From assembly GCA_026398815.1 (NCBI GenBank), contig JAPLSA010000014.1:1-64000 (forward strand): a stretch of 64,000 bases of DNA, written 5' to 3'. Of the stretch, positions 1 through 64,000 are shown piece by piece. A program made the position numbers and the translations under genes. This stretch comes from Gammaproteobacteria bacterium (lineage in GTDB: Bacteria; Pseudomonadota; Gammaproteobacteria; Nevskiales; Nevskiaceae). Position 1 is the stretch's first letter; each line of letters starts with the position of its first letter. Below the pieces are notes generated by a model, which was not told the origin of the DNA, searched no databases, and worked only from the letters and a program-made list of their open reading frames with translations.

Positions 1-1304
1 GCCGCGAGGCCATCGCCGATGTGGGCGGCCCAGGTCGCATCGCCGCCGTCGGCATCACCAACCAGCGCGAGACCACCACCCTGTGGGAACGCGAGGGCGG
101 GCAGCCGCTTCACCGGTCGATCGTCTGGCAGGACCGGCGCACGGCTGACCGCTGCGCCGCACTTGGCGCCCAGGGGCTGGCTCCCCTCATCCAGGCGAAG
201 ACCGGCCTGGTGCTGGACCCCTATTTCTCGGCCACCAAGATCGCCTGGATCCTCGACCACGTGCCCGGCGCCCGGGCACGCGCCGAAGCCGGCGAGCTGG
301 CCTTCGGCACCATCGACAGCTGGCTGCTGTGGCAGCTGACCTGCGGCAAGGTGCACGCCACCGACGCCACCAATGCTTCGCGCACCCTGCTCTACAACCT
401 GCACACGGCCGACTGGGACGACGCGCTGCTGGCCTTCTTCAAGCTGCCGCGCGCCCTGCTGCCGAAGGTGCTCGACTCCGCCGCCGACTACGGCCACACC
501 GATCCGTCGCTGCTGGGCCACGCGGTGCCGATCGGCGCGCTGGTCGGCGACCAGCAGGCGGCGACGGTCGGCCAGGCCTGTTTCCAGCCCGGCATGATCA
601 AGAGCACCTACGGCACCGGCTGCTTCGTGGTGCTGAACACCGGCGCCCAGGCCGTGCAGTCCCAGCACCGGCTGCTCGGCACCGTCGGCTACCGGCTCGC
701 CGGGCAGACCACGCACGCGCTGGAAGGCTCGATCTTCGTCGCCGGCGCCGCCGTGCAATGGCTGCGCGATGCCGTGCACCTGATCGGCTCGGCGGCCGAG
801 ACCGAAGCACTGGCGCGCACCATCCCCGACACCGAGGGCGTCTACCTGGTGCCGGCCTTCACCGGCCTCGGCGCGCCGTACTGGGACCCGCGCGCGCGCG
901 GCGCGATCCTCGGCCTGACGCGGGATTCCGGCATTGCCCACATCGTCCGCGCGGCGCTGGAATCGGTCTGCTACCAGACCCGCGACCTGCTTGAAGCAAT
1001 GGCCAAGGACGCCGTCGCGCCGACCGAGCTGCGCGTCGACGGCGGCATGGCGGTCAACGATTGGCTGATGCAATTCCTGGCCGACATCGTCCGGGTCACC
1101 GTGGTGCGGCCGCAGACGGTGGAAACCACGGCACTCGGCGCCGCCCAGCTGGCCGGGCTTTCGGCCGGCGTCTACGCCTCGCTCGACGAGATCGCCACGC
1201 TGTGGCGCGCCGAGGCGCGCTTCGCGCCGCAGATGGACGCCGCACGCGCCGATGCGCTGTATGCCGGCTGGCTGGAAGCCGTCGCGCGAACCCGCTGCGC
1301 CTAG
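1..1304 (+). CDS. glpK: glycerol kinase (5' end outside window)
   Basis: Protein contains [48 protein letters not shown] and [17 protein letters not shown], typical of FGGY glycerol kinases; reading frame is open to the left window edge. Confidence 0.95.
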
Positions 1305-1405
1305 GCCGAAAAGCCTTTGCAATCAGCGTCGAACCAGAAGTTGCGCAGTGCAACATCCGGGCGTAACGTCGCGGCCTTGAACAGCCTGTCCCACTTTTCC
1401 CCGGC

Positions 1406-2785
1406 ATGAAGATCGTGATCCTCGGCGCAGGTCAGGTCGGTTCGACCCTGGCCGAGAACCTGGCCCGCGAGGCCAATGACATCACCGTCGTCGATGCCAG
1501 CCGCGCGGCGCTGAACCACCTCCAGGAACGGCTCGACATCCGCACCGTGCTCGGCCATGCCTCGCATCCGGACACGCTGCGCCGCGCCGGCGTCAACGAC
1601 GCCGACATGATCATCGCGGTCACCGACAGCGACGAAACCAACATGCTGGCCTGCCGGATCAGCCAGACGCTGTTCCACACGCCGACCAAGATCGCCCGCG
1701 TCCGCGCCGCCGAGTACCTCAACGAGGAAGACCGGCTGTTCCTGCCCGATGCGCTGAGCGTCGACATGCGGATCAGCCCCGAGCAGCTGGTCACCGAGGC
1801 GATCCTTCGGCTGATCGAGTACCCCGGCGCGCTGCAGGTGGTCGACTTCGCCGACGGTCGCGTGCAGCTGGTCGGCGTGCGCGCCTACTACGGCGGCCCG
1901 CTGGTCGGCCACGAGCTGAAGGAGCTGCCCAACCACCTGCCGACCGGCGTCGATGCCCGCGTCGCGGCGATCTACCGGCGCGGCAAGCCGATCATTCCCG
2001 AAGGCTCGACGGTGATCGAGGCCGATGACGAGGTGTTCTTCCTCGGCGCCCGCGAGCACATCCCGAAGATCATGGCCGAGCTGCGCAAGATCGACCGGCC
2101 GGTGAAGCGGGTGATGCTGGCCGGCGGCGGCAACATCGGCATGCGGCTGGCGCGGGCGCTGGAAAAGAAGCTGCAGGTGAAGATCATCGAGCGCAGCAGC
2201 GAGCGGGCGCGCTATCTGTCCGAGCAGCTGAACCACGTCGTGGTGCTGGCCGGCGATGCCGCCAACGAGGCGCTGCTCGAAGAGGAGAGCATCGAAGACA
2301 CCGATGTCTTCTGCGCCGTCACCAACGACGACGAGGCCAACATCCTGTCGGCGATGCTGGCCAAGCGGCTCGGCGCGCGCCGGGTGCTGTCGTTGATCAA
2401 CCGGCTGGCCTATGTCGATCTGGTCGAAGGCGGTGCGATCGACATCGCCGTGTCGCCGCAGCAGGCCACCGTGTCGGCGCTGCTGGCGCACGTGCGGCGC
2501 GGCGATGTCGCCAAGGTGCACAGCCTGCGGCGCGGCGCGGCGGAAGCCATCGAGGCGGTCGCCCACGGCGACCGCCACAACTCGAAGGTGGTCGGCCGCC
2601 GGCTCGAAGAAATCAAGTTGCCGCCGGGCACCACGATCGGCGCGATCGTCAGAGGCGACGACGTGATCATTGCCCACCACGACGTGCTGATCGAAGCCGA
2701 GGATCACGTGATCCTGTTCATCGTCGACAAGCGCCGCACCAAGGACGTCGAAAAGCTGTTCCAGGTCGGCCTGACTTTCATCTGA
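1406..2785 (+). CDS. trkA: Trk system potassium uptake protein TrkA
   Basis: MKIVILGAGQVGSTLAENLAREANDITVVD Rossmann start, two RCK halves (second GGGNIGMRLA), TrkA_C-like tail. Confidence 0.95.
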   Translation: MKIVILGAGQVGSTLAENLAREANDITVVDASRAALNHLQERLDIRTVLGHASHPDTLRRAGVNDADMIIAVTDSDETNMLACRISQTLFHTPTKIARVRAAEYLNEEDRLFLPDALSVDMRISPEQLVTEAILRLIEYPGALQVVDFADGRVQLVGVRAYYGGPLVGHELKELPNHLPTGVDARVAAIYRRGKPIIPEGSTVIEADDEVFFLGAREHIPKIMAELRKIDRPVKRVMLAGGGNIGMRLARALEKKLQVKIIERSSERARYLSEQLNHVVVLAGDAANEALLEEESIEDTDVFCAVTNDDEANILSAMLAKRLGARRVLSLINRLAYVDLVEGGAIDIAVSPQQATVSALLAHVRRGDVAKVHSLRRGAAEAIEAVAHGDRHNSKVVGRRLEEIKLPPGTTIGAIVRGDDVIIAHHDVLIEAEDHVILFIVDKRRTKDVEKLFQVGLTFI

Positions 2786-2856
2786 GGTCGCGGCGGCGCC
2801 ATCGGCGCCCCGGCGGCGGGCTGTCGATGCAAGGATGGGTAACGGGAGGGAACCCG

Positions 2857-5154
2857 ATGGCGCGGCATTTCCTGAAAACGGCAACCCTGTTCGCCGGCCT
2901 GGCGTTGCTGGTCGGCTGCTCGGGCCCGGCCGCGCTGACAGCGCCTGCCGACGCCGGCCCGACCGCCCGGCAGGAACCGACGATCGATCGCCTGGTCGCC
3001 TTCGCTCGGCTTTACGGCTACGTGCGCTATTTCCATCCGGCCGACGAAGCGGCCGCGACAGACTGGGATCGCTTCGCCATCCATGGCGTGGAGCAGGTGC
3101 TGGCGGTCCAGGACCCTGCGCAATTCCACGACACGATGGCCGCGCTGTTCATGCCGGTAAGCCCCGGCTTACAGCTCTACGCCCAGGGCCGCGTTCCGCC
3201 GCCGGCACCGCTCGTGCAGGCCGCCGCCGATGCGCCGGTCGTCGCCTGGCAGCACCTGGGCGCCGGCCTCGGCGAATTCGGCACTACCTACCAGAGCCTG
3301 CGAACCCACCGCGCGCCGCGCAAGCTCGCCGGAGGCGATAACGGCACCCTGAGCCGGTCGATCGATGCCACGCCCTATCGCGGTATGCGTATCCGCCTGA
3401 CTGCCGCGCTGCGGGCCGAGGTCGGCGACGGCGACAACCGCGCCCAGCTTTACGTCACGGTGGCGCGTGGCGCCGGCCGGCCCGGCGGCTTCTTCGACAA
3501 CATGAAGGATCGGCCGGTCACGGCGACCGGCTGGGTTCAGGCCCGGATCGAAGGCCCGGTAGCCGACGACGCCACCACGATCCGCTTCGGCGGCCTGCTG
3601 CATGGGCAGGGCACGGCCTGGTTCGACGACTTCCGGCTGGAAGTCGGGCCAGTGTCCGGACCGGGTGCCTGGCGCGCGCTGCCGCTGCCGGACCCCGACT
3701 TCGAAGCTGACGACAACTCCGGCGGCTGGACCCAGGCCAGCCTCGGCTACGACTACTTCCGCGACGATCAGGCACCGGCCTTCGCCGGCAAGCAGTCGAT
3801 GCGGTTGCGCTCGATCAGCACCTGGCCGCCGCTGTTCGCGGCCCGGGCGCAGCCGGGCGAGGCCATCGACGAGGCGCTCGGCGCCGGACTGTCGGCACGG
3901 ATGCCGCTGGCGCTGTACAGCGATGCCGGCGGCACCCTGCCGCGCAGCGATCGCGACGCCGCGCCGCTGATCCAGGCGCTGGCGGCGATCGATCCGAAAA
4001 GCCTGAACGCCAGCGACCAACGGCTGCGGCTGGCCAACGTGGTGATCGTCTGGAACCTGTTCCAGCACTTCTATCCGTACTTCGACGTGGTCGACATCGA
4101 TTGGCAGAACCAACTGCGCATCGCGCTGCGATCCGCACTCGCCGATGCCGATGACGATGCCGGGCAATACCTGAAGACGCTGCGCCGCCTGGTGGCGGCG
4201 GCGCAGGACGGCCACGCTGGCATCGGCTCGCCGCTGTCCGGGCCGCGCTACTGGCCGCCGATCCGGACCCAATGGATCGAGGGCGCTTTGGTCGTGACCC
4301 GTTCCCTGGACGAAGACCGCGTGAAGGCCGGCGACATCATCACCAGCATCGACGGCGTCGATGCCAAGACCCGACTGCTGGACGCCGAGGCGCTGATCTC
4401 CGGCTCGCCGCAGTGGCGGCGCACGATGGCGGCCGGTGGCCTGCTGCTCGGCGACAAGGACAGCTCGGTGGCACTGAGCCTGCTGCGAGACCGCCAGCCG
4501 TTCGACCTGACGCTGGCGCGCAGCCATTCCGGTCCAGTGCCCATGCTGTCGCGTGCGCCGATCGAAGAACTGGAGCCGGGCATCTGGTACGTCGATCTGC
4601 GCAAGCCGTCGAGCGACGCACTGCGCGGCCAGCTGCCGACCCTGGCGGAAGCGCACGGCGTGATCTTCGATATCCGCGGCTATCCCGGCGATGGCGCGTG
4701 GATCCTCAAGCACCTGCTGTCACAGGCCGAGCAGACGGACTGGATGGCAGTACCGCAGATCACCCGGCCCGACCACGTGCCGCCGCTGGCATTCAAGCCG
4801 CTCGGCGGGCACCTGGAACCCGCAGCGCCGCGGTTCGCCGGCAAGGTCACTTTCCTGACCAATGCCGACGCGATCAGCTATGCGGAGTCGATCCTCGGCT
4901 ATGTCGAGGGTCTGCACTTGGGCGAGATCGTCGGCAGCGCGACAGCCGGCGCCAACGGCAACGTCCGCGTCGTCCCGCTGCCCGGAGGCTATTCGGCGAG
5001 CTTCACCGGCATGCGCGTCCGCAAGTTCGACGGCTCGCCTCTGCACCGGACCGGTATCCAGCCGACGGTGCCGATGGAGCCGACACGCGCCGGGATCGCT
5101 GCGGGCCGCGACGAGGTGCTCGAACGCGCGTTGTCGATCGTCCGCAAGCCCTAG
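2857..5154 (+). CDS. S41 family peptidase-like lipoprotein
   Basis: Lipoprotein signal MARHFLKTATLFAGLALLVGCSG; PDZ-like segment VKAGDIITSIDGVDA; tail with GVIFDIRGYPG and GIQPTVPMEPT, resembling C-terminal processing (S41) peptidases. Confidence 0.8.
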   Translation: MARHFLKTATLFAGLALLVGCSGPAALTAPADAGPTARQEPTIDRLVAFARLYGYVRYFHPADEAAATDWDRFAIHGVEQVLAVQDPAQFHDTMAALFMPVSPGLQLYAQGRVPPPAPLVQAAADAPVVAWQHLGAGLGEFGTTYQSLRTHRAPRKLAGGDNGTLSRSIDATPYRGMRIRLTAALRAEVGDGDNRAQLYVTVARGAGRPGGFFDNMKDRPVTATGWVQARIEGPVADDATTIRFGGLLHGQGTAWFDDFRLEVGPVSGPGAWRALPLPDPDFEADDNSGGWTQASLGYDYFRDDQAPAFAGKQSMRLRSISTWPPLFAARAQPGEAIDEALGAGLSARMPLALYSDAGGTLPRSDRDAAPLIQALAAIDPKSLNASDQRLRLANVVIVWNLFQHFYPYFDVVDIDWQNQLRIALRSALADADDDAGQYLKTLRRLVAAAQDGHAGIGSPLSGPRYWPPIRTQWIEGALVVTRSLDEDRVKAGDIITSIDGVDAKTRLLDAEALISGSPQWRRTMAAGGLLLGDKDSSVALSLLRDRQPFDLTLARSHSGPVPMLSRAPIEELEPGIWYVDLRKPSSDALRGQLPTLAEAHGVIFDIRGYPGDGAWILKHLLSQAEQTDWMAVPQITRPDHVPPLAFKPLGGHLEPAAPRFAGKVTFLTNADAISYAESILGYVEGLHLGEIVGSATAGANGNVRVVPLPGGYSASFTGMRVRKFDGSPLHRTGIQPTVPMEPTRAGIAAGRDEVLERALSIVRKP

Positions 5155-5166
5155 AGCCGCAGGCGG

Positions 5167-6624
5167 CTAATCCTTCCAGAACGTCGGCGTCAGCAGCACC
5201 ACCAGCACGAACACTTCGAGGCGCCCGATCAGCATCGCGGCCGTGCAGGTCCAGGTCTGGAAACCGGTCAGCGTCTGGTAGGTGCCGGCCGGGCCGACCA
5301 CGCCGATGCCGGGCCCGGCATTGTTGATCGAGGCCAGCACGGCGCTGAACGAGGTCGACATGTCCAGGCCGGACAGCACCAGCAGCAAGGTCAGGCTGAC
5401 GATGCTGATCGTGTACAGATGGATGAAGCCGAACACGGACAGCACCGTGCGATCGGCAATCACCTGGCCACCGACCTTCAGCGTCGACACTGCGCTCGGA
5501 TGAACCAGGCTGGTCAGTTCACGCGCGCTCTGCTTGAACAGGATCAGCAGGCGGATCATCTTGATGCCGCCGCCGGTGGAGCCTGCAGCACTCAGCACGC
5601 AGGACAGCATCAGCATCCACAGGCTGGCGAACACCGGCCACTGGCCGTAGTCGGTGCTAGCCAGGCCGCAGGTCAGGCCGACCGATACGACGTTGAACCA
5701 GGCATGCCGCAGCGCCGTCCAGTAACTCGGATAGGAACCGAGCAGCCAGACGTACAGCGCGAGGCCCAGGCTGCTGACGACCACCAGCAGCAGCATGGTG
5801 CGGATCTCGGCATCGCGCAGGTAAGGCTGCAGGGAGCGGGCGCGCCAGCAGACGAAATGGGTGGCGAAGTTGATGCCGGCCAGCAGCATGAAAACGGCGG
5901 CGATCGCTTCGATTAGCGGTGAATCGAAGAAGCCGATGCTGGCGTCGTGGGTCGAGAAACCGCCGAGCGACAGCACCGAGAACGCATGGCAGACGGCGTC
6001 GAACCAGCGCATGCCGCCGAGGTGGAAGGCGACGATGCAGGCCAGCGTCAGGCCGAAGTAGATCAGCCAGATCGAGCGCGCGGTCTGCACGAAGCGCGGC
6101 GTCAGCTTGGAATCCTTGATCGGCCCGGTGGCTTCGGCGCGATACACCTGCATGCCGCCGACGCCGAGCAGCGGCAGCACCACCATCGCCAGACCGATGA
6201 TGCCGAGGCCACCGAGCCAGGTCAGCTCGTGCCGCCACAGGTTGTGGGCGTGGGGAATGTGATCGAGCCCGGTGATCACCGTGGCGCCGGTGGTGGTGAC
6301 GCCGGACATGGTCTCGAAATAGGCGTCGGTGAACGACATGCCGAGCCCGAGGATCATCGGCACCGTGGCGGTGGCGGCCACCAGCATCCAGATCAGCGCC
6401 ACCAGCAGGAAGCCGTCTCGCGATTTCAGCTCCCGCCGATGCCAGCGGCCAGCGAGCCACATCAGGAAGCCGACCGCGAAATTGACGCCGGCGCCGGCCA
6501 CGAAGGCCGGCAGCGCGCCTTCGTCGAAATACAGCGACACCCCGATCGGCGGCAGGAACGCCACCGAAAATGCCATCAGCAGGATGCCGAGCGGCCGGAT
6601 GACGTGGATCAGATCCTTCAGCAA
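5167..6624 (-). CDS. trkH: Trk system potassium transporter TrkH
   Basis: Multi-TM protein with MSGVTTTGATVITGLD and STGGGIKMIRLLILFKQ selectivity-filter-like loops. TTG start at 6624 (MLKDLIHVIRPLGILL) preferred over upstream starts. Confidence 0.92.
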   Translation of the reverse strand: MLKDLIHVIRPLGILLMAFSVAFLPPIGVSLYFDEGALPAFVAGAGVNFAVGFLMWLAGRWHRRELKSRDGFLLVALIWMLVAATATVPMILGLGMSFTDAYFETMSGVTTTGATVITGLDHIPHAHNLWRHELTWLGGLGIIGLAMVVLPLLGVGGMQVYRAEATGPIKDSKLTPRFVQTARSIWLIYFGLTLACIVAFHLGGMRWFDAVCHAFSVLSLGGFSTHDASIGFFDSPLIEAIAAVFMLLAGINFATHFVCWRARSLQPYLRDAEIRTMLLLVVVSSLGLALYVWLLGSYPSYWTALRHAWFNVVSVGLTCGLASTDYGQWPVFASLWMLMLSCVLSAAGSTGGGIKMIRLLILFKQSARELTSLVHPSAVSTLKVGGQVIADRTVLSVFGFIHLYTISIVSLTLLLVLSGLDMSTSFSAVLASINNAGPGIGVVGPAGTYQTLTGFQTWTCTAAMLIGRLEVFVLVVLLTPTFWKD

Positions 6625-6649
6625 GGCAGGCGGTCGGCAGCGGGGGTAC

Positions 6650-6718
6650 CGCAGTTTACAACGGCCGCCGGACGGCTCCGCCGGCAATCCCTGCGGCGAC
6701 GGCATTCCGTAAACTGCG
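6650..6718. promoter_or_regulatory. putative divergent trkH/thrB promoter region (inverted GTAAACTGCG elements)
   Basis: CGCAGTTTAC (6650-6659) and GTAAACTGCG (6709-6718) are exact reverse complements; each places a TAAACT -10-like hexamer upstream of trkH (-) and thrB (+). Confidence 0.4.
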
Positions 6719-6751
6719 CGGCGATCGTCCGATCGAAAGCCACTGCCGCTC

Positions 6752-7690
6752 ATGTCCGTCTTCACCAAAGTCAGCCACGCCGAACTCGAAGCCTTCCTGC
6801 GGCACTACGATCTCGGCACGCTGATCGGCTACACCGGCATCGGCGAAGGCATCGAGAACACCAACTACTTCGTCGACACCAGCCGCGGTCGCTGGGTGCT
6901 GACCCTGTTCGAGCGGCTGAACTACGACGACCTGCCGTTCTTCCTCGGCCTGATGGAGCACCTCGCGCGCCACGGCTACGTCAGCGCGCTGCCGGTGGCC
7001 GACAACGACGGCCGCACGCTGTCGAGCCTGAACGGCAAGCCGGCGGCGCTGGTTGCCCGGCTGACCGGCCAGAGCGTGCTGTTTCCGTCGCTGGCGCAGT
7101 GCGCGGCGGTTGGCCATGCACTCGGCGAGTTGCACAAGCTGACCGCCAGCTACAGCGGCACCTGCGAAAACAGCCGCGGCGTCGAATGGCGGCGCACCAC
7201 CGGCGAAACGCTGCTGCCGAAGGTGCCGAAGGACGCGCGCGCGCTGATCGCCGACGAGCTGGCCGCGCAGGCGCAACTCGATCTGGCCGGCCTGCCGCAG
7301 GGCGTGATCCACGCCGACCTGTTCAAGGACAACGTGCTGTTCGTCGACGAGCGCCTGACCGGCGTCATCGACTTCTACTACGCCTGCAACGATGCGCTGC
7401 TCTACGACCTGGCGGTGACGCTGAACGACTGGTGCGCCGAAGCCGACGGCAGCCTGAACAAGGCGCACTCGGCGGCGCTGCTGTCCGCCTATCGCGCCTG
7501 CCGGCCGCCGAATGCAGCGGAGCAGGCCGCGTGGCCGCTGGTGCTGCGCGCCGCCGCGTTCCGCTTCTATCTGTCGCGGCTGTACGACTGGACCTTCCCG
7601 CGCGAAGGCGATCTGGTGCACATCAAGGACCCGGAGCCGTACCGGCGGATCCTGGTTCATCACCGCACGCAGGTGGCGCCGGGCTTGTGA
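6752..7690 (+). CDS. thrB: homoserine kinase (ThrB, APH-fold type)
   Basis: MSVFTKVSHAELEAFLRHYDLGTLIGYTGIGEGIENTNYFVDTSRGRWVLTLFE, GVIHADLFKDNVLF and GVIDFYYAC motifs. Confidence 0.93.
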   Translation: MSVFTKVSHAELEAFLRHYDLGTLIGYTGIGEGIENTNYFVDTSRGRWVLTLFERLNYDDLPFFLGLMEHLARHGYVSALPVADNDGRTLSSLNGKPAALVARLTGQSVLFPSLAQCAAVGHALGELHKLTASYSGTCENSRGVEWRRTTGETLLPKVPKDARALIADELAAQAQLDLAGLPQGVIHADLFKDNVLFVDERLTGVIDFYYACNDALLYDLAVTLNDWCAEADGSLNKAHSAALLSAYRACRPPNAAEQAAWPLVLRAAAFRFYLSRLYDWTFPREGDLVHIKDPEPYRRILVHHRTQVAPGL

Positions 7691-7760
7691 CGACGCTGCT
7701 GGCACTGCTCAAAGATGAGAGTGCTAAAGTTGCAAGACGTCAAGACGTTATGGTGAAACC

Positions 7761-7994
7761 ATGGAAAGCCAGCCGATCCGCGCGACGATCTATCTCGATC
7801 CGTCGATTCACCAGGCCTTGCGCCTGAAGGCAGCCACGACGCGGCGTCCGATGTCTGAAATCGTTTCTGATGCGCTGCGCCAGGCGCTGCGCGAGGATCA
7901 CGACGATCTGCGCGCCTTCTCCGAGCGCGGCTCCGAAACCACCCTGAGCTACGACGATTTGCTGAAAACGCTCGTGGCCAATGGCGACCTATGA
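7761..7994 (+). CDS. CopG/RHH-like antitoxin
   Basis: IRATIYLDPSIHQALRLKAATTRRPMSEIVSDALRQAL ribbon-helix-helix pattern; overlaps the following toxin ORF. Confidence 0.8.
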   Translation: MESQPIRATIYLDPSIHQALRLKAATTRRPMSEIVSDALRQALREDHDDLRAFSERGSETTLSYDDLLKTLVANGDL

Positions 7995-8238
7995 GCTGAG
8001 GTTCAAGGCGTCGGTCGCCAAGGATCTGCGCGGCGTTCCGAAACCCGACACCCAGCGCATCCTCGCCAGGATCGAACTGCTACGCGAAAACCCGCGCCCG
8101 CAGGGCTCGGAAAAACTCAGCGGCGAGGAGAAGTATCGAATCCGGCAGGGCGACTACCGGATTCTCTATTCGATCGACGAACAAACCGTCGTCGTCGAAG
8201 TCGTCAGGATCGGTCATCGTCGCGAGGTCTACCGCTGA
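7981..8238 (+). CDS. RelE/ParE family toxin
   Basis: YELRFKASVAKDLRGVPKPDTQRILARIELL...GEEKYRIRQGDYRILYSIDEQTVVVEVVRIGHRREVYR, classic RelE-like pattern. Confidence 0.9.
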   Translation: MATYELRFKASVAKDLRGVPKPDTQRILARIELLRENPRPQGSEKLSGEEKYRIRQGDYRILYSIDEQTVVVEVVRIGHRREVYR

Positions 8239-8254
8239 ATCCCCGCTGCAAGCC

Positions 8255-8488
8255 TCAGCAGCAGCGCGGATTGGCCGCCGAGCCGTAGCGCGCGTCCTGG
8301 CGCTCGCGGAAGAACTCGGCGTAGCTCATCACCGGCTCGTCCGGATGCGCGGCGCGCCGGTGGCGGACGTAGGTGTCGTAGTCCGGCATGCCGACCGCGA
8401 GGTTGGCGGTCTGCGCAGCCTTCTTCCACGCGGCGTGCAGCCGCGCGATCAGGCTGGCATCCGGGGCCTCAGGCAGCGGCCGGCGCAT
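8255..8488 (-). CDS. YbdD/YjiX family protein (CstA-associated)
   Basis: AAQTANLAVGMPDYDTYVRHRRAAHPDEPVMSYAEFFRERQDARYG; located immediately downstream of and overlapping cstA. Confidence 0.9.
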   Translation of the reverse strand: MRRPLPEAPDASLIARLHAAWKKAAQTANLAVGMPDYDTYVRHRRAAHPDEPVMSYAEFFRERQDARYGSAANPRCC

Positions 8489-10538
8489 CGTCCACGGCCA
8501 CGTACGGTGCTTCGCGGGCGGTGATCTCGCGGGACCGCAGGCTGGCCCAGGCGGTGCGCACGGCCAGCAGGAAGACGATCACCACGACGCTGATGAACAG
8601 CAATGCCAGCGTCGCGTCGATGCGGTCGTTGAGCACGATTCGGCTCATCTGCGCCAGCGACTTGGCCGGCGCCAGCACTTCACCGTGGGCCAGTGCGGTG
8701 CCGAACTTGTCGGCGTGGGCGAGAAAGCCGATGCGCGGATTGGCCGAGAACACTTTCAGCCAGCCGGCGTACAAGGTGCAGGTCAGCAGCCAGGTCATCG
8801 GCACGGCGGTGATCCACGCATAGCGCGCCCGCTTCATCTTGATCAGCACCACGGTGGCGAAGATCAGCGCGATGCCGGCCAGCATCTGGTTGGCGATGCC
8901 GAACAGCGGCCACAGCGTGTTGATGCCGCCGAGCGGATCGGTGACGCCCTGCATCAGGAACCAGCCCCAGCCGGCCACGCACAGCGTGGTCGCCACCGCG
9001 TTTGCTGCCCAGTTGCCGGTGTTCTTCATCGGCGCATAGAGGCTGCCGATGAAGTCCTGGATCATGAACCGGCCGATGCGGGTGCCGGCGTCGATCGTGG
9101 TCAGGATGAACAGCGCTTCGAACAGGATCGCGTAGTGGTACCAGAAGGCCATCGAGGCCACGCTCGGCACCACCTGGTGCAGGATCATCGCCATGCCGAC
9201 CGCCAGGGTCGGCGCACCGCCGGCCCGGCTCAGGATGGTGGTTTCGCCGATGTCCTTCGCGGTTTGGGTCAGCAGTTCCGGCGTCACCACGAAGCCCCAC
9301 TGGGCGATCGCCGCAGCGGCGGTTTCGGCGCTGGTGCCGATCACCGCGGCCGGCGCGTTCATCGCGAAATAGATGCCGGGTTCGAGGATGCAGGCGGCGG
9401 TCAGCGCCATGATCGCCACGCTGGCCTCCATCAGCATTGAGCCGTAGCCGATCGGCCGGGCATGGGCCTCGTTGGCCAGCATCTTCGGCGTGGTGCCGCT
9501 CGACACCATTGCGTGGAAGCCGCTGACCGCGCCGCAGGCGATGGTGATGAACAGGAACGGGAACAGCGGCCCGGCCCAGACCGGCCCGCTGCCGTCGATG
9601 AACGGCGTCACCGCCGGCATCTTCAGATCTGGCGCGGCGATCAGGATGGCGATCGCCAGCACGGCGATGGTGCCGATCTTCATGAACGTCGACAGATAAT
9701 CGCGCGGCGCCAGCAGCAGCCACACCGGCAGCACCGAAGCGGCGAAGCCGTAGGCGATCAGCATCCAGGTCAGGGTCGGCGCATCGAAGGTGAATGCCGC
9801 CGCCCAGCGCGGATCGGCGGCCACCGCGCCACCGGCGATCACCGAGGCGATCAGCAGCAGTACGCCGATCGCCGACACTTCGCCGACGCGGCCCGGCCGC
9901 AGGTAGCGGGCGTAGACGCCCATGAACAGCGCGATCGGGATGGTCGCGGCGACCGTGAACAGCCCCCAGGGGCTTTCCGCCAGCGCCTTGATGACGATCA
10001 GCGCCAGCACCGCGATCAGCATGATGGTGATCGCCAGGATGCCACCCATCGCCACCATTCCGGCGACCGGGCCCAGTTCGCTCTTGATCATCTCGCCCAT
10101 GCCGCGGGCATCGCGCCGGGTCGACAGAAACAGCACCACGTAGTCCTGCACGGCGCCGGCGAACACCACGCCGACCAGGATCCACAAGGTGCCGGGCAGG
10201 TAGCCCATCTGCGCGGCCAGCACCGGGCCGACCAGCGGGCCGGCGCCGGCGATGGCGGCGAAGTGGTGGCCGAACAGCACGGTGCGGTCGGTCGGCACGT
10301 AGTCGAGGCCGTCGTTGCGCAGCGCCGCCGGCGTGGCGCGGCGCGGGTCCACCTGCAGCGCCACGTCGGCGATGTAGCGGCTGTAGAAGCGGTAGCCGAT
10401 CAGGAACACCGATGCGCTGGCCGCGATCAGCCACATCGCGCTGATGGTTTCGCCGCGCCGCAGCGCGACGGTAGCGAGGCAGGCGGCGCCGAAGATCGAC
10501 AGCGCCAGCCACAGGGCGCGGCTCAACAGGGTGTTCAT
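8469..10538 (-). CDS. cstA: carbon starvation protein A (peptide/pyruvate transporter family)
   Basis: YVPTDRTVLFGHHFAAIAGAGPLVGPVLAAQMGYLPGTLWILVGVVFAGAVQDYVVLFLSTRRDARGMGEM is diagnostic for CstA. Confidence 0.95.
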   Translation of the reverse strand: MNTLLSRALWLALSIFGAACLATVALRRGETISAMWLIAASASVFLIGYRFYSRYIADVALQVDPRRATPAALRNDGLDYVPTDRTVLFGHHFAAIAGAGPLVGPVLAAQMGYLPGTLWILVGVVFAGAVQDYVVLFLSTRRDARGMGEMIKSELGPVAGMVAMGGILAITIMLIAVLALIVIKALAESPWGLFTVAATIPIALFMGVYARYLRPGRVGEVSAIGVLLLIASVIAGGAVAADPRWAAAFTFDAPTLTWMLIAYGFAASVLPVWLLLAPRDYLSTFMKIGTIAVLAIAILIAAPDLKMPAVTPFIDGSGPVWAGPLFPFLFITIACGAVSGFHAMVSSGTTPKMLANEAHARPIGYGSMLMEASVAIMALTAACILEPGIYFAMNAPAAVIGTSAETAAAAIAQWGFVVTPELLTQTAKDIGETTILSRAGGAPTLAVGMAMILHQVVPSVASMAFWYHYAILFEALFILTTIDAGTRIGRFMIQDFIGSLYAPMKNTGNWAANAVATTLCVAGWGWFLMQGVTDPLGGINTLWPLFGIANQMLAGIALIFATVVLIKMKRARYAWITAVPMTWLLTCTLYAGWLKVFSANPRIGFLAHADKFGTALAHGEVLAPAKSLAQMSRIVLNDRIDATLALLFISVVVIVFLLAVRTAWASLRSREITAREAPYVAVDDAPAAA

Positions 10539-10647
10539 CGGATTCGGACAGACCTTGCGGGATCGAGGCAGCGTCCCGGACGGCGCTGCTGGCCGGCAAG
10601 ATTCCGTGCTGCGCGCGGCCCGGTCAAGGCGGCGCGCCGGCAGTTCC

Positions 10648-11100
10648 TTATGCCGGAAGCGCGTAGCTGCCGGTGGCGTGGGCGACCAGCGTGTCGTCGC
10701 CTTCGCTGTACATCAGCACCTCGACCATCGCCAGCCGCCGGCCGAGCTTCAGGATGCGACCTTCGGCGATCACCGCCGCCGGCTTCGGGCGGCTCAGGAA
10801 GTTGATGTTGATGTTGGCGGTCACCGCCATCACCTGGTCGCCGATATGGGCCAGCACCACCGCGAACATCGCGGTGTCGGTGGCCAGCATCAGCACCGGC
10901 CCGGCCACGGTGCCGCCAGGACGAACCATCCAGGCCTCGTACGGCAGCCGCACCCGCGCCAGTCCCGGCGCAATGTCCAGCACGCTGAAGCGGGCGAAGT
11001 TCGACATCGGCAGCGCGTCGTAGATGATCTTCTCGACCGCGGCGGCATCGAGCACCGGCAGCAGCGGCCGGGCCGCAGGACGGGTGGCGCTCACGGGCAC
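10648..11100 (-). CDS. PaaI-like/hotdog thioesterase superfamily protein
   Basis: ARVRLPYEAWMVRPGGTVAGPVLMLATDTAMFAVVLAHIGDQVMAVTANININFLSRPKPAAVIAEGRILKLGRRLAMVEVLMYSEGDDTLVAHATGSYALP. Confidence 0.85.
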   Translation of the reverse strand: MPVSATRPAARPLLPVLDAAAVEKIIYDALPMSNFARFSVLDIAPGLARVRLPYEAWMVRPGGTVAGPVLMLATDTAMFAVVLAHIGDQVMAVTANININFLSRPKPAAVIAEGRILKLGRRLAMVEVLMYSEGDDTLVAHATGSYALPA

Positions 11101-13112
11101 AGCGCCGTGCCCGGCAGGCAGGTGGAGATCAGCTGCGGCTGGCCGGTCTGCACCGCGTTCATGGTCACCGTGGCCGTGCCGAGCTGAATACCGAGCAGCG
11201 ACAGCAGCGGGTCGATCAGCGAGGTGGTCAGGCCATTGACCAGGCTCAGCAGCGGATTCAGCAGGTTGACGATGCCGGTCAGCAGGTTCGACACCAGACC
11301 GGTCAGCACGCCGACCAGACCGGTACCGGTCTGCTTGTTGGTGACATTGAGGCTGATGTTGACCGTGGTCGGCGCCGAGATGGTCTGCGGATTAGCAGCC
11401 ACCGGCGACTGCGGCGGCACGCCATCGGCGATGAACACCGGTTGCAGACGTGATTCGGCAAGCGTCACCGGTGTGAAGGACGTGACCGGAGCCAGCGCCG
11501 CCGGGGACGTGGCGCCTACGCCGATGCCGGTCAGGCCGAGGCCGACGCTGACGTTCGTGGTGCCGAGGTTGAGACCTAGGCACAGCGAACCGAGCTTGAC
11601 GCCGACGCAGCTGGCGTCGATGCCGATGGCCGCGATCGGGAAGCTGTTGGTCGCCGTGTTCAGCGTTGGCGCGCTGCTGGCCGCGCCGCTGAAGGTGCCG
11701 ACCGCCACCGTCGCCGTTGCAGTACGGGCGTTCAGGTGCGCGATCGGATCAGCGCGCCCGGAGGTCGGGCACTGCAGGCGTTCGAGGGTGGCGGCACCGC
11801 CGGCCACCTGCACGTCGATGCCCAGGTTCAGCGGTGGCGGCACCACGCTTACCGTGGTCTTCAGGCCCACCAGGCTGCCAAGTACGCTAAGCAGGCCGTT
11901 GAGCAGGCTGTTGATCGCCCCGAGCAGACCGTTGAGGATGCCGCCGGCTTCGATGCGGACCAGCAGCCGGATCTGGGCCGTCTTCGCCTCGGCCTGCCCA
12001 GGACGGCCGATGCCGAACTGCGGCGGCTCCAGCACGTTGATGAAGGTCGCCACGTTGGCCACCCCCGGCACGTTCAGATTGATCGGCAGGTTGATCGGCG
12101 TGACGCCGGTCGGATCGGCCACCGTGGCCTGGCCGGCGGCGATCAGCAGATCGAACAGGTTAATGATCGGGGTATCGCCGCCAAGGCCGTCGACGACGCC
12201 GAGCAGCCGGCCCAGCGGCACCTCGCGTGGGTTCGACGCGGCATTGGCCAGCCCCTGCACAAGCCCGACCACCGAACTGCTGGCGGTATCGCCCAGCGCA
12301 CCGACCAGGCCGCCGAGCAGTTCCGACAGGATCGGCGTCTGCGCCGCCAGGGTCACCGGATCGGACAGGTCCTCGACCGACACGCCGAGCGCCGTCGCCA
12401 GCTGGCCGAGCGAGATCTGCGTATTGACCAAACCCTGCGTGCCGCTGACCACATTCAGCGACACGATCTTGTTCTGGCAGGTGACATCGCCCGGCGCGCA
12501 CAGCAGGCCGCCGAGCAGGCCGTTGACGATGCCGCCATTCAGCGACAGCAAGCCGGAACCGACGTTGAAGGTGCCGATCGCCGCCTGCTGCGCCGTGGCC
12601 GAGGCGTACAGGTTGCCGGTGCCGAACACGGAGCCGAGCGGCCGCAGGAACGGCGCCGGCTGCGGCCGGGTCAGATTGATCCGCACCGCGTTGATCGTCG
12701 GATTGCCGTCCACCAGCGGCACGAAGCGGCGCAGGCCGCCGACCACGTCGATGCGACCCAGTTCGACGCCGGGGGAATCGTTGATTCCGGATGCCAGCAG
12801 CGCCGCCGCGCCGGCAGCGTCCCCGCGGTTGTTGGCGGCGATGATGCGAAGGACTTCAGCGGTGACGGCGGCCAGCCGGCCGGGCACGCCATCATTGGCG
12901 CAGCCGCTGGCGACCTGGGTCGCCGACAGCGCCGCCAGCGTGGCCTGCTTCTCGAGGTCGCGCTGGGCGTAGTAGAGCTGGCCGATGTTCAGCGCCAGCG
13001 CCAGGATCGGCACCAGCAGGAGCAGCGAGATGATCAGGAAAACGCCGGCTGCGCCGCGCTGCCGCGATCGCGGCGACGCTCGGCGCTGGGCGCGTTCGGA
13101 CGAGGTCTGCAC
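11091..13112 (-). CDS. TadE/TadG-type N-terminus, long Gly/Leu-rich secreted or surface protein
   Basis: GTG start at 13112 (MQTSSERAQRRASPRSRQRGAAGVFLIISLLLLVPILALALNIGQLYYAQRDLEKQATLAALSATQVA) gives a TadG-like membrane segment; long low-complexity Gly/Leu/Asn-rich body. Confidence 0.65.
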   Translation of the reverse strand: MQTSSERAQRRASPRSRQRGAAGVFLIISLLLLVPILALALNIGQLYYAQRDLEKQATLAALSATQVASGCANDGVPGRLAAVTAEVLRIIAANNRGDAAGAAALLASGINDSPGVELGRIDVVGGLRRFVPLVDGNPTINAVRINLTRPQPAPFLRPLGSVFGTGNLYASATAQQAAIGTFNVGSGLLSLNGGIVNGLLGGLLCAPGDVTCQNKIVSLNVVSGTQGLVNTQISLGQLATALGVSVEDLSDPVTLAAQTPILSELLGGLVGALGDTASSSVVGLVQGLANAASNPREVPLGRLLGVVDGLGGDTPIINLFDLLIAAGQATVADPTGVTPINLPINLNVPGVANVATFINVLEPPQFGIGRPGQAEAKTAQIRLLVRIEAGGILNGLLGAINSLLNGLLSVLGSLVGLKTTVSVVPPPLNLGIDVQVAGGAATLERLQCPTSGRADPIAHLNARTATATVAVGTFSGAASSAPTLNTATNSFPIAAIGIDASCVGVKLGSLCLGLNLGTTNVSVGLGLTGIGVGATSPAALAPVTSFTPVTLAESRLQPVFIADGVPPQSPVAANPQTISAPTTVNISLNVTNKQTGTGLVGVLTGLVSNLLTGIVNLLNPLLSLVNGLTTSLIDPLLSLLGIQLGTATVTMNAVQTGQPQLISTCLPGTALCP

Positions 13113-13319
13113 GGGATCGTGACTCCGGAAGGTCGGGAAGCGGGCCGCTGGAACCGCCGGCCGCAGCAAATTAGAACCTAGTCGCCGCAGCCGTGAAAGG
13201 CGCCGCGCGGACGCCTTGAGCCGGTGGCGGATGGACGGCGGATTTGCAGCGCTGAGCGGCGACCGCTGTCGCGGGCCGGCTGCGGCGGCGATACTGCCTG
13301 CCCACGACACGCGCCCGCC

Positions 13320-13934
13320 ATGATCGTCCTGCACGGCTACACCGGCTCCGGAAACTGCTACAAGCCCGCGCTGGCGATGCGCCAGCTCGGCGTCGACTAT
13401 CAATGGCGAGAGGTCGACATCCTGAAAGGCGAATCCCGGACCCCGGCATTCCTGGCCAAGAACGCCAACGGCCGGATTCCGCTGCTGGAAGTCGAGCCGG
13501 GCCGCTATCTCGCCGAATCGAACGCCATGCTGGTCTACCTCGCCGAAGACTCGGCCCTGCTGCCAGCCGACCGCTGGGCGCGCGCCAAGGTCTTCGAATG
13601 GCTGTTCTTCGAGCAGTACAGCCATGAACCGTTCATCGCCACGATCCGCTTCTGGGTGGCAATCCAGAAATCGGCAGACGCCCAGGCCGCGAAGATCGCC
13701 GAGATGCGGCCGAAAGGTTATGCCGCGCTCGGCGTGATGGAAGCCCAGCTGGCAAGGACACCGTTTCTGGCTGGCGACCGCTACACCATTGCCGACATCG
13801 CGCTGTATGCCTACAGCCATGTCGCCGATGAAGGCGGCTTCGATCTGGCCGCTTTTCCGGCAGTAAGCGGCTGGCTGGCGCGGGTCGCCGCCCTGCCGGG
13901 CCATGTGACGATGGCCGAGGCGGCGGCGCGCTGA
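13320..13934 (+). CDS. glutathione S-transferase family protein
   Basis: MIVLHGYTGSGNCYKPALAMRQLGVDYQWREVD...NGRIPLLEVEPGRYLAESNAMLVYLAEDSALLPADRW. Confidence 0.93.
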   Translation: MIVLHGYTGSGNCYKPALAMRQLGVDYQWREVDILKGESRTPAFLAKNANGRIPLLEVEPGRYLAESNAMLVYLAEDSALLPADRWARAKVFEWLFFEQYSHEPFIATIRFWVAIQKSADAQAAKIAEMRPKGYAALGVMEAQLARTPFLAGDRYTIADIALYAYSHVADEGGFDLAAFPAVSGWLARVAALPGHVTMAEAAAR

Positions 13935-13941
13935 ACCGGCA

Positions 13942-14448
13942 TCAGCCCCCGGTCGCGACCTTGAGCTTGAGCATCTTCTTCTTGATCCGCTCGCGCTTCA
14001 GCGACGACAGGTAGTCGATGTAGAGCTTGCCGTCGAGGTGGTCGATCTCGTGCTGCACGCACTGCGCCATCAGCCCTTCGCAATCCAGCTCGAACGGCAC
14101 GCCGTGGCGGTCCAGCGCCCGCACCCGCAGCCGGTTGAAGCGCTCGATGGTGTCGCGGATATCCGGTACCGACAGGCAGCCCTCTTCCATTTCCTGCCGC
14201 TCATCGGTCGACAGGATTTCCGGGTTGATCAGCACCATAGGCTCGGTCTTCGCTTCCGAGCAGTCCATCACCGACAGCCGCAGCAGCACGCCGCACTGGT
14301 TGGCGGCAAGGCCGACGCCGGGGGCGTCGTACATGGTGTCGAACAGGTCGTCGATCAGCTTCTGCAGCTTGTCGTCGAACACGGTGACCGGCTTGGTCTT
14401 CTGGCGAAGACGCGGATCGGGATGGGTGAGGATCGGGAGAAGAGCCAT
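13942..14448 (-). CDS. def: peptide deformylase
   Basis: GVGLAANQCG, EEGCLSVPDIR and QHEIDHLDGKLYIDYLS motifs; ATG at 14448 (MALLPILTHPDPRLRQKTKPV). Confidence 0.97.
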   Translation of the reverse strand: MALLPILTHPDPRLRQKTKPVTVFDDKLQKLIDDLFDTMYDAPGVGLAANQCGVLLRLSVMDCSEAKTEPMVLINPEILSTDERQEMEEGCLSVPDIRDTIERFNRLRVRALDRHGVPFELDCEGLMAQCVQHEIDHLDGKLYIDYLSSLKRERIKKKMLKLKVATGG

Positions 14449-14574
14449 GATGGACGACCTGCAGCATTGACGTGAGAGATCGACGACAACCAGGTGTCCC
14501 GACAGGTTTGAGCGTCGGCATTCATGCCAGAATCCGGCGTCCGTCGAAGGGGCCGCACGAGAGTACTCGCCGCC

Positions 14575-15786
14575 ATGTGGAAGTATAGCGCCTCGCCATT
14601 TCGGCTCTCGCGCCGCCGCCCGGCCCTGCTGACCGCGTTCGCGCTGGCCACTGGCGCCCTCGCCGGCTGCGCGGCGACGCCACCCGCCGTAGACGGCGCG
14701 CCGGTGGCACCCAGCGCGGTGCCGGCATCGACCGCCGCCACCCGGCCCGCGCCGGCCGTCGTCGCGCCGCTGGCCGACCTGCAGGCCGCGACTGCGGCGG
14801 CCGGCACCGTGGCGCTGCGCGAGGACGCGCCGCTGCGCTACGTCGTCAAGCGCGGCGACACGCTGTGGGACATCGCCGGCCATTTCCTGCGCGATCCCTG
14901 GCAGTGGCCGGAGCTGTGGTACGGCAATTCCCAGGTCCGCAATCCGCACCGGATCTACCCCGGCGACGTGCTGACGCTGGTCAGCATCGACGGCCGCACC
15001 CGGCTGGTCAGCGACGGGCCGCTGGAACGGCTGTCGCCGCAGGTCCGCGAGCAAGCGCTCGACACGGCGCTACCGGCGATCCCGATCGAGGCGATCCGCA
15101 ATTTCCTGCGCGGCCCGCGGCTGGTGACGCTGGAGGAAACCGAACGCGCGCCGTATGTCGTCGCCTTCGTCGACGAGCGTCTCGCGGTCGGCGCCAACAG
15201 CGACATCTATGTGCGGAACCTGGCCGCACCGGCGGCCGACCGCTACGCCGTGGTGCGGGTCGGCGAGCCGTACCGCGATCCGGACACCCGCAAGCTGATC
15301 GGCTACGAGGCGATTCCGGCCGGCGAGGCGGAACTGCGCGCCCCCGACGCGCCGCCCGGCAACCCGGCAGTGATGCGGGTCACCCAGTCGAGCCGCGAAG
15401 TGCTGATCGCCGACCGCCTGCTGCCGATCGAGGCGGAAAGTTTCGAGGCCAATTTCTATCCGCACGCGCCGCAGTCTGCGGTCAACGGCCGGATCATCTC
15501 GGTGTTCGACGGGCTGTCGCAGATCTCGCAATACCAGATCGTCGCGCTCAACCGGGGCACCGAGCACGGCATCGATCCGGGCACCGTGCTCGACATCCTG
15601 CAGGCCGGCCGGCTGGTCGCCGACCCCTACACCAAGGAAGCCGTGCTGCTGCCGGATCAGTACGCCGGCGTGCTGATGGTGTTCAAGGTCACGCCCCGGC
15701 TCAGCTACGCGCTGGTGATGAATGCGACCCGGCCGCTGCATGTGCTCGACAAGGTCGCCCGGCCGTCGCCGTCGGCCCGGCGCTGA
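14575..15786 (+). CDS. LysM peptidoglycan-binding domain lipoprotein
   Basis: Lipobox ALAGCAA; LysM LRYVVKRGDTLWDIAGHFLRDPWQWPELWYGNSQVRNPHRIYPGDVLTLV. Confidence 0.9.
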   Translation: MWKYSASPFRLSRRRPALLTAFALATGALAGCAATPPAVDGAPVAPSAVPASTAATRPAPAVVAPLADLQAATAAAGTVALREDAPLRYVVKRGDTLWDIAGHFLRDPWQWPELWYGNSQVRNPHRIYPGDVLTLVSIDGRTRLVSDGPLERLSPQVREQALDTALPAIPIEAIRNFLRGPRLVTLEETERAPYVVAFVDERLAVGANSDIYVRNLAAPAADRYAVVRVGEPYRDPDTRKLIGYEAIPAGEAELRAPDAPPGNPAVMRVTQSSREVLIADRLLPIEAESFEANFYPHAPQSAVNGRIISVFDGLSQISQYQIVALNRGTEHGIDPGTVLDILQAGRLVADPYTKEAVLLPDQYAGVLMVFKVTPRLSYALVMNATRPLHVLDKVARPSPSARR

Positions 15787-15822
15787 TGCGAACCTGAAAC
15801 CCCTGCGGCAAGGACGCCGCCC

Positions 15823-16947
15823 ATGACCGACCACCCGCTTCCCACGCTTGCCCGCCTCTGCCTGCTCCGGGTGCAGGGGCTCGGGCCGGCGCGGCAACGT
15901 GCCCTGCTGCGCCGTTTCGGCAGCGCCGAAACGATCCTCGCCGCCGGGCCGAAGGCCTGGGCCGACGCCGGCTGCAGCGAGCCGCTGATCGCCGGGCTGT
16001 CGGCCCCGGACCGGGCCGCCGCCGAGTGCGACCTGCAGTGGCTCGGCCGTTCGCCGCAGCACCATTTCATCACCGACGACGATGCCCGCTATCCGGCCCG
16101 GCTGCGGACCATCGCCGGCGCGCCGGTGGCGCTGTTCGCGGTCGGCGATCCGCGCCTGCTCGACGAGCCGCAGCTGGCCATCGTCGGCGCCCGGGGTGCC
16201 TCGAGCCAGGGGCGTGAAAACGCCCGCGCCTTCGCCGATGCCGCCAGCCGCATCGGCCTGCTGGTGACCTCGGGGCTGGCGCTCGGCATCGACGCGGCCG
16301 CCCATGCCGGCGCACTCGACAGCGGCGCCGCCACGGTCGCGGTCTGCGGCAACGGGCTCGATCGCATCTATCCACCACGGAATCAGGCGCTGGGCGAGCG
16401 CATCGCCGCGTGCGGCGTACTGCTGTCCGAGTATCCGCCCGGGACAGTGCCCCGGCCGCAGCATTTCCCGCAGCGCAACCGGATCATTTCCGGCCTGAGC
16501 CTCGGCGTGCTGGTGGTCGAGGCGCAGCTCGGCTCCGGCTCGCTGATCACCGCACGGCTGGCCGCCGAGCAGGGCCGCGAGGTGTTCGCCCTGCCCGGCT
16601 CGATCCACAACCCGCTGGCCCGCGGCTGCCACGCGCTGATCCGCGACGGCGCCGCGCTGGTCGAAAGCCTCGACGACATCGTCGCGGCGCTGGCGCCGCA
16701 GCTGCGTCCGCTGCTGCCGGCGCCGGCGAGTGCGACGGCAGCGACGGTCGAGTTGCCGGTCGATGACCCGCTGCAGCGACAGCTGCTGGCGCTGCTCGGC
16801 GACACCCCGGCCAGCCTCGACCAGCTGGCCGCGCAGCTGTCTTCCGGGGTCGCGGAACTCGGCGCGGCGCTGCTGGGTCTGGAGCTGGAAGGCCGCATCG
16901 AGGCCCTGCCCGGCGATCGTTTCGTCCGCCTGCATCGCCGCGTTTGA
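15823..16947 (+). CDS. dprA: DNA processing protein DprA
   Basis: AIVGARGASSQGRENARAFADAASRIGLLVTSGLALGIDAAAHAGAL...SEYPPGTVPRPQHFPQRNRIISGLSLGVLVVEAQLGSGSLITARLA. Confidence 0.97.
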   Translation: MTDHPLPTLARLCLLRVQGLGPARQRALLRRFGSAETILAAGPKAWADAGCSEPLIAGLSAPDRAAAECDLQWLGRSPQHHFITDDDARYPARLRTIAGAPVALFAVGDPRLLDEPQLAIVGARGASSQGRENARAFADAASRIGLLVTSGLALGIDAAAHAGALDSGAATVAVCGNGLDRIYPPRNQALGERIAACGVLLSEYPPGTVPRPQHFPQRNRIISGLSLGVLVVEAQLGSGSLITARLAAEQGREVFALPGSIHNPLARGCHALIRDGAALVESLDDIVAALAPQLRPLLPAPASATAATVELPVDDPLQRQLLALLGDTPASLDQLAAQLSSGVAELGAALLGLELEGRIEALPGDRFVRLHRRV

Positions 16948-17017
16948 GGCGCTACACTGAGCCGGAGGCAGTTCGTCAACAACTGCACGCGCCTGGTCCC
17001 GGCGCATGTGAGAGCGC

Positions 17018-17485
17018 ATGAAAGAGACCCTGCTCGATGTACTGATGTACCTCTTCGAGAACTACCAGGACGGCGAGTTCTCCGACTCCGACAACCAGGA
17101 AAACCTGCGGGTGGAGCTGTCCGCCGCCGGCTTCCCCGATGAAGAAGTGGCGCACGCATTCGCCTGGCTCGATGGCCTTGCGAACCAGCGCAATGCGCCG
17201 AGCCTCCGAGGTCGCACCGACACGCTGCGGCTGTACGCGCCGCAGGAACAGGAACGGCTGTCGGCCGAGTGTCGCGGCTTTCTCCTTTATCTGGAGCAGC
17301 TCGGCATCCTCAACAGCGAGAGCCGCGAACTGGTCATCGAACGCCTGCTGGCCTTCGAGGACGAGATCGACATCGAGCGCGTCAAATGGGTCTGTCTGCT
17401 GGTGCTGATCAACCAGCCGGGCTCCGAGGAAGCGGCCGTCCACCTCGAAGACATGGTCTATTACCACGGCGAATTCCTGCACTGA
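17018..17485 (+). CDS. smg: Smg family protein (DUF494)
   Basis: MKETLLDVLMYLFENYQDGEFSDSDNQENLRVELSAAGF; position between dprA and topA. Confidence 0.92.
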   Translation: MKETLLDVLMYLFENYQDGEFSDSDNQENLRVELSAAGFPDEEVAHAFAWLDGLANQRNAPSLRGRTDTLRLYAPQEQERLSAECRGFLLYLEQLGILNSESRELVIERLLAFEDEIDIERVKWVCLLVLINQPGSEEAAVHLEDMVYYHGEFLH

Positions 17486-17619
17486 CACGCCGCCGGGCGC
17501 ACCTGCCCGGCGCCGCTGCACGACAGCCGCCGTACTAGCCACTGGCAAGCTCTTTGCCGTATAAGCTGCCGCTCCACGCGTCACCGGGACGCGGGACAGG
17601 TGTGGGACACGCGGCGTCA

Positions 17620-20115
<2,496 letters not shown>

Positions 20116-20129
20116 AGGGTTTCGCCACC

Positions 20130-20687
20130 ATGCTGAACGCAAGCAAGCTGGCGCTGGCCGGTCGCCTGATGCGCACCGGCGGCGTCGTCGTCTACCCGAC
20201 CGAAGCGGTCTGGGGCATCGGCTGCGACCCGCAGAACCGTCGGGCGGTCGAGCGGCTGCTGAAGATCAAGAACCGCGAATGGCAGAAGGGCCTGATCCTG
20301 ATCGGCTCGACCCTGGAGATGATCGAGCCGTACATCGAAGTGCCGTCGCGGATGGCCTGGCGACGCGCCACGGCGACCTGGCCCGGTGCTTCGACCTGGG
20401 TGTTTCCGGCCAGCGAGCACTGCCCGCTGTGGATCAGCGGCGATCGCGACACCGTGGCCGTGCGGGTCACCGCGCATCCGGTCGCGGCAAGGCTCTGCGA
20501 TGCGTTTGGTGGGGCCATCGTGTCGACCAGCGCCAACCGCGCCGGTGATCCGCCGGCAGCGAGTCCGGGCGCGGCGCGCATCCACCTGCGCAACCAGTTC
20601 GACCTGCTGGTGCCCGGCGCCCTCGGCGGGCTCGACCGGCCGACGATCATCCGCGACGCCACCAACGGCAACATCCTGCGGCGCTGA
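20130..20687 (+). CDS. tsaC: Sua5/YciO/YrdC family, likely threonylcarbamoyl-AMP synthase TsaC
   Basis: LMRTGGVVVYPTEAVWGIGCDPQNRRAVERLLKIKNREWQKGLILI...VSTSANRAGDPPA. Confidence 0.92.
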   Translation: MLNASKLALAGRLMRTGGVVVYPTEAVWGIGCDPQNRRAVERLLKIKNREWQKGLILIGSTLEMIEPYIEVPSRMAWRRATATWPGASTWVFPASEHCPLWISGDRDTVAVRVTAHPVAARLCDAFGGAIVSTSANRAGDPPAASPGAARIHLRNQFDLLVPGALGGLDRPTIIRDATNGNILRR

Positions 20688-20753
20688 GCCGGCAGCGCGT
20701 CTGGCGCGCGCCGCGCCCCGCCGACCTGCGCTCGCCGCACTACACTTCGGCGC

Positions 20754-21683
20754 ATGACCACGACCGAAACGCCCCGTCCGAAGGACGTCGAAACCTATCT
20801 CCGCAGCCTGCAGGACCGCATCTGCGCCGAAGTCGAGCGCATCGACGGCCGCGCGAAGTTCCTTCGCGATGCCTGGCAGCGCGACGCCAGTGAAGGGGGC
20901 GGCGGCGGCGAATCCCGGGTACTGGCCGATGGCGCGGTGTTCGAGCGCGCCGGCGTCAATTTCTCCGACATCCGCGGCACCAGATTGCCGCCGGCGGCGA
21001 CCGCCGCGCGGCCGGAACTGGTCGGCCGCGGCTTCCGGGCGATGGGCGTGTCGCTGGTCTTCCATCCGCGCAATCCCTATGCGCCGACCGTGCACGCCAA
21101 CGTCCGCTTCCTGATCGCGGAGAAGGAGGGCGAGGAACCGGTCTGGTGGTTCGGCGGCGGCTTCGACCTGACGCCGTACTACGGCTTTACGGAAGACGCC
21201 GTGCACTGGCACTCGACCGCCCGCGACGCCTGCGCGCCGTTCGGCCCGGAGGTGTTCGGCAAGCTGAAGGCGCAGTGCGACGACTACTTCTTCCTCAAGC
21301 ACCGCAACGAGCCGCGCGGCATCGGCGGCCTGTTCTACGACGACTGGACAGTCGGCGGCTTCGAGGCCAGCTTCGCGCTGATGCAGAGCGTCGGCGATCA
21401 CTTCCTGCCGGCCTATGTGCCGATCGTCGAGCGCCGGCTCGGCATGCCGTACACGCAGCGCGAGCGCGACTGGCAGCTGTACCGGCGCGGCCGTTACGTC
21501 GAGTTCAACCTGGTCTGGGATCGCGGCACCCTGTTCGGCCTGCAGAGCAAGGGCCGGATCGAATCGATCCTGATGTCGATGCCGCCGCTGGTGGCCTGGC
21601 ACTACAACCACCAGCCCGAACCCGGCAGCCTGGAAGCGGCGTTCCTGGCCGACTTCCTGCGGCCGCGCGACTGGCTGGCCTGA
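20754..21683 (+). CDS. hemF: oxygen-dependent coproporphyrinogen III oxidase
   Basis: [93 protein letters not shown]. Confidence 0.97.
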
Positions 21684-22021
21684 CATCGCATCGCCACGCG
21701 CCCTGCGCCGGCAGCGTCCCGCCGCCGCGCCACCCGCCGGCAGGCGGCTGATCCCGGCCTCGGTCTGCTTCGGCCTGGCCGGCTTCGGCGGCCTGTCCGG
21801 CTTTGCCGCGGCCGCCAGCGGCCAGCATGGGCTGGCGCTGATCGCCTACGGCATCACCGCGCTCGGCGTGCTGGCCTGCCTGCTGTCGATCGTCCATGCC
21901 GTCGTGCAGCGGCTGCGGCAGCTGCTCGGCTGATCGACGGCAGCCTGCGACGGTCTAGAATCCGGCCCATCCGGCAGACGCCCGCAGCGGCGTCCGGCGC
22001 CCGCTCCCGTACCGATCGCCC

Positions 22022-22960
22022 ATGACGCTGACCGAACTCCGCTATCTCGTGAACCTCGACAAGGAGCGCCATTTCTCGCGCGCCGCCGAGCGTTCGTTCG
22101 TCTCCCAGCCCACCTTGTCGGTGGCGCTGAAGAAGCTCGAGGACGAACTCGGCGTGACCCTGTTCGAGCGCATTCGCGGCGAAGCCAAGCCGACGCCGGT
22201 CGGCGCGCGGATCATCGAGCAGGCGCGCAAGGTGCTGGCCGAGGCCAAGCGCGTCGAAGACATCGCTCGCGAAGGCAAGGACGAGCTGGTCGGAAGCTTG
22301 CGGCTCGGCGCCATCTACACGGTCGGCCCGTACGTGCTGCCGACGCTGGTGCCGCTGATGCGCGACGCCGCGCCGCTGATGCCGCTGATGATCGAGGAGA
22401 ACTTCACCGGCGTGCTGCTCGAACAGCTGCGCGACAACGAGCTGGACGTAGCGCTGCTGGCGCTGCCGATCGACCTGCAGGGCCTGTCAGCCTGGCCGAT
22501 CTACGACGAGGAGTTTGTGGTGATGCTGCCGCCCGGCCACCGCTGGGCGGCGCTGCCGAACATCCCGGCCAAGAAGCTGGCCGAGGAACACCTGCTGCTG
22601 CTCGGCCCCGGTCACTGCTTCCGCGAACAGGTGATCGCCGCCTGCCCGAAGTGCGTGACCGCCGAAGGCGACGGGCCGCGGCCGGTGACCGGCAGCTCGA
22701 TCGAGACGATCCGCTACATGGTCGGCTCCGGGCTCGGCATCACGGTGATGCCGAACGGCTCGATCGCCAACCGGCCGCCGGAGCCGAATCCGCTGCCGAC
22801 CGTGCCGTTCGCGGCGCCGGCGCCGGGCCGCACCATCGGCATGGTCTGGCGGCGCAGCTTCCCGCGCCTGGCCGCGATCCGCGCGCTGCGCGACGGCATC
22901 CTCGCGTCCGGCATCAAGGGCGTGAAGCCGCTGCCGGATGCCGAACCGCAGCATCCCTGA
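22022..22960 (+). CDS. oxyR: LysR-type hydrogen peroxide regulator OxyR
   Basis: MTLTELRYLVNLDKERHFSRAAERSFVSQPTLSVALKKLEDELGVTLFER; GHCFREQVIAAC preserves the two OxyR redox cysteines at their nine-residue separation. Confidence 0.92.
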   Translation: MTLTELRYLVNLDKERHFSRAAERSFVSQPTLSVALKKLEDELGVTLFERIRGEAKPTPVGARIIEQARKVLAEAKRVEDIAREGKDELVGSLRLGAIYTVGPYVLPTLVPLMRDAAPLMPLMIEENFTGVLLEQLRDNELDVALLALPIDLQGLSAWPIYDEEFVVMLPPGHRWAALPNIPAKKLAEEHLLLLGPGHCFREQVIAACPKCVTAEGDGPRPVTGSSIETIRYMVGSGLGITVMPNGSIANRPPEPNPLPTVPFAAPAPGRTIGMVWRRSFPRLAAIRALRDGILASGIKGVKPLPDAEPQHP

Positions 22961-22972
22961 CGAGACCGCCCC

Positions 22973-23710
22973 ATGTTCCAGGCCCTGATCGACGCCACCC
23001 GCAGCCAGTTCCAGGGCCGCATGCTCGGCCTGGTGCTGTGGCCGCTGGTCGGCTCCCTGCTGGTGTGGACGGTGCTGCTGATCCTGTTCTGGTCGCAGGG
23101 CATGGCGGCGCTGCGCAGCTTCGCGGAGTACCAGCCGGTCGATGCCTTCCTGAACGAATGGGGCATCTCGTGGATCGTCGGCGCACTGACACTGATCGTG
23201 ATCTTCCTGTTCCTGCCGACCTTGGTGGCGGCGACGGCGATCTTCATCACCTCGGTGTTCGCGATGCCGATTATGGTCGAGCACATCGCCCGCACCGAGT
23301 ATCCCGAGCTGGCGCGCGGCCGCTTCGGCAGCACCTGGGGCAGCGTCGCCAACAGCCTCGGCGCGCTGCTGGTCTATCTCGTGCTGTGGGTGATCGCGCT
23401 GCCGCTGTGGCTGATCGTGCCGTTCGCCTTCCTGATCCCGATCGCGCTGGCCGGCTACCTCAACGACCGCGTGTTCCGCTACGACGCGCTGGCCGAACAC
23501 GCCACCGCCGAGGAATACCAGGAAATTCTTCGCCGCCACGGCAGCCCGCTGTTCGGGCTCGGCGTGGTGGCGGCGCTGATCCAGCTGATTCCGATCGTCA
23601 ACCTGATCTCGCCGGTCTATTCCGGCCTTGGCTTCATCCATTTCGCACTTGGCGAACTGCGCCGGCTGCGGGCCGAGCGGCCCGGCGTGCTGCTGATGCC
23701 GCGCGGCTGA
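22973..23710 (+). CDS. EI24/CysZ-like membrane protein
   Basis: Multi-TM protein with MVEHIARTEYPELARGRFGS, LVYLVLWVIALPLWLIVPFAFLIPIALAGYLNDRVFRYDALAEHATAEEYQEI. Confidence 0.8.
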   Translation: MFQALIDATRSQFQGRMLGLVLWPLVGSLLVWTVLLILFWSQGMAALRSFAEYQPVDAFLNEWGISWIVGALTLIVIFLFLPTLVAATAIFITSVFAMPIMVEHIARTEYPELARGRFGSTWGSVANSLGALLVYLVLWVIALPLWLIVPFAFLIPIALAGYLNDRVFRYDALAEHATAEEYQEILRRHGSPLFGLGVVAALIQLIPIVNLISPVYSGLGFIHFALGELRRLRAERPGVLLMPRG

Positions 23711-23731
23711 TTCCGGCGCAGTCCGGCCGGC

Positions 23732-24631
23732 TTACAGCCCCATCCGCCTGGCGACCGCGCGCGCCAGCGCCACCATGTTGCGCACCGTCGCCGATTCATC
23801 GCCGCGCCGGTAGACCAGGCTCATGCGCGCTTTTGGTGCATCGCCGACGATCCGCCGGTAGGCCACGCCGTCGGAATGGATCTGCTGCATCGAGGCCGGC
23901 ACCAGCGACACACCGAGGCCGGCGGCGACCAGGTTGACGATCGACGTCACCTGCGAGGCTTCCTGGCCGATGCGCGGGCTGAAGCCGGCGCGCCGGCAGG
24001 CGGCGAGGATGTCGTCATACAGCCCGGCGCCGACCGGCCGCGAAAACAGCACGAAGGCTTCCGCCTTCAGCTGCTCGACGCGCAGCTCCGGCTCGGCGGC
24101 CAGCCGGTGCGCCTGTGGCAGCGCAATCAGCACGTCCTCGTCGAACAGCGCTTCGCTGACCAGGTCGGGCTCGTCGCCCAGCAGCGGCCGGACGAAGGCG
24201 ACGTCGAGCTGATCCGCCAGCACGGCGGCGGCCAGCAGCGGGGTCGAGTTCTCGTCCAGCGACAGCGCCACCTCCGGATACTGCTGGCCGTACTCGCGCA
24301 GCACGCGCGGCACGAACGGGTGGAACGGCGCCGAATTGATCATGCCGACGCCGATGCGGCCGAGATCGCCACGGGCGACTCTGCGGGCGTGGTCGGTGGC
24401 GCGCTGGACGTGGGCCAGGATCGCCCGCGCGTCATCGAGAAAGCCGCGTCCGGCATCGGTCAGGGTCACGGTGCGCGCCTTGCGCTCGAACAGCGGCGTG
24501 CCGATTTCCGTTTCCAGCGCGCGGATCTGCTGGCTCAGCGGCGGCTGCTCCATGCCCAGCCGCTTGGCGGCACGGGTGAAGTGCAGCTCGTCGGCCACGG
24601 TGACGAAGTAGCGCAGGTGTCGCAGCTCCAT
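23732..24631 (-). CDS. LysR family transcriptional regulator (BenM/CatM-like)
   Basis: MELRHLRYFVTVADELHFTRAAKRLGMEQPPLSQQIRALETEIGTPLFERKARTVTLTDAG. Confidence 0.92.
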   Translation of the reverse strand: MELRHLRYFVTVADELHFTRAAKRLGMEQPPLSQQIRALETEIGTPLFERKARTVTLTDAGRGFLDDARAILAHVQRATDHARRVARGDLGRIGVGMINSAPFHPFVPRVLREYGQQYPEVALSLDENSTPLLAAAVLADQLDVAFVRPLLGDEPDLVSEALFDEDVLIALPQAHRLAAEPELRVEQLKAEAFVLFSRPVGAGLYDDILAACRRAGFSPRIGQEASQVTSIVNLVAAGLGVSLVPASMQQIHSDGVAYRRIVGDAPKARMSLVYRRGDESATVRNMVALARAVARRMGL

Positions 24632-24804
24632 GATAGGTACTCAAAAAGTATTGAAAGTGCTTGTTACATATATTGGACGTATCGAATAGCCCGGTCTAAT
24701 GTCCGCGCCTCAGGTCGGCTGCTGGCCGACATCGTTGGGCGGACGGTATCGGCGCATCATCGGGATGCCGATGGAACGCCCGCCCTCACAGGATTGCGAC
24801 TGCC

Positions 24805-27498
24805 ATGACCGGACCCACAAGCTCTCCCCCGCCCGTCGTCGCCGACCGGGACCCGCAGGAAACCCGCGAATGGCTGGAAGCGCTCGCGGCCGTGCTGGAA
24901 CGCGAAGGCCCGGAGCGCGCGCACTTCCTGCTCGAAGCGCTGCAGGAGAAGGCGCGCCTGAGCGGCGCCTACATCCCGTTCTCGCCGAACACCGCCTACG
25001 TCAACACCATTCCGCCGCACCTGGAGGAGCGTTCGCCGGGCGACCACGCGCTGGAATGGAAGATCCGCTCGATCATCCGCTGGAACGCGATGGCGATGGT
25101 CATCAACGCCAACCGCGAGCACTCCGGCATCGGCGGCCACATCGCCAGCTTCGCGTCGGCGGCCACGCTGTACGACGTCGGCTTCAACCATTTCTGGAAA
25201 GGCCCGGACCACGCCGACGGCGCCGATCTCGTCTACTTCCAGGGTCATTGCACGCCGGGCATCTATGCCCGCGCCTTCCTTGAAGGCCGCCTGAGCGAAG
25301 ACCAGGTCCGCCATTTCCGCATGGAAACCGAGGGCAAGGGCCTGCCGTCGTATCCGCATCCGTGGCTGGCGCCGGAGCTGTGGCAGTTCGCCACCGTCAG
25401 CATGGGCCTCGGCCCGATCCAGGCGATCTACCAGGCACGCCTGATGAAGTACCTGGAGAACCGCGGCCTGATGAAGCCGAGCGGCCGCAAGGTCTGGTGC
25501 TTCTGCGGCGACGGCGAGATGGACGAGCCGGAAAGCCTGGGTGCGATCGACATCGCCGCGCGCGAGAAGCTCGACAACCTGGTGTTCGTCGTCAACTGCA
25601 ATCTGCAGCGCCTAGACGGCCCGGTGCGCGGCAACGGCAAGATCATCCAGGAGCTCGAAGGCGTGTTCCGGGGCGGCGGCTGGAATGTCATCAAGGTGAT
25701 CTGGGGCGGCCTCTGGGACGGCCTGCTGGCGGCCGACCGTTCCGGCCAGCTGGTCAAGGTCATGAACGAGACGGTCGACGGCGAGTACCAGAACTACAAG
25801 GCTAAGGGCGGCAAGTACACGCGCGACAACTTCTTCGCCAAGCATCCGGAAACGCTGAAGCTGGTGTCGACGATGTCCGACGAGGACATCGGCCAGCTGA
25901 ACCGCGGCGGCCACGATCCGCACAAGATTTACGCCGCCTACGCCGCCGCCTCGAAGCACGTCGGCACGCCGACGGTGATCCTCGCCAAGACCGTCAAGGG
26001 CTATGGCATGGGCGAAGCCGGCGAAGGCCAGAACATCACCCACCAGCAGAAGAAGATGGGCGAGGACGCGCTCCGCGCCTTCCGCGACCGCTTCCGGCTG
26101 CCGATCTCCGACGACCAGATCAAGGACACGCCGTTCTACCGGCCGGCCGATGACTCCCCGGAGATCCAGTACCTGAAGGCGCGCCGCGCCGAACTGGGCG
26201 GCCATCTGCCGAGCCGCAAGCCGGTCGGCGAAGCGCTGGAGATTCCCGGCCTGGCGATCTTCGACCGCCTGCTCGGCACCACCGGCGAGCGCGAGATCTC
26301 CACCACCATGGCCTTCGTGCAGGCGCTGCAGATGCTCTTGCGCGACAAGAAGATCGGCCCGCGCATCGTGCCGATCGTGCCGGACGAGGCGCGTACCTTC
26401 GGCATGGAAGGCATGTTCCGCCAGCTCGGCATCTATTCGGTGGTCGGCCAGAAGTACAAGCCGGAAGACGCCGACCAGCTCGCCTTCTACAAGGAAGACG
26501 TCAAGGGCCAGGTGCTGGAAGAAGGCATCACCGAATCGGGCGCGATGAGCTCCTGGATCGCGGCCGCCACCAGCTACTCGAACCACGGCGTGTCGCTGCT
26601 GCCGTTCTACATCTTCTATTCGATGTTCGGCTTCCAGCGCGTCGCCGATCTCTGCTACGCGGCGGGCGACATGCGGGCGCGCGGCTTCCTGCTCGGCGGC
26701 ACGGCGGGGCGCACCACGCTGAACGGCGAAGGCCTGCAGCACGAGGACGGCCATAGCCATCTGGCCGCCGCCACCATCCCGAACTGCCGCGCCTACGATC
26801 CGGCCTACGCCTACGAAGTGGCGGTGATACTGTCCGAAGGCATGCGCCGCATGTACCCGTCCGACGGCAGCCCGCAGAAGGACGAGTACTACTACCTGAC
26901 CCTGCACAACGAGAACTACGCGCATCCGGCGATGCCGGCCGGCGTCGAAGCCGGGATCATGAAGGGCCTGTACCTGCTCAGCGCCTGCGAAAAGCCGGCG
27001 AAGCTGCATGTGCAGCTGCTCGGTTCCGGCTCGATCCTGCGCGAGGTGATCGCCGCCGCCGCGCTGCTGAAGGCCGACTGGAGCGTGACCAGCGACGTCT
27101 GGAGCGCGCCGAGCTTCAACGAGCTGGCCCGCGACGGCCGCGATGCCGAACGCTGGAACCTGCTGCATCCGAACGAGGACGCGCGCGTGCCGTACGTCAC
27201 CGAGGTGCTGACCGGCATGAGCGGCCCGGCGATCGTCGCCACCGACTACATGAAGGCCTATCCGGAGCAGATCCGCCCGTTCGTGCCGATGCCGTTCCAT
27301 GTGCTCGGCACCGATGGCTACGGCCGCAGCGATTCGCGCGAGGCGCTGCGCAATTTCTTCGAAGTCGACCGCCGCTGGATCACCGTCAAGGCGCTCAGCG
27401 CGCTGGCCGACCTGAACCAGTTGCCGCGCGCGAAGGTCGCCGCCGCCATCAAGAAGTACGGCCTCGATCCGTCCAAGCCCAACCCGGTCACCGTCTGA
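24805..27498 (+). CDS. aceE: pyruvate dehydrogenase E1 component (homodimeric)
   Basis: NTAYVNTIPP, WNAMAMVINANREHSGIGGHIASFASAATLYDVGFNHFWKG, KVWCFCGDGEMDEPESLGAIDIAAREKLDNLVFVVNCNLQRLDGPVRGNGKIIQELEGVFRG. Confidence 0.97.
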   Translation: MTGPTSSPPPVVADRDPQETREWLEALAAVLEREGPERAHFLLEALQEKARLSGAYIPFSPNTAYVNTIPPHLEERSPGDHALEWKIRSIIRWNAMAMVINANREHSGIGGHIASFASAATLYDVGFNHFWKGPDHADGADLVYFQGHCTPGIYARAFLEGRLSEDQVRHFRMETEGKGLPSYPHPWLAPELWQFATVSMGLGPIQAIYQARLMKYLENRGLMKPSGRKVWCFCGDGEMDEPESLGAIDIAAREKLDNLVFVVNCNLQRLDGPVRGNGKIIQELEGVFRGGGWNVIKVIWGGLWDGLLAADRSGQLVKVMNETVDGEYQNYKAKGGKYTRDNFFAKHPETLKLVSTMSDEDIGQLNRGGHDPHKIYAAYAAASKHVGTPTVILAKTVKGYGMGEAGEGQNITHQQKKMGEDALRAFRDRFRLPISDDQIKDTPFYRPADDSPEIQYLKARRAELGGHLPSRKPVGEALEIPGLAIFDRLLGTTGEREISTTMAFVQALQMLLRDKKIGPRIVPIVPDEARTFGMEGMFRQLGIYSVVGQKYKPEDADQLAFYKEDVKGQVLEEGITESGAMSSWIAAATSYSNHGVSLLPFYIFYSMFGFQRVADLCYAAGDMRARGFLLGGTAGRTTLNGEGLQHEDGHSHLAAATIPNCRAYDPAYAYEVAVILSEGMRRMYPSDGSPQKDEYYYLTLHNENYAHPAMPAGVEAGIMKGLYLLSACEKPAKLHVQLLGSGSILREVIAAAALLKADWSVTSDVWSAPSFNELARDGRDAERWNLLHPNEDARVPYVTEVLTGMSGPAIVATDYMKAYPEQIRPFVPMPFHVLGTDGYGRSDSREALRNFFEVDRRWITVKALSALADLNQLPRAKVAAAIKKYGLDPSKPNPVTV

Positions 27499-27502
27499 AG
27501 CC

Positions 27503-29197
27503 ATGGCAAGCGAACTGAAAGTCACGGTCCCCGACATCGGGGATTACAAGGACGTGCCGGTCATCGAAGTGCTGGTCGCCGTCGGCGATACCGTCGAGAA
27601 GGACCAGGCGATCGCCACGCTGGAATCGGACAAGGCCACGCTCGACGTGCCGGCGCCGGAAGCGGGTGTGGTGAAGTCGATCGCGATCAAGGTCGGCGAC
27701 CGCGTGTCGATGAGCCACGCCGTGCTGGTGCTGGAAACTGCCAGCGCCGACGCCGCGCCGGCAGCAGCAGCACCGGCCGCCGCGCCGGCGGCACCGGCGA
27801 AGCAAGCCGCACCGGCAAGCGCTGCCGCTGCACCGGCGCCTGCGCCAGCAGCGGCCGAAGCGCCGCCCGCAGCAGCAGCGGCGCCGATCGTGGTCACCAT
27901 CCCGGACATCGGCGATTACAAGGACGTGCCGGTGATCGAGGTGCTGGTCGCCGATGGCGATACGGTCGAGAAGGACCAGACGCTGGTGGTGCTGGAGTCG
28001 GACAAGGCGACGCTCGACGTGCCGGCCCCGGCGGCCGGCGTCGTCAGCGGCCTGGTCATCAAGGTCGGCGACAAGGTGACGATGGGCAGCGCGGTCTGCA
28101 CGCTGACCGGCGCCGGCGCGGCCGCTGCCGCTGCCGCACCCGCCGCGAAGGCTGAAGCCCCGGCACCGGCCGCGAAGGCCGAAGCGCCAGCCGCCGCACC
28201 GGCGCCGGCGGCGCCCGCCGCCAAGCCGGCAACCGCCACGGCCGAACCGCCCGCTCCGGCGACGACCGACGGCAATGCCGTGGTGCCCTACGCCAGCCCG
28301 TCGATCCGCAAGTTCGCCCGCGAGCTTGGCGTCGATCTGGCCAGGGTCAGCGGCAGCGGGCCGAAAGGCCGGATCACCCAGGAAGACGTGCAGGGCTACG
28401 TCAAGAAGGCGCTGAGCAGCCCGCCGCCGGCAGCAGCGGCGACGACATCCGGCGGCGCCGGCATCCCGCCGATTCCGGCGGTCGACTTCGCGCAGTTCGG
28501 GCCGATCGACACCAAGCCGCTGGCGCGCATCCGCAAGATTTCGGCGGCGCACCTGCACCGCGCCTGGCTGAACATTCCGCACGTCACCCAGACCGACGAA
28601 GCCGACATCACCGAGCTGGAAGCCTTCCGCAAGGAGATGTCCGACGAAAGCGCGAAAGGCGGCGGCCCGAAGCTGACCCTGCTGCCGTTCATGATGAAGG
28701 CGGTGGCCAAGGTGCTGGACGCCTATCCGGAGTTCCGCGCCTCGCTGTCGCCAGACGGCGAAAGCCTGATCCAGAAGCACTACACGCACATCGGCTTCGC
28801 GGCCGATACCCCGAACGGGCTGGTGGTGCCGGTGGTGCGCGATGTCGACAAGAAGACCATCACCCAGCTGGCGATCGAAACCGGCGAGCTGGCCAAGAAG
28901 GCGCGCGACGGCAAGCTGACCGGCGCCGACATGAAGGGCGGCGTGTTCTCGATCTCAAGCCTGGGCGGCATCGGCGGCAGCCATTTCACGCCGATCGTCA
29001 ACGCGCCGGAAGTCGGCATCCTCGGCGTGTCGAAGGCGGTCGTGAAGCCGGTCTGGGACGGCAAGGCCTTCCAGCCCCGGCTGATGGTGCCGCTGTCGCT
29101 CAGCTACGACCACCGGGTGATCGACGGCGCCTATGCAGCCCGCACCATCGTGCTGCTCGGCAAGCTGCTCGGCGATATCCGGCGGCTGGCGCTCTGA
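27503..29197 (+). CDS. aceF: dihydrolipoamide acetyltransferase (two lipoyl domains)
   Basis: Two VPDIGDYKDVPVIEVLVA...ESDKATLDVPAP lipoyl domains, Ala/Pro linkers, E3-binding domain, catalytic LSYDHRVIDGA. Confidence 0.97.
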   Translation: MASELKVTVPDIGDYKDVPVIEVLVAVGDTVEKDQAIATLESDKATLDVPAPEAGVVKSIAIKVGDRVSMSHAVLVLETASADAAPAAAAPAAAPAAPAKQAAPASAAAAPAPAPAAAEAPPAAAAAPIVVTIPDIGDYKDVPVIEVLVADGDTVEKDQTLVVLESDKATLDVPAPAAGVVSGLVIKVGDKVTMGSAVCTLTGAGAAAAAAAPAAKAEAPAPAAKAEAPAAAPAPAAPAAKPATATAEPPAPATTDGNAVVPYASPSIRKFARELGVDLARVSGSGPKGRITQEDVQGYVKKALSSPPPAAAATTSGGAGIPPIPAVDFAQFGPIDTKPLARIRKISAAHLHRAWLNIPHVTQTDEADITELEAFRKEMSDESAKGGGPKLTLLPFMMKAVAKVLDAYPEFRASLSPDGESLIQKHYTHIGFAADTPNGLVVPVVRDVDKKTITQLAIETGELAKKARDGKLTGADMKGGVFSISSLGGIGGSHFTPIVNAPEVGILGVSKAVVKPVWDGKAFQPRLMVPLSLSYDHRVIDGAYAARTIVLLGKLLGDIRRLAL

Positions 29198-29260
29198 GGT
29201 CAGGATCTCGGACGGGCCCCGGCGTCTCGAGCTCTGGCGCGCAGCGGTAAACTGCGCGCC

Positions 29261-29434
29261 ATGAGCAACGAACCGCCGAAGAAGAAATCCGCCGCCGAGA
29301 TCCTCAAGGATGCGCTGGCGGCGAAGAAAGCCGCTGGCCCCAATGGCGGCGGCAAGCTGCGTCCGGTGATGGATACCGGCAAGGGCAACAAGGACGCCGA
29401 GCGGCTGAAGGGCATGTCGCGCAAGGTGCATTAA
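29261..29434 (+). CDS. small Lys/Ala-rich hypothetical protein (57 aa)
   Basis: ATG MSNEPPKKKSAAEILKDALAAKKAAGPNGGGKLRPVMDTGKGNKDAERLKGMSRKVH stop; below the ORF-track cutoff; TAAACT -10-like hexamer 7 nt upstream of the ATG. Confidence 0.6.
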   Translation: MSNEPPKKKSAAEILKDALAAKKAAGPNGGGKLRPVMDTGKGNKDAERLKGMSRKVH

Positions 29435-29448
29435 GCCTGGCGCGGAAT

Positions 29449-29757
29449 TCAGCGCGACTTCCTGAAGCGGTCGCTGCCGATCAGAACCCAGAGACCGACG
29501 ACCAGCCCGGTCAGCGCAGCAGCACCGACGCCGGCCAGACCGAGAACCGGACGTTCGAGCGACAACAGCCCGAACGTGGCCGTCGTCACCGGCAACAGGA
29601 ACAGGCGGTTGCCGGCCCAGCGATTCAGGGCCGCGAGATCGCCGATGTCAGTCGGGTCGACACCGTTGAGCACTCGCCGTGGTCCGGCGAATCGCACCGC
29701 GATGGCAAGCATCGCCAGCAGCGGGGTGACCAGCAGCAGGACTCCGAAAACCGCCAT
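29449..29757 (-). CDS. small membrane protein
   Basis: MAVFGVLLLVTPLLAMLAIAVRF...FLLPVTTATFGLLSL...LTGLVVGLWVLIGSDRFRKSR, about three hydrophobic segments. Confidence 0.6.
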   Translation of the reverse strand: MAVFGVLLLVTPLLAMLAIAVRFAGPRRVLNGVDPTDIGDLAALNRWAGNRLFLLPVTTATFGLLSLERPVLGLAGVGAAALTGLVVGLWVLIGSDRFRKSR

Positions 29758-29767
29758 CGCGCGCGCC

Positions 29768-31642
29768 TCAATTGCCCTTGAGAATCCGCTCCACCGCCTG
29801 CTGCGCGATCGGGTGATAGCCCGAGCCCAGCTTCGCGAAGAGCGCCCGCGCCTGGACACGGCCGGCATCGGTGGTGGCCAGCGCCCGGTAGATCGGGCTG
29901 ATCAGTTTCATGCGGCCGACCCGGCCGAGGTACTCGGTCATCGCCGGCTGCACCATCGCCACCTGGCCGCTGCCGACGGCCAGCGCATACCAGTGGCTGG
30001 CGATGATCGCGTTGCCGCTGCCGGTCAGCTTGAAGGCAGCATCCAGTTCCTTGAGCTGCGCAGCGGTGACGGTCTTCGGGAAGCCTTCGAAGAAGTGCTC
30101 CCACTGATGCACGGTCCACTGGCCGGCGCCCATCGCGGTGATCGGCGTCTGGCCGGCCAGCCAGCGATCGCGCGCGGCATCGACCTCGGTCAGTCCGTCG
30201 GACACCGCATAGACGGCATCGGCCGGCAGTGCCGGCTGCGACACCCAGGCGTCGATCTGCGCCGGAGTCACCACGCCCGGCCTGGTCTTGAGCAGCCGCT
30301 CGTCGAGATAGGCCAGGAACTGCTCGCTGGTCGCGCTCTGGAACGCGTGGCTGTCAAACCAGCCGCGCAGGAAGGCATCGAAGGCTTCGCGACCGAATTT
30401 CGATTCCAGATAGACGAGGAACAGCGCGCCGCGCTGGTAGGGAATGCTGCTGAATACTTCGTCGGGATCGCGTGACGGAAAGCCGCGCTTGAGCTTGCGA
30501 TCTTCATCGGAGGCCGCCTGCGCCAGCGCCTCGCGCAGCTCGGCCACGCCGATCACCCGCTCCATGTCGCCGCGCGCCTTGCCGAACTGCGCTTCGGTCA
30601 GCCGGAAGGTCAGGTACTCGGTGAAGCCCTCGTTGAGCCAGAAGTCTTCCCAGGTGGCATTGGTGACGAGATTTCCCGACCAGCTGTGGGCCAGCTCGTG
30701 GGCGATCAGCGACACCAGCTGACGATCGCCGGTGATGATGGTTGGCGTGACGAAGGTCAGCCGCGGGTTTTCCATGCCGCCGTACGGGAAGCTCGGCGGC
30801 AGCACCAGCAGGTCGTAGCGGCCCCAGCGGTACGGGCCAAACAGCTTTTCGCACAGCGCGACGGTGGTTTCGGTGTCGGCGAATTCCCAGGCGGCGGCCT
30901 TCAAGGTCGCCGGCTCGGCGTAGACGCCGGTACGCGGCCCGGTGCTCTGGAAGGCGAGATCGCCGACCGCGATCGCGATCAGGTAGCTCGGGATCGGCTG
31001 CGGCATCTTGAACGTCCAGTAGCCGGCGGCGTCCGGCGCGTCCGACATCTCCGCGCTCATCACCGCGCGCAGGCCTTTCGGCGTCTTCACCCGCGCCTCG
31101 TAGGTGGTGCGCACGGCCGGCGAATCCTGCAGCGGAATCCAGCTGCGGGCGTGGATTGCCTCCGACTGCGAGAACAGGAACGGCTGTTTCTTGCCGGCGG
31201 TCTGCGCGCCTTTCAGCCATTGCAGGCCGAACGCTTCCGGCCGCGTCGCGTAGCGGATGCGGACGCGGGTGGCCTGCGGCGGCAAGGTCACCGTCAGCGC
31301 CTGGCCAAGCACGGCATCGTTGTCGCCCAGCACGAAGCGCGTGGCGGTCCAGACCTTGCCATCGACGCTGGCCTCGGCGGCCTGCACGTCCAGCGCGCGG
31401 CTGTCGAGCACCAGACGATCGGCATCGGCCTTCAGCCGCTCGAAGCGGATTTCCACGCGCCCCTTCAGCCGCGAGGTCGCGAAGTCGACGTCGAGATCGA
31501 GCGCCAGATGGGTGCTGCGCACCTCGTTGCTGTTGGCGTGGGAATGCGGGTCGACGACCTCGCCGGCCAGTACGGGATTCAGCATCGTCGAGACACCCAG
31601 GGTCAGGGCTGCGCCGGCAGCACGAAGGAAGGCGATGGACAT
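29768..31642 (-). CDS. M1 family metallopeptidase (LTA4 hydrolase-like)
   Basis: GGMENPRLTF and HELAHSWSGNLVTNATWEDFWLNEGFTEYLTFRL; signal peptide. Confidence 0.95.
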   Translation of the reverse strand: MSIAFLRAAGAALTLGVSTMLNPVLAGEVVDPHSHANSNEVRSTHLALDLDVDFATSRLKGRVEIRFERLKADADRLVLDSRALDVQAAEASVDGKVWTATRFVLGDNDAVLGQALTVTLPPQATRVRIRYATRPEAFGLQWLKGAQTAGKKQPFLFSQSEAIHARSWIPLQDSPAVRTTYEARVKTPKGLRAVMSAEMSDAPDAAGYWTFKMPQPIPSYLIAIAVGDLAFQSTGPRTGVYAEPATLKAAAWEFADTETTVALCEKLFGPYRWGRYDLLVLPPSFPYGGMENPRLTFVTPTIITGDRQLVSLIAHELAHSWSGNLVTNATWEDFWLNEGFTEYLTFRLTEAQFGKARGDMERVIGVAELREALAQAASDEDRKLKRGFPSRDPDEVFSSIPYQRGALFLVYLESKFGREAFDAFLRGWFDSHAFQSATSEQFLAYLDERLLKTRPGVVTPAQIDAWVSQPALPADAVYAVSDGLTEVDAARDRWLAGQTPITAMGAGQWTVHQWEHFFEGFPKTVTAAQLKELDAAFKLTGSGNAIIASHWYALAVGSGQVAMVQPAMTEYLGRVGRMKLISPIYRALATTDAGRVQARALFAKLGSGYHPIAQQAVERILKGN

Positions 31643-31711
31643 GAGGGTTTACGCGGATTCGGGGACCGGACGATGATACGAAAGTCCCCGCCTGACCCTT
31701 TCCATCGCCCG

Positions 31712-33337
31712 ATGCGTCCTGCCATCCGAACGCTGCTGCTGTGCAGCGCCCTGCTGGCCGCCAGTGCCTGCAGCCATCTTCCCTTTCGCGGCGCGGACAG
31801 CGCCGCCGCCCGGTCGGACACCCGCGTGATGACGCTCAACGAGATTGGCGAGCAGTACCTGCGGCTGGTGCTGGCGCTGGGCGAGCACGATGCCGACCTG
31901 GTCGACGCCTATTACGGCCCGGCCACGCTGCGCGACGAGGTGCGCCGGCAGGCGCTGAGCCCGGCGCAGATCGAGCAGGCCGCGCAAAAGCTGCTGGCGG
32001 CCGTGGACGGTGCCGACAGCCCGCAGTTCCAGACCCGGCCGGAAAAGGTCGGCCTGCGGCGCAGCTATCTGGTCAAGCAACTGGCGGCACTCGTGGCCCG
32101 CGCGCAGATGCTGCAGGGCACGCGCTTCAGCTTCGACGACGAGGCCCGCGCGCTGTACGACAGCGTGGCGCCGCACTACCAGGAAGCCGACTTCGCGCCG
32201 ATCCTGGCGCGGATCGAAAAGCGGCTGCCGATCGAGAAAGGCGACGCCGGGCGCACGCTGGCCGAGCGCTACAACCGCTATCTCGACCGCTACGCGGTGC
32301 CGGCGGCGAAGCTCGAAAAGGTCATGGAACTGGCGCTGGACGAGGCCCGCACGCGCAGCTATCAGCACCTGCCGATGCCGATCGGCGAGCACGTCGAACT
32401 GGCTCTGGTCAGCGGCAAACCGTGGAGCGCCTACAACTGGTACCAGGGCCGGCTGCAGAGCCGCATCGAGATCAATACCGAGCTGCCGATTCCGGTGGCG
32501 CGCGTCATCGAACTGGCCGCGCACGAGGGCTATCCGGGCCACCACGTCTACAACGCGCTGCTGGAGAATGGCCTGGTGATCGGCGAGCAATGGCCGGAGT
32601 TCACCGTCTACGCGCTGTTCTCGCCGCAATCCCTGATCGCCGAAGGCACGGCCGATTTCGGTGTCGGCCTCGCCTTCCCCGGCAAGGAGCTGCTGGCCTT
32701 CACCCGCCAGCTGTTCAAGGCCGCTGGGTTCAAGCCGGCCGAGGCGGCGCGCTATCTGGAAATCGTCGAAGCCGCGCAGGCGCTGAAGCCGGCCGGCATC
32801 GAAGCCGCACGGCGCTATCTGGACGGCGCCACCAACGCCGAGGACACCGTGGCCTGGATGCAGCGCTTCCTGCTGTATTCCCCGGAGCGCGCCGCGCAGC
32901 GCCTGAAGTTCATCGAGAAGTACCGCGCCTACATCATCAACTACAGCTGGGGCGAGGCGCTGGTGCGCGGCCATGTCGAACGGCACGGCAATGCCAGGGC
33001 CGGATCGCCGGAACAATGGCAGCAGTTCTTCCAGCTGATCTCGATGCCGCGCACGCCGTCGATGCTGCTGGCGGAACCGCTGGCCAACGCGGCCACGGCC
33101 GGCCAGCCGCAACCGAAGTCGAAGCCGAAACCCAAGGCGGCCGACGTCAACGACCTCGCCGACTTCGATCGCTACATCGCCACCCGGCCGACCGTGGCCG
33201 CGTTCCAGCAGCGCTATCCCAAGGTATTCGTGGTGCTGCCCGGCTCCATCGCCACCCGCGAGTTCCGCCACGACCGCAGCCGCTATTTCGTGGAACTGGA
33301 CCCACAGGGACGCATCATCGCCGGCCACTTCGGCTGA
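31712..33337 (+). CDS. secreted zincin-like protein with HEGYPGHH motif (DUF885-like)
   Basis: MRPAIRTLLLCSALLAASACSHLPF lipoprotein-type signal; VIELAAHEGYPGHHVYNALLENG and EGTADFGVGLAFP zinc-protease-like motifs. Confidence 0.7.
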   Translation: MRPAIRTLLLCSALLAASACSHLPFRGADSAAARSDTRVMTLNEIGEQYLRLVLALGEHDADLVDAYYGPATLRDEVRRQALSPAQIEQAAQKLLAAVDGADSPQFQTRPEKVGLRRSYLVKQLAALVARAQMLQGTRFSFDDEARALYDSVAPHYQEADFAPILARIEKRLPIEKGDAGRTLAERYNRYLDRYAVPAAKLEKVMELALDEARTRSYQHLPMPIGEHVELALVSGKPWSAYNWYQGRLQSRIEINTELPIPVARVIELAAHEGYPGHHVYNALLENGLVIGEQWPEFTVYALFSPQSLIAEGTADFGVGLAFPGKELLAFTRQLFKAAGFKPAEAARYLEIVEAAQALKPAGIEAARRYLDGATNAEDTVAWMQRFLLYSPERAAQRLKFIEKYRAYIINYSWGEALVRGHVERHGNARAGSPEQWQQFFQLISMPRTPSMLLAEPLANAATAGQPQPKSKPKPKAADVNDLADFDRYIATRPTVAAFQQRYPKVFVVLPGSIATREFRHDRSRYFVELDPQGRIIAGHFG

Positions 33338-33343
33338 CGCCGC

Positions 33344-33874
33344 GTGGCCTCACCGGTCACCAGCCTGCCGCCACGCGAACCGCCGGCCGGGCACGCCCGC
33401 ATCCTGATCCTGGGCTCGATGCCCGGCGTCGCCTCGCTGACCGCGCAGCAGTACTACGCCCACCCGCGCAACCGCTTCTGGCCATTGATGCACGCGCTAT
33501 TCGGCGTGCCGCTAGATGTCGGTTACGACACCCGCGTGACCGCGCTGAATATGGCCGGCGTCGCGCTATGGGACGTGCTGCACCGCTGCGAACGCCCCGG
33601 CAGCCTCGACAGCCGCATCGTGCGCGGCACCGAAGTGCCGAACGACATCGCCGGCCTGCTGGCGCGGCACCCAGCGCTGGAGGTCATTGCGCTGAATGGC
33701 GGCGCGGCGCGGGACGCGTTCCGGCAATCGGTGGCACCGGCACTCGGCGCCCGGCTCGACGCTATCCGCGTGCTGGCGATGCCGTCGACCAGTCCGGCGA
33801 ATGCGGCGGTGGGGTTGGCGGTGCTTCAGAGTCGCTGGGCTGGGTTGCTAGGCCCGTGCGTGGGTGGCGGGTGA
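33344..33874 (+). CDS. uracil-DNA glycosylase superfamily (DNA-deoxyinosine / G-T(U) mismatch glycosylase)
   Basis: ILILGSMPGVASLTAQQYYAHPRNRFWPLMHALFGVP...NMAGVALWDVLHRCERPGSLDSRI...VLAMPSTSPANA. Confidence 0.9.
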   Translation: MASPVTSLPPREPPAGHARILILGSMPGVASLTAQQYYAHPRNRFWPLMHALFGVPLDVGYDTRVTALNMAGVALWDVLHRCERPGSLDSRIVRGTEVPNDIAGLLARHPALEVIALNGGAARDAFRQSVAPALGARLDAIRVLAMPSTSPANAAVGLAVLQSRWAGLLGPCVGGG

Positions 33875-34083
33875 GCTGCGAGCGTGGAGCTGCGCCATTC
33901 AACGACGTGCTCGGGCGATTGAATGCACGGGCATCGCGGGCTTATCGTGCGTGCGTGAAGCCGGGCGGCTTCTTTTCCGAATCCGAGCTCGTCCGTGCCG
34001 GACCACGTTATCCAGCAGTGTTATCGGGCGCCTTTGCTCAATAACACTCCGTTTTATTCGGCGATTTTGATAGCTAATTCAAG

Positions 34084-34960
34084 TTAGGCCTCACGAAATT
34101 ACCCATGAGTACCGCCACCATCTCCGAGCCTATCTCCGGTCTAAAGCTATATCAGCAGCGAGCCCGCAAGGCGCTTCCCTTGCTTGTACGTCAGGCGGAA
34201 GCGGGCAACACGATCTACTACTCTGAGCTGGCTGCCGAACTCGGGATGCCGAATCCTAGGAATCTGAATTTCGTCCTCGGAAGCATCGGTCAAACTCTTG
34301 AGAACCTCTCGAAGGCTTGGAAGGCCCCCATACCTCCAATTCAATGCGTTGTAGTCAATAGAGCCACCGGCCTCCCTGGCGAGGGTATTGGTTGGTTCCT
34401 CGTCAAAAAAGAAGACTTCGTGGCACTGCCGCGCGAACAGCAGGAGGCCGTCGTCAGCGCGCATCTTGAAAGGATCTTCGCCTACCCGTTCTGGGCAAAG
34501 GTCCTTAGCTCTCTATCGCTTGTCCCCTCCCCGGCGCTCATCACCAAGGTCGAAATGCCAAATTTCGGTGGCTCTGGTGAAGGCCCTGAGCACAAGAAGC
34601 TCAAAGAGTACGTGGCCAAGCACCCCGAGTTGGTTGGACTTCAACCAACGGCTACTCCAGGTCGAACTGAAGATCCGCTGCTATCAGGAGACTCGCTGGA
34701 TGTCTCGTTCTGCCAGGGAAGGCGCTGGATAGCAGTTGAGGTGAAGTCACGTATCTCCAAGCAGTTGGATGTCCAACGCGGACTCTTTCAATGCGTCAAA
34801 TATCGTGCAGTTATGAAAGCCCAGACCCGAGCTCTCGGCACGAATCTGCACGTTCGAGCTGTCCTCATCCTCGGGGGTAATTTCCCCAAGGGCCTGCTGC
34901 CACTCAAGAACATGCTCGGAGTAGAAGTCATCGACCGAGTTGTCGCGCAGTGAGGCCTAA
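34084..34960 (+). mobile_element. putative single integron-type gene cassette or inverted-repeat-bounded islet
   Basis: TTAGGCCTCAC (34084-34094) and exact reverse complement GTGAGGCCTAA (34950-34960) bracket one ORF; GTTAGGC (34083-34089) fits attC GTTRRRY and GCCTAAT (34955-34961) is one base from RYYYAAC; the stop codon ends 1 nt before GCCTAAT; A/T-richer than flanks. Confidence 0.4.
34105..34953 (+). CDS. hypothetical protein with PD-(D/E)XK nuclease-like C-terminal motif
   Basis: GDSLDVSFCQGRRWIAVEVKSRISKQLDVQRGLFQCVKYRAV fits D-x(n)-(E)xK; N-terminal helical YYSELAAELGM region; distinct codon composition. Confidence 0.65.
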   Translation: MSTATISEPISGLKLYQQRARKALPLLVRQAEAGNTIYYSELAAELGMPNPRNLNFVLGSIGQTLENLSKAWKAPIPPIQCVVVNRATGLPGEGIGWFLVKKEDFVALPREQQEAVVSAHLERIFAYPFWAKVLSSLSLVPSPALITKVEMPNFGGSGEGPEHKKLKEYVAKHPELVGLQPTATPGRTEDPLLSGDSLDVSFCQGRRWIAVEVKSRISKQLDVQRGLFQCVKYRAVMKAQTRALGTNLHVRAVLILGGNFPKGLLPLKNMLGVEVIDRVVAQ

Positions 34961-35045
34961 TCCTTCGCTCAAAGCGCCCTCAAAGGCATATCACTTGGGC
35001 CGCTGCGGTCAGTGACGTAGCGTGCGCTACCACCCGCCCCCGCCC

Positions 35046-35930
35046 ATGCTCGCCTTCCACACCCTCGACGTCTTCACCGAAACCCGCTTCGGCGGCAATC
35101 CGCTGGCCGTGGTGCTGGATGCCGATGGCCTGAACACGCGGCAGATGCAGACCATCGCGCGCGAATTCAATTTGTCGGAAACGGTGTTCGTGCTGCGGCC
35201 GACGCGGGCGGAAGCGCTCTGCCGGCTGCGCATCTTCACGCCGGATGTGGAGTTGCCGTTTGCCGGGCATCCGACCGTCGGCACGGCCTGCCTGCTGGCC
35301 AAACTGGGGCTGGCGCCGCAGGGTGAGGATGTACGCTTCGTGCTGGAGGAGAACGTCGGCCCGGTGCCGGTGCGGGTGCAGCGCGAGGCGGGTCGTGCGC
35401 CTTACGCGGAGCTGACCACGGCGGTGCTGCCGCAGCGCGGGCAGGAACCGTGGCCGTCGAACGCGGTGATCGCGGCGATGCTGGGGCTGAGCGAGGCGGA
35501 CATTGGCGAGGTGGCCACGGTGAGCTGCGGCGTGCCGTACCTGCTGGTACCGCTGCGGACGCCGGAACTGCTGGCGGGCATCGAAATGAACGTGGCGCTG
35601 TGGCGCGAGCATCTGCACGGCCGCTGGGCGCATCACGTCTATGTGACGGCGCAGGGTTACGAGGGCGAGATCCGCGCGCGGATGTTCGCGCCGGGCTCCG
35701 GGGTGATCGAGGACCCGGCGACCGGCTCGGCGGCGGTGGCGCTGGCCGGGCGGATGGCGCTGGAGTCGACGATCGAGAACGGCACGCTGCGCGCGGTGAT
35801 CCACCAGGGGCTGGAGATGGGTCGGCCGAGCGTGCTGCACATCGAGGCCGATCGCGTGGGCGGGGCGGTGAGCGCCGTCCGGGTCGGTGGCCACAGCGTG
35901 GCGGTGCTGTCGGGCAGCCTGCGGGTCTGA
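35046..35930 (+). CDS. PhzF family isomerase/epimerase-like protein
   Basis: MLAFHTLDVFTETRFGGNPLAVVLDADGLNTRQMQTIAREFNLSETVFVL...LPFAGHPTVGTACLL...DPATGSAAVALAG. Confidence 0.95.
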   Translation: MLAFHTLDVFTETRFGGNPLAVVLDADGLNTRQMQTIAREFNLSETVFVLRPTRAEALCRLRIFTPDVELPFAGHPTVGTACLLAKLGLAPQGEDVRFVLEENVGPVPVRVQREAGRAPYAELTTAVLPQRGQEPWPSNAVIAAMLGLSEADIGEVATVSCGVPYLLVPLRTPELLAGIEMNVALWREHLHGRWAHHVYVTAQGYEGEIRARMFAPGSGVIEDPATGSAAVALAGRMALESTIENGTLRAVIHQGLEMGRPSVLHIEADRVGGAVSAVRVGGHSVAVLSGSLRV

Positions 35931-36027
35931 GCGCGGCCGCTGTCACCAAGGCGCGCATAGGCCGCCGCTATACTCCGGCGACACCCGAGCATCAGGCGTC
36001 GGGACCCCGCTCACGGAGATGCACGCG

Positions 36028-36546
36028 ATGACCGATTCATTCCGCCGCCTTGCCCGGCTGGACGAGGAGTTCCCCGGCCTGCTGGCAGCGTTCAAGCCAG
36101 CACTGAAGGGCTTGATTCCGGACGACATCAACTTCACCGAGGATTCCTACGACGAGCTGTTCATCATCCTCGCGATCGCTGCGTACTACGCGCGCGATCC
36201 GAAGCTGCGCAAGCAATCAGCGAACCGCACCGGCGGCAATCCGAAGCTGGTCAGCGTGGTGATGGACGAAGGCCCGCAGGACAAGGATCTGGCGCTGGTC
36301 GACCGCATTCTCGACCGCATTGCGCCGTATGTGCCGGTGGGCGTGCTGCTGGACTCGCTGAAGACCATGCGCGCCAACCAGGACGAGTTGTTCAAGGCTT
36401 ACCACCAGGGCATCGAGCGGATCACGTCCGACCTGTTCCGGATCGCCGCCGGCTTCGCGCCGAACACCGCCTGCCCGGCGGCGCTGGTCAAGTGGGCGTC
36501 GGGCCCTCTGCGCGCCGAGATCTACGAGCAGCTGCACAAGAACTGA
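36028..36546 (+). CDS. hypothetical protein
   Basis: 172 aa, MTDSFRRLARLDEEFPGLLAAFKPALKGLIPDDINFTEDSYDELFIILAIAAYYARD..., coding-like codon usage; upstream ATG at 36019 also possible; followed by a strong terminator. Confidence 0.7.
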   Translation: MTDSFRRLARLDEEFPGLLAAFKPALKGLIPDDINFTEDSYDELFIILAIAAYYARDPKLRKQSANRTGGNPKLVSVVMDEGPQDKDLALVDRILDRIAPYVPVGVLLDSLKTMRANQDELFKAYHQGIERITSDLFRIAAGFAPNTACPAALVKWASGPLRAEIYEQLHKN

Positions 36547-36563
36547 TCGCGGCAGCCGACACG

Positions 36564-36604
36564 AAAAAGCGGCTGGTCATCTGGAATGACCAGCCGCTTT
36601 TTTT
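36564..36604. terminator. bidirectional rho-independent terminator
   Basis: AAAAAGCGGCTGGTCAT-ctgga-ATGACCAGCCGCTTTTTTT, long perfect stem with A-tract and T-tract between convergent genes. Confidence 0.93.
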
Positions 36605-36652
36605 GGCGCGGGTCGCCGCCCGAAGCAGCGCCCGCGCAGTTCCGCTAGTAGC

Positions 36653-37300
36653 TTACTGACCGCCCTTGGCGCCGGCTTCGACGTTGACGGAGGCATCGAC
36701 CTTGGCGTTGGCGGCGTTCGCCGCCGCGCCGGTGGCGGCGTGGACGCCAGCACCCGCCGCACCGCCAGCCGCGTGAACCGTCGACCCGACCGCCGCCTTG
36801 GTGCCGACCGCCGCATCCTTCGCGACACCGGCGCCGGCCTTCGCCGTGTTGCCCACCGCACCAGCAGTGCCCTTGACGGCATCGCCGGCAACGCCAGCCG
36901 TACCCTTCACGGCGCCGCCGACAGCACCTGCGGTGCCCTTCACGGCCTTGCCGAGACCCAGGCCGAGACCAACGCCGGCCTTCGCGCCCGCCTTGCCCGC
37001 TTCGACGCCGGCAGCGGCATCAGCCTTGGCGTCGACAGCCGCCTGGCTGGCTGCGGCGGCATCCGCCTGCCCGGCGGCAGCGGCCTTGCCTGCGGCGGCG
37101 TCAGCCTTGAGCCTGGCATCGGCGGCAGCGGCGCCTTCGGCATCCAGCTTGGCCCGGGCGGCAGCATCGACATTGGTATTCAGTGCGCCGGCATTGACGC
37201 CCACGCCGGCACCGACATCGAGACCGCGCGCCAGCGACGGGCCGGCAGCGGCAGTGAGCAGGGTGGCGAGGATCGCGGCGGGGATCAGTTTGCGGTTCAT
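36653..37300 (-). CDS. secreted Ala/Gly-rich 11-residue-repeat protein
   Basis: Signal peptide MNRKLIPAAILATLLTAAAGPSLA; repeats AVKGTAGAVGG / AVKGTAGVAGD / AVKGTAGAVGN / TAKAGAGVAKD and degenerate units. Confidence 0.75.
   Translation of the reverse strand: MNRKLIPAAILATLLTAAAGPSLARGLDVGAGVGVNAGALNTNVDAAARAKLDAEGAAAADARLKADAAAGKAAAAGQADAAAASQAAVDAKADAAAGVEAGKAGAKAGVGLGLGLGKAVKGTAGAVGGAVKGTAGVAGDAVKGTAGAVGNTAKAGAGVAKDAAVGTKAAVGSTVHAAGGAAGAGVHAATGAAANAANAKVDASVNVEAGAKGGQ
36683..36946 (-). repeat. tandem 33-bp coding repeats (11-aa units)
   Basis: Eight consecutive 11-aa units by eye (residues 119-206), first three near identical. Confidence 0.7.
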
Positions 37301-37495
37301 CGGATGACTCCAAACGTGGGACCAACTGCTGAAGAGAGCGTCGGCATGGCCTTGCTGGCCTGAATTCGACCCGCGCAGAATGCATCAGCTTGTCTGAACG
37401 CGTCATGAATGCGGCGTCAGGCCTGAGTGGCCGTCCGACGTCCGATTTCCCTGCCCTCCTCCTCTCTCCTCCCGACCATGCCGCCGATCCCGGAA

Positions 37496-37876
37496 ATGCC
37501 CGTGAATCCCGACAGCGCCCGACGCTGGGCCGAGCACTGGATCGCCGCGTGGAATGCGCGCGACGTTGAGGCCGTGCTGGCGCTGTTCGCCGACGAGTGC
37601 CGGTTTCGCAGCCCCAAGGCAGCGACCCTCACCGGCCGCGGAACGGTGTCGGGAAAGGCGGCATTGCGCGATTACTGGACGCGTGCGGTCGCTGCGATCA
37701 GCCATCTTCACTTCGAGCTCGAGTCGGCGCACTGGGATGGTCACAGCCGGACACTGCTGATCCGTTATCTCGCGCGCCTGGGCGGACCAGCCGTGATCGC
37801 CGCAGAGGTATTCGACTTCGCTCCGGACGGCCGCGTGCTGCGCGGCACGGCACTGTATGGCGCGGCGGCCGACTGA
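37496..37876 (+). CDS. NTF2/SnoaL-like nuclear transport factor 2 family protein
   Basis: RRWAEHWIAAWNARDVEAVLALFADECRFRSPKAATLTGRGTVSGKAALRDYWTRAV. Confidence 0.85.
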   Translation: MPVNPDSARRWAEHWIAAWNARDVEAVLALFADECRFRSPKAATLTGRGTVSGKAALRDYWTRAVAAISHLHFELESAHWDGHSRTLLIRYLARLGGPAVIAAEVFDFAPDGRVLRGTALYGAAAD

Positions 37877-38279
37877 GGCTCCGGTGCGGCGCCGGCAAGC
37901 CGCGGGCGAGGCGCCGCGCAAACCGGCCGCCGATCTGGATGCGGCCGAAGCGGCCCGCCGAGCCATCCTGTCGACCATCGAGCGAATTCCGGCCGGCCGG
38001 GTCAGCACCTACGGCCAGATCGCTTGGATCGCCGGCTATCCCGGCCGCGCCCGTCTGGTCGGCCGGGTGCTGGGCGGCATGCTCGACGCAGGTTCGACGA
38101 CGCCGTGGCATCGGGTGATCAATGCCGGCGGGCAGATTTCCTTGCCCGCCTTCAGCGACGCCCACCGTGAACAGAAACGACGCCTGCGCGCCGAAGGCGT
38201 GGTGTTCGAGAACGATCGGATCAGCCTGCGTCGTTTCGGCTGGCAGGCCGCTGGCGGCGAATCGCCGCTGATCGATTGA
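37857..38279 (+). CDS. alkyltransferase-like (ATL) MGMT-fold protein
   Basis: ILSTIERIPAGRVSTYGQIAWIAGYPGRARLVGRVLGGM...TPWHRVINAGGQISLP; active-site PCHRV replaced by PWHRV. Confidence 0.9.
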   Translation: MARRPTEAPVRRRQAAGEAPRKPAADLDAAEAARRAILSTIERIPAGRVSTYGQIAWIAGYPGRARLVGRVLGGMLDAGSTTPWHRVINAGGQISLPAFSDAHREQKRRLRAEGVVFENDRISLRRFGWQAAGGESPLID

Positions 38280-38294
38280 GCGGCGATTCGCCGC
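38254..38294. repeat. 16-bp perfect inverted repeat spanning the ATL stop codon
   Basis: GCGGCGAATCGCCGCT-gatcgattg-AGCGGCGATTCGCCGC. Confidence 0.75.
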
Positions 38295-38696
38295 GCCGCC
38301 AGCGCCGGGTCACGGCCTCGCCGGACGCCGGCAGCCGGCATTCGGCCCGCTCTTCGGCGATCGGCCGCGACGCCCAGAGAGCACGCGCGGTCCTGGCGGC
38401 AGCCGGAACCGGCCTGGTTCGGCGCCCACACGGCAGCAGCCCAAGCGCCGAATTCCGACAAGTTTTCCGGTCGACATCGGCGGCGCGGCGGGCCGTGAAA
38501 GCGAAATGACGGCAGTGGCCCCGGCTCGGCAGAATGACAGCGCAGCACGGCTCGAACCGCCGGGTGACTGAGGGTCGAGCGTTCGACATCACCCTTCGAG
38601 CGTCGCCTGACGATCCGGATAACTTGCCAAAGTGTTGGTTTTGTGACGCTGTCGGCGATCGCGGCGCGCTAGTGCACTTTTGTTCCTGTGACAGCC

Positions 38697-38732
38697 TGCA
38701 GCGACTCCGTATACTTGTTGCGCTGCAGCGAC
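38697..38732 (+). promoter_or_regulatory. putative algD promoter/operator
   Basis: CTGCAGCGAC at 38697-38706 and 38723-38732 (direct) plus CTGCAGCG/CGCTGCAG inverted pair bracket TATACT (38710-38715), about 270 nt upstream of the algD GTG. Confidence 0.4.
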
Positions 38733-38982
38733 CACGCGGCCGCCGTCCGACGCTGCCCTCGCCCTGACGTGGCTGAAGGCGTGTCGGAAATTCTCATCCC
38801 TACCAAAGCCTTGCGCCTCGGAATAAGGGGTGTGGCGCGAAACGTGCAATCGGCAGAGGACCTGCGGAGCTTGCATCGAGCGGCGCAAGCGGCATCGCTG
38901 GCCACATCGTCAACGTCGTAATTTGATTATTTTTCGAGCGCTCCGTCGAGCGCGATCGATCCGGACAACCAGGGAGTCAACT

Positions 38983-40293
38983 GTGCAAATCAGCATTTTC
39001 GGAATGGGCTACGTCGGTGCCGTCTGCGCGGCGTGCCTGTCGGACTACGGCCATGATGTCATCGGCGTCGACGTGTCCGCGCTGAAGGTCAAGCTGATCA
39101 ATTCCGGCCAGTCGCCGATCGTCGAGCCGGGCCTCGGCGAACTGCTGGCCAAGGGTGTGGCCACCGGCAAGCTCAAGGCCACCACCGACACCGAGGAAGC
39201 GATCCTCGGGTCCTCGCTGACGATGATCTGCGTCGGCACGCCGAGCAAGCGCAACGGCGACCTCGACCTGCGCTATGTCGACCAGGTGTGCCGCGAAATC
39301 GGCGCCGTGCTGAAGACCAAGGCCGCGCGCCACACGGTGGTGGTGCGCAGCACCGTGCTGCCGGGCACGGTCAAGAACGTCGTCATCCCGGCGCTCGAGC
39401 AGTCGTCCGGCAAGAAGGCCGGCGTCGACTTCGGCGTGGCGGTGAATCCTGAATTCCTCCGTGAAAGCACCGCGATCGCCGACTACCGCGAACCGCCGAT
39501 GACGGTCATCGGCGAACTCGACGCGGCTTCGGGCGAAGGCCTGGCCGAGATCTACTCGGTGCTGCCGGCGCCGGTGTTCCGCCGCCCGATCGAAGTGGCG
39601 GAAATGGTCAAGTACACCTGCAACGTCTGGCATGCCACCAAGGTCACGTTCGCCAACGAGATCGGCAACATCGCCAAGGCTTGCGGTGTTGACGGCCGCG
39701 AAGTGATGAAGCTGATCTGCGAAGACGACAAGCTGAATCTGTCGGCCTACTACATGAAGCCGGGCTTCGCCTTCGGCGGGTCCTGCCTGCCGAAGGACCT
39801 GCGTGCGCTGAACTATCGCTCGACCCAGGTCGAATCGGACAACCCGATGCTGGCCTCGATCATGCGCAGCAACGCCACCCAGGTTGATCGCGCGTACAAC
39901 CTGATTGCCGGCTTCGGCAAGCGCAACGTCGCCCTGCTGGGCCTGGCATTCAAGTCCGGCACGGACGATCTCCGCGAAAGCCCGCTGGTCGACCTCGCCG
40001 AAATGCTGATCGGCAAGGGCTACTCGCTGAAGATCTTCGACCGCAACGTCGACCACGCACGGGTGATGGGCACCAACAAGGACTACATCGACTCGAAGAT
40101 CCCGCACGTCTCGAAGCTGCTGACCTCGAGCCTCGCGGACGTTGTCGACAGCGCCGAGATCATCGTGCTGGGCAACAAGGACCCGGAATTCGCCGATGTG
40201 GTGGCCAAGCTGAAGCCCGGCGTGAAGCTGGTCGACCTCGTCGGCTTCATGCAGACGACGTCGACGGCCGAAGCCCAGGGCATCTGCTGGTAA
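38983..40293 (+). CDS. algD: GDP-mannose 6-dehydrogenase
   Basis: GTG start; MQISIFGMGYVGAVCAACLSDYGHDVIGVDVS, PGFAFGGSCLPKDLRALNY catalytic Cys, first gene of an alginate operon. Confidence 0.96.
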   Translation: MQISIFGMGYVGAVCAACLSDYGHDVIGVDVSALKVKLINSGQSPIVEPGLGELLAKGVATGKLKATTDTEEAILGSSLTMICVGTPSKRNGDLDLRYVDQVCREIGAVLKTKAARHTVVVRSTVLPGTVKNVVIPALEQSSGKKAGVDFGVAVNPEFLRESTAIADYREPPMTVIGELDAASGEGLAEIYSVLPAPVFRRPIEVAEMVKYTCNVWHATKVTFANEIGNIAKACGVDGREVMKLICEDDKLNLSAYYMKPGFAFGGSCLPKDLRALNYRSTQVESDNPMLASIMRSNATQVDRAYNLIAGFGKRNVALLGLAFKSGTDDLRESPLVDLAEMLIGKGYSLKIFDRNVDHARVMGTNKDYIDSKIPHVSKLLTSSLADVVDSAEIIVLGNKDPEFADVVAKLKPGVKLVDLVGFMQTTSTAEAQGICW

Positions 40294-40324
40294 GTTCGTC
40301 CCCCGCCGTTCCCGCGAGCCCGTC

Positions 40325-41863
40325 ATGAGTGAATCCAGCCCGGTTGATGCACCGCAATCCGATTCTTCGTGGCAGTCGTTGCTCGACGATGCCGCGGGCT
40401 GGCTCCTGCTGCTCGCAGTCGTCGGCGGGCTGGCGCTGCTGCTGCCCGGCTTCACGTTCGATCCGGCCGAGTCGCACTTCCTGATCGCGGTCGGCGTCGT
40501 CGGGCTGTGGCGGTACGCACTCCGCGCACTACACTTCGTACGGGCAATGTGGTTCCTGTACGTGGCTTATCCGCGGATGCGCGAACGGGCGGTAAAGGCC
40601 GGCGCAGCCTCGGATCCGTCGCACGCCTACTTCATGGTCACCAGCTTCCGGATCGACGTCGAGACGACGGCCCGGGTGTATCGGGCGATCCTGGAGCAGG
40701 CCATCGAGTGCGGCTATCGCAGCACCATCGTTGCTTCCATCGTCGAATACGGCGATGAGCTGCTGTTGCGCGCGCTGTGGGAAACCTACCAGCCCCCAGA
40801 GCGCATCTCGCTGAAGATCGTCCGCATCCCCGGTACCGGCAAGCGCGATGGCCTGGCGCACGGCTTCCGCGCCATCGCCCGTGATTGTCCGGATCACCGT
40901 GCGCTCGTCGCAGTGATCGACGGCGACTCCGTCCTCGTTCCCGGCATGATGCGCAAGTGCGCGCAGATGTTTCACCAGCTGCCGGACGTCGGCGCGATGA
41001 CCACCAACGAGTTCTGCACAGTGCTCGGCTCGAAACTGATGAGCGAGTGGCACAAGCTGCGCTTCGCGGAACGTCATTTGAACATGTGCTCGATGGCACT
41101 GAGCCGCCGGGTGCTGACGCTGACCGGCCGCATGTCGGTATTCCGCGCCCAGATCGTCACTCAGCACTCGTTCATCTCGGATGTCGAGAATGACTCGATC
41201 CTGCATTGGCGCCTCGGCCGCGTGAAGTTCCTGACCGGTGACGACAAGTCGTCGTGGTACAGCGTCGTCAAACACGGCTGGCGCACGTTCTATTTGCCGG
41301 ATGCGGCCATCCAGACCATCGAGCATCCGCCCAGCCCTAGCCTGTGGAAGAGCAGTCGCACGCTGATGTTCCGTTGGTACGGCAATTCGCTGCGCCAGAA
41401 TGGTCGCGCCCGCGAACTCGGGCCGACTCGGCTGGGCTGGTTCACCTACTACGTGCTGCAGGACCAGCGAGTACAGATGTGGACCGGCCTGCTCGGCTTG
41501 CTCGCCTCACTGTTGGCCAGCATCCACTTCAACTTCAATTACCTGATTGCCTTCTTGGTCTGGATCGCGATTACCCGCTGCCTGATGTGCGTCATGTTGA
41601 TGGTGGCAGGGCACCGGGTCGGACCGATGTACCCGCCGCTGATGTACTACAACCAGATTCTCGGATCGGTCATCAAGATCATCGTGTTCTTCTTCCCCGA
41701 TCGGCAATCCTGGACGCGGCAGAAGACCACGCTGACCAAGCACCTTGACCCGTTTCACGCCCGCTTCAACACGCTGTCGTCCCGGATCATGCTGTTCTCT
41801 GCCTGCAGCGTGTTCGCGGCAGCAGTGATCACGATCGCGACTTTCAAATCATCATTCGGCTGA
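40325..41863 (+). CDS. alg8: mannuronan synthase glycosyltransferase Alg8
   Basis: GT2 features (VAVIDGDSVLVPGMMRKC, QHSFISDVENDSILHWRLGRVKFLTGDDKSSWY) and terminal TM segments; position after algD. Confidence 0.95.
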   Translation: MSESSPVDAPQSDSSWQSLLDDAAGWLLLLAVVGGLALLLPGFTFDPAESHFLIAVGVVGLWRYALRALHFVRAMWFLYVAYPRMRERAVKAGAASDPSHAYFMVTSFRIDVETTARVYRAILEQAIECGYRSTIVASIVEYGDELLLRALWETYQPPERISLKIVRIPGTGKRDGLAHGFRAIARDCPDHRALVAVIDGDSVLVPGMMRKCAQMFHQLPDVGAMTTNEFCTVLGSKLMSEWHKLRFAERHLNMCSMALSRRVLTLTGRMSVFRAQIVTQHSFISDVENDSILHWRLGRVKFLTGDDKSSWYSVVKHGWRTFYLPDAAIQTIEHPPSPSLWKSSRTLMFRWYGNSLRQNGRARELGPTRLGWFTYYVLQDQRVQMWTGLLGLLASLLASIHFNFNYLIAFLVWIAITRCLMCVMLMVAGHRVGPMYPPLMYYNQILGSVIKIIVFFFPDRQSWTRQKTTLTKHLDPFHARFNTLSSRIMLFSACSVFAAAVITIATFKSSFG

Positions 41864-41897
41864 TCAGTCCCCACTCTCACGTCACGGAAACACTTGC

Positions 41898-43073
41898 ATG
41901 GCTCAATCCAGCCCCTCCCGGATCGTCCACGAATCCGAAGCGCAACGTCAGTTCGTCAGAGTCAAACTGCCGGCGACGATCCAGTTCACCTCCGATGGCA
42001 CTCGCAAGCAGTTTTCGCTGCACGACATTTCGGCCGGGGGCTTCAGCTTTGATCCCGGCCAGACCACATTCAAGGTCGGCTCGGTGTTCACCGGCCACGT
42101 GGTGCTGAATGTTGATTCGGTCGGCTTCACGATTCCGGTGACCTTCGAAGTCCGTACGGTGGATGCGCAGACCGGCCGCGTCGGCTGCTTCTTCCAAGAA
42201 CTGGGAATCAAGGAAGTCTCCGCGTTGCGGCAGATCATCACCTCGTTCCTCGGTGGCGAACTGGTCAGCACCGGCGAAATGCTGACCACGCTGTCGCGCG
42301 AAAACTTCGTGCGTGCACGCAACGCTGGCGGCGGTCTCAGCGCTGGCGGCAAAGTTCGCGCGGTTCTCGGCACCGCTGTAGCGCTGGCCGTCGGCGTGAT
42401 CGCCTTCGGTTACGCCTCTTTCAAACTGTACGACCTGGTCTTCGTAACCCACGCCACGGCAGCGAAGGTTGCAGCAACGACATTCACCATCTCGATGCCT
42501 CGCGATGGAACCTTCTTTCCTCTGGTCGAGGAAGGTGGATCCATCAAGAAGGGTCAAGCCACCGGTCAGTTCGAAACTGCCCTTCTCCAGGTGGTCGAGG
42601 GAATCTCCGGCTCGTTCAAGCTTACTGCCCAGCAGCTTACGGAACTGGTGGGGCAGCAGTTGCGCGGCTCCATTGCCAGCCCATGTGATTGCATTGTCCA
42701 GAAATCATATGCAGTCGGTGGCCAGTACGTGCTTCGCAACCAGGCCGTGATGGAACTCGTGCCGGAAGGAACAAAGCCATACATCCTGGCCCGATTCCAC
42801 TACGACCAGATGAAGCGGCTTCCGATTGGCCGCGAAGTCGTGCTGAGAGTCAACGGATCTCCGGAAACCCTCACCGGCAAAGTCACCAGCCTGCGAGTGC
42901 TTCCAGCCCCGACTATCGACAGCAATGGTCTGAACGACCTGAATGGTCTCGACACCAGTGCTGCCATCACCGACATCATCGTTGTCATCACTCCAGATGT
43001 CGAACTTGAAACCAGCAGAATCGATCAGCCGGTCGAGATCTTCGCCGATCCGCTGCACAAGTATTTCTGGTGA
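41898..43073 (+). CDS. alg44: PilZ-domain alginate polymerisation protein Alg44
   Basis: PilZ signature RQFVR...HDISAGG, one TM segment, periplasmic HlyD-like part. Confidence 0.95.
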   Translation: MAQSSPSRIVHESEAQRQFVRVKLPATIQFTSDGTRKQFSLHDISAGGFSFDPGQTTFKVGSVFTGHVVLNVDSVGFTIPVTFEVRTVDAQTGRVGCFFQELGIKEVSALRQIITSFLGGELVSTGEMLTTLSRENFVRARNAGGGLSAGGKVRAVLGTAVALAVGVIAFGYASFKLYDLVFVTHATAAKVAATTFTISMPRDGTFFPLVEEGGSIKKGQATGQFETALLQVVEGISGSFKLTAQQLTELVGQQLRGSIASPCDCIVQKSYAVGGQYVLRNQAVMELVPEGTKPYILARFHYDQMKRLPIGREVVLRVNGSPETLTGKVTSLRVLPAPTIDSNGLNDLNGLDTSAAITDIIVVITPDVELETSRIDQPVEIFADPLHKYFW

Positions 43074-43080
43074 TGGTGTG

Positions 43081-44856
43081 ATGCGTAAAGCCGTCATTGC
43101 CGGACTCACTCTCGCTAGTGTCGTTGGTGCCGGCTGCTCATCGGTCGGCTTCAACACAGGGCTACCGGTATTGACCAAGAATGGGCGAGGCATTCTTGTC
43201 AGCGAAACAGCCGGACCTCCCGACCTTGAGCGTGGACGACATGCACGACTAGTCGGCAAGCCGCAGGAAGCACTGCTGGATCTCAAACCCCTTGCTGAAG
43301 CAGGGTATCCAGACGCGATGACGTTGTTGGCGGCGACGTACCTGGATTTTGGTACCGTCGATTCTCGGGCTGAATCCGAAAAATGGTATCGGCGTGCGCT
43401 GCACGCGCGACCGGATGCCGGTCTGTCCCTCGCACGACTTCTGATCGGTTATGGCAAGCGTGACTATCTTCCTGAAATCAACTCGCTCATCGACGATGCG
43501 GTGCGCCGGGGAAATGAAGAAGTCGATAGCGTCAAGCTACAACGCTACATGCAGTTTCCCGATCTCGACACCCAGAACGACGGCGACCTCATCGCCCAAC
43601 GTGGGCTGAAGTCAGATTTTGTAAGCGTTCAGGTTCAGTCACTCGTCTGGCTGCGGCAGAACATCGCCAAAGGAAACAATGCTGCCCTCCTCGAAGCGAA
43701 TTGCCGGACGCTGCTAAGTGTCGAACCGGGTTGCTACATCGACCTCGCACACTTCTACAGATATCAGCACAAGCAAGATCAGCTCGAAAAGATTCTCGAC
43801 GCTGCTCTGCTCGCATTTGCTGCAGGCGCCAACGGCACCGCACAAATCGACGATTCGGCACGCCTCTATCAGCCGCCAACGCAGTATGCGTCCCTGGCTG
43901 GTCGCCTGGCGGCCGCAATGGTCGACGAGATCAACGAAACCACCGACGGCGATGTACCGGAGCAGGAGAGCGCAACTGCTACCACCGGTCAACCCGATCT
44001 GGATTTCGAGGATGACGAGTTCGAAGGTGCCAACCCGAAAGCGCCGTCTGCTGCTGACGTCTCGGTCGCCACTCCGGAACGCAAGGAGCCACCAGCGCCT
44101 GGTACTGCTCCTGCTGAAGGCAATGCGTCTTCGCAGAACGTCGAACTGGCAAACAAGGTCTTGAGGTGGATGCTTGCACGGGGCGGCGAGTTCTCCGTGG
44201 AGGCGGCCATCGTTGCCGTGCATTACCCATTCCTCCTTCCTGACATCGATCTCGAAGCAACCCTGCGTCCCGCAGCGAACGACAAGAACCCTGCAGCTGT
44301 TTCAGCCCTCGCTGATCTCCTGTTCAACAGTCAAAGAATTGCAACTCGCCGCCCCCTCGAAGCGGTCGCACTCTATAAGCAGTGTCTGGGTTACGTCGCT
44401 ACTGAAACGCGTGCGAATTCACGGCTGGGACGGGTGTATTCCATGGGAATCCTTGGCGATCCCAATCCGCAAATGGCGCTGAAGCATTACCTGAAGGCAG
44501 CTCGGGCTGGCTCGGTCGAATCGTACTCAAGCCTCGCTCGTATGTTTCTCGGCATGTCGGGAATTCAGGTCAATCGGGTCAATGGCTACGTTTTTGCGAA
44601 GCGATCTGAGGACGCCGGACGACCGATGATGATGCGAATTCGCAAGCTGAAGCGGCTGAATGAGCTAAAGCTCGACCTCGAATCCGCGGACATGTTCGAA
44701 GTGCTGCAGGTAAAGCTGCTTGATCAGATCACCAGCGAAATGACGGCAGCCGAGATTGCCGAGGCGCAACGTCTGTATCAAATGGAACGTGCCATCCAGC
44801 CGGTACTCAAGCAGCCCATACCGTCTGACATCTACACCAGAGGCCAACAACAATGA
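43081..44856 (+). CDS. algK: alginate export lipoprotein AlgK (TPR/Sel1-like)
   Basis: Lipobox VVGAGCSS, Sel1-like repeats (EAGYPDAMTLLAATYLDFG), position before algE; ATGA overlap with algE. Confidence 0.9.
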   Translation: MRKAVIAGLTLASVVGAGCSSVGFNTGLPVLTKNGRGILVSETAGPPDLERGRHARLVGKPQEALLDLKPLAEAGYPDAMTLLAATYLDFGTVDSRAESEKWYRRALHARPDAGLSLARLLIGYGKRDYLPEINSLIDDAVRRGNEEVDSVKLQRYMQFPDLDTQNDGDLIAQRGLKSDFVSVQVQSLVWLRQNIAKGNNAALLEANCRTLLSVEPGCYIDLAHFYRYQHKQDQLEKILDAALLAFAAGANGTAQIDDSARLYQPPTQYASLAGRLAAAMVDEINETTDGDVPEQESATATTGQPDLDFEDDEFEGANPKAPSAADVSVATPERKEPPAPGTAPAEGNASSQNVELANKVLRWMLARGGEFSVEAAIVAVHYPFLLPDIDLEATLRPAANDKNPAAVSALADLLFNSQRIATRRPLEAVALYKQCLGYVATETRANSRLGRVYSMGILGDPNPQMALKHYLKAARAGSVESYSSLARMFLGMSGIQVNRVNGYVFAKRSEDAGRPMMMRIRKLKRLNELKLDLESADMFEVLQVKLLDQITSEMTAAEIAEAQRLYQMERAIQPVLKQPIPSDIYTRGQQQ

Positions 44857-46253
44857 AAACAAAATTCTCTGCAGCCTTAGCTTCGGCGATTTTCCTAGCT
44901 GCGCCGCAGGCGGTCGCCCTCCAGATCAACAGCGCGCTTCGAACCGCCGTCGGCGGCCAGGCGGATGGCCCTCGGGATCTGGGTCAAAACGATCTGTCAA
45001 GCAATGAAATTGTTTACTTGAACTTTTCACCTCGGGTTTCCATCGAGTTCAGTCAGGATTGGACGATGTACCTCCGCGGGAGAGCGTTTCTCCCCTCAGG
45101 CGATGTCATTGACAATGATGAAACCCAGTCAACCCTGCAGCGCGAAACAAAAAGCTTCGTCAAGCTAGACGAGGCCTGGATCCGCTACAGCGGATTCACG
45201 AGCTACCCTGGCGAGTCGGTGAGAATCGGACACCAGTTTGTCCGCGAAAACGATCGCAGCTGGTTGGGTCGTGACGTCGATGCGATCTATTGGGTCCTCA
45301 ATACAACTCGGTTCACGTCCAGCGCCGGCGTCTTCTACCAGTTCTCCCCATATCGCTCCGACGGCATTGACCTTCCGCCAGAGCAGCGCAAGCGGATATA
45401 TGGCCACGGTAATTTTTCAACGGATTGGCTTCCGGAGCATCAGGTCGGCTTTCGAGCATTGCATGCACGCGATGTCGATGGTTCATTGCCGAGCCTCGCC
45501 GCAACAACAGCAGCAGACTCGAAGCTTGAGGCCGTCAATCTGACCTGGTTAGGCGTCTACTTCAGTAATGGTTACCTGAACGCTCGCAATCCTAATTCGA
45601 TCAAGTACTGGGCCGACGTCACCTACTTGTTCGGGAACACAGTAACAGCAGGTCTGGCAAACGATCGATCGGTCGCGCGATTCAATCGGCAAAGTATTGG
45701 GGCAGTCGCCAGCACCGTCGCCGTTCGTTGGCGTCCAGGTGTATGGCCAGTTTCGGTTGGCGCCGAGTACGCCTACAGCGGCGGCGGCGGAAAGAGTCAA
45801 TACCGCCAGAGTGGAATCCAAGGCAATTCGGTTCAGTTCACTGGTGCCTCCGCCAGTTCCTATCGATATAACGAAGCACTGAGAGCTCAGCTTGGCAATC
45901 TTCGAATTGCCACTCTTTATGCGTCTTTGAACCTGCCTTCAAACGATTTCTCCATCGTCCTTCAGAAGTTTAACAAGGACGATCGCTTTGCCCCGATTGT
46001 GACGAACAATTTGTCGGTCGGCACCGTCGGAGGCTCAACCGATGTTGGATACGGTCTCGATTTCATCGCAAGCCATTATCTGCAAATTCCTGCAGTACTA
46101 CGAAGCCTCGACGATGGCGGTGGCCTGATGACTGAAGATCCGAGGTCATCAATTCGCCTTCGTGCCTCATTGTTCAATCCAGGAAACGCCTACGCCGCCG
46201 GGTCCGACATTAATTATCGAGTCATCGTTGAGGCGACGCTATGGTGGTTCTGA
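44853..46253 (+). CDS. algE: alginate outer-membrane export porin AlgE
   Basis: Signal peptide, beta-barrel alternation, ESVRIGHQFVRENDRSWLGRDVDAIYWVLNTTRFTS, terminal aromatic WWF; position. Confidence 0.93.
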   Translation: MKTKFSAALASAIFLAAPQAVALQINSALRTAVGGQADGPRDLGQNDLSSNEIVYLNFSPRVSIEFSQDWTMYLRGRAFLPSGDVIDNDETQSTLQRETKSFVKLDEAWIRYSGFTSYPGESVRIGHQFVRENDRSWLGRDVDAIYWVLNTTRFTSSAGVFYQFSPYRSDGIDLPPEQRKRIYGHGNFSTDWLPEHQVGFRALHARDVDGSLPSLAATTAADSKLEAVNLTWLGVYFSNGYLNARNPNSIKYWADVTYLFGNTVTAGLANDRSVARFNRQSIGAVASTVAVRWRPGVWPVSVGAEYAYSGGGGKSQYRQSGIQGNSVQFTGASASSYRYNEALRAQLGNLRIATLYASLNLPSNDFSIVLQKFNKDDRFAPIVTNNLSVGTVGGSTDVGYGLDFIASHYLQIPAVLRSLDDGGGLMTEDPRSSIRLRASLFNPGNAYAAGSDINYRVIVEATLWWF

Positions 46254-47887
46254 GCCGCCAGATGCTGGTCAAGCTGATTGCGTTCTTATTCGCAATTGTT
46301 GCCGCCGTTCAGCCCTGCTACGTAAATGCAGCGGCTGATGACGATGTGGGTCAGGACGCTGAGGGCGCCTTGAACGACGAATCATACGGCGAGGACGGAG
46401 CCGATGATCTGGAAAGCAACTCGAACTTGCGAAAGCTGACTGACGCCGAAGTTCGAGCGGCGTATGCGCTCAAGAAAGAGGAGCCCGAGTCACTTCCCGC
46501 ATTTCAAGCACCGAAGCTCCCTGATCTCAGCGGCTACAACTACGGCGCTGTCTTGCGCAAAGTCGACAAGAGCAAGAAAGGAACGGTATCCCTCGGTTCA
46601 ATTCTTTCCGAACCGGGATTCAAGGTTCTTACCTATAACGGATCGGTTGGGCTCTCGGCATTCGCTCGACTTCAAGGTGGCGGACTCCGTGCAATTGTTA
46701 TCAGTGGCGGCTTAGTGACCCTCAAGGATATTGCGGCTGCGATATCCGGTGACTATTTCCAGGACCTTGGCCAAGGCAGGTATCTTGCACGGCTCCCCAT
46801 CCTTGTTCGCCACGGCGCTACGTTACTCGTTGACAAATCGGTCAAACAGTTTCGGCTCGGCGCGGAAAAGGGCTCACTCCTTTCAATCGAAGGGCGTTTG
46901 GTACTGAGTGATTCGGAGATTGTCGGCTGGGACGAAACTCGCAATCGAACTGCCGAACTAAAAGACCCCAAAAAATTCCGCCCGTTCATCGTGAGCTGGG
47001 GTGGATCCGATATATATCTTGCACGCAGCCGCGTAGCACATCTTGGTTATGCCGCGAAGAAGGCCTATGGCCTCTCGCTTTCTCAGTATGGCTCGCTTCA
47101 GCTTCAGTCAAAGGTATGGCCCCGTCCCACTGGATGGATTATCGAAACGGTAATCGAGGACCTTTGGTACGGTCTATACACATGGGAAGCTGACGGCGTT
47201 GTGATGCATTCAAATGTCATGAAGAACAACATACTTTATGGCTTTGACCCTCATGACCGCTCGCGACATCTGATCATCGCGAACAACGATGTTTATGGAA
47301 CGAAAATCAAGCACGGCATCATTATTTCCCGTGAAGTCAACAACAGTTGGATTTTCGGCAACAGGACTCATGACAATCACAAGGCCGGAATTGTTCTAGA
47401 TCGTCAATGCTCAAACAATGTTGTCGCAAACAATATCGCGACTCAGAACGGTTCAGATGGAATCATCATATCTGAGAGCTCTAAGAATATTGTTTGGAAC
47501 AATGTTGTTTCCGGAAACAACAACCATGGCATTCGACTCAGAAACAGTACGGATGTGCGCGTGCAGGACAACGTAGCTCTGGCAAATGGACTGACCGGGG
47601 TCTACGGTGCAGCTGTTGATCTGTCAGGAACAACTCGTGATTTCGTTCATGACTTTTACACGAAGCAACTGGGAATGACCGTTGTCGGCGGACAGTACAC
47701 TTCTAATGGAAGTGGGCCGTTCGGCTTGGATTACCCGACGAAGGCGTCGTTCTATGGAGTCGACCTCCGGACACCGCAGCGGCAGCTCGGATTCAGATTG
47801 GGCGGGATGCTTCCGCCGTTTCAAATTGAACTTCTAGATATATTGCTGAATCAAAACAAGGTTGCTGTTGTTCAGGCTAAAAAGTAA
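46241..47887 (+). CDS. algG: mannuronan C5-epimerase AlgG
   Basis: Parallel beta-helix repeats with catalytic LYGFDPHDRSRHLIIANNDVYG; 13-bp overlap with algE. Confidence 0.95.
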   Translation: MVVLSRQMLVKLIAFLFAIVAAVQPCYVNAAADDDVGQDAEGALNDESYGEDGADDLESNSNLRKLTDAEVRAAYALKKEEPESLPAFQAPKLPDLSGYNYGAVLRKVDKSKKGTVSLGSILSEPGFKVLTYNGSVGLSAFARLQGGGLRAIVISGGLVTLKDIAAAISGDYFQDLGQGRYLARLPILVRHGATLLVDKSVKQFRLGAEKGSLLSIEGRLVLSDSEIVGWDETRNRTAELKDPKKFRPFIVSWGGSDIYLARSRVAHLGYAAKKAYGLSLSQYGSLQLQSKVWPRPTGWIIETVIEDLWYGLYTWEADGVVMHSNVMKNNILYGFDPHDRSRHLIIANNDVYGTKIKHGIIISREVNNSWIFGNRTHDNHKAGIVLDRQCSNNVVANNIATQNGSDGIIISESSKNIVWNNVVSGNNNHGIRLRNSTDVRVQDNVALANGLTGVYGAAVDLSGTTRDFVHDFYTKQLGMTVVGGQYTSNGSGPFGLDYPTKASFYGVDLRTPQRQLGFRLGGMLPPFQIELLDILLNQNKVAVVQAKK

Positions 47888-47931
47888 CTAATCCGCACCA
47901 GTTCATTTTTGAATTTTTCGAGGAAGACATC

Positions 47932-48555
47932 ATGGTTCGACTAAAAAGTTGGTTTGGTGCTCTCATCTTTCTGATGGCAGCGGTACTCCCGATGCAATCG
48001 CAGGCGCAGCTTTATGCAAAGGGCGCGCCGCCCGGATCAGCGTTCGTCCGCGTTCTGAACGGCACAGCTGCGCAAAGCCCATCCGGCTTTATCGGAGAAA
48101 CTGCACAACCTGCGCTCCCGGCATTCACCGCAGGGCAGTTCATCTTCCTGCCACCTGGCGACTATCCCGTACAGCTCGGCAGCCGGAAAGAAACCTTCAA
48201 ACTTGAAGCCGATCGTTTTTACAGCATCGCGTACCTCCCGGATTCGATGCGGAGCTTTCAGCTCGAGGGCTTCAAGAGCCAGTTGAAAGCAATGGTCATC
48301 ATGATGAATCTCCTCCCCGATAAGACGCTGTCGTTGAAAACGGCGGATGGCAAGGTCACCGTCCTGGATGCCATTGCACCCTTCAAAGCCGGACAGCGAG
48401 AAATCAATCCTCTTTCCGTTTCCCTTGGTCTTTTTGATGGTGATAAGAAGATCATCGATGTTCCTGCAGCAACGTTCGAACGTGGCAAAGCGTCGAGCTT
48501 GATTGTCGGCGGCACCTCTACGGTCCCGATCCTTACGTGGGACGAACAGAAGTAA
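47932..48555 (+). CDS. algF: alginate O-acetylation protein AlgF
   Basis: AQLYAKGAPPGSAFVRVLNGTAAQ...FKLEADRFYSIAY...AfGQREINPLSVSLGLFDG-type AlgF sequence (observed KAGQREINPLSVSLGLFDG). Confidence 0.9.
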   Translation: MVRLKSWFGALIFLMAAVLPMQSQAQLYAKGAPPGSAFVRVLNGTAAQSPSGFIGETAQPALPAFTAGQFIFLPPGDYPVQLGSRKETFKLEADRFYSIAYLPDSMRSFQLEGFKSQLKAMVIMMNLLPDKTLSLKTADGKVTVLDAIAPFKAGQREINPLSVSLGLFDGDKKIIDVPAATFERGKASSLIVGGTSTVPILTWDEQK

Positions 48556-48588
48556 ACGTACAGATCTGAGCTAACGCGGGAATCCACC

Positions 48589-49986
48589 ATGTATTCAGTT
48601 GGACGTAACATCGCTATCGGAATGCTGATCGCAAGCGCACAGCTTGCATCAGCTCCGGCAAATGCAGAAACGACAGATAGTGCTGGTGAGTTCAAGTACT
48701 CAGCCGAGACGTGCTGCACTGTCTGCCCGAAAGCTGCTGATCGTGATGCCTACGTCAGTGAGTACATGCGTGGATATCGCGTCGTTGTGGAAGGTAAGGA
48801 CGGCTGGTTGTTCAGAACGGAAGCAGAACTTCAGTGGCTTGAACCGAACGACCCGGAGATGTGGTCATCGTTGAAGCGCTTGATTGCTGCGCTTAACGCC
48901 AGGGGGACCCAAGTCCTGATGTTTCCTCAGCCGCCGCGCGGCCTGGTGGAAACCAGGATGTTGAAAGATGAAACACTGCAGAAATTCGATATCAATGAGT
49001 TGCAGCGTCGTTATAGCCAGCTCATCGATCAATTGAGGTCGATCGGCGTGCTGGTCGCTGACGGAACTGCATTTAGCCACAACACGGAAAGTCAGTACTT
49101 CTACAAGCGCGACGGTCACTGGAAAGCGTCTGGTTCGCAGCGCGCTGCAGAAATGATTGCATCGAAAGTTCGCGAAGCTGGCTTCGACTTTCCGGCGAAG
49201 CAATATGAAACCTTGGAAGTCGGCCTCGTTGGCTCGCGCGGCACGATGTCCCATGTTGTTTCAACCCTGTGCGGATTGATGTATCCGATGGAATATGGTC
49301 CCGCCTACCAAACCAAAGCGCCGGCGACGGATGACTTGTTCGGTGACGAGGCGGCGCCAGAGGTTGCGCTCGTGGGCACGAGCTTCAGTGCAACCCCAAC
49401 CTACAATTTTCTGGGTTTTCTTCGGAAAGCGCTGAACACCGATATTTATCAAGCCGCGATGGCCGGCGGCGGCTTTGACGGCGCCTTGTCACAGTACCTG
49501 GTGTCGGATCTTTACCAACAACATCCTCCCAAGCTCATTGTTTGGGAGTTTCCGTATCAGCAGTTGCAAAGAACCAACACCGCGGTGATGCGGCGTGTGC
49601 TTCCGCTGGTCGGCAATGGTTGTCGTGGCAAGAAGCCGATCATGAGTAATACCGTGAAGCTTTCGGGGAACAATGAGCTTGTCGAGGCTGTGGTTAACGG
49701 CGGCGAGCAGTTCAACCCCATACCAGCGAAGGATCTTTGGCTTGATTTTCAGTTCTCGGATCCGAACGTCCGCGTCATGAAAGCCGAAGTTTGGTACGCC
49801 GACGGCAAATCTCAGATTCTTAACGGCCGTTATAACTCCTACACGAAAATGGACGGTCGGTTTGCACTCGAAACAAACTACACGCCTGACGCCGAGATAC
49901 AGCCAATCGTGTCGGTGCGCGTTCAGAGCATTACTGAAACGGCGAAGAATACGACCGTGACCACAACTGTGTGCAAACGCAATTGA
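48589..49986 (+). CDS. algX: alginate O-acetyltransferase AlgX (SGNH-like)
   Basis: CCTVCPKAADRDAYVSEYMRGYRVVVEGKDGWLFRTEAEL; YKRDGHWKASGSQ (DxH) and ALVGTSFSATPTYNF (catalytic Ser). Confidence 0.93.
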   Translation: MYSVGRNIAIGMLIASAQLASAPANAETTDSAGEFKYSAETCCTVCPKAADRDAYVSEYMRGYRVVVEGKDGWLFRTEAELQWLEPNDPEMWSSLKRLIAALNARGTQVLMFPQPPRGLVETRMLKDETLQKFDINELQRRYSQLIDQLRSIGVLVADGTAFSHNTESQYFYKRDGHWKASGSQRAAEMIASKVREAGFDFPAKQYETLEVGLVGSRGTMSHVVSTLCGLMYPMEYGPAYQTKAPATDDLFGDEAAPEVALVGTSFSATPTYNFLGFLRKALNTDIYQAAMAGGGFDGALSQYLVSDLYQQHPPKLIVWEFPYQQLQRTNTAVMRRVLPLVGNGCRGKKPIMSNTVKLSGNNELVEAVVNGGEQFNPIPAKDLWLDFQFSDPNVRVMKAEVWYADGKSQILNGRYNSYTKMDGRFALETNYTPDAEIQPIVSVRVQSITETAKNTTVTTTVCKRN

Positions 49987-49991
49987 TCGAT

Positions 49992-51092
49992 ATGTCACGC
50001 ATACGTCCCATCTTGTTGGTGCTCCTGGCGGGAACTGGAGCGCTGCTGCAGCCTCGGTGTTTTGCGGCCAACGACTCTTTAGTAGCGCCGCAGGGCTTCT
50101 CTTCGTCGATTCAGTCGAATCAACGTACATCGTCGGATTGTGAAAGTGCTCCGGAACCATTCACTGGGACGCTGAACTTCCCCAGCAAATATGAAGGCTC
50201 GGGGTCGTCACGAGACGAATTGAATGTCGATGCGGAGCGTCGATACAAGGATGCGACGTCATCAATTTCATCTTTTGAAATGGGCATCGCGTCTCTTTCT
50301 TCCCGCTATATACAGCGTGGATCCGACGCCGATGCCGGTTGTGTTCTCTCTTGGCTTGATGATTGGGCTGAACATGGCGCGCTGCTCGGCAAGGCGGAAA
50401 CGCACACCGGGAAATCTGTTCGCAAATGGGCGCTTGCCGCTATCAGCTCGTCCTATCTCAGACTGCAAAAGTCAAAGAGCGCGCCCCTTAAGAAACATGC
50501 AGGCGAGCGAAGCCGTATTGAGGCCTGGTTACGAGCCATTGCAGCCAAGGTTGCTGCAGAGTGGCCTGTGGACGCACCAATCAACAAGATCAACAACCAT
50601 TTCTATTGGGCTGCCTGGAGCCTTGTTTCTACTGGAACGGTATTGAACGATCGTGCCATGTTCAACCAAGGCCTCGAGATTTACAGAATTTTCGAACGGC
50701 AGATCACCGCCGAGGGCTTGCTTCCCAACGAGGTTGGTCGGCGGTCGAGAGCACTTGGTTATCACGCATATGCGCTTGCTCCGTTGGCAATGATTGCAAC
50801 TTTTGCGGTTGCTAACGGCGAAGTCGTTGATACAGGACCGAAGTCTCCCCTTTCTCGCCTTGCGAAAACTGTCTTTGACGGTTTTCAGGCACCGGCAGGG
50901 TTTGCCGGTCTTGTCGGCAGCAAGCAGGAAGTCAGCACGAATGTCGCCACCAACTTCAGTTGGCTGGAACCCTACTGCTCGATTGCGGCCTGCGACACCT
51001 CGATGACGGAGTTTTTGCAACGGAATCGTCCGTTCAAGTCGACGAGACTGGGGGGAGATCTCACTACGCTATTTGGAACGAAGCAGCCATGA
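49992..51092 (+). CDS. algL: alginate lyase AlgL (PL5)
   Basis: NFPSKYEGSGSSRDELNVDAERRYKDAT and INKINNHFYWAAWSL catalytic region; ATGA overlap with the next gene. Confidence 0.93.
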   Translation: MSRIRPILLVLLAGTGALLQPRCFAANDSLVAPQGFSSSIQSNQRTSSDCESAPEPFTGTLNFPSKYEGSGSSRDELNVDAERRYKDATSSISSFEMGIASLSSRYIQRGSDADAGCVLSWLDDWAEHGALLGKAETHTGKSVRKWALAAISSSYLRLQKSKSAPLKKHAGERSRIEAWLRAIAAKVAAEWPVDAPINKINNHFYWAAWSLVSTGTVLNDRAMFNQGLEIYRIFERQITAEGLLPNEVGRRSRALGYHAYALAPLAMIATFAVANGEVVDTGPKSPLSRLAKTVFDGFQAPAGFAGLVGSKQEVSTNVATNFSWLEPYCSIAACDTSMTEFLQRNRPFKSTRLGGDLTTLFGTKQP

Positions 51093-51949
51093 CGCGCTTT
51101 CATGCAGCAGTAGGTGCTTCGTTGATGCTTTCGCTTTCAGGCGCGTACGCGAACGAGGCCGATGCACGAAAGTTCATGGCGTACTGCGAACACGAGTTGA
51201 ACGACACCAAAAATTACGACGAAGCGGGAAAGATTTGCAAACGTGTCCGGGAAGATATCAAGGTTCTTCTCGGCATTTCGCCGCTTTATCTGCAAAGCAT
51301 TGTCAACGAAGCCGATTCCAAGTGGGCCCTGGGAAACTATCCCGAGGCTTTCAATCTTTATTCCGAAGCTGCAGATGTCGCCATCAAGCTTGGCGACATA
51401 AACAAGGTTCGGGAACTGCGAATCCGGCAGGCTGAAGCCGAACTGTTTCGCGGAAAATCCTTCGAAGCTGAAATATTGCTGCGCGATGCTCTGCGACGCC
51501 TTCAAAGCTCTCGCGGAAGCAACCCGCTGCAGGAAGCTGATCTCCTGTCGCGTCATGCAGAAGTGCTCGTGACGCTAGGCCAGGCGAAGGCAGCGATGCA
51601 GGGTTATCTTGCTGCGTTCGCGAAACTTGATGCCGACTCCATCAAACATCGCCCCATCCTGCTGAAGACTCAACTGCGCTATGCAGAGCTTTTTGAGCGC
51701 CAGAGTCGATATTCAGGCGCGACGGCGAGTTATTTGAAGTTGTTGCAACTCGCCTCATCCAAACCGACGAATCCCGAGTATGTGGCTATTGCCTACGGGC
51801 GCTTGGGATGGATCTCAGAGACTTTAGACAAGCCTGCAGACGCCTTGTCCTATTACCGGCGGCAACTTGAAGTCATCGAAAAAGATCCGGCTCAAGTGGC
51901 TGCGGTTGACGAGTTGCGGAAGAAAATTATTCAGCTTGAAAAGAGTTAG
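51089..51949 (+). CDS. periplasmic TPR-repeat protein of unknown function in alginate locus
   Basis: Signal peptide MTRFHAAVGASLMLSLSGAYANEA; TPR-like helices (ALGNYPEAFNLYSEAADVAIKLGD, YGRLGWISETLDKPADALSYYRRQLEV); overlaps algL stop. Confidence 0.85.
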   Translation: MTRFHAAVGASLMLSLSGAYANEADARKFMAYCEHELNDTKNYDEAGKICKRVREDIKVLLGISPLYLQSIVNEADSKWALGNYPEAFNLYSEAADVAIKLGDINKVRELRIRQAEAELFRGKSFEAEILLRDALRRLQSSRGSNPLQEADLLSRHAEVLVTLGQAKAAMQGYLAAFAKLDADSIKHRPILLKTQLRYAELFERQSRYSGATASYLKLLQLASSKPTNPEYVAIAYGRLGWISETLDKPADALSYYRRQLEVIEKDPAQVAAVDELRKKIIQLEKS

Positions 51950-52019
51950 TGCTGAATCTTTATCAGGCATTCAGTGCAGGGCCGTTGTACGCCGACATTA
52001 TTAAAGCCAGGGAATTTTG

Positions 52020-53183
52020 ATGAGTAAGAATCACCCGTCGTCCGGGCCGGAGCTGCATAGCGCGAGCCGCAGTTATGCCCCAGTGGGCGTCGTCTTTGCA
52101 TTGACGGTTGGTGTGCTTTCGGCGCTGAGCCTTCCCTCTTTGCTGTCTTATCGTGCTCCGCCAGTCAAAGTGATCAACGGAGACTTGGTCAGGAACTTCG
52201 AGGAGCATTTCGACAAAGAGTTCCCGCTGCGTACGGCCAGCATCAATTTCTGGACCGCATTGCAGCTGGTGTTGTTCCATGAAGGCAAGACCGGTGTTCT
52301 GCTGGGTACCGACGGCTGGCTCTACACGAACGAAGAGTTTCATGTGCTTCCGCGTTGGGAGCAGATCTTCGACCAGAACCTCGAGCTGATTCGCTGGACG
52401 CAGGCCACCCTTGCCGATGCCAAGGTTCCGTTGGTCGTCGTCGTAGTGCCGGAAAAGGCGCATGTCTATCCGGAGTACATCAACGGTCATCGCCAGGCCA
52501 GCGCCCATGCCACAGTCATGGCACGGCTGCGCGCCGCCATCGGCGAACAGACCACGCTGATCACGCTCGACGACACATTTGCAGCGGCAAAAGTCCAACA
52601 GCCGCTGTTCTTCCATACCGATACCCACTGGACTCCGGCTGGCGCCAAGCTAGCCGCACAAGCGGTGACTCGCGCGATGGCCGCCAAGGGGTTGGCTACC
52701 AAGACTGGCGATGCCGACGCCTTCGAGACCACCGAACAGCCGGAAGCCACGCTGGTCGGCGACCTGCTGTCATTTCTGCCGTTGGAGCCGATGTTTCCGA
52801 GCCTGATGCCGAAGGCTGATATCTATGTTCCTGTGGTGACGAAGGCGATCGAAAAGGAAGCCAGCGCCGAATCCCTGCTCAGCGACGAGTCGATTCCGGA
52901 AGTGGCTGTGGTCGGCACCAGCTATACGGCCAACGACCGCTGGAACTTCCAGGGCTTCCTGAGCGAATTCCTCAACGAGCCGCTGGCCGACTATTCGAAG
53001 GAAGGCATCGGCCCGTTCCCGCCGATGGCGCAGTTCCTGACGAGCCAGGACTACGCCGGGCACAAGCCGCGCGTGGTGATCTGGGAAATCCCGGAGCGCT
53101 CGCTGCTCGGCAAGGCTGCCCTGAAAGGCATCGACCTGCCAGAAGCACTCACCACCAAGCTGGCGTCCATCCACCCGAGATAG
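52020..53183 (+). CDS. algJ: alginate O-acetyltransferase AlgJ (SGNH-like)
   Basis: N-terminal TM anchor, LLGTDGWLYTNEEF, FFHTDTHWTPAGAKLAAQAV, VAVVGTSYTANDRWNFQGFL. Confidence 0.92.
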   Translation: MSKNHPSSGPELHSASRSYAPVGVVFALTVGVLSALSLPSLLSYRAPPVKVINGDLVRNFEEHFDKEFPLRTASINFWTALQLVLFHEGKTGVLLGTDGWLYTNEEFHVLPRWEQIFDQNLELIRWTQATLADAKVPLVVVVVPEKAHVYPEYINGHRQASAHATVMARLRAAIGEQTTLITLDDTFAAAKVQQPLFFHTDTHWTPAGAKLAAQAVTRAMAAKGLATKTGDADAFETTEQPEATLVGDLLSFLPLEPMFPSLMPKADIYVPVVTKAIEKEASAESLLSDESIPEVAVVGTSYTANDRWNFQGFLSEFLNEPLADYSKEGIGPFPPMAQFLTSQDYAGHKPRVVIWEIPERSLLGKAALKGIDLPEALTTKLASIHPR

Positions 53184-53186
53184 AAC

Positions 53187-54617
53187 GTGGTCTTTTCCTC
53201 GAACGCGTTCCTGCTGCTGTTCCTGCCGCTGTTCCTGTTGCTGTACTACCTGACGCCGAACACCCGCCGCCTGCGCAACTATGTGGTGCTGGTGGCCAGC
53301 TATGTGTTCTACGGCTGGTGGCGTATCGATTTCCTGACGCTGCTGATATTCGTCACGCTGTTCAATTTCTGGATTGGCGGGCAGATCGGTGCAGCCGGCG
53401 CGCGCAGCGAGAAAGCACGCAGCTGGATGCGCTTCGGTGTGACCATCGATCTGGCCGTGCTTGGCTACTTCAAGTACCGCGACTTCGGCATCGACAGCTT
53501 CAATTCGATCATCACGGCGACCGGCCTCGAGCCGTTCAGCCTGTCCGAGCTGCTGCTGCCGATCGGCATCTCGTTCTACATCTTCGAATCGATCAGCTAT
53601 GTGATGGATGTCTATCGCGGCAGCGTGAAGCCGACGCGACACCTGGCCGATTTCGCGATGTTTGTCACGATGTTCCCGCACCTGATCGTCGGCCCGCTGT
53701 TCCGCTACAAGGAACTGGCGTCGCAGTTCGAGCATCGCGTCCACTCGATGGACATGTTCGGCCGCGGCGCGGTTCGCTTCATGCAGGGATTCGCCAAAAA
53801 GGTCATCATCGCCGACACGCTCGCGCCGATGGTGAACTACTGTTTCGCGCTTCCCGATCCGAGCACGGCCGATGTCTGGATCGGCGTGCTGGCATACGGT
53901 GTGCAACTGTATTTCGACTTCTCGGGATACAGCGACATGGCGATCGGTCTGGGCCTGATGATGGGATTCAAGTTCGTCGAGAACTTCAACAAGCCCTTCA
54001 TCAGCCAGAGCGTCACCGAGTTCTGGCGCCGTTGGCACATCAGCCTCAGCAACTGGCTGCGTGACTACGTGTTCTATTCGCTCGGTGGTTCGGCGCGCAA
54101 GACGCGGATGCGTCTGCACTACATGACGTTCATGACGTTCCTGATTGGCGGCATCTGGCACGGCGCGGACTGGACGTTCGTGCTTTGGGGAGCACTTCAG
54201 GGAGGATTGCTGCTGATCGAAAGGATGTTGGGCGTGAAAGGAAATCCGACCGGTTTCAAGCTGCATCACTGGGCAATAACCTTCATCGTCGCGGTGGCGA
54301 TGAGCATGGTGCTGTTCCGTGCCGATAGCGTGCCGGCCGCGGTGCAGATGTACAAATCGATGCTGTTCCTGCAGAACGTCGGCTGGATCAGCGAACCCTT
54401 CGCAGGGGCGATCAGCACGATGCAGCTTGCAACGCTTGTGCTGGCGTACGGCCTCGTCATCTTCGAGGGCCTGCGCGAATACGGACCGAAGATCCAGCTC
54501 GGCAGCGAGCGGGTAAGGGTCGTCTCATCGGTGCTGCTGCTGACGCCGCTGTTCTTTCTTGCGATCACGAAGCTGTCGGCGCAAGGGTACTCGGCGTTCC
54601 TGTACTTCCAGTTCTGA
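53187..54617 (+). CDS. algI: MBOAT O-acyltransferase, AlgI paralog 1 (divergent)
   Basis: VFSSNAFLLLFLPLFLLLYYLTPN, FWRRWHISLSNWLRDYVFYSLGGSARKTRMRLHYMTFMTFLIGGIWHGADWTF; GTG start. Confidence 0.92.
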   Translation: MVFSSNAFLLLFLPLFLLLYYLTPNTRRLRNYVVLVASYVFYGWWRIDFLTLLIFVTLFNFWIGGQIGAAGARSEKARSWMRFGVTIDLAVLGYFKYRDFGIDSFNSIITATGLEPFSLSELLLPIGISFYIFESISYVMDVYRGSVKPTRHLADFAMFVTMFPHLIVGPLFRYKELASQFEHRVHSMDMFGRGAVRFMQGFAKKVIIADTLAPMVNYCFALPDPSTADVWIGVLAYGVQLYFDFSGYSDMAIGLGLMMGFKFVENFNKPFISQSVTEFWRRWHISLSNWLRDYVFYSLGGSARKTRMRLHYMTFMTFLIGGIWHGADWTFVLWGALQGGLLLIERMLGVKGNPTGFKLHHWAITFIVAVAMSMVLFRADSVPAAVQMYKSMLFLQNVGWISEPFAGAISTMQLATLVLAYGLVIFEGLREYGPKIQLGSERVRVVSSVLLLTPLFFLAITKLSAQGYSAFLYFQF

Positions 54618-54666
54618 CGGGCCGATAGAGCTCGCACGCCGCACAATAGCCCCCTGGTGAGGCCCA

Positions 54667-56091
54667 ATGGTTTTTTCGTCGAATGTCTTTTTGCTGCTGT
54701 TCCTGCCGCTGTTCCTGTCGGTTTACTACCTGACACCGAACAAGCGCCGGATCCGCAACTACGTGATCCTGGCCGGCAGCTACTTCTTCTACGGCTGGTG
54801 GCGCATCGATTTCCTCGGCCTGTTCGCTGCGGTCACGATCTTCAACTACTTCGTCGGCTCAGCCATCGGCAATGCCGGTGTCGGGCAGCCATTGGCTCGC
54901 CGCTGGATGAAGCTCGGCGTGGTGGTCAACCTGGCGGTGCTTGGCTACTTCAAGTACGCCAACTTCGGCGTCGCCAGCTTCAACGAACTGATGACCGGGC
55001 TCGGCTTCGAGCCGTTCGTCATGGCGAGCGTGCTGCTGCCGATCGGCATCTCGTTCTACATCTTCGAATCGATCAGCTACATCGTCGACGTCTATCGCGG
55101 TGATGCCGAAGCGACCAAGCATCCGGTGGACTTCGCGACCTTCGTGTCGCTGTTCCCGCACCTGATCGCCGGCCCGATCTTTCGCTACAAGGATCTGGCC
55201 GACCAGTTCGAGCAGCGCGATCATTCCGCGCGCCTGTTCGGCCTGGGCGCGACCCGTTTCATGCAGGGCTTCGTCAAGAAGGTAATCGTTGCCGATACCG
55301 TCGCGCCGCTGGCGGACTACTGCTTCTCGCTGACCAATCCGTCGACCGCCGATGCCTGGCTCGGCGCGCTGGCTTACACGGTGCAGCTGTACTTCGACTT
55401 CTCCGGCTACAGCGACATGGCGATCGGCCTCGGCCTGATGATCGGCTTCCGCTTCATGGAGAACTTCAACGCACCGTACATCTCGCAGAGCATCACCGAG
55501 TTCTGGCGGCGCTGGCATATCAGCCTGTCGAGCTGGTTGCGTGACTACCTCTACATCCCGCTCGGCGGCAACCGCAACGGCAACGCGGCCACCCATCGCA
55601 ACGTGATCATCACGTTCTTCCTCGGTGGCGTCTGGCACGGCGCGAACTGGACCTTCCTGGCCTGGGGCGCGATGCAGGGTTTCATGATCTTCATCGAGCG
55701 CGTGCTCGGCATCAGCGGGTCGCCGAAAACCTTCCGCGTCACGCGCTGGCTGATCACCTTCATCCTGGTGATGATCAGCTGGACCGTGTTCCGCGCCGCC
55801 AGCATCAGCGAGGCCTGGCGGATGTACCAGCCGATGTTCCTGCTGAAGAACGTCGGCGGCCTCAGCGATCCGATGCTGACGATGATTTCCGGCCTGCAGG
55901 TGTCGATGCTGGTCTTCGCTGCCCTCTTCGTGCTGACCGAAGGCGTGCTGGCCTATGGCCCGAAGCGCGCACCGATATCGGGACGAACCCGCACGGCAAT
56001 GATCATCGGCCTGCTGCTGCCACTGTTCGCGATGTCGATCATGAAGCTGTCGGCGCAGGGCTACTCGGCGTTCCTGTACTTCCAGTTCTGA
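54667..56091 (+). CDS. algI: MBOAT O-acyltransferase, AlgI paralog 2 (canonical)
   Basis: VFSSNVFLLLFLPLFLSVYYLTPNKRRIRNY, FWRRWHISLSSWLRDYLYIPLGGNRNGNAATHRNVIITFFLGGVWHGANWTF. Confidence 0.94.
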   Translation: MVFSSNVFLLLFLPLFLSVYYLTPNKRRIRNYVILAGSYFFYGWWRIDFLGLFAAVTIFNYFVGSAIGNAGVGQPLARRWMKLGVVVNLAVLGYFKYANFGVASFNELMTGLGFEPFVMASVLLPIGISFYIFESISYIVDVYRGDAEATKHPVDFATFVSLFPHLIAGPIFRYKDLADQFEQRDHSARLFGLGATRFMQGFVKKVIVADTVAPLADYCFSLTNPSTADAWLGALAYTVQLYFDFSGYSDMAIGLGLMIGFRFMENFNAPYISQSITEFWRRWHISLSSWLRDYLYIPLGGNRNGNAATHRNVIITFFLGGVWHGANWTFLAWGAMQGFMIFIERVLGISGSPKTFRVTRWLITFILVMISWTVFRAASISEAWRMYQPMFLLKNVGGLSDPMLTMISGLQVSMLVFAALFVLTEGVLAYGPKRAPISGRTRTAMIIGLLLPLFAMSIMKLSAQGYSAFLYFQF

Positions 56092-56098
56092 GGAACCG

Positions 56099-56134
56099 GG
56101 CCCCATCGCCGCGTGCGCGCGGCGATGGGGCCTT
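56099..56134 (+). terminator. transcription terminator hairpin after alginate operon
   Basis: GGCCCCATCGCCGCG-tgcg-CGCGGCGATGGGGCC, perfect 15-bp stem 8 nt after algI stop; weak T-tract. Confidence 0.75.
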
Positions 56135-56140
56135 CCCGCC

Positions 56141-56160
56141 TGCCGCGACAATTCGCGGCA
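56141..56160. repeat. second perfect hairpin downstream of alginate operon
   Basis: TGCCGCGA-caat-TCGCGGCA. Confidence 0.6.
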
Positions 56161-56221
56161 GGCATTAAGGGACAAGCCATCGCGCGCCTGGCTTCAGTTT
56201 CGGCGCAGGTCTCGCCCGGGC

Positions 56222-56419
56222 TCAATCCGGGTCCAGGCGCCGATGCTGGCGCAAGGCATGCCAGCCGGCCGGCGTCAGCGCATAGCGCCCATCGCCCGGC
56301 ACCTTTTCCTCGATCAGCGCACAGGGCATCAGGCGCGCTGCCGTCGCCGCATCCACTGCGCAGCGGCCATGCTCGATAGCCTCGAGCGTGGCCCAGTCAT
56401 CCGCCGTCAGTCGATTCAT
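56222..56419 (-). CDS. small hypothetical protein (possible winged-helix-like)
   Basis: MNRLTADDWATLEAIEHGRCAVDAATAARLMPCALIEEKVPGDGRYALTPAGWHALRQHRRLDPD; sensible codon usage. Confidence 0.55.
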   Translation of the reverse strand: MNRLTADDWATLEAIEHGRCAVDAATAARLMPCALIEEKVPGDGRYALTPAGWHALRQHRRLDPD

Positions 56420-56488
56420 CTCGTTGGCTCCTCTGCATGAATGATCGCCGGCCGGTCTGCGCCAGCCGTTCGCTGCCGATCTTCAACG

Positions 56489-56516
56489 AAAAAGGGCCGG
56501 TGTCGCCACCGGCCCC
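56489..56516 (-). terminator. rho-independent terminator for M13 peptidase gene
   Basis: On - strand: GGGCCGGTG-gcga-CACCGGCCC followed by TTTTT. Confidence 0.85.
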
Positions 56517-56546
56517 GCAGGCTTCACGCAGACAGTCCGCGCGCGC

Positions 56547-58589
56547 TCACCAGATGCTGACCCGCGCCTCCGGCGGCAGGTACATCTTGTCGCCCGGCTT
56601 GACGTTGAAAGCGTTGTAGAAGCCGTCCTGGTTGACCAGCGTGCCGTTGCCCCGGATTGCCGACGGCGAGTGCGGGTCCACAGTCAGACGGCGGATCGCT
56701 TCCGGCTCGCGATCCTTGCCGCGCCAGACCTGGGCCCAGCCGAGATAGAACCGCTGGTCGCCGGTCAGGCCGTCGATCACCGGCGCTTCCTTGCCGCCGA
56801 GCGACAGCTTGTAGGCCCGATAGGCGATGGCCAGTCCGGAGTTGTCGGCGATGTTTTCGCCCAAGGTCAGCTCACCGTTGACGTGATAGCCCTTCACCGG
56901 TTCGTAGGCCGCGTACTGGGCCACCAGCGCCGCCGTGCGCGCCTTGAAGTTCTTCAGATCCTCGTCGGTGAACCACTGGCGCAGATTGCCGTCGCCGTCG
57001 TACTGGCCGCCCTGGTCATCGAAACCGTGGCTGATCTCGTGCCCGATCACCGCGCCGATGCCGCCGTAGTTGGCCGCGTCATCAGCCGCGATGTTGAAGA
57101 ACGGCGGCTGCAGGATCGCCGCCGGGAACACGATCTCGTTCTTCTCTGGGTTGTAGTAGGCATTCACCGTCTGCGGCGTGATGCCCCACTCCTCGCGATC
57201 GATCGGCTTGCCGAGCTTGGACACTTCCATCTGGTAGCTCACCGCACGCGACCGGGCGACATTGCCGACCAGGTCATCGGCGACGATCACCAGCTTCGAA
57301 TAATCCTTCCAGCGCAGCGGATAGCCGATCTTCGGCGAGAACTTGGCCAGCTTCGCCCGCGCCTCCTTCCGGGTCGCCTCGGTCATCCACGGCAGCGTAT
57401 CGACCGAGTTCTTGTAGGCAGCCAGCAGATTGCCGACCAGCAGCTCCATCCGCGCCTTGTTCTCCGGCGGAAAATGCTGGGCGACGTACAGCTTGCCCAG
57501 CGCTTCGCCGACCGCGCTTTCCACCAGCTCCACCCCCCGCTTCCAGCGCGGCCGGTTTTCCGGAATGCCGCGCAGCACGGTGCCGTAGAACGCGAAGTTC
57601 TCGTCCACGAATGCCTTCGGCAGGTACGGCGCGTACTCGCTGATCACCCGCCACTGCAGGTAGGTCTTCCAGGTCGCCAGCGGCACGGTTTCCATCAGCC
57701 GCGCCATGCCGGTGAGATAGCTCGGCTGACTGACGATCAGATAATCCAGCTTGCCGGCAAGCCCGGCCGCTGCCAGCCAGGCCGTGAAATCGAAGCCCGG
57801 CGCCAGCGCCGCCAGCCGCGTCAGCTCGACCTTGTTGTAGGTCTTCTGCGGATCGCGGTTATCGATCTTCGTCCACTGGATCTTCGCCAGCGCCGCCTCG
57901 AACCCGTACACCGCCCGCGCCTTCGCCGCCGCCTCGGGATCGCCGGCCAGCTTCAGCATCTTCTCGATGTGCGCCTGGTACTGGCGGCGGGTCTGGACGT
58001 ACTTCTCGGTATCCGCCAGGTAATAGTCCCGATCCGGCAAGCCGAGGCCGTACTGGTACAGATCGACGATGTAGCGCGTCGAATCCTTGTTGTCCTGATG
58101 CACGAACGGCACGAACGGCGTGCCGACGCCGAGGATCGTCAGCGTCGCCATCGTCGACGCCACGCCCTTGGCATCCGGGATCGCGGCGATGCCCTTCAGC
58201 GCATCCTCCAGCCCCTTCAGCCCGCGCCCCTCGACCGTCGCCTCGTCCATGAAGCTCCGGTACAGATCACCGATCTGCTGCGTCTCGCTGCCCGGCTTTG
58301 CGCCACTCGTCGTGCTCGCCTTCTCGACGATCGCCTTCAGATTCGCCTCGGCCTCATCCGACAGCTGCTTGAATGCCCCGTAACGCGCCTTGTCGGCCGG
58401 AATCTCGTAATTGTCGAGCCACTTGCCGTTCAGGTGCCGGTACAGATCGTCCTGCGGACGAACCGCAGCGTCGATGTACTGGCCGTCGATGCCGGATGTC
58501 AGCGGCAGCGCCGGCTTCGGCGCTTCGGCGGTCTTGCCGCAAGCGGCCAGCAAGGTGACGGCCGAAGCCATCAGGATCGTGCGTTTCAC
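56547..58589 (-). CDS. M13 family metallopeptidase (neprilysin/PepO-like)
   Basis: Lipoprotein signal; NEIVFPAAILQPPFF, VIGHEISHGFDDQGGQYDGDGNL, ENIADNSGLAIAYRAY, CxW-like VSIW C-terminus region. Confidence 0.96.
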   Translation of the reverse strand: MKRTILMASAVTLLAACGKTAEAPKPALPLTSGIDGQYIDAAVRPQDDLYRHLNGKWLDNYEIPADKARYGAFKQLSDEAEANLKAIVEKASTTSGAKPGSETQQIGDLYRSFMDEATVEGRGLKGLEDALKGIAAIPDAKGVASTMATLTILGVGTPFVPFVHQDNKDSTRYIVDLYQYGLGLPDRDYYLADTEKYVQTRRQYQAHIEKMLKLAGDPEAAAKARAVYGFEAALAKIQWTKIDNRDPQKTYNKVELTRLAALAPGFDFTAWLAAAGLAGKLDYLIVSQPSYLTGMARLMETVPLATWKTYLQWRVISEYAPYLPKAFVDENFAFYGTVLRGIPENRPRWKRGVELVESAVGEALGKLYVAQHFPPENKARMELLVGNLLAAYKNSVDTLPWMTEATRKEARAKLAKFSPKIGYPLRWKDYSKLVIVADDLVGNVARSRAVSYQMEVSKLGKPIDREEWGITPQTVNAYYNPEKNEIVFPAAILQPPFFNIAADDAANYGGIGAVIGHEISHGFDDQGGQYDGDGNLRQWFTDEDLKNFKARTAALVAQYAAYEPVKGYHVNGELTLGENIADNSGLAIAYRAYKLSLGGKEAPVIDGLTGDQRFYLGWAQVWRGKDREPEAIRRLTVDPHSPSAIRGNGTLVNQDGFYNAFNVKPGDKMYLPPEARVSIW

Positions 58590-58855
58590 GGAATTTCAAC
58601 CTCGTCGAAGGAATGCGGACAGCCGCGCGCCGCGCGGCCCAGATTCGTCTGATACCGGCAACGCACTAAAGGTTGCAAGCCAAGTGCACCGGAAGCCCGC
58701 TCCGAGATAGCTCCGTTGGGATTCCGTTGCACTTCTGCGAGGACTTCGGTGCGCTCATCGCCAACCCTTATCTGGCCGACCCGCATCGGCCAGCACCTCG
58801 TCCACCATCGCCAGAGCTCGCGCGTGCCGTTCTGGCGTCCTTTTGGAGACTCACC

Positions 58856-60238
58856 ATGCCGAACATACTGCGCTGCGCATCCTCGCCAATCGATCCGCGC
58901 CAGACGCGACGCGCTCACCCGATATCGAGGCGTCAGCGGATCGCGCTCCTGCTGCCGCTGTTGGCCGGCCTCCAAGCGTGTTCTGCCCTCACGCATTACA
59001 ACAAGACGCAGTCAGTGGCGGCAGCGACGGAGCACGGGTCCGAGCTGATCCTGATAGATGCCAAGCAGCGTGTCGTCTTCCCGACGAATCACGAGCTTAA
59101 GGGCGCTGACGGCCAGAAAACGGCTGTCTTCCGCGCGTTCTGCGCCGAGCCGAGCCCGGATGCGCTGTCCGCACTGGCTGCGCAGTTCGGAGCATCGATA
59201 TCGATCGCGACGAAGGGCGAAGGCTCGCTCACCGGCGGACTTGCCGAAAGCGCCGCCAGCATCGGCTTGCGCACAGCGTCGATCCAGACGCTGCGGGACA
59301 GCATGTACCGCCAGTGCGAAGCCTTCGCCAATGGCGGAATGTCGAGGTTGAGCCTCGAAACGCTGCAGCGCCGCTTCCAGAGCACGATGGTGGCACTGCT
59401 CGCCATCGAACAGCTGACCGGCGCCGTTCGTGCGCCCGCCGTGATACTGAATGGTGCGACCGCAAGCAGCAGTGCCGAGTCGATCGCCAGCCTGACCCAG
59501 CAGACGGAAAGCGCCCGAACCGCGCTGGATCAGGCCAATACGGATGTCACCACCAAGGAACAGGCAGCAACCGCCGCCGCCGACAAGGCGAAGACAGCTG
59601 CTGACAAGGCCAAGGCGGATGCGGGCCAACAAGCCGTCGCCGACAAGGCCAAGACGGAGGCGGATGCCGCTGCCAAGGAGCTTGTCGCTGCACGAACAGT
59701 GGCCGATAACCGCAAGCAGGCGTTCGAAGCCATCGACGCGTCGCGTCGCGCCTCATTGACGGCCGGAGGCACGGCCGTTGCGGGCGGGGCCGCCACGTTC
59801 GCACCGACTACGGGCGGCCTGAATGCGGCTGCTGCGGCATCGGTATCGACTGCCGTCACCGAGATTGTTCGCGACACGCTGGCGTTGGGCTATGGCCGTG
59901 AGGTCTGCACCTCAATCATCGGCGAGGCCATCGAGGCAGGCGGCGCAGCCGCAAAACTTTTAAATGAGGACACAGGTGCCAAGGAGGTTCGCACTGCTTG
60001 TCTTGACCTGCTGAAGAAGGACATCAGCATGTACACCGCGCTAGAAAGACGTCTCGACGCGCATACCGGTCTGATGGCCTCGGTGTCAGGCTTGATCGAT
60101 CGCTGCGCAAAGGACCCGAAGTGCACGCTGGCTCCGGATCAGGTCACCCGCTTGGTCAAAGAGCTGGAGACGCTGCAAGCCGTTACCCCGCCGTTGGTGA
60201 TGCCAATGTCGGTATCGCCGACGCCGGCAAGCCGGTAA
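58856..60238 (+). CDS. uncharacterised lipoprotein with Ala/Lys coiled-coil segment
   Basis: Lipobox LLAGLQACSAL; DKAKTAADKAKADAGQQAVADKAKTEADAAAKEL helix; Gly/Ala linker TAVAGGAATFAPTTGG; no recognised family. Confidence 0.75.
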   Translation: MPNILRCASSPIDPRQTRRAHPISRRQRIALLLPLLAGLQACSALTHYNKTQSVAAATEHGSELILIDAKQRVVFPTNHELKGADGQKTAVFRAFCAEPSPDALSALAAQFGASISIATKGEGSLTGGLAESAASIGLRTASIQTLRDSMYRQCEAFANGGMSRLSLETLQRRFQSTMVALLAIEQLTGAVRAPAVILNGATASSSAESIASLTQQTESARTALDQANTDVTTKEQAATAAADKAKTAADKAKADAGQQAVADKAKTEADAAAKELVAARTVADNRKQAFEAIDASRRASLTAGGTAVAGGAATFAPTTGGLNAAAAASVSTAVTEIVRDTLALGYGREVCTSIIGEAIEAGGAAAKLLNEDTGAKEVRTACLDLLKKDISMYTALERRLDAHTGLMASVSGLIDRCAKDPKCTLAPDQVTRLVKELETLQAVTPPLVMPMSVSPTPASR

Positions 60239-60253
60239 CGGCGCATCCCAGCC

Positions 60254-61318
60254 ATGACCACTCTTCATACCGGCATCGCCGAAAGCCAGGACGACGCACA
60301 CCGCTGCTTTGCGCTGCGATACGCCGCGAACATCGCGGACGGCAAGCTCGGCCGCTATCTCGATCACGGGCGCGGCATGGTCACGGATGCGCTTGACGAG
60401 ATCGCCACCATCCACTGGATCAAGGATGGCGAGCAGGTAGTCGGCACCATGCGTTCGGTCTGGGGTGGCGCTGCGATTCCGGCGCACTACCGGCACTGGT
60501 ACGCGCTGGATCGCTTCGCCGATCTCGCGCCGACGCAGATCGCCTTCACGTCACGGTTGATCATCGCGCCGGCCTATCGCAGAACCGTTGCGCTGCAGTT
60601 ATTGCTGAACGCCTGCTACCGGCACGGCCGCGCCCGGGGCGTGTTGGTTGATTTCATGCACGCCTCGCCGGAGTTAATCGGCCTGTACGAGCGCATGGGC
60701 TACCAGTGCTTCGGGCCCGGCGTGCTGGCGACCGATGTCGGCCATCAGGTGCCGATGCTGCTGACTGCGGACGCCCACGACTGGCTGCGCGCCATCGATT
60801 CGCCCTTCGCCGCGTGCTGCGCGCCGTTCGCCGATACACGGAGCCGACGAGACTGGTTCCGCCGGCGTTGCGATGCCGACTACGCCGACGGCATGACGCC
60901 GGGCCTGCTCGGCAAGGAGGGCTTCATCGCGCGGCTGGCCCGCGAGGCGCCGCCCGAGGTGATCGAGGCGCTGCGCGCAAACCCGGAGCAGCTGCGGGGC
61001 AGCGCCCTGTTCGGCGCCCGCGCCGGCGACACGGTGGCCTGTAGCCGCGATCGCTTCGGCGCGCGTCTGGTGCTGCTGTCCGACACCGCCCACTGGCAGC
61101 TGGACGGCGTCGACGGCGCGGCGATCACGACGCCGCAGACGATCGATGCGTTCACCGTGCCGGCGGCACCCGAAAGCGAACGCCGGCTGATCGCCAGCCG
61201 CGATGCGCGGTTCCTGTGCCTGCCGGCGCAGTCGCCGGTTGCGGCGGGCCGGGCCGTGGTCGCGGCCGTCGGTGATCGCGATCCGGCAGTGGCCGCACCG
61301 CCATCACCGGCCCGCTGA
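60254..61318 (+). CDS. GNAT/autoinducer-synthase-like acyltransferase with extra C-terminal domain
   Basis: VVGTMRSVW, IAFTSRLIIAPAYRRTVALQLLLNACYRHGRARGVLVDFMHASPELIGLYERMGYQCFG GNAT-like core; about 150-residue C-terminal extension. Confidence 0.7.
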   Translation: MTTLHTGIAESQDDAHRCFALRYAANIADGKLGRYLDHGRGMVTDALDEIATIHWIKDGEQVVGTMRSVWGGAAIPAHYRHWYALDRFADLAPTQIAFTSRLIIAPAYRRTVALQLLLNACYRHGRARGVLVDFMHASPELIGLYERMGYQCFGPGVLATDVGHQVPMLLTADAHDWLRAIDSPFAACCAPFADTRSRRDWFRRRCDADYADGMTPGLLGKEGFIARLAREAPPEVIEALRANPEQLRGSALFGARAGDTVACSRDRFGARLVLLSDTAHWQLDGVDGAAITTPQTIDAFTVPAAPESERRLIASRDARFLCLPAQSPVAAGRAVVAAVGDRDPAVAAPPSPAR

Positions 61319-61339
61319 CCGACAACAGCAGCGCCCGCG

Positions 61340-62569
61340 CTACACCGCCCAGGTTTCGCGCAGCGTCTTCAGCGCCTTGATCCGCCGGGTCCGCAGTTCG
61401 GCGCCGATGGCGGCACCGGCGTAGCCGTCGGCGGTGACCGATGCCACCTGCACCGCCTGCGCGCGCTTCAGCGCTTCGCGTAGGTACAGCGGCTGCGGAT
61501 AGTCGCGGTCCTCAAGGCCGGTGCGGCCGCGGGCATCGCATTCGCAGGCGAGCAGGAATTCCTCGAAGCGGGCCGGCCGGCGCAGCGCGTCGAGGCGTTC
61601 CAGCAGCTGCATCAGGGTGCCGGGCGTCAGCTCGCGCGCCTGATGCACCAGCAGGTGCTCGCGGCAGACGTGGAGCGCCAGTTCGCGGCAGTCGGCCGGC
61701 ACCTTCAGCCGGGCGCTGAAGGCTTCGACGCAGGGCACGCCGCTGGCTTCGTGGCCGTAGTGGCTGGGCAGGATTTCCGCCGGGGTCAGCGCCTTGCCGA
61801 AGTCATGGCACAGCGCGGCATAGCGCACGGTCAGCGGCGCGTTGCAGCGGGCCGCGCAGTCGAGCGTCAGCATCACGTGCAGGCCGGTATCGATTTCCGG
61901 ATGGTGCTTCGCCGGCTGCGGCACGCCGAACAGCGCGTCCAGTTCCGGCATCAGCCGGGCCAGCGCGCCGCATTCGCGCAGGGTCGTGAAGTACAGCGAC
62001 GGCTGCGGCTGCATCAGTGCCCGCTCGGTTTCCTTCCAGACCCGCTCGGGCGTCAGGTGGTCGACTTCGCCGGCCTCGACCATCTGGCGCATCAGCGCCA
62101 GCGTGTCGGCCGCGACGGAGAACCCGAGGTAGGCGTAGCGCGAATGGAAACGGGCCGTGCGCAGCACCCGCACCGGATCTTCGGCGAAGGCGTCCGACAC
62201 ATGGCGCAGCAGCCGGGCATTGAGGTCGGCGACGCCGCCGTAAGGGTCGATCAGCGCGCCGGTTTCGTCCTCGGCCATCGCGTTGACGGTCAGGTCGCGG
62301 CGGATCAGGTCCTGTTCAAGCGTGACATCGGGGGCCGCGTAGACGGTGAAGCCGTGATAGCCGCGGCCGGACTTGCGCTCGGTGCGTGCCAGCGCGTGCT
62401 CTTCCTTGGTCTGAGGGTGCAGGAACACCGGGAAGTCCTTGCCGACCGGCTTGTAGCCGAGCGCCACCATCTCTTCCGGCGTGGCGCCGGTGACCACCCA
62501 GTCGTGCTCCAGCACCGGGCGATCGAGCAGGCGGTCGCGCACGGCGCCGCCGACGCGGTAGCGGCGCAT
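61340..62569 (-). CDS. cca: multifunctional CCA tRNA nucleotidyltransferase
   Basis: [59 protein letters not shown]-domain [16 protein letters not shown]...LCHDFGKA. Confidence 0.97.
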
Positions 62570-64000
62570 CACGGCAGGCCTTCGTCACCGGCCACGACCG
62601 ACGGCTGCGCGATCGGCGCCAGCCACGGCTCCACCGGCTGCGGCTTGCCGTCAGCCGCCAACCAGGCGAACACCAGCGAATGCCACAGCACCCGCTGCAC
62701 GTAGTTGCGGGTTTCGTTGAACGGAATGTTCTCGATCCAGATATCCGCCGGCAGCGGTCGCTCCGGCAGCCAGCGGGCAGCGGCGTTGGGGCCGGCGTTG
62801 TAGCCGGCGATGGCGACCGGAACCTGGCCGGCAAAACGGTCGACCAGATCGCGCAGATGGGCCGCCCCCAGCGGCACGTTGGTGGCCGGATCGAACAGCG
62901 CGTCGCGGTTCGGCACCGGCCGCGCCCATTTGCGCGCAGTGCGGGCGGCGGTCTCGATCAGCATCTGGGTCAGGCCGTAGGCGTTGGCCGATGACACGGC
63001 ATCGGCGCGGTACAGGCTTTCCTGGCGCAGCAGGCCGTAGATCAAGGTCGGCGGCAGGCCGGACAGCGCCGCGCCGGCCTTGACCGGCGCGTCGTAGGGA
63101 CGCGGATAGAGGGTGGCGTAGTCGGTGAAGATCTTCTGCCGCGATGCCGTGGCCACACCCTGCTCGTACCAGCCCCAGCGCATCGGCAGGAACACGGCCT
63201 GCGGCCGGGCGGCGGCCTCCAGCGATTCGTAGGCGACCGCGAACTCCACCGACGCCGGCGTGCGCTGCGCGACCCGGAACAGCTCGCGCGCGCGGATGAA
63301 GCCGGGCAGCGCGTCGAGCCGGGCGATCCGCGCTTCGTCGACGCCGAGCGGCTGCGGATGCGGCGCGTAGCGGGCGCCCGCCTGGGCCGCCGCCAGCGCC
63401 GGATACCAGCCGTCTTCGGCAGCCAGCGTCGCCAGCTGCGCCTTGGCGGCTTCGTCGCCGCCAGCCGCCGCCGCCCGCGCCGACCAGTAGCGCCAGCGCT
63501 GCTCGCTGCGGCTGGCCTCCGGCAGCAGCGCGATGGCCCGCGTCACCTGCGGCCAGTCGCCGCTCCACAGCGCGGCACGCGCCCACCATTCGGCGGTCAC
63601 GACATCGACATCGGCCGGCAGCGTCTTCGCGAACCAGTCGAGCGCCGCCGGCTTGCGGCTCCAGGCCAAGCCCAGCGCCAGCGCCCGGGCGTAGCGGCTG
63701 GCGGCCGCGTCGTCGAGCCGGCGCGCCTCGCGCAGCGCAGCGAAACGCGCGGCGGCAGCTTCCGGGTCCTTGCGGGCGTGGCGCTGCCAGCCATCGAGCA
63801 AGGCTTCGTCGTCGACCGGCCGGGCCGGATCGGCGATCAGCGCGTCGAGCGCCTTCTGCGGCGCGTCGATCAGCGCCGCCCACTGACTGATTCGCGCGCG
63901 CGCATCCGCCGCCAGCGGTGTCGCGATCACCTTGGCCAGGGCGCCGTAGCCGTTGCCGGCCACCCGGCGCGCGCGCGCCTCGATCAGCGCCGGCGTCAGC
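62569..64000 (-). CDS. slt: soluble lytic murein transglycosylase (5' end outside window)
   Basis: [36 protein letters not shown]...[39 protein letters not shown]; frame open to the right window edge. Confidence 0.93.

Follow-up and report, generated by a model that had tools for sequence, protein, structure and literature searches.

Integrons are usually drawn as a single platform, consisting of the integrase gene intI and its attI site, followed by an array of cassettes, and lone cassettes are usually credited to chance insertion into attG sites or to loss of intI. The locus described here, a 0.9-kb islet with a single cassette gene, can be set beside several known systems. The available text of PMC12444791 places the CALINs of Xanthomonas at conserved loci. 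The islet resembles these CALINs, whose cassettes occupy a small number of conserved chromosomal loci separate from intI and are potentially mobilised in trans; it differs in being a single cassette that has half an attC and is preceded by an attI-like site, and no attI is described at CALINs in that text (PMC12444791). In class 1 and class 2 integrons, delta-attI cassettes have partial attI sequences as cassette ends, which are likewise attI fragments away from the normal place and are able to recombine (PMC12901181). Those fragments come after the ORF, within mobile integrons, and are mostly 14–18 nt, up to 244 nt (PMC12901181), whereas the sites at the islet and in its genus are about 157 nt long, upstream of cassettes and at scattered chromosomal loci. 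As in attG insertions, a single chromosomal cassette is located far from intI; unlike in those, the target is homologous to attI and is not an unrelated GTT site. The islet protein is predicted to share the core fold and the D-ExK residues with the PD-(D/E)XK nucleases Card1/Can2/Cdn1 and XisH/FdxN, but it differs in its putative N-terminal alkyltransferase-like winged helix, which takes the place of a CARF domain, and in having no detectable sequence family match. A literature search returned no report of orphan or multiple attI sites or of dispersed attI sites leading lone cassettes, which is not proof of absence.

In this study, a stretch of 64,000 nucleotides (the window) was analysed. The islet lies on contig C26 of this genome (G000), with a UDG-superfamily gene to its left and a PhzF-like gene to its right, and it coincides with a 1-kb GC trough (54.5% at 34001–35000 vs 68–71% either side). 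We consider it probable that the islet is a decayed, probably immobile cassette behind an attI-like site far from intI, and that its protein is a phage-restricting nuclease. The features are as follows.

33344–33874, plus strand: UDG-superfamily gene, left flank (Pfam UDG, 3.3e-10); host gene with a conserved PhzF neighbour
33933–34083, plus strand: orphan attI-like unit (full-unit profile match 33933–34089, E = 3.4e-8; putative crossover after G 34083)
33942–33950: attI-unit repeat TTATCGTGC
34008–34016: attI-unit repeat TTATCCAGC
34021–34029: attI-unit repeat TTATCGGGC
34083–34089, plus strand: core G/TTAGGC, with G the last attI base and TTAGGC the first six cassette bases (register of the attI profile alignment)
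34084–34094, plus strand: inverted repeat, left arm TTAGGCCTCAC
34105–34953, plus strand: cassette gene, 282 aa, ATG to TGA
34950–34960, plus strand: inverted repeat, right arm GTGAGGCCTAA, exact reverse complement of TTAGGCCTCAC
34955–34978, plus strand: attC 5′ half, with R″ GCCTAAT, 5-nt spacer CCTTC and L″ GCTCAAAGC (position matrix rank 1)
35049–35930, plus strand: PhzF-like gene, right flank (Pfam PhzC-PhzF, 3.1e-66); alternative start GTG 35022

A scan of the islet for consensus promoters and terminators found none. Elsewhere in the window, the region 41000–55000 has a lower GC content (48–60%), starts shortly past a UDP-glucose dehydrogenase-like gene and resembles a surface polysaccharide locus.

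A preliminary description of this DNA had reported exact inverted repeats bracketing the ORF and a stop codon 1 nt ahead of GCCTAAT (34955–34961); both were found, with the arms at 34084–34094 and 34950–34960. The chance of some exact 11-nt inverted repeat within 1.2 kb was estimated at about 0.2, so that the repeat is not rare alone, and in any integron cassette the inner 6–7 nt (TTAGGC/GCCTAA) are expected to be complementary. The repeat is informative because its arms sit at both cassette cores, not because of its rarity. The geometry is that of a cassette: TTAGGC follows directly after the crossover G (34083/34084), as TTRRRY does in integron cassettes, the ATG is 16 nt past the core, and the ORF fills the unit.

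For the right boundary, a position matrix trained on the 5′ half (R″-spacer-L″) of 29 attC sites ranked 34955 first of approximately 128,000 window positions, precisely where a cassette would need its attC, with a score of 9.4 bits against a training minimum of 17.8. The L′ and R′ parts were not recognisable, and the right end of the cassette is therefore undefined (34980–35020). An attC covariance model, whose training sequences came from this genus and two homologue arrays, did not match the window under default filters and reached only 7 bits when these were switched off, and single-strand folds of both islet ends were unremarkable (z about −0.4 to −0.7). Only one partial attC is present, as compared with the two or more attC sites without intI that make a CALIN. 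Because the full attC fold was not detected, the islet is called a decayed, not a functional, cassette, and with half of its attC gone it is probably stuck, that is, immobile. These results uphold the proposed R″-spacer-L″ of an attC at the right boundary and the proposed decayed state, the attC keeping its 5′ half only; where an attC fold had been anticipated, this 5′ half was present and the covariance model detected no complete fold.

Homologues with 73–47% identity are attC-flanked cassettes in Acidithiobacillus, Thiocapsa and other arrays. In the long array of L044 and in L074, attC sites immediately flank the homologue on either side; in L038 and L057, an attC directly abuts it on one side. 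The former pair supplied training sequences for the attC model, so that their match is expected; the latter pair did not. In several homologues, GTTAGCC is found just upstream of the ATG and GGCTAAC across the stop. The closest homologue, an Acidithiobacillus cassette (L074:1343–2184, 73% identity), is interrupted after 199 codons by an in-frame stop or a frameshift. As read from sequence, the cassette status of the islet rests on the attC 5′ half and these homologues, and the cassette origin suggested earlier agrees with both the geometry and the attC-flanked relatives.

The left end is of a different kind. It had been likened to attC L′-R′, and an ungapped matrix of the attC right half ranked it 8952, which lends no support to that assignment; instead, an attI-like site of about 157 bp was found. 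A profile of four attI sites gave its best window match at 33999–34089 (E = 0.0055), and a 12-site profile with the islet left out matched 34000–34089 (E = 5.7e-8 in 64 kb); in 82 kb of control DNA, its scores did not exceed 4.6 bits. A covariance-tool attI model (R2) gave E = 1.4e-8 in the window and 9.5e-7 genome-wide, and a longer attI profile (nhmmer) aligned the whole unit, 33933–34089 (approximately 157 bp), with E = 3.4e-8. Every profile alignment ended at GTTAGGC, which sets the crossover G at 34083. The islet site is diverged, scoring 30.7 bits vs 57–101 for clear copies, and carries a 9-nt deletion. When the islet flanks were compared with integron loci by short-word BLAST, nothing significant emerged, and a profile was needed to show the relation. 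When 40 genomes from the family's other genera were scored with stricter filters, the attI model matched none of them at 1e-6. On these alignments, the left flank is homologous to the intI-linked attI, in the crossover register. The site is named orphan and attI-like because it is not beside intI, which is on contig C29 while the islet is on C26.

The cassette gene is absent in 60 related genomes, and in six of them the UDG and PhzF genes are adjacent without the islet, separated by a short intergenic stretch only. The intergenic DNA of all relatives was too diverged to align with the islet, so that the search for an empty site suggested earlier yielded these six empty loci and the absence from 60 genomes, not an alignable exact site. 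The preliminary description had named several findings that would speak against the cassette: the lack of a complete attC fold was indeed observed, whereas empty loci do occur among relatives and 60 related genomes lack the gene. The cassette gene is foreign to the UDG-PhzF locus.

The earlier statement that no integrase is visible holds for the window, which also contains no intI remnant, but not for the genome: an intact integron integrase gene (477 bits) is present on contig C29, accompanied by attI and two attC. Close copies of this attI were found elsewhere in the same genome and in the genus. The model of this type (A) detected 18 sites in seven of the 18 genomes of the genus, the weakest of which, in G017 (E = 0.003), is doubtful. 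Only two are beside intI (C29 of G000 and C27 of G010), and 16, including that of the islet, are orphans. For eight orphan attI sites, a recognisable and correctly oriented attC lies no more than about 1.6 kb downstream, and at most attI sites an ORF starts 4–28 nt past the core. No intI remnant was found beside the orphan sites examined. Similarity among the copies ends about 140–175 nt from the core, and the two intI-linked copies stay alike farther. In G016 (91% complete), orphan attI sites are present and intI was not detected. A second attI type (B) is located beside intI in G014, G015 and G009 and is orphaned in G000, G013 and G002. The type-B orphans at G000:C19 (L162:3832–4596) and G000:C30 (L163:826–1552) lead cassettes and have the pattern GGATTAGGGGACC...CCCTAATCC...GGCGTTGGGC. 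A weaker site at G000:C1:111292–111371 (L227) has a core nearly identical to that of the islet (GGCTAATTCCAG/TTAGGC), and the 222-aa ORF downstream of it has no Pfam match.

Some orphan loci are shared with differing content. On C23 of G000 and C16 of G014, attI follows the same SET-domain gene, with different DNA beyond the site. Near one carboxylesterase gene, C11 of G000 and C54 of G010 (L228) carry attI-led cassettes in opposite orientation, and the 2.6 kb of the C11 locus correspond to 122 bp in G016; this carboxylesterase locus is possibly a hot spot. Such sharing implies that the loci are old or hot spots and that the cassette content turns over. When empty-site alignments were made for the orphans on C1, C11, C18 and C23, relatives aligned to or near the ends of the neighbouring genes, not to the junction. 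The orphan attI on C11 is followed by one cassette (G000:C11, L164:2425–4269), with a fused PARIS gene (AriAB; PADLOC, 682 bits) and a full attC, and a cassette behind an orphan attI in G010 (C10, L184:2352–2894) encodes an Mrr_cat restriction endonuclease. Four contigs of the assembly end inside cassette arrays (L003:1–380, L163:1–380, the end of L161 and the start of L183). Transposase-like sequences that are almost identical open C29 and C30, and the ends of C23 and C18 lie close to DNA that is alike; the similar contig ends suggest that one insertion sequence may be repeated within the arrays.

Several other origins of the islet can be weighed against these data. An ordinary nuclease gene, inherited vertically or acquired horizontally, with inverted repeats arisen by chance and no integron role, would be in keeping with the many homologues outside integrons; this reading is already contradicted by the match of both boundaries to integron sites in register and by the close homologues being cassettes, and we give it almost no weight. 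Insertion into a random non-classical attG requires little beyond a GTT core and is an established process in the available texts (cited in PMC12901181 and PMC12444791), and the attI likeness would then be a chance product of short A+T-rich boxes. However, the left flank is attI-homologous over about 157 nt in register, with E = 3.4e-8 to 5.7e-8 for islet-free profiles, and a second site in the genome (C1:111371) has nearly the same core; the profile matches already contradict chance likeness, which makes such an insertion very improbable. Hardly more probable is that the dispersed units are an unrelated repeat family (promoter or hairpin elements, for instance) of which the integrase makes incidental use. 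The units do hold direct and inverted TTATCGTGC boxes and lie between many different genes, but in G000 and G010 this very sequence is the intI-linked attI, and at nearly all sites the cassette starts exactly where the unit ends.

A stronger competitor, although still unlikely, is that the islet is the remnant of a complete second integron, which arrived with its intI, attI and cassettes and later lost intI by deletion. According to PMC12444791, integrase loss is frequent among relatives of this group, and the type-B attI, found beside intI in three congeners, is orphaned in G000 (C19 and C30), G013 and G002. Against this, the orphan sites examined show no intI remnant; the UDG gene, conserved in its order with PhzF, ends about 60 bp left of the attI unit; and the homology of the copies stops at a similar left edge, 140–175 nt from the core, not at random. 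For the spread of the attI copies in general, intI loss from former integrons and copying of the attI unit are about equally probable. We tentatively suggest, at rather less than even probability, that the attI region of the genus is a portable landing pad of approximately 160 bp, of which two types are scattered and loaded with cassettes in trans by one integrase.

The 282-aa protein showed no match in Pfam, NCBIfam, PADLOC and PDB sequence searches, only a Holliday junction resolvase at E = 0.1 in PHROGs, and five distant matches only in a plasmid search. A scan of GTDB genomes yielded 63 homologues from many phyla, five of which weakly match Tox-REase-9. In 45 aligned homologues, E159, H163, K167, D196, D199, E212 and K214 are invariant, as is an R-G-x-FQC-KY helix. 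The nuclease-like motif pointed out earlier, SLDVSF...IAVEVKSR, is present, and E159, D199, E212 and K214 are invariant. The AlphaFold2 model (mean pLDDT 92) displayed a putative N-terminal alkyltransferase-like winged helix (about 1–95) and a C-terminal PD-(D/E)XK nuclease domain (about 155–280). In Foldseek, the C-terminal half matched Card1, Cdn1, XisH and FdxN at probability 0.91–0.99, with Card1, Cdn1 and XisH at 0.96–0.99 and a best E of 0.026; when the N-terminal half was folded alone, most top matches were O6-alkylguanine-DNA alkyltransferases, with weak E-values (best 0.65). The alkyltransferase active-site motif PCHR/PWHR is replaced by PPIQC-V. Since the Foldseek E-values are weak, it is probability, the motif and recurrence that carry the domain calls. 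The residues and the fold match agree with the hallmarks of the PD-(D/E)XK superfamily (D and ExK on the core sheet, helix E), and the model, of high confidence, has two domains, the PD-(D/E)XK nuclease and a winged helix that may be of alkyltransferase type. Homologues outside integrons adjoin Type ISP/IIG restriction enzymes (L061 and L067), DrmD-like helicases (L061 and L064) and HipA (L073); the ten neighbours considered were chosen as adjacent same-strand ORFs and are suggestive, not a count. These restriction and DISARM-like neighbours appear to point to a defence context. Together, context and predicted fold make a stand-alone anti-phage nuclease likely.

The preferred reading, a decayed cassette behind an attI-like site, can be set out as a series of events. 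First, an attI copy would have come to lie between UDG and PhzF. The C29 integrase or its ancestor, acting in trans, would then have inserted the cassette by attI × attC recombination, and later decay of the attC 3′ half would have fixed the gene in place. In the encoded protein, the alkyltransferase-like winged helix may recognise DNA and the PD-(D/E)XK domain may cut it; the most likely effect would be restriction of foreign DNA, from phage or other sources.

The usual integron picture would have to change for a genome in which a single integrase is accompanied by up to seven attI-like sites at other loci. If the landing-pad reading is true, the integron is a system of one integrase and many attI sites, not one platform, and several of the loaded cassettes are defence genes. 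Inspection of the DNA directly after orphan attI sites would also offer a search route for defence genes, examples being the fused PARIS gene of this genome, the Mrr-type nuclease of a relative and the nuclease of the islet. The last would, by its predicted fold, represent a widespread unnamed family that occurs both in integrons and beside restriction systems.
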